A DNA stretch of 12,068 nt, taken from the NCBI GenBank assembly GCA_000416085.1, contig KE356579.1, positions 340,568 through 352,635 of the forward strand. Direction: 5' to 3'. The position numbers were made by a program, and so were the translations under genes. The notes beneath the pieces were generated by a model. That model worked only from the letters and a program-made list of their open reading frames with translations. It had not been told where the DNA came from and did not search any database. Of this stretch, positions 1-12,068 are shown in pieces. Positions within the stretch are counted from its first letter, which is position 1. Every line of letters begins with the position of its first letter. The stretch comes from a halophilic archaeon J07HX64. Its GTDB lineage: Archaea > Halobacteriota > Halobacteria > Halobacteriales > Haloarculaceae.

Positions 1-973
1 CCCGCGCGATCGCGGGACCGCGGTAGACCAGTCCGGTGTAGAGCTGGACGAGCTGTGCCCCGGCGCGGAGCTTGCGGTAGGCGTCCTCGGCGGTAGAGAC
101 GCCGCCGACACCGATAACCGGGACGTCGACCCGGCGGGAGACATAGCGGACCATCTCGGTCGCGCGGGCCTCGATCGGTTTGCCCGACAGCCCGCCGACC
201 TCGGCCTGGGCAGGCGACTCCAGGGTCTGTGGTCGCTCGGTCGTCGTGTTGGTGGCGACCACACCGTCGAGACCGAGCTCCGTGACCAGCGAGACGGCGT
301 CGTCGACCGCAGATTCCGGGAGGTCCGGCGAGAGTTTGACGAGCAACGGTGACGCACCCGCATCCACGAGCTCCGAGAGGATGGCCGCCATCGATTCGTA
401 GCTCTGTAGCGCCGCAAAATCGTCCGAGTTCGGACAGGAGACGTTGACAACAAACAGGTCCGCGTCTGTCACCTGTTCGTAGGTCCGCCGGTAGTCTGCC
501 GGGGCGTTCTCGGGGGAGACGTGCTCGGATTTGGCGATGTTGACACCGACTGGAACGTCGACATCGAGGCGAGCCAGACGGTCACCGACGGCTGTCGCGC
601 CCTCGCTGTTCAGCCCCATCCGGTTGACGATGGCCTCGTCCTCGGGGAGTCGGAACATCCGCGGCCGGGGGTTACCACCGTACGGCTCCGCGGTCACACC
701 GCCAACCTCGACGAAGCCGAACCCGAGCGCCGCCAGCGCGGGCGGCAGATGGGCGTTCTTGTCGAAGCCGGCCGCGACACCGACGGGGCTGGGAAACGAC
801 CGGCCGAACGCCGTTGTTTCGAGGCGGTCGTCGTCGACAGTGTAGCGGTCCGCGACAGGGCCGAGCAGCGGTGTCCGCTGGAGGCCGCGGAGACCGATAT
901 GCGCGAGTCCGTGTGCCGTCTCCGGCGGCAGTCTGAACAGAAGCGGTCTGGCTGCGTCGTAGAGTCTCCCCAT
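1..973 (-). CDS. pyrD: Dihydroorotate dehydrogenase (quinone), class 2-like, partial
   Basis: Oxidises dihydroorotate to orotate, the fourth step of pyrimidine synthesis; class 2 enzymes are FMN proteins that pass electrons to membrane quinone. The first 324 residues are present and the C-terminus (probably 20-30 residues) lies beyond the window. What is seen: a class 2-type N-terminal extension (MGRLYDAARPLLFRLPPETA), then AAGFDKN (about 67-73), GNPRPRMFRL, NRMGLNSEG, the FMN-site ATNTT, GGLSGKP and GVGGV, and QLYTGLVY near the cut end. The start is the ATG at 973; nothing recognisable lies upstream in frame. Odd: the catalytic-base loop reads NVSCPNS, with Cys180 where E. coli and human class 2 enzymes have Ser in NxSSPNT. 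The following PGLR-like segment is replaced by DDFA. The gene lies 39 nt after a small AbrB-like gene on the same strand. Family assignment is very secure; the electron acceptor is inferred from class. Confidence 0.96.
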   Translation of the reverse strand, partial: MGRLYDAARPLLFRLPPETAHGLAHIGLRGLQRTPLLGPVADRYTVDDDRLETTAFGRSFPSPVGVAAGFDKNAHLPPALAALGFGFVEVGGVTAEPYGGNPRPRMFRLPEDEAIVNRMGLNSEGATAVGDRLARLDVDVPVGVNIAKSEHVSPENAPADYRRTYEQVTDADLFVVNVSCPNSDDFAALQSYESMAAILSELVDAGASPLLVKLSPDLPESAVDDAVSLVTELGLDGVVATNTTTERPQTLESPAQAEVGGLSGKPIEARATEMVRYVSRRVDVPVIGVGGVSTAEDAYRKLRAGAQLVQLYTGLVYRGPAIAR

Positions 974-982
974 AGCTGTGTA

Positions 983-1008
983 TGTTACTGTGGCTGTGTT
1001 ACTGTAAC
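983..1008. promoter_or_regulatory. Repeats before pyrD (possible operator)
   Basis: The 9-mer TGTTACTGT occurs at 983-991 and again at 997-1005. The second copy extends into an inverted repeat, GTTAC-T-GTAAC (998-1008). They fill most of the 39-nt gap between the small AbrB-like gene and pyrD, just before the pyrD start. A regulator-binding role is inference; no known haloarchaeal motif is recognised. Confidence 0.3.
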
Positions 1009-1012
1009 GGAT

Positions 1013-1210
1013 TCAGAACTCGTGGTCGAGTTCGTCTGTGTCTGCCCGCTGAACTATGATCCTGTCCTCCCGTACCCGTGCGAACATCTCGTCACCGACA
1101 TCCACCCCGGCCACGGTGAGTTCGTTCTCGTGTAGATTCACATAAGCGCTGTGGCGCTCGCCGTGCTCAGTTTTTGTGCCACCCGGACCGAGCTTCTCTG
1201 TTCCCACCAT
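1013..1210 (-). CDS. Small AbrB/SpoVT-like protein, 65 aa
   Basis: A 65-residue acidic protein. Its core (about residues 22-55) alternates short beta-type stretches, AYVNLHENELT, GVDVGDEMFARV and DRIIVQRAD. This matches the layout of an AbrB/SpoVT swapped-hairpin domain: substrate strand, GxxxGDEV-like turn, then a DxIxI strand. AbrB-like proteins are DNA-binding regulators or antitoxins, but I see no toxin gene beside it. The open frame extends upstream to 1375, but that extension is Pro/Ser/Arg-rich shadow sequence overlapping the divergent HAD gene, so the ATG at 1210 is preferred. It precedes pyrD by 39 nt and may be co-transcribed with it. Existence is likely from codon use and acidity; the fold call is from pattern only and may be wrong. 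Confidence 0.7.
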   Translation of the reverse strand: MVGTEKLGPGGTKTEHGERHSAYVNLHENELTVAGVDVGDEMFARVREDRIIVQRADTDELDHEF

Positions 1211-1246
1211 CGCGGTATCCTGTACAGATTTTCGAGACAGCACGCA

Positions 1247-1255
1247 GTTAAACTT
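1247..1255 (+). promoter_or_regulatory. TATA-like box of the HAD gene
   Basis: The AT-rich stretch GTTAAACTT is centred about 26 nt before the ATG at 1276 in otherwise GC-rich DNA. This is the spacing expected for a leaderless haloarchaeal transcript, and no Shine-Dalgarno sequence precedes the start. Confidence 0.4.
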
Positions 1256-1275
1256 GCCGTGCCCACCTGACGACG

Positions 1276-1950
1276 ATGGGAGACAGAGTAGACAAACCGG
1301 GCTACGAGGCGGTACTGTTCGACATGGACGGGGTGTTGATACAGGGGCGGGCGACGACGCCGGAGGTGTACGCAAACGCCGCTGACGACACCCTCGCCGA
1401 ACTCGGGGCCGACGTCTCCGAAACCGAGCGCTCGGTGCTCAGACAGCCGCAGTTCGACCGGGCGATGGCCGAGCGCTGTCGTGCGGTGGGAATCGACCCG
1501 GAGGAGTTCTGGACGGTCCGCGAGGGGTTTGCGAGCGAGCGTGCGAACCGCCGTATCGGCTCGGAGCCGCGCACACCGTACGAGGATACGACGGTTCTCG
1601 CGACGCTGTCAGCCCGGCTCGGTGTCGTCAGCAACAATCGCCGAGGGACCGTCGAGTACGTTGCCGACAAACTGTTTTCCGGTCGGTTCGAGGCTGCGGT
1701 CGGCCGGGACCCGACCCTCGAGGGGTACCGACAGCGCAAACCCGACCCACACTATATCGAGCGTGCACTCGGGCAACTCGGTGTGGAGAACGCGCTGTAC
1801 GTCGGTGACCGGGGAACGGACCTGCTCGCGGCCCGCCGTGCCGGCATCGACGGGGCCATTCTCCGGCGCGACCACGGACAGGGCACGCTCGAGGAAACCC
1901 CGACGTTGGACCTGACAGGGCTCGAAGAGCTCCGGTCGGCTCTGGTCTGA
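1276..1950 (+). CDS. HAD-superfamily hydrolase (phosphoglycolate phosphatase-like)
   Basis: A 224-aa haloacid dehalogenase-fold phosphatase, presumably cytosolic and acting on a small phosphorylated metabolite. All four HAD motifs are visible. Motif I is FDMDGV, with nucleophile Asp16 and acid/base Asp18. Motif II is VVSNN (Ser119). Motif III is the Lys of QRKPDP (about 155). Motif IV is YVGDRGTD (Asp178, Asp182). A helical cap lies between motifs I and II (about residues 25-105), as in subfamily I enzymes such as phosphoglycolate phosphatase or beta-phosphoglucomutase. Substrate cannot be told from sequence. The ATG at 1276 leaves only nine residues before the first core strand. The gene diverges from the AbrB-like/pyrD pair (65-bp shared upstream region) and converges on gnd with 33 bp between stops. 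Family certain, substrate unknown. Confidence 0.92.
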   Translation: MGDRVDKPGYEAVLFDMDGVLIQGRATTPEVYANAADDTLAELGADVSETERSVLRQPQFDRAMAERCRAVGIDPEEFWTVREGFASERANRRIGSEPRTPYEDTTVLATLSARLGVVSNNRRGTVEYVADKLFSGRFEAAVGRDPTLEGYRQRKPDPHYIERALGQLGVENALYVGDRGTDLLAARRAGIDGAILRRDHGQGTLEETPTLDLTGLEELRSALV

Positions 1951-1983
1951 GAACCGGGGTCCCCCATCCTTACCCGGTATATG

Positions 1984-2886
1984 TCACTGTCGGTGTACGT
2001 CGTGGCGGCCGAACCCGTAGCGCAGACGATTGGCGAGTCGTCGGGAGAACCGCCCCTCGTCACCGGTGGCCCGCGAGCCGAACCGCTCGACGAGTGCCTG
2101 GTAGATGAGCGGCAACGGCACCTCCTGTTCGAGACTCTCCTGAACCGTCCAGGTGCCGGTCGACCCGCCGGCGACGTGGTCGGCGACGTCACCGAGGTCG
2201 ACCCCCTCCTCGCGGAACGCCTCCTCGCAGAGTTCGAGCAGCCACGACCGCACGACGGCCCCGTTGTTCCAGGTGTGTGCCACCGCCTCCAGGTCGAGGT
2301 CGTAGCGCCCCTCGTGGAGCAGTTCGAACCCCTCGCCGTAGGTCTGCATCAGCGCGTACTCGACGCCGTTGTGGACCATCTTGACGTAGTGGCCTGCGCC
2401 GCTCTCGCCCATCCGTTCGTGGCCCTCGGGACCGGTCGCGACCGCGTCGAAGATGGGTTCGCAGGCCTCGTAGGCGTGTTCTGGCCCCCCGATCATCAGC
2501 GAGAACCCCACCTCCGCACCCGCGGGACCGCCGCTGGTTCCGCAGTCGAGGTACGCGGCGTCGGTCGACTCCGCCCGCCGCGCGGCGTCCTCGAAGTGGG
2601 AGTTCCCGCCGTCGATAACGACATCGTCGCCGGTGAGCCGTGGCTCCAACTCGTCGAGCGCGGCGTCGACAGCGTCACCTGCGGGAACCATCAGCCAGAC
2701 CCGTCTCCCTTCGCCGAGATGTGTGGCGAGTGAATCGATGGAGTCAGCGGGGGTCGCACCCGCCTCGGCGACCGCTGTGACGGCATCCTCGTCGACATCG
2801 AACGCGACCACATCGTGACCCGCTGTGAGCGTCCTGTCGACGATGATCCGTCCCATCTGTCCGAGTCCGATTACTCCGAGTTGCAT
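1984..2886 (-). CDS. gnd: 6-phosphogluconate dehydrogenase, short form (decarboxylating)
   Basis: Oxidatively decarboxylates 6-phosphogluconate to ribulose 5-phosphate in the oxidative pentose phosphate route, which haloarchaea use for pentose supply. The 300-aa protein is the short GndA/YqeC-type form rather than the ~470-aa classical enzyme. Seen: Rossmann motif GLGQMG (7-12); substrate loop DCGTSGGPAG (about 114-123); the catalytic helix KMVHNGVEYALMQ with Lys169, His172, Asn173 and Glu176; and a C-terminal tail ending NRLRYGFGRH. Asp30 closes the second beta strand (VVAFD), which in Rossmann folds favours NAD over NADP; this cofactor call is inference. The frame stays open to 2964, but the conserved N-terminus MQLGVIGLGQ begins at the ATG at 2886. 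It lies 52 nt downstream of rps6e on the same strand. Confidence 0.95.
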   Translation of the reverse strand: MQLGVIGLGQMGRIIVDRTLTAGHDVVAFDVDEDAVTAVAEAGATPADSIDSLATHLGEGRRVWLMVPAGDAVDAALDELEPRLTGDDVVIDGGNSHFEDAARRAESTDAAYLDCGTSGGPAGAEVGFSLMIGGPEHAYEACEPIFDAVATGPEGHERMGESGAGHYVKMVHNGVEYALMQTYGEGFELLHEGRYDLDLEAVAHTWNNGAVVRSWLLELCEEAFREEGVDLGDVADHVAGGSTGTWTVQESLEQEVPLPLIYQALVERFGSRATGDEGRFSRRLANRLRYGFGRHDVHRQ

Positions 2887-2938
2887 ATCTCTTGCTGGCC
2901 CGGAAAACAGGTAGAGATTGTGGTTCGCGGTGGTCGTA

Positions 2939-3316
2939 TCAGTCGAGCATGTCTTCGGCGTCACCGGGGCCGTACTCGGTTATCTTGACGTTTATCTGTC
3001 GGGTGGCATCGCCCACCTCGCGCCCGCGGAGAGTCACACGCTTTCGCTCGCCATCCCGGGAGGGCTCGTAGCCGGTGCCCCCCTCGAGCAGCACCTCGTC
3101 CAGACTCGCCCCCCGGATGTCCTCGCGCATCGGCCGGCCGGCGTCGTCGGTTCCGCCGGTCAGTTCGAGCGTGTAACCGTCGAGCCCGACCGCGTTCCCG
3201 TCGACAGTGTCGCCGAGTTCGCGACCGACAAACCGGTTGGCACTCTGTCCCGATACCTCGACCTGACGTGTGACACCAGCCTCGGTGTCCGCAACTGCAA
3301 CTGTGAACTCAGCCAT
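2939..3316 (-). CDS. rps6e: 30S ribosomal protein S6e
   Basis: A 125-aa archaeal/eukaryotic-type small-subunit ribosomal protein. Seen: the family signature around [15 protein letters not shown] (26-40), [18 protein letters not shown] (about 47-64), [13 protein letters not shown] (about 88-100) and TRQINVKI (about 105-112). The length matches haloarchaeal S6e, which lacks the long phosphorylated C-terminal tail of eukaryotic S6. The ATG at 3316 gives the usual MAEFTV start. It is followed on the same strand by gnd after 52 nt, so read-through into gnd is possible. Its upstream region is shared with the divergent peptidase gene and contains a nested inverted repeat. Confidence 0.96.
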
Positions 3317-3364
3317 ACGTTAACGGAGCAGACGGCCCCGCAAAAGCCCGTCGAACTGAAAAAG

Positions 3365-3399
3365 CACACCCCTCCCGAGTATCGGGACCCCCCGGTGTG
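3365..3399. promoter_or_regulatory. Nested inverted repeat between rps6e and the peptidase gene
   Basis: An inner perfect repeat TCCCGA-GTA-TCGGGA (3373-3387) is enclosed by an outer one, CACACC (3365-3370) and GGTGTG (3394-3399). It lies in the 137-bp divergent intergenic region, 49 nt before the rps6e start and 54 nt before the peptidase start. It could be a shared operator; no match to a known site is claimed. Confidence 0.3.
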
Positions 3400-3453
3400 G
3401 CAAGCACAGAGGCCCCCCGAAAGATTGAATCCGTCCTGGCCAGTTCTCCGAGT

Positions 3454-5542
3454 ATGAGTGCACTGCCGGCAGATGCCGTCTACAGTCTGACGCGACCGAT
3501 GTCGGTCACAGTTTCGCCGGACGGTCGTCGCGTCGCGGTCCAGGTGCTCGAGTCCGACCCCGGTGCGGAGAGCCGGCGGAGTTCCGTGTTCGTCGTGCCC
3601 ACCGACGGGAGCCGCGACCCCCACCGGCTCACGCGTGTCTCCGGCGCCGGTTCGATGGCCTGGAGCCCCGACGGCACCAAACTGGGTGTCGTGATGGCGC
3701 GCGAGCGCGACCTCGAACTCCGGGTCGGCGGGGGCGGAACCGACGACACGGCCACCGCCGCCGGCGAGGACCGCGAGACGGACCCGCAGCCGCAACTGTG
3801 GGTGTACGACCTGGCGCGTGGCGGTGACCCGCGACAGCTCACCGACTTCGACGAGGGAGTTCGCGGGTTCGACTGGGGCCCTGCCGGTGAGCGCGTCGTT
3901 GTTGCGGCCCGTGACCCGACGGCGGCGGAGACGGAGCTATCTCGAACAGCGCCGCGACGGCGGGCCCGTCGAAACCGAACGTCTCCAGCACAAGTTCGAC
4001 GGCGTCGGCTGGCTCGACACGGCCACAACGTACCTGTTCGTCGTCGATATCGAGAGCCGGGACCGGCGTCGACTCGACCGGGCCCACGGCGGCGGCATCC
4101 TCGAACCGGGAACCGGGCTGGCCCCGGCCTGGCATCCCGATGACGACCGCGTGGCGTTTCTCGCCAACCACGGCGACCGCCCGGACGACAGCTACGCACA
4201 GGCTGTCCACGTCGTCGATACCGACACCGGCGAGACCAGACAGCTTCTGGGGGGCGACCGGATGGTCCGCGAACCGACGTGGAGCCCCGACGGCTCCCGT
4301 CTCGCGGTCGTCACCAGCAGTCCGACAAACTGGTACGCACCGGCCGACGTCTGTACTGTCGATCCGGACACCGGTCGGTGTCGGACACTCACCGACGGTC
4401 TCGACCGGCACCTCGCGTGGTTCGAACACGTTGTCTGGCTCGACAACGACAGCCTGCTGACCGCAATCGGCGACGGGGGCTGGTCACGACTCTTGGGGCT
4501 GTCGGCCGACGGCGGCCACGAGCGCGTCTACGACCAGCAGTCCCGCGACGAGTCACTAACTGGGTTCGACGCCGCCGGCGAGACGGTGGCGTTTGTCCGG
4601 CAACAGCCACAGGAGGGTATCGACGTCTTCGGACTGCCGGGCGAGGCGCTGTCGACAGGGGACCGGGGGCCGTCGACGGCAGGTGAGGACCCGCGTCGCC
4701 GGCTGACCGACCTGAACCCGGCGCTCGTCGCCGACTACGACCACCCCGAGGTCGAGCACATCAGCTTCGAGGGGGCAGACGGCGACACTGTCGAGGGACT
4801 CGCCTTCCTGCCGCCGGGGTTCGACCCCGGTGAGTCCGACGGCGATCGACCGCTTATACTCTCGATCCACGGCGGTCCCCGACGCTACGACGAGCCCCAG
4901 TTCGACTTCGACACCGCGTTCTGGACGACCCGGGGGTACGTCGTGTTCAAGCCGAACTACCACGGCTCGACCTCCTACGGTCGTGCGTTCTGTGAACGAC
5001 TCGGTGGCGCGTGGGGTGACGTGGAGGTCACCGACGCCCTCGCAGGGACCGACGAACTCCTCGAGCGCGGGTGGGTCGACCCAGACAGACTGTTCGTCAC
5101 CGGGTTCTCCTTTGGCGGTCGGGCAACAGCATCCGTCCTGGCCGAGACCGACCGGTTCGCCGCCGGGGTCGCCGAACACGGCAGCTACGACCTCCGGTCG
5201 GCGTTCGCAACCGGTGACGGCCACCGCTCGTTCGAGAACGAACTCGGTCGCCCCTGGGAACATCCCGAGACCTACGAGACGGCGTCGTCTATCACCGATG
5301 TCGGCTCCATCGACACGCCGCTCCTGCTGACCGCCGGCGAGGACGATATGCGCACCCCGGCCGCGCAGTCCGAACAGCTGTATGTCTCCCTGCGGAAGCG
5401 CGATGTCCCGGCAAAACTCGTTGTCTACCCGGACACACACCACGTCCACTACTTCGTCGCTGACCCGGACCGCGCCACACACCGACTCGAGACGCTGTCT
5501 GCCTGGTTCGAGCGGTTCGACCCCGTCGAGGGCGACGGCTGA
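3454..5542 (+). pseudogene. S9 family peptidase (prolyl oligopeptidase-like), frameshifted
   Basis: Serine peptidase of the S9 family (acylaminoacyl-peptidase/dipeptidyl-peptidase type) acting on short peptides. Frame 1 (from the ATG at 3454) gives a TolB/WD-type beta-propeller with SPDG repeats (VSPDGRR, WSPDGTK). It stays coherent to TAAETE near 3936. The protein then continues one base later (tat at 3938) as YLEQRRDGGPVETERLQHK, with more propeller blades and the alpha/beta-hydrolase domain to the stop at 5542. Removing one base near 3925-3937 restores a 695-aa protein. In that numbering the triad is Ser552 (GFSFGG), Asp631 (AGEDDMRTP) and His663 or 662 (DTHHV). A GTG at 3397 is in frame, but the ATG at 3454 fits better: GATTGAA about 29 nt upstream may be its TATA box and there is no Shine-Dalgarno. 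Whether the frameshift is real or a sequence error cannot be told here. Confidence 0.88.
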
Positions 5543-5597
5543 CCGTCTTTGCTCTCGCTGCCCGGCGTGCCCCGCCGACTGTTTCGGCTCCGTGTTC

Positions 5598-5605
5598 TAT
5601 AAAAA
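5598..5605 (+). promoter_or_regulatory. TATA box upstream of the oxidoreductase operon
   Basis: TATAAAAA is the strongest archaeal TATA-like element in the 140-bp gap after the peptidase gene. Transcription would be expected to begin near 5625-5630, giving a leader of about 55 nt before the ATG at 5683 that contains the phased AGTTT array. Position is seen; function is inferred. Confidence 0.5.
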
Positions 5606-5636
5606 CACTGACAGACTTCGGTAGAAATTGCAACGA

Positions 5637-5674
5637 AGTTTCAATGGAGTTTCCACGCAGTTTGTCCGGAGTTT
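5637..5674 (+). repeat. Four AGTTT elements at exact 11-nt spacing
   Basis: AGTTT occurs at 5637, 5648, 5659 and 5670, each exactly 11 nt from the last; a weaker AATTG sits one period earlier at 5626. The intervening bases are not conserved, so this is not a simple tandem duplication. All units fall on nearly the same face of the helix, as in binding sites for side-by-side regulator protomers. The array lies between the TATA box and the first ORF of the operon. Confidence 0.6.
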
Positions 5675-5682
5675 GAAAAATC

Positions 5683-5859
5683 ATGAAGTACGCAACGTGG
5701 TTTCGTACAGATGCGATGTACGACGGACTGTCTGTGGCACGGGGACGGGGGGACCTAGAGACAGCGGGTTCAGTGGTATCGCGGGTCGTCGGACGCGGCC
5801 CCGGACGGGAGAGCGACGACCACCCGGTCGATACCGAGACGAGCGGTGATAACCGATGA
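5683..5859 (+). CDS. Hypothetical small protein, 58 aa, upstream of the oxidoreductase
   Basis: A 58-residue ORF beginning MKYATWFRTDAMYDGLSVAR and ending in an acidic, typically haloarchaeal tail (ESDDHPVDTETSGDNR). Its TGA (5857-5859) overlaps the ATG of the oxidoreductase (5856-5858) in an ATGA arrangement, a common sign of translational coupling. The Shine-Dalgarno-like GGTGA for the next gene (5845-5849) lies inside it. I recognise no domain. It is the first ORF after the TATA box and the AGTTT array. A longer ORF in another frame (5628-5849) is Arg/Gly-rich and looks like a shadow. It may be a leader or small partner protein, or the whole stretch may be an untranslated leader; moderate confidence only. 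Confidence 0.5.
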   Translation: MKYATWFRTDAMYDGLSVARGRGDLETAGSVVSRVVGRGPGRESDDHPVDTETSGDNR

Positions 5860-7380
5860 GAGCAGTGCTCGGGCGACTCCTCAGGCTGGTGACGAGCAGG
5901 TGGGCACTAACCGCGGTGCTGGCCGGGATGGCGGCGGTCGCTGGCTCCTTTGCCGCGGCCGGACTAACAGAGGACTTCGCGTTCACACCGGTCTCGTCGG
6001 TCGTCGTCCAGTACACCCCGGGTGTGATCATCAACACGACACTCGACACGTTCGGCAACTACGGTCAGTACATCAACATGGCGTTCACCCTGGGTGTGAC
6101 GACGGCACTCTTTGTCGGGGTGTCGGGGGCCGCGCTGGCGGTCGGTCGTCTCGTCGACCCGGACCGGCTCCGTGGCGCGCGGATTCCGATGGTGGGTCTG
6201 GCCGCGTGGGGGATGGCGGTTTTCCTCACGGGTGCGCCGCTGCTCTCGGTCGGGGCGGGTGCCGCGGCGGCGGCCGTGGTGATACTGGTCGACCGGCCCT
6301 GGCACGACGAGCTCTCGGTGAAAAGCGGGGGTCGCTGGCCCGACGAGGACCGGCGGGCGGTGTTGCAGACGAGTGCCGGTGTCGTCGGCTTCGCCGGTGC
6401 CTCGTACTTCCTGGGCAGCTACCGGACACCACAGCAGGAGTTCCCGGAACTCGATGTGGTGAGCGGTGTCGGTATCTCCGAGCCGGAGGAACTGCTCAAC
6501 GAGGCCGAGGAGAAGTCCTTCGACATACCCGACAGCCCGGACCTGGTGAGTCAGATCGGCTCGTTCTACACGGTCGATATCGCGACCGTTGCACCGCGAA
6601 TCAACGCCGACAGCTGGGAACTCGACGTGACCGGGAGCGTCGACAGCGAGCTGACAATCAGCTACGACGAACTCACCGACATGGACGCCGACCATCGGTT
6701 CAGTACCCTCCGCTGTGTCGGTGAGGAGCTGAACGCCCGGAAGATGGACAACGCGGTCTGGACGGGTGTTCCCGCGAGTCGCCTCTCCGAGCAGGCTGGC
6801 GCGAGCGGAAACCACGTCGCGATGCGCGCCGACGACGACTACTGGAACGTCGTCCCCCGGGAGGTGTTCGAGCAGGCGTACATCATCTACGGGATGAACG
6901 GTAACGTCCTGCCGCGGGAGCACGGTCACCCTGTCCGGGTCATCGTGCCCGGCCACTGGGGCGAGACGAACGTCAAGTGGCTCCAGGAGATCGAGTTCCT
7001 CGAGGAGGATACCCAGGGGTACTGGGAGGAGCGCGGCTGGGACGGCACCGGTGAGGTCTGCGGTGTCGCGAAAATCTGGGCCACCACCGAAACCGGGAGC
7101 GGACATCATGCTCGGCGGCCTCGCTCACGACGGCACCGACGGCGTCCAGGCTGTCGAGATATCGCTCGACGGCGGCGAGAGCTGGCAGGAGACCGAGATC
7201 ACCGAGCAGCTCTCGGTCGGCGATAGCTGGCGGCAGTGGCGCTACGAGGTGACCGAACCCGGCGACCACGAGGTTGTCGTCAGGATGCGCGACGGCAACG
7301 GCGAACTCCAGGAGCGCGAGGAGAGTGACTCCTTCCCGGACGGTGCGACCGGCTGGGTGAGCAAATCGATTACGGTCTAA
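5856..7380 (+). pseudogene. Membrane-anchored sulfite oxidase-type molybdopterin oxidoreductase, frameshifted
   Basis: A molybdopterin enzyme of the sulfite oxidase/YedY superfamily; the substrate is unknown. Residues 1-150 hold about four hydrophobic segments (near 16-36, 73-99, 108-127, 129-146). Next comes a twin-arginine-like motif, DRRAVLQ (165-171), then a fifth segment (172-188). The Mo-binding domain begins near 228, and STLRCVGEEL places the expected Mo-ligand cysteine at 287. The C-terminal part (IMLGGLAHDGTDGVQAVEIS, SLDGGESW) is the Mo-cofactor dimerisation beta-sandwich. That part is in the next frame: the first frame is coherent through KIWATTETG, the second resumes at GADIMLGG, so one extra base lies around 7093-7100 (a GGG run is there). 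Removing it gives 507 aa. The start is coupled to the preceding small ORF, with GGTGA six nt upstream. Family secure; the break may be real or an error. Confidence 0.87.
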
Positions 7381-7436
7381 AAACAGTAGAGTAAAATGCA
7401 ATCACAACAGACGGTCACACAGAGGAGATTCACACG

Positions 7437-7778
7437 ATGGCATTCTGGATGAGTTCCGCAGTCGGACTCGCCGTGGTGAACCTGGCGCTACTGGGCGTGC
7501 TCATCACGGTCTGGCTGCGAAACTACCGGACATTCCGGTCTCCGATGTTGCTCGGCCTGCTCCTGTTCGCGGGTGTGCTGGCGGTCGAGAACGTCGTCGC
7601 TATCGGCGGGTTCCTGTCGACAGAGATGATATACGCCGGCGGGAAGACCGCGATGTACACGCTCGTCGGCCTGCGCGGCCTGCAGTTTCTCGCGCTCGCC
7701 TTTCTGACCGTCGTCACGGTGTTTCCCTCCGGGAACCTGCTCCGCTCGCGGGTCTCCTCCCGCGAGGAGGCTGGCTGA
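7437..7778 (+). CDS. Three-helix membrane protein of unknown function
   Basis: A 113-aa hydrophobic protein with three predicted membrane helices, about residues 5-27, 37-60 (LLGLLLFAGVLAVENVVAIG) and 77-95 (VGLRGLQFLALAFLTVVTVF), separated by short charged loops (RNYRTFRSP). It ends in a short charged tail (SREEAG). I do not recognise it securely; small three-helix haloarchaeal proteins such as the DUF7521 group have a similar layout, but that is only a resemblance. The ATG at 7437 has a good Shine-Dalgarno, GAGGAG at 7422-7427. It lies 56 nt downstream of the oxidoreductase on the same strand, so it is probably in the same operon and could be a membrane partner for electron transfer. It contains no obvious haem-binding His pairs, so that role is speculative. 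Confidence 0.75.
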   Translation: MAFWMSSAVGLAVVNLALLGVLITVWLRNYRTFRSPMLLGLLLFAGVLAVENVVAIGGFLSTEMIYAGGKTAMYTLVGLRGLQFLALAFLTVVTVFPSGNLLRSRVSSREEAG

Positions 7779-7986
7779 GACTGACCTGGCGTACCACGCA
7801 CCCCCGCTGTGAGTGTCCTCGCTTAGGACGGTCACCGGTGGAGCGGTATGTGTGTGCGAACGCTTGCACGAACGTGGCGCTCTCGTCGGTGAGCTTCTCC
7901 CGGTGGGTGTCTCGCCGGTGGCGGGTCCTCAGAGATCGGGGAACCGACCCCGCGGCGGTTCCTCTACAGGTTGAGCAGGCCGAGTG

Positions 7987-8061
7987 CCTCGGGGTCGTTC
8001 GGAAGACTCTGTCTTCCGTGATGACAAGAGACGGAGTCTCTTGAACCACTTGACCCCGAGG
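7987..8061 (+). ncRNA. Three-stem structured element, copy A (omega-RNA/IS right-end-like)
   Basis: A closing stem CCTCGGGGTC (7987-7996) pairs perfectly with GACCCCGAGG (8052-8061). Inside are two hairpins: 8000-8018 (8-bp stem CGGAAGAC/GTCTTCCG, loop TCT) and 8025-8043 (8-bp stem CAAGAGAC/GTCTCTTG, loop GGA), joined by TGATGA. The unit is a compact three-way junction. Copy B has the same length and fold with compensatory changes. Likely an RNA or single-stranded-DNA fold from an IS200/IS605 (IS1341-type) right end; strand is chosen by resemblance to such ends and is not certain. Confidence 0.6.
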
Positions 8062-8096
8062 GTGAAGACCGTCGAAATCTTTAGATTCCCTCAGTA

Positions 8097-8109
8097 TAAT
8101 ATCGTATTA
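8097..8109. promoter_or_regulatory. AT-rich inverted repeat in the gene-poor region
   Basis: TAATA-TCG-TATTA is a perfect inverted repeat within the only strongly AT-rich island of the gene-poor region. It resembles a TATA box region and could be a promoter or a mobile-element end. Nothing intact lies directly downstream; the nearest ATG (8135) opens a frame of only about ten codons. Confidence 0.25.
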
Positions 8110-8144
8110 ACGACTAGAAACAACCCATCAAAGCATGGAGTTGA

Positions 8145-8399
8145 AGATCTCACTTCCTTTGCTGGTCGTTTGACAGGTTTGGAAATGTGGCTCCTCTCAA
8201 CATCCGCGACGGCGGTGCGACGGGGGTTTCAACGGGCGGAGTGAAGCCGCCGACTTCCACGGACTCTTCACCGAGCTCGGGTGTAAATTCCAGCCGACTC
8301 GAAAGAGAAGGTCGGGAGGAATTACATTCACCTGCGAACGCGGTGCCGACCCAAGACGGTGAAGCCTCGGGGTCGTACGGAAATCTTCGATTTCCGTGA
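8145..8399 (+). pseudogene. Possible remnant of a TnpB-type (IS605/IS1341) C-terminus
   Basis: One frame, ending at the tandem stops of TGATGA inside structured copy B, reads through FDRFGNVAPLNIRDGG and later ASGSYGNLRFP. The NIRD stretch resembles the end of the RuvC-III region (D-x-N-A-A-x-N-I) of haloarchaeal TnpB proteins, although the motif is not intact. The position just ahead of the right-end-like hairpins fits a tnpB 3' end. There is no upstream body of the gene and no zinc finger. This is a low-confidence reading; the stretch may be non-coding. Confidence 0.22.
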
Positions 8400-8439
8400 T
8401 GACGAGAGACGCAGTCTCTCGAACCACTTGTCCCCGAGG
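8365..8439 (+). ncRNA. Three-stem structured element, copy B (omega-RNA/IS right-end-like)
   Basis: Same 75-nt layout as copy A. The closing stem is CCTCGGGGTC (8365-8374) with GTCCCCGAGG (8430-8439), with one T-T mismatch. Hairpin 8378-8396 has stem CGGAAATC/GATTTCCG, then TGATGA (8397-8402), then hairpin 8403-8421 with stem CGAGAGAC/GTCTCTCG. By hand count 64 of 75 positions match copy A. Three base pairs differ on both sides and keep pairing, three differences are in loops, and one disrupts the outer stem. It lies directly after the possible TnpB relic. Confidence 0.6.
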
Positions 8440-8693
8440 TAATTCACTGTTCCAGGCCTTGTGGACACTGTCGATTGTAAAGCTCTTGTTGATCTGCGCC
8501 GCGACCCGTAGTCTCACGCAGGTTTGCTCATCAATCCCGTGACACTCCCGACCAGCGCGTCATCGGCCCGGGCAGAGCGGACCTGTCTGTTTCGCCGCCT
8601 CGTCGAACGCGCGCCACTCGATGTGTGCCGACCCGCTGTCTCCGTCCGCGCTCTGCCGTTGTGTGTCGCCGTGGAAACCGTTCCATCCGGGGC

Positions 8694-10004
8694 CTACAGC
8701 AGGTCGTCGGCGGTCCGCACACGCACACTCGTTGGTTGTTTGACGAACTCGCCGCTCGCCGCACCGACGACCTGTCCGACACCGCGCTGTGCTGTAATGT
8801 CGAGAATCCGCTGTGTGATTGTCCCGTCAAGCACAACGGTGTGTGGCGAGGACTCGCTGTCCACAACCGCGTCGAACGCCCCGGCCGCGTCGGTTTCGGC
8901 GAGCGTGGACAGGTCGCCGTCGAGCAGACGCACCTGCCCTGTCTCGCGCCCGACAACCGCCTCGACGTGCCCCCGCAGGGTTTGTGGCTCCCGCTCGTCG
9001 GGTCCGTCGTCTGTTTCGGCTGTCGTGTGGTCGGCTGCCGGTTCCTCGTTGCCGGTGGTGGAACCTGTCGAACCTGTCGTACTGTCGGCGACCGCACCGC
9101 CGTCCGTCGACTCTGCGGGTGCGACTGTGCCGTCTTCCGTCGACTCTGCGGGTGCGACCGTGCCGCCCTCCGTCGGGGCGAACGCTTCCCGCGGTGTGGT
9201 GCCGTCGGTGACCTGGTCGTAGCGAATCTTTTTCTCCAGCGCGTCACGGAGTTCGGCGTGTTCGAGGTCCTCGACGGACTTCCCGTCCGCGGCGAACGCC
9301 ACGTAGTCGATACTGCCGACCTGTGTGAGTTCCTCAAGAATGAGGTCACCGCCACGGTCACCGTCGAGAAACGCTGTTGTCGTGCGGTCCCGGGTCAACT
9401 GTGTCACCGCGTCGGGGACATCTGTCCCCTCTGCGGCGATGACGTTTTTGACACCGTGTCCGAGCAACTGTCGGACATCTGCCCGTCCCTCCACGATAAT
9501 GATAGCATCACTGGTCTCGACGTTGGGGCCTGCCGGCAGGCCCGCGTACTGGGTTATCCCCGCAGCACGGGTCTGCTTGCGGACCTCCTCGACGAGTGTC
9601 TCACCGGTGACGGCCCGTTCCTCGAACGCCTGCAGGAGCTCTGTCGCCCGGTCGACCACGTTGCGGCGCTTCGCTGCCCGGACGTCCTCTATCTCGATGA
9701 CCCTGCAGTCCGCGTAGCAGGGGCCGACCCGCTCTATCGTCTCGAACGACGCCGCGAGCACCGCCGTCTCGACGCGGTCCATCCCCGAGGAGATGGTGAA
9801 CGTGCCGAACGACTTCCCGTCTGCCGAGTCGATATCGACGTCGATGCGGCCGACCTTTTCCGACTCCTGCAGTGTTCGCAGATCCAGTTCCTCGCCCAGC
9901 AACCCCTCTGTCTGACCGAACACCGCGCCGACGACGTCACTCCGCTCGACCACCCCGCTCGTCTGTATCTCGGCGTGAATAATGTACTTTGCTGAGTGTT
10001 GCAT
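8694..10004 (-). CDS. dnaG: Archaeal DnaG, primase-like TOPRIM protein
   Basis: A 436-aa archaeal DnaG. Archaeal DnaG has RNA-polymerising activity in vitro and associates with the exosome. The N-terminal region starts MQHSAKYIIHAEIQTSGVVE and contains the conserved DVVGAVFGQTEGLLGEELDL (about 23-42). The TOPRIM domain follows, with IIIVEGRADV (Glu172), the central AAEGTDVP, and FLDGDRGGD (Asp214, Asp216, Asp220), then KIRYDQ. Residues 268-340 are a Thr/Ser/Glu/Asp-rich linker with imperfect 11-residue repeats (TVAPAESTEDG). The C-terminal domain (about 341-436) carries LRGHVEAVVG and the final VRVRTADDLL. The frame is open to 10154, but the extension is not conserved-looking; the ATG at 10004 gives the family's start. 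It is divergent from the sulfosugar synthase gene. Confidence 0.95.
   Translation of the reverse strand: MQHSAKYIIHAEIQTSGVVERSDVVGAVFGQTEGLLGEELDLRTLQESEKVGRIDVDIDSADGKSFGTFTISSGMDRVETAVLAASFETIERVGPCYADCRVIEIEDVRAAKRRNVVDRATELLQAFEERAVTGETLVEEVRKQTRAAGITQYAGLPAGPNVETSDAIIIVEGRADVRQLLGHGVKNVIAAEGTDVPDAVTQLTRDRTTTAFLDGDRGGDLILEELTQVGSIDYVAFAADGKSVEDLEHAELRDALEKKIRYDQVTDGTTPREAFAPTEGGTVAPAESTEDGTVAPAESTDGGAVADSTTGSTGSTTGNEEPAADHTTAETDDGPDEREPQTLRGHVEAVVGRETGQVRLLDGDLSTLAETDAAGAFDAVVDSESSPHTVVLDGTITQRILDITAQRGVGQVVGAASGEFVKQPTSVRVRTADDLL
9103..9175. repeat. 33-nt tandem repeat within dnaG
   Basis: Two nearly identical 33-nt units (9103-9135 and 9136-9168; three mismatches by eye) plus the start of a third encode the TVAPAEST-type repeats of the DnaG linker. 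The period is a multiple of three, so copy-number change keeps the frame. Confidence 0.8.
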
Positions 10005-10041
10005 TGATGATCTGCCCGTGAGAGCGTTGTTCGTGGTGATG

Positions 10042-10059
10042 CCATGAAACAGCTCATGG
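10042..10059. promoter_or_regulatory. Inverted repeat upstream of dnaG (possible operator)
   Basis: CCATGA (10042-10047) and TCATGG (10054-10059) form a perfect 6-bp inverted repeat with a 6-nt spacer. It lies just downstream of the TATA-like box used by dnaG on the minus strand, where a bound repressor would block initiation. Role inferred. Confidence 0.3.
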
Positions 10060-10060
10060 A

Positions 10061-10069
10061 CATATACAC
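10061..10069 (-). promoter_or_regulatory. TATA-like box for dnaG
   Basis: On the minus strand this reads GTGTATATG, about 60 nt before the dnaG ATG. Initiation some 25 nt downstream would leave a leader of roughly 35 nt. Confidence 0.4.
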
Positions 10070-10171
10070 GTAGGACTGCTGTTGTAAATATCTGCTGACT
10101 TCTGTATTGTCTTGTTTCCACTGGGTGTAGACCCGTCAGCCCGGTGTTCGACACGAGCCCAAGCCGATACG

Positions 10172-10179
10172 TTTATATA
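10172..10179 (+). promoter_or_regulatory. TATA box of the sulfosugar synthase gene
   Basis: TTTATATA is centred about 29 nt before the ATG at 10205, the classic spacing for an archaeal leaderless transcript. No Shine-Dalgarno precedes the start. Confidence 0.7.
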
Positions 10180-10187
10180 CTAATGTA

Positions 10188-10202
10188 ACTCATAAATTGA
10201 GT
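10188..10202. promoter_or_regulatory. Inverted repeat at the predicted transcription start
   Basis: ACTCA-TAAAT-TGAGT is a perfect 5-bp inverted repeat with a 5-nt spacer, lying between the TATA box and the ATG at 10205. It overlaps the expected initiation site, so a bound protein would repress. No known motif is matched. Confidence 0.35.
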
Positions 10203-10204
10203 AA

Positions 10205-11374
10205 ATGACTGTCCTGCTCACCGGCGGCGACGGATACATCGGCTGGCCAACAGGTCTCCGGATTGCGCAGCGCACAGACGAGCGAGTACTTCTGGTCGAC
10301 AACTTCGGTCGACGGGACTGGGTCGAGGAGGTCGGTTCAGTCAGCGCGACGCCAGTCGCCGATATGGACGAGCGCCTGCAGGCCGCCCGCGAGGTGCACG
10401 GTCTGAACAATCTTTCTTTCTTAGAGGCCGACCTCACAGAGAAGACAACGGTAGACGAACTCCTCACGGTCCACGAACCGCGGGTGGTGGTACACACCGC
10501 AGCACAACCATCGGCACCGTACTCCCAGATAAACGGCGAGCGGTCGAACTTTACACAGCACAATAACCTCCAGTCGACGCGCAATCTGCTGTGGGCACTC
10601 GAGGAACAGGATATGACTGACACCCACTTTATCGAGACAACAACAACAGGCGTCTACGGTGCGCCCGAGTTCCCAATTCCCGAAGGTGGCGCGGTGATGG
10701 AGAACAAAGGCAAGCGCGAGGAGGTGCCGTTCCCGGCAATGGCGGGGTCTTGGTACCATCTCACGAAGTCTCACGACGCGGCTAACATGCGGCTGGCAAA
10801 CCAGCAGTTCGGTGTCCCGATCAGTGATGTCCGGACAGCAATCGTCTACGGGAGTGAAACCGACGAGACCGGGGCCGACTCGCGCCTCGGGACCCGGTTC
10901 GACTTCGATTACTACTTTGGCACCGTTGCCCACCGGTTCTGTGCACAGGCGGTCGCGGGCTACCCGGTCACCGTCTACGGGAAAGGTGAACAGCGAAAGC
11001 CGTTCATTAGTCTGGATGACGCCGTTGAGGGGCTGGCTCGACTCGCGCTGGCCGACCCCGGGGAGCGGGCCGGGAGCCACACTGTCTACAACCAGGTCAC
11101 CCGTGCCATCAGTATCGTCGAGATCGCGAACACGATTGCGAGCGTCGGCGTCGAACACGGACTCGATGTTCAGGTGGAACACTTCGAGAACCCCCGCGAT
11201 GAGGACGAAACTCACAAGATGACAATCGAGAACGACCGGTACGCGTCGCTGATCGGTGAACAGTCCGCAACCTTCGAGGAGGCGGTTCAAGACATCTTCG
11301 GGACTCTTCTTGAACACCGAGAGACAGTCGCAGCACACGAGGACCGGTTCCTCCCCGGTGTGCTGGAGGAGTAA
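10205..11374 (+). CDS. UDP-sulfoquinovose synthase family protein (SQD1/Agl3-like)
   Basis: A 389-aa extended short-chain dehydrogenase of the SQD1/Agl3 family. In plants and Sulfolobus these enzymes make UDP-sulfoquinovose from UDP-glucose and sulfite. Seen: Rossmann GGDGYIGWP (7-15); VDNFGRR (31-37); QPSAPYS (101-107); TQHNN (117-121); TTTTGVYG (145-152); catalytic YHLTK (Tyr184, Lys188) followed by SHD; VYGSETDET (214-222); TRFDFDYYFGT (230-240); and YGKGEQRKPFISLDD (258-272). These follow SQD1 in order and spacing. Two departures from the plant enzyme as I recall it: QRSAPYS has Pro in place of Arg, and GEYG has Val in place of Glu, so substrate or sulfur donor may differ. It is followed after two nt by a second sugar-nucleotide SDR gene. 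Likely role is surface glycan or glycolipid synthesis. Family confident, exact product not. Confidence 0.85.
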   Translation: MTVLLTGGDGYIGWPTGLRIAQRTDERVLLVDNFGRRDWVEEVGSVSATPVADMDERLQAAREVHGLNNLSFLEADLTEKTTVDELLTVHEPRVVVHTAAQPSAPYSQINGERSNFTQHNNLQSTRNLLWALEEQDMTDTHFIETTTTGVYGAPEFPIPEGGAVMENKGKREEVPFPAMAGSWYHLTKSHDAANMRLANQQFGVPISDVRTAIVYGSETDETGADSRLGTRFDFDYYFGTVAHRFCAQAVAGYPVTVYGKGEQRKPFISLDDAVEGLARLALADPGERAGSHTVYNQVTRAISIVEIANTIASVGVEHGLDVQVEHFENPRDEDETHKMTIENDRYASLIGEQSATFEEAVQDIFGTLLEHRETVAAHEDRFLPGVLEE

Positions 11375-11376
11375 TC

Positions 11377-12068
11377 ATGCGTGTCCTGATCACCGGTGGT
11401 TGTGGCTACATCGGGAGCGCTCTCGTCCCACTGTTACAGGAGTCTACCGCCGTGGGCCACGTCACCATTCTTGACAACCTGGATATAGGGTCGCCAGCCA
11501 CCCTCCGGAGGGCCGACCTCGGCAGGTCTGATCTGCGATTCTGTGAGGGCGATGTTCGCGACTACGGGACAGTCGAGTCCGCGATGCGCGGTGTCGACAC
11601 CGTGTTGCACCTGGCGGCTCTCACCGGCGCCGCGAGCACTCACGACAGGGCCGAGGAAACTCGCGCGGTCAATCTCGAAGGGACACGGAATGTCCTGAAA
11701 GCCGCGCGAAAGTTCGACATTGAGCGCGTCGTCTTTGCCTCCTCGTGTAATAACTACGGCCGGGCCGAGCAGCGAGAACTCGACGAGACTGTCGACGCAG
11801 AGCCGATCAACCCGTACGCGGAGACAAAACTGGCAGCCGAGGAACTACTCGCAACCTACACCGACAGTTACGATATCGACACGACAGCGCTCCGGATGAG
11901 CACCGTCTACGGCGATGCCCCAGGTATCCGGTTCAATCTGGTGGTGAACGCCTTTGTGTTCCGTGCGCTGACCGACCGTCCGCTCACAGTGTACGGTGAC
12001 GGGTCGAACTGGCGCCCGTTTATTCACGTGCGCGACGCGGCACGGGCCTTTCTCGACGCCGCACGCCG
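11377..12068 (+). CDS. NAD-dependent nucleotide-sugar epimerase/dehydratase, partial
   Basis: The first 230 residues of an extended short-chain dehydrogenase (GalE/WbpP-like); the 3' end is beyond the window. Seen: Rossmann motif GGCGYIGS (7-14); LDNLDIGSP after the second strand; DVRDYGTVESAM (the acidic adenine-contact loop); HLAALTGAA; SSCNNYG; catalytic YAETK (Tyr147, Lys151); LRMSTVYG; and near the cut end TVYGDGSNWRPFIHVRDAA, typical of the sugar-nucleotide-binding domain. The exact sugar cannot be told: UDP-glucose 4-epimerase, a dTDP-sugar dehydratase or another epimerase are all possible. The catalytic Ser/Thr region reads SSCNNYG. The start is two nt after the previous stop, with Shine-Dalgarno GGAGGAG (11365-11371) inside the previous gene, so the two are translated from one message and probably act in one pathway. 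Confidence 0.9.
   Translation, partial: MRVLITGGCGYIGSALVPLLQESTAVGHVTILDNLDIGSPATLRRADLGRSDLRFCEGDVRDYGTVESAMRGVDTVLHLAALTGAASTHDRAEETRAVNLEGTRNVLKAARKFDIERVVFASSCNNYGRAEQRELDETVDAEPINPYAETKLAAEELLATYTDSYDIDTTALRMSTVYGDAPGIRFNLVVNAFVFRALTDRPLTVYGDGSNWRPFIHVRDAARAFLDAAR

Follow-up and report, generated by a model that had tools for sequence, protein, structure and literature searches.

What are two 75-nt units that fold alike and lie on the same strand, with no intact tnpB gene in the DNA between them, and are they one thing or two? We addressed this question in a 12,068-nt stretch of the genome of the halophilic archaeon J07HX64 (assembly GCA_000416085.1, contig KE356579.1, positions 340,568 to 352,635), referred to here as the window. 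The units are located at positions 7987-8061 and 8365-8439, are spaced 378 nt from start to start and are identical in 64 of 75 columns. The original prediction had described exactly these units, and its hand count of the 11 differences was also exact: six make up three compensatory base-pair changes, three fall in hairpin loops, one falls in a linker and one breaks a pair of the outer stem. Both units folded better than all 200 of their dinucleotide shuffles (z = -6.05 and -5.13). The common closing stem with two hairpins that had been proposed was found as the minimum-energy fold of copy 2 only, as copy 1 on its own prefers a rod-like fold; support for the three-way fold therefore comes from covariation. 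Over 15 copies from the window genome, 91.2% of cells pair in this fold, and its covariation score (0.185, compared with at most 0.067 for slid partners) was reached by none of 500 shuffles, with two of five measures not being unusual (pairs changed on both sides, reached by 45 of 500 shuffles, and pair types, reached by 237 of 500). A covariance model of the end fold built from these 15 copies, R1, matched 28 places in the window genome and at least one place in 122 of 146 genomes of the family. As predicted, the fold is conserved, and variation among the relatives is not random.

The two folds as ends of one element

Copies of the fold in the window genome occur in two settings. In the left-end type, the boundary sequence TAC/AG lies about 20 nt 5' of the stem and GTGAA or a similar sequence lies 3' of it; in the right-end type, tnpB codons precede the stem and the sequence TTCAC, which ends at the boundary, follows it. 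In four open tnpB elements (L183-L186), one copy of the fold precedes tnpB and another overlaps the stop codon of the gene, and in two elements with divergent tnpA and tnpB genes (L178 and L179), the fold closes both ends. Since copy 1 in the window has left-end flanks and copy 2 has right-end flanks, we interpret the two folds as marking the left end and the right end of a single protein-free element of IS200/IS605 type that spans 7968-8447, with the following features.

7968-8447, + strand: whole protein-free IS200/IS605-type element, 480 bp; boundaries common to relatives, empty site in the related genome G113
7963-7967, + strand: TCTAC, candidate target site and transposon-adjacent motif left of the element; TCTAC in 55 of 61 left boundaries found
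7987-8061, + strand: left-end fold, closing stem plus two hairpins; flanks of left-end type, same fold in L178, L179 and L183-L186
8365-8439, + strand: right-end fold, putative 3' hairpin domain of an omegaRNA; same fold over the tnpB stop codon in L183-L186
8440-8447, + strand: TAATTCAC, right boundary (consensus GGTACTTCAC, found in 68 of 79 copies)
8187-8399, + strand: open frame of 70 aa that is no gene, as relatives do not maintain it

Two independent guide scaffolds are ruled out, as tnpB elements carry the fold at both ends. The earlier assignment of the folds to IS200/IS605 ends was borne out by these elements, and homologues were indeed present near tnpB genes. What did not hold was the idea of two stranded guide-RNA scaffolds, given that G113 lacks exactly 7968-8447. 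The accompanying suggestions of a MITE-like relic and of a TnpB encoded elsewhere came close, with the qualification that the copies are parts of a single protein-free mobile element, which a TnpB acting in trans would serve.

IS200/IS605 elements are described in the available passages of one paper as having hairpins at both ends, identical in some elements, which TnpA binds, and as inserting 3' of a short target (PMC7290912). The window element has a hairpin near either end, the two being on the same strand, and lies 3' of TCTAC; insertion 3' of TCTAC without a target duplication is seen in other copies. No TnpA (Y1) or TnpB frame is present within it, as the original prediction had noted for tnpB, and it is therefore regarded as a non-autonomous relative of these elements rather than as an insertion sequence. 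TnpA elements with the fold (L178-L182) were found by comparing the coordinates of R1 and TnpA matches; among the best 30 TnpA loci, the fold is present in L129, weakly in L128 and in no others, and the single TnpA found in the window genome is located in a stretch (L187) without the fold. As a separate observation, a small open frame that looks AbrB-like by eye lies between the left-end fold and tnpB in L034. Single folds whose 5' flank is of the left-end type and whose 3' flank is of the right-end type were also noted (L002, L004, L015, L017, L018 and L021), and these fit, as expected, a deletion of the core between the end repeats, similar to solo LTRs.

The boundaries were determined in a census of 79 protein-free copies (91 rows minus 12 tnpB-linked copies). 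A search rule found the left boundary in 61 of them; the lengths of the elements are mostly 353-547 bp, and of two copies that gave shorter lengths, one is due to a mis-set boundary. The right flanks are 75 distinct sequences among 76. In the window, the element lies close to dnaG (8694-10154, minus strand), and at the same place adjoining dnaG in G113 (L091), it is absent: the window flanks joined at 7967/8448 align unbroken across the joint to positions 1040-1097 of this locus, with two gaps and 45 of 59 columns identical (E = 1e-7 in a comparison within that locus). On both sides, additional stretches are colinear, with other length differences, and TCTAC itself is not kept at the empty site. 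Fourteen other loci of the genus (L092-L105) gave no match across the window joint. Another copy in the window genome (L011) splits a gene, and its joined flanks form one open frame with a PAP2 domain (PF01569) at residues 49-160 and the joint at residue 100. The flanks of L282 joined at the boundaries give a PQQ propeller frame, and no Pfam family was matched by the joined frame of L193. An empty site at L214 was rejected, as its two flanks match different transposases. With regard to the surroundings, we noticed a second, split dnaG-like copy in the window genome (G000:C1:928089-928682 and 934305-934883). Two long genes upstream of the element, peptidase-like (3397-5542) and molybdopterin-oxidoreductase-like (5856-7380) by eye, look frameshifted, perhaps through indels in the assembly; these might also account for this genome being 72% complete.

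Among 57 protein-free copies with both boundaries, most left hairpins have a loop distance of 6, 60 or 114 nt (10, 53, 62 or 113 nt in a few), and the width of the right end is 19, 73-75 or 127 nt. Each step in the size of the end hairpins thus adds about 54 nt (gains of about 54 or 108 nt), which suggests that the three-way junction consists of a two-hairpin module placed in the CTTGA loop of a simple stem-loop-stem end hairpin, and that two such modules are present in the long form. Twenty-four of the 57 copies have two simple hairpins, 22 have an enlarged left end only and six are unclassed on the left; only the window copy carries a single module at the left end and another at the right. 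The modules possibly correspond to the SMR-A repeats of Haloquadratum, beside which we set them by description: these repeats are reported, in the passages available, to be about 110 bp long, to have inverted ends and to insert in IS605/PATE palindromes (PMC3119063).

A conserved structured RNA between the ends

The 303 bases between the folds match 11 of 40 genomes searched, some of them of other families, and this conservation rules out a random tnpB relic, as the 70-aa frame might have suggested. One genome of another family (G154) has 15 matching places, and matches were also found in haloarchaeal plasmids, where in most cases no gene is annotated at the matching place. The window genome itself contains eight places matching the middle or the RNA when this search and a model of the RNA (R2, see below) are combined. 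No reading frame is kept: core lengths in relatives represent each of the three phases, and the frame in which stops appear varies. The features that we assign to this region are as follows.

8080-8085, + strand: TATA-like box TTTAGA, candidate archaeal promoter, 29 nt before the 5' stem of the RNA
8109-8170, + strand: 5' RNA domain, outer stem AACGACTAG/CTGGTCGTT and inner hairpin (18 copies, covariation 0.282)
8181-8336, + strand: predicted omegaRNA (sot-like) core, from covariation in alignment A4 and R2 matches at tnpB 3' ends
8286-8290, + strand: predicted pseudoknot 5' strand, pairing with 8319-8323 (helix 6 of the core)
8319-8323, + strand: predicted pseudoknot 3' strand, from the A4 core structure
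8448-8463, + strand: putative guide, host DNA adjoining the right end, from the layout of omegaRNAs

A core structure was drawn manually from A4, an alignment of 38 copies of 8181-8336. It comprises 40 pairs including the pseudoknot, with 96.3% of cells paired. Changes on both sides affect 23 of these pairs (154 cells), and the structure has a covariation score of 0.298 compared with at most 0.069 for slid controls; none of 500 shuffles reached any of the five values. On the basis of this covariation, we conclude that 8181-8336 belongs to a structured RNA that is kept across haloarchaeal families. For the pseudoknot (helix 6), in which 93.7% of cells pair and one of five pairs is changed on both sides, the support is weaker than for the other core helices. 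RNAalifold, which cannot represent a pseudoknot, recovered several of the same helices from A4 without a given structure; helix 3 was not among them, another long-range helix being preferred there. A G-U pair is near-invariant in the core (37 of 38 copies), and departures from standard pairing mildly favor the + strand as the RNA strand (34 G-U versus 22 A-C) compared with 13 versus 14 in the end fold.

The 5' domain also covaries: in 18 copies, 97.7% of cells pair, and the score of 0.282 compares with at most 0.114 for slid controls, with the number of pairs changed on both sides being reached by 27 of 500 shuffles. This domain is unmatched in the tnpB-linked copies, where R2 matches begin at model position 77-90, and diverged protein-free copies likewise fail to match it. 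Upstream of it, 18 instances of a TTTA[ATG] box were found in 44 copies, all of them 30 to 27 nt ahead of the first stem and none elsewhere in -62 to -1, and the A+T fraction at -28 to -26 is 0.86-0.95; the remaining copies lack the strict box. As the copies are related to each other, the promoter-like box is suggestive only.

Relation to TnpB omegaRNAs and distribution

R2 was built from protein-free copies only, without the tnpB-linked ones. It nevertheless matches the 3' ends of tnpB genes of the Natrialba magadii type (12 loci, 87-112 bits), some of which are partial or broken, and five fold-bearing IS605 loci with related TnpBs (L179, L180, L181, L062 and L080; 45-50 bits), so that the link to TnpB omegaRNAs made in the original prediction is supported over a range of 45-112 bits. 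No match was obtained at L178, although its TnpB belongs to a related clade, or at L031, L033, L034 and L183-L186, which have TnpBs of other clades. In a control set of 68 other TnpB or TnpA loci, R2 matched L115 and L130 only, in both cases at the 3' end of a TnpB relative. Among 38 loci with TnpB relatives of L031, the end fold is strong in L148 only and weak in L159, and the R2 RNA is found in none, which places the L031 relatives in another clade. Matches confined to related TnpB loci suggest that the RNA goes with one TnpB lineage, and the three TnpBs of this lineage that were scanned carry a Cas12f-like TNB domain.

A second line of comparison is given by sot2652 of Halobacterium, which is described in the passages available as expressed and is treated there as an omegaRNA; a pseudoknot and a right-end hairpin are features of the Halobacterium omegaRNAs (PMC12558985). 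The Rfam model of sot2652 gives a full-length alignment with the tnpB-linked copy in N. magadii (43.9 bits, E = 1.2e-6) and weakly matches two protein-free copies (27.2 and 22.9 bits); it found nothing at three other loci tested, among them the window locus (L192). None of the tested copies reaches the gathering cut-off of RF02657 (61 bits), and the window has no Rfam match at gathering cut-offs. The window copy scores 130.9 bits with R2, which is below most of the protein-free copies listed. Homology at the tnpB 3' end, a pseudoknot with modest covariation and a right-end hairpin are thus all present, and by comparison, the RNA core is a homologue of TnpB omegaRNA, for which a guide function would be expected. 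The predicted guide-RNA scaffold consists of 8181-8336 and the right-end fold. The left-end fold, which ends at 8061, is followed by DNA of the element itself and so lacks a flanking guide.

The surroundings of the protein-free copies were also searched for TnpB. When the 38 A4 loci were searched with five TnpBs, none was found directly upstream on the RNA strand; L244 has a TnpB on the opposite strand, 116 bp away, and L224 has an unrelated TnpB 1.5 kb upstream. Among the best 30 R2 loci, a TnpB relative was present in the flanks of L292 only (30% identity), and none was present in the flanks of 11 further R2 loci. As an aside, L244 lies on a Haloplanus rubicundus plasmid, where a solo omegaRNA element is arranged tail to tail with a cognate TnpB that is 67% identical to that of N. 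magadii.

At an E value of 0.001, R2 matches 167 of 392 genomes of the order, with copy numbers being at least the values obtained, as scoring was limited to seven candidates in each genome; a weak single match probably belongs to a tnpB-linked copy. A match at an E value of 1e-34 or better, a cut chosen after the scores were known, is found in 53 genomes by a manual count, and the flanks were checked for TnpB in about 34 of these. A TnpB matching that of N. magadii at 1e-60 or better is present in 162 of the 392 genomes (four candidates scored in each genome): 40 of the 53 genomes with a strong RNA match compared with 122 of the 339 others (Fisher P = 1.2e-7, with genomes taken as independent of kinship). 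The window genome (72% complete) has no cognate TnpB at this threshold, its best match having 30% identity, and neither do 12 further genomes of the 53. The window guide together with TCTAC has no site beyond chance in the window genome (13 forward and 8 reverse, compared with 16 and 11 for the control). The guide has no exact match in viral contigs, the pattern of the RNA core has no match there either, and three whole-element queries gave no match in a phage collection.

Possible life of the element and its known relatives

TnpB is the ancestor of CRISPR-Cas12 and is thought to keep transposons in place by cutting the donor sites that they have emptied. We consider it probable that the window element (7968-8447) is a non-autonomous palindrome-associated transposable element (PATE) of the IS200/IS605 family whose only cargo is a TnpB guide RNA and which is served in trans. 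The RNA would be transcribed from a promoter just inside the left end, and the transcript would run through the right-end hairpin and take the flanking host DNA as its guide. TnpA and TnpB made elsewhere would serve the element in trans: TnpA would bind the two end hairpins and peel the element out as a single strand, TnpB loaded with the RNA of the element would cut the emptied donor site (TCTAC and guide), and repair of this site would copy the element back. The element would therefore live on two proteins encoded elsewhere, and the folds from which this work started would be its end hairpins, both of them extended by a single two-hairpin module (about 54 nt). A window guide with neither a second genomic site nor an exact viral match is what this donor-site model predicts. 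Comparison provides the anatomy of the element (its ends and boundaries), the empty site, the constraint on the RNA and its homology to the 3' end of one TnpB lineage; service by a TnpB from elsewhere would be the uncertain step of the explanation. A broader proposal is that such RNA-only transposons form an order-wide class with a promoter-driven TnpB guide RNA as the only gene. TnpA would move these elements and TnpB would keep them in place, both proteins coming from other elements, and the guide would be renewed at each jump; this we put forward tentatively, as something that may well turn out otherwise.

Other explanations have to be weighed against this. The element could be a plain PATE that is mobile through TnpA in trans only, with the RNA core being a leftover of tnpB that is not used as RNA. 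PATEs derived from IS605 by core deletion are described in Haloquadratum, in the passages available (PMC3119063), and a missing cognate TnpB in the 72% complete window genome would agree with such an origin. However, the core is strongly constrained as RNA across families, the 5' domain covaries too even though it is unmatched in tnpB-linked copies (and in the diverged protein-free ones), and the TATA-like box retains its distance from the stem in the copies that have it; such features would hardly persist in a leftover, and we regard this explanation as unlikely. It is also conceivable that the conservation reflects a single-stranded DNA shape recognized by TnpA and not an RNA. For the ends this would be possible, as TnpA is described as binding end hairpins (PMC7290912, in the passages available) and the end folds have no G-U bias, but the core has its near-invariant G-U pair and covarying helices, resembles sot2652 and sits where the omegaRNA sits in tnpB genes, which makes a DNA shape a very improbable account.

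Domestication would be another route, with solo omegaRNAs repressing genes by guiding a TnpB that is perhaps nuclease-dead, or acting as a sponge for TnpB. The many solo copies in some genomes, such as the 15 matches in G154, could supply guides for many sites. On the other hand, nearly every right flank is distinct, and no second target of the window guide beyond chance was found in its own genome. Both results would be expected if the element is mobile, and regulation seems quite improbable to us. Our preferred reading remains a mobile element that carries a TnpB guide RNA.

PATEs were described in Haloquadratum walsbyi (PMC3119063). As far as that account is available, the window element resembles them in having no terminal inverted repeats, near-terminal palindromes (IS605-related in PATEs), no target duplication and too short a length for a transposase, and some PATEs also have near-terminal palindromes in direct repeat, with core deletions between them. 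In contrast to PATEs as described there, which are non-coding or have fused degenerate ends, the core of the window family is a conserved omegaRNA-like RNA. The promoter-like box in part of the copies likewise differs from the PATEs of H. walsbyi in this description, although some of the HqIRS sequences of that study may belong to the window family. With sot2652 (RF02657), the family has a homologous body, the pseudoknot and the right-end hairpin in common, but sot2652 overlaps a tnpB gene, whereas the window RNA has no tnpB and its relatives score below the Rfam gathering cut-off. A 489-bp PATE of Halorubrum virus HRTV-DL1 is strongly transcribed at one end, and in the passages available its authors imagined a function as noncoding RNA (PMC10544981). 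It is not a member of the same family, the best R2 score in 6 kb being 3.2 bits with filters off. This transcribed PATE (L327, 972-1101) gave a weak match to HgcC RNA (21.4 bits, below the cut-off of 50).

The titles and passages of the open papers searched, where the Greek-letter name was unsearchable, describe no PATE as a solo TnpB omegaRNA. PATEs as such are known, but as far as our searches show, one that consists of a solo omegaRNA with its promoter-like box and is spread through an order appears to be new. A further parallel is provided by the standalone omegaRNAs of IscB, guide RNA loci without an adjoining nuclease that were reportedly found by Altae-Tran et al. in 2021; their nuclease is IscB and not TnpB as in the window family, and we know of no end-to-end mobile unit among them.

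Taken together, these comparisons supply an RNA family with dozens of natural scaffold variants and suggest a testable function for at least one haloarchaeal PATE family, a class that has figured since 2011 among repeats without a transposase. Should solo omegaRNAs recruit TnpB in trans, they would be parasites of parasites that need only two hairpins and a guide RNA. If this is true, one TnpB would serve many guides scattered over the genome, an arrangement close to a dispersed CRISPR array.
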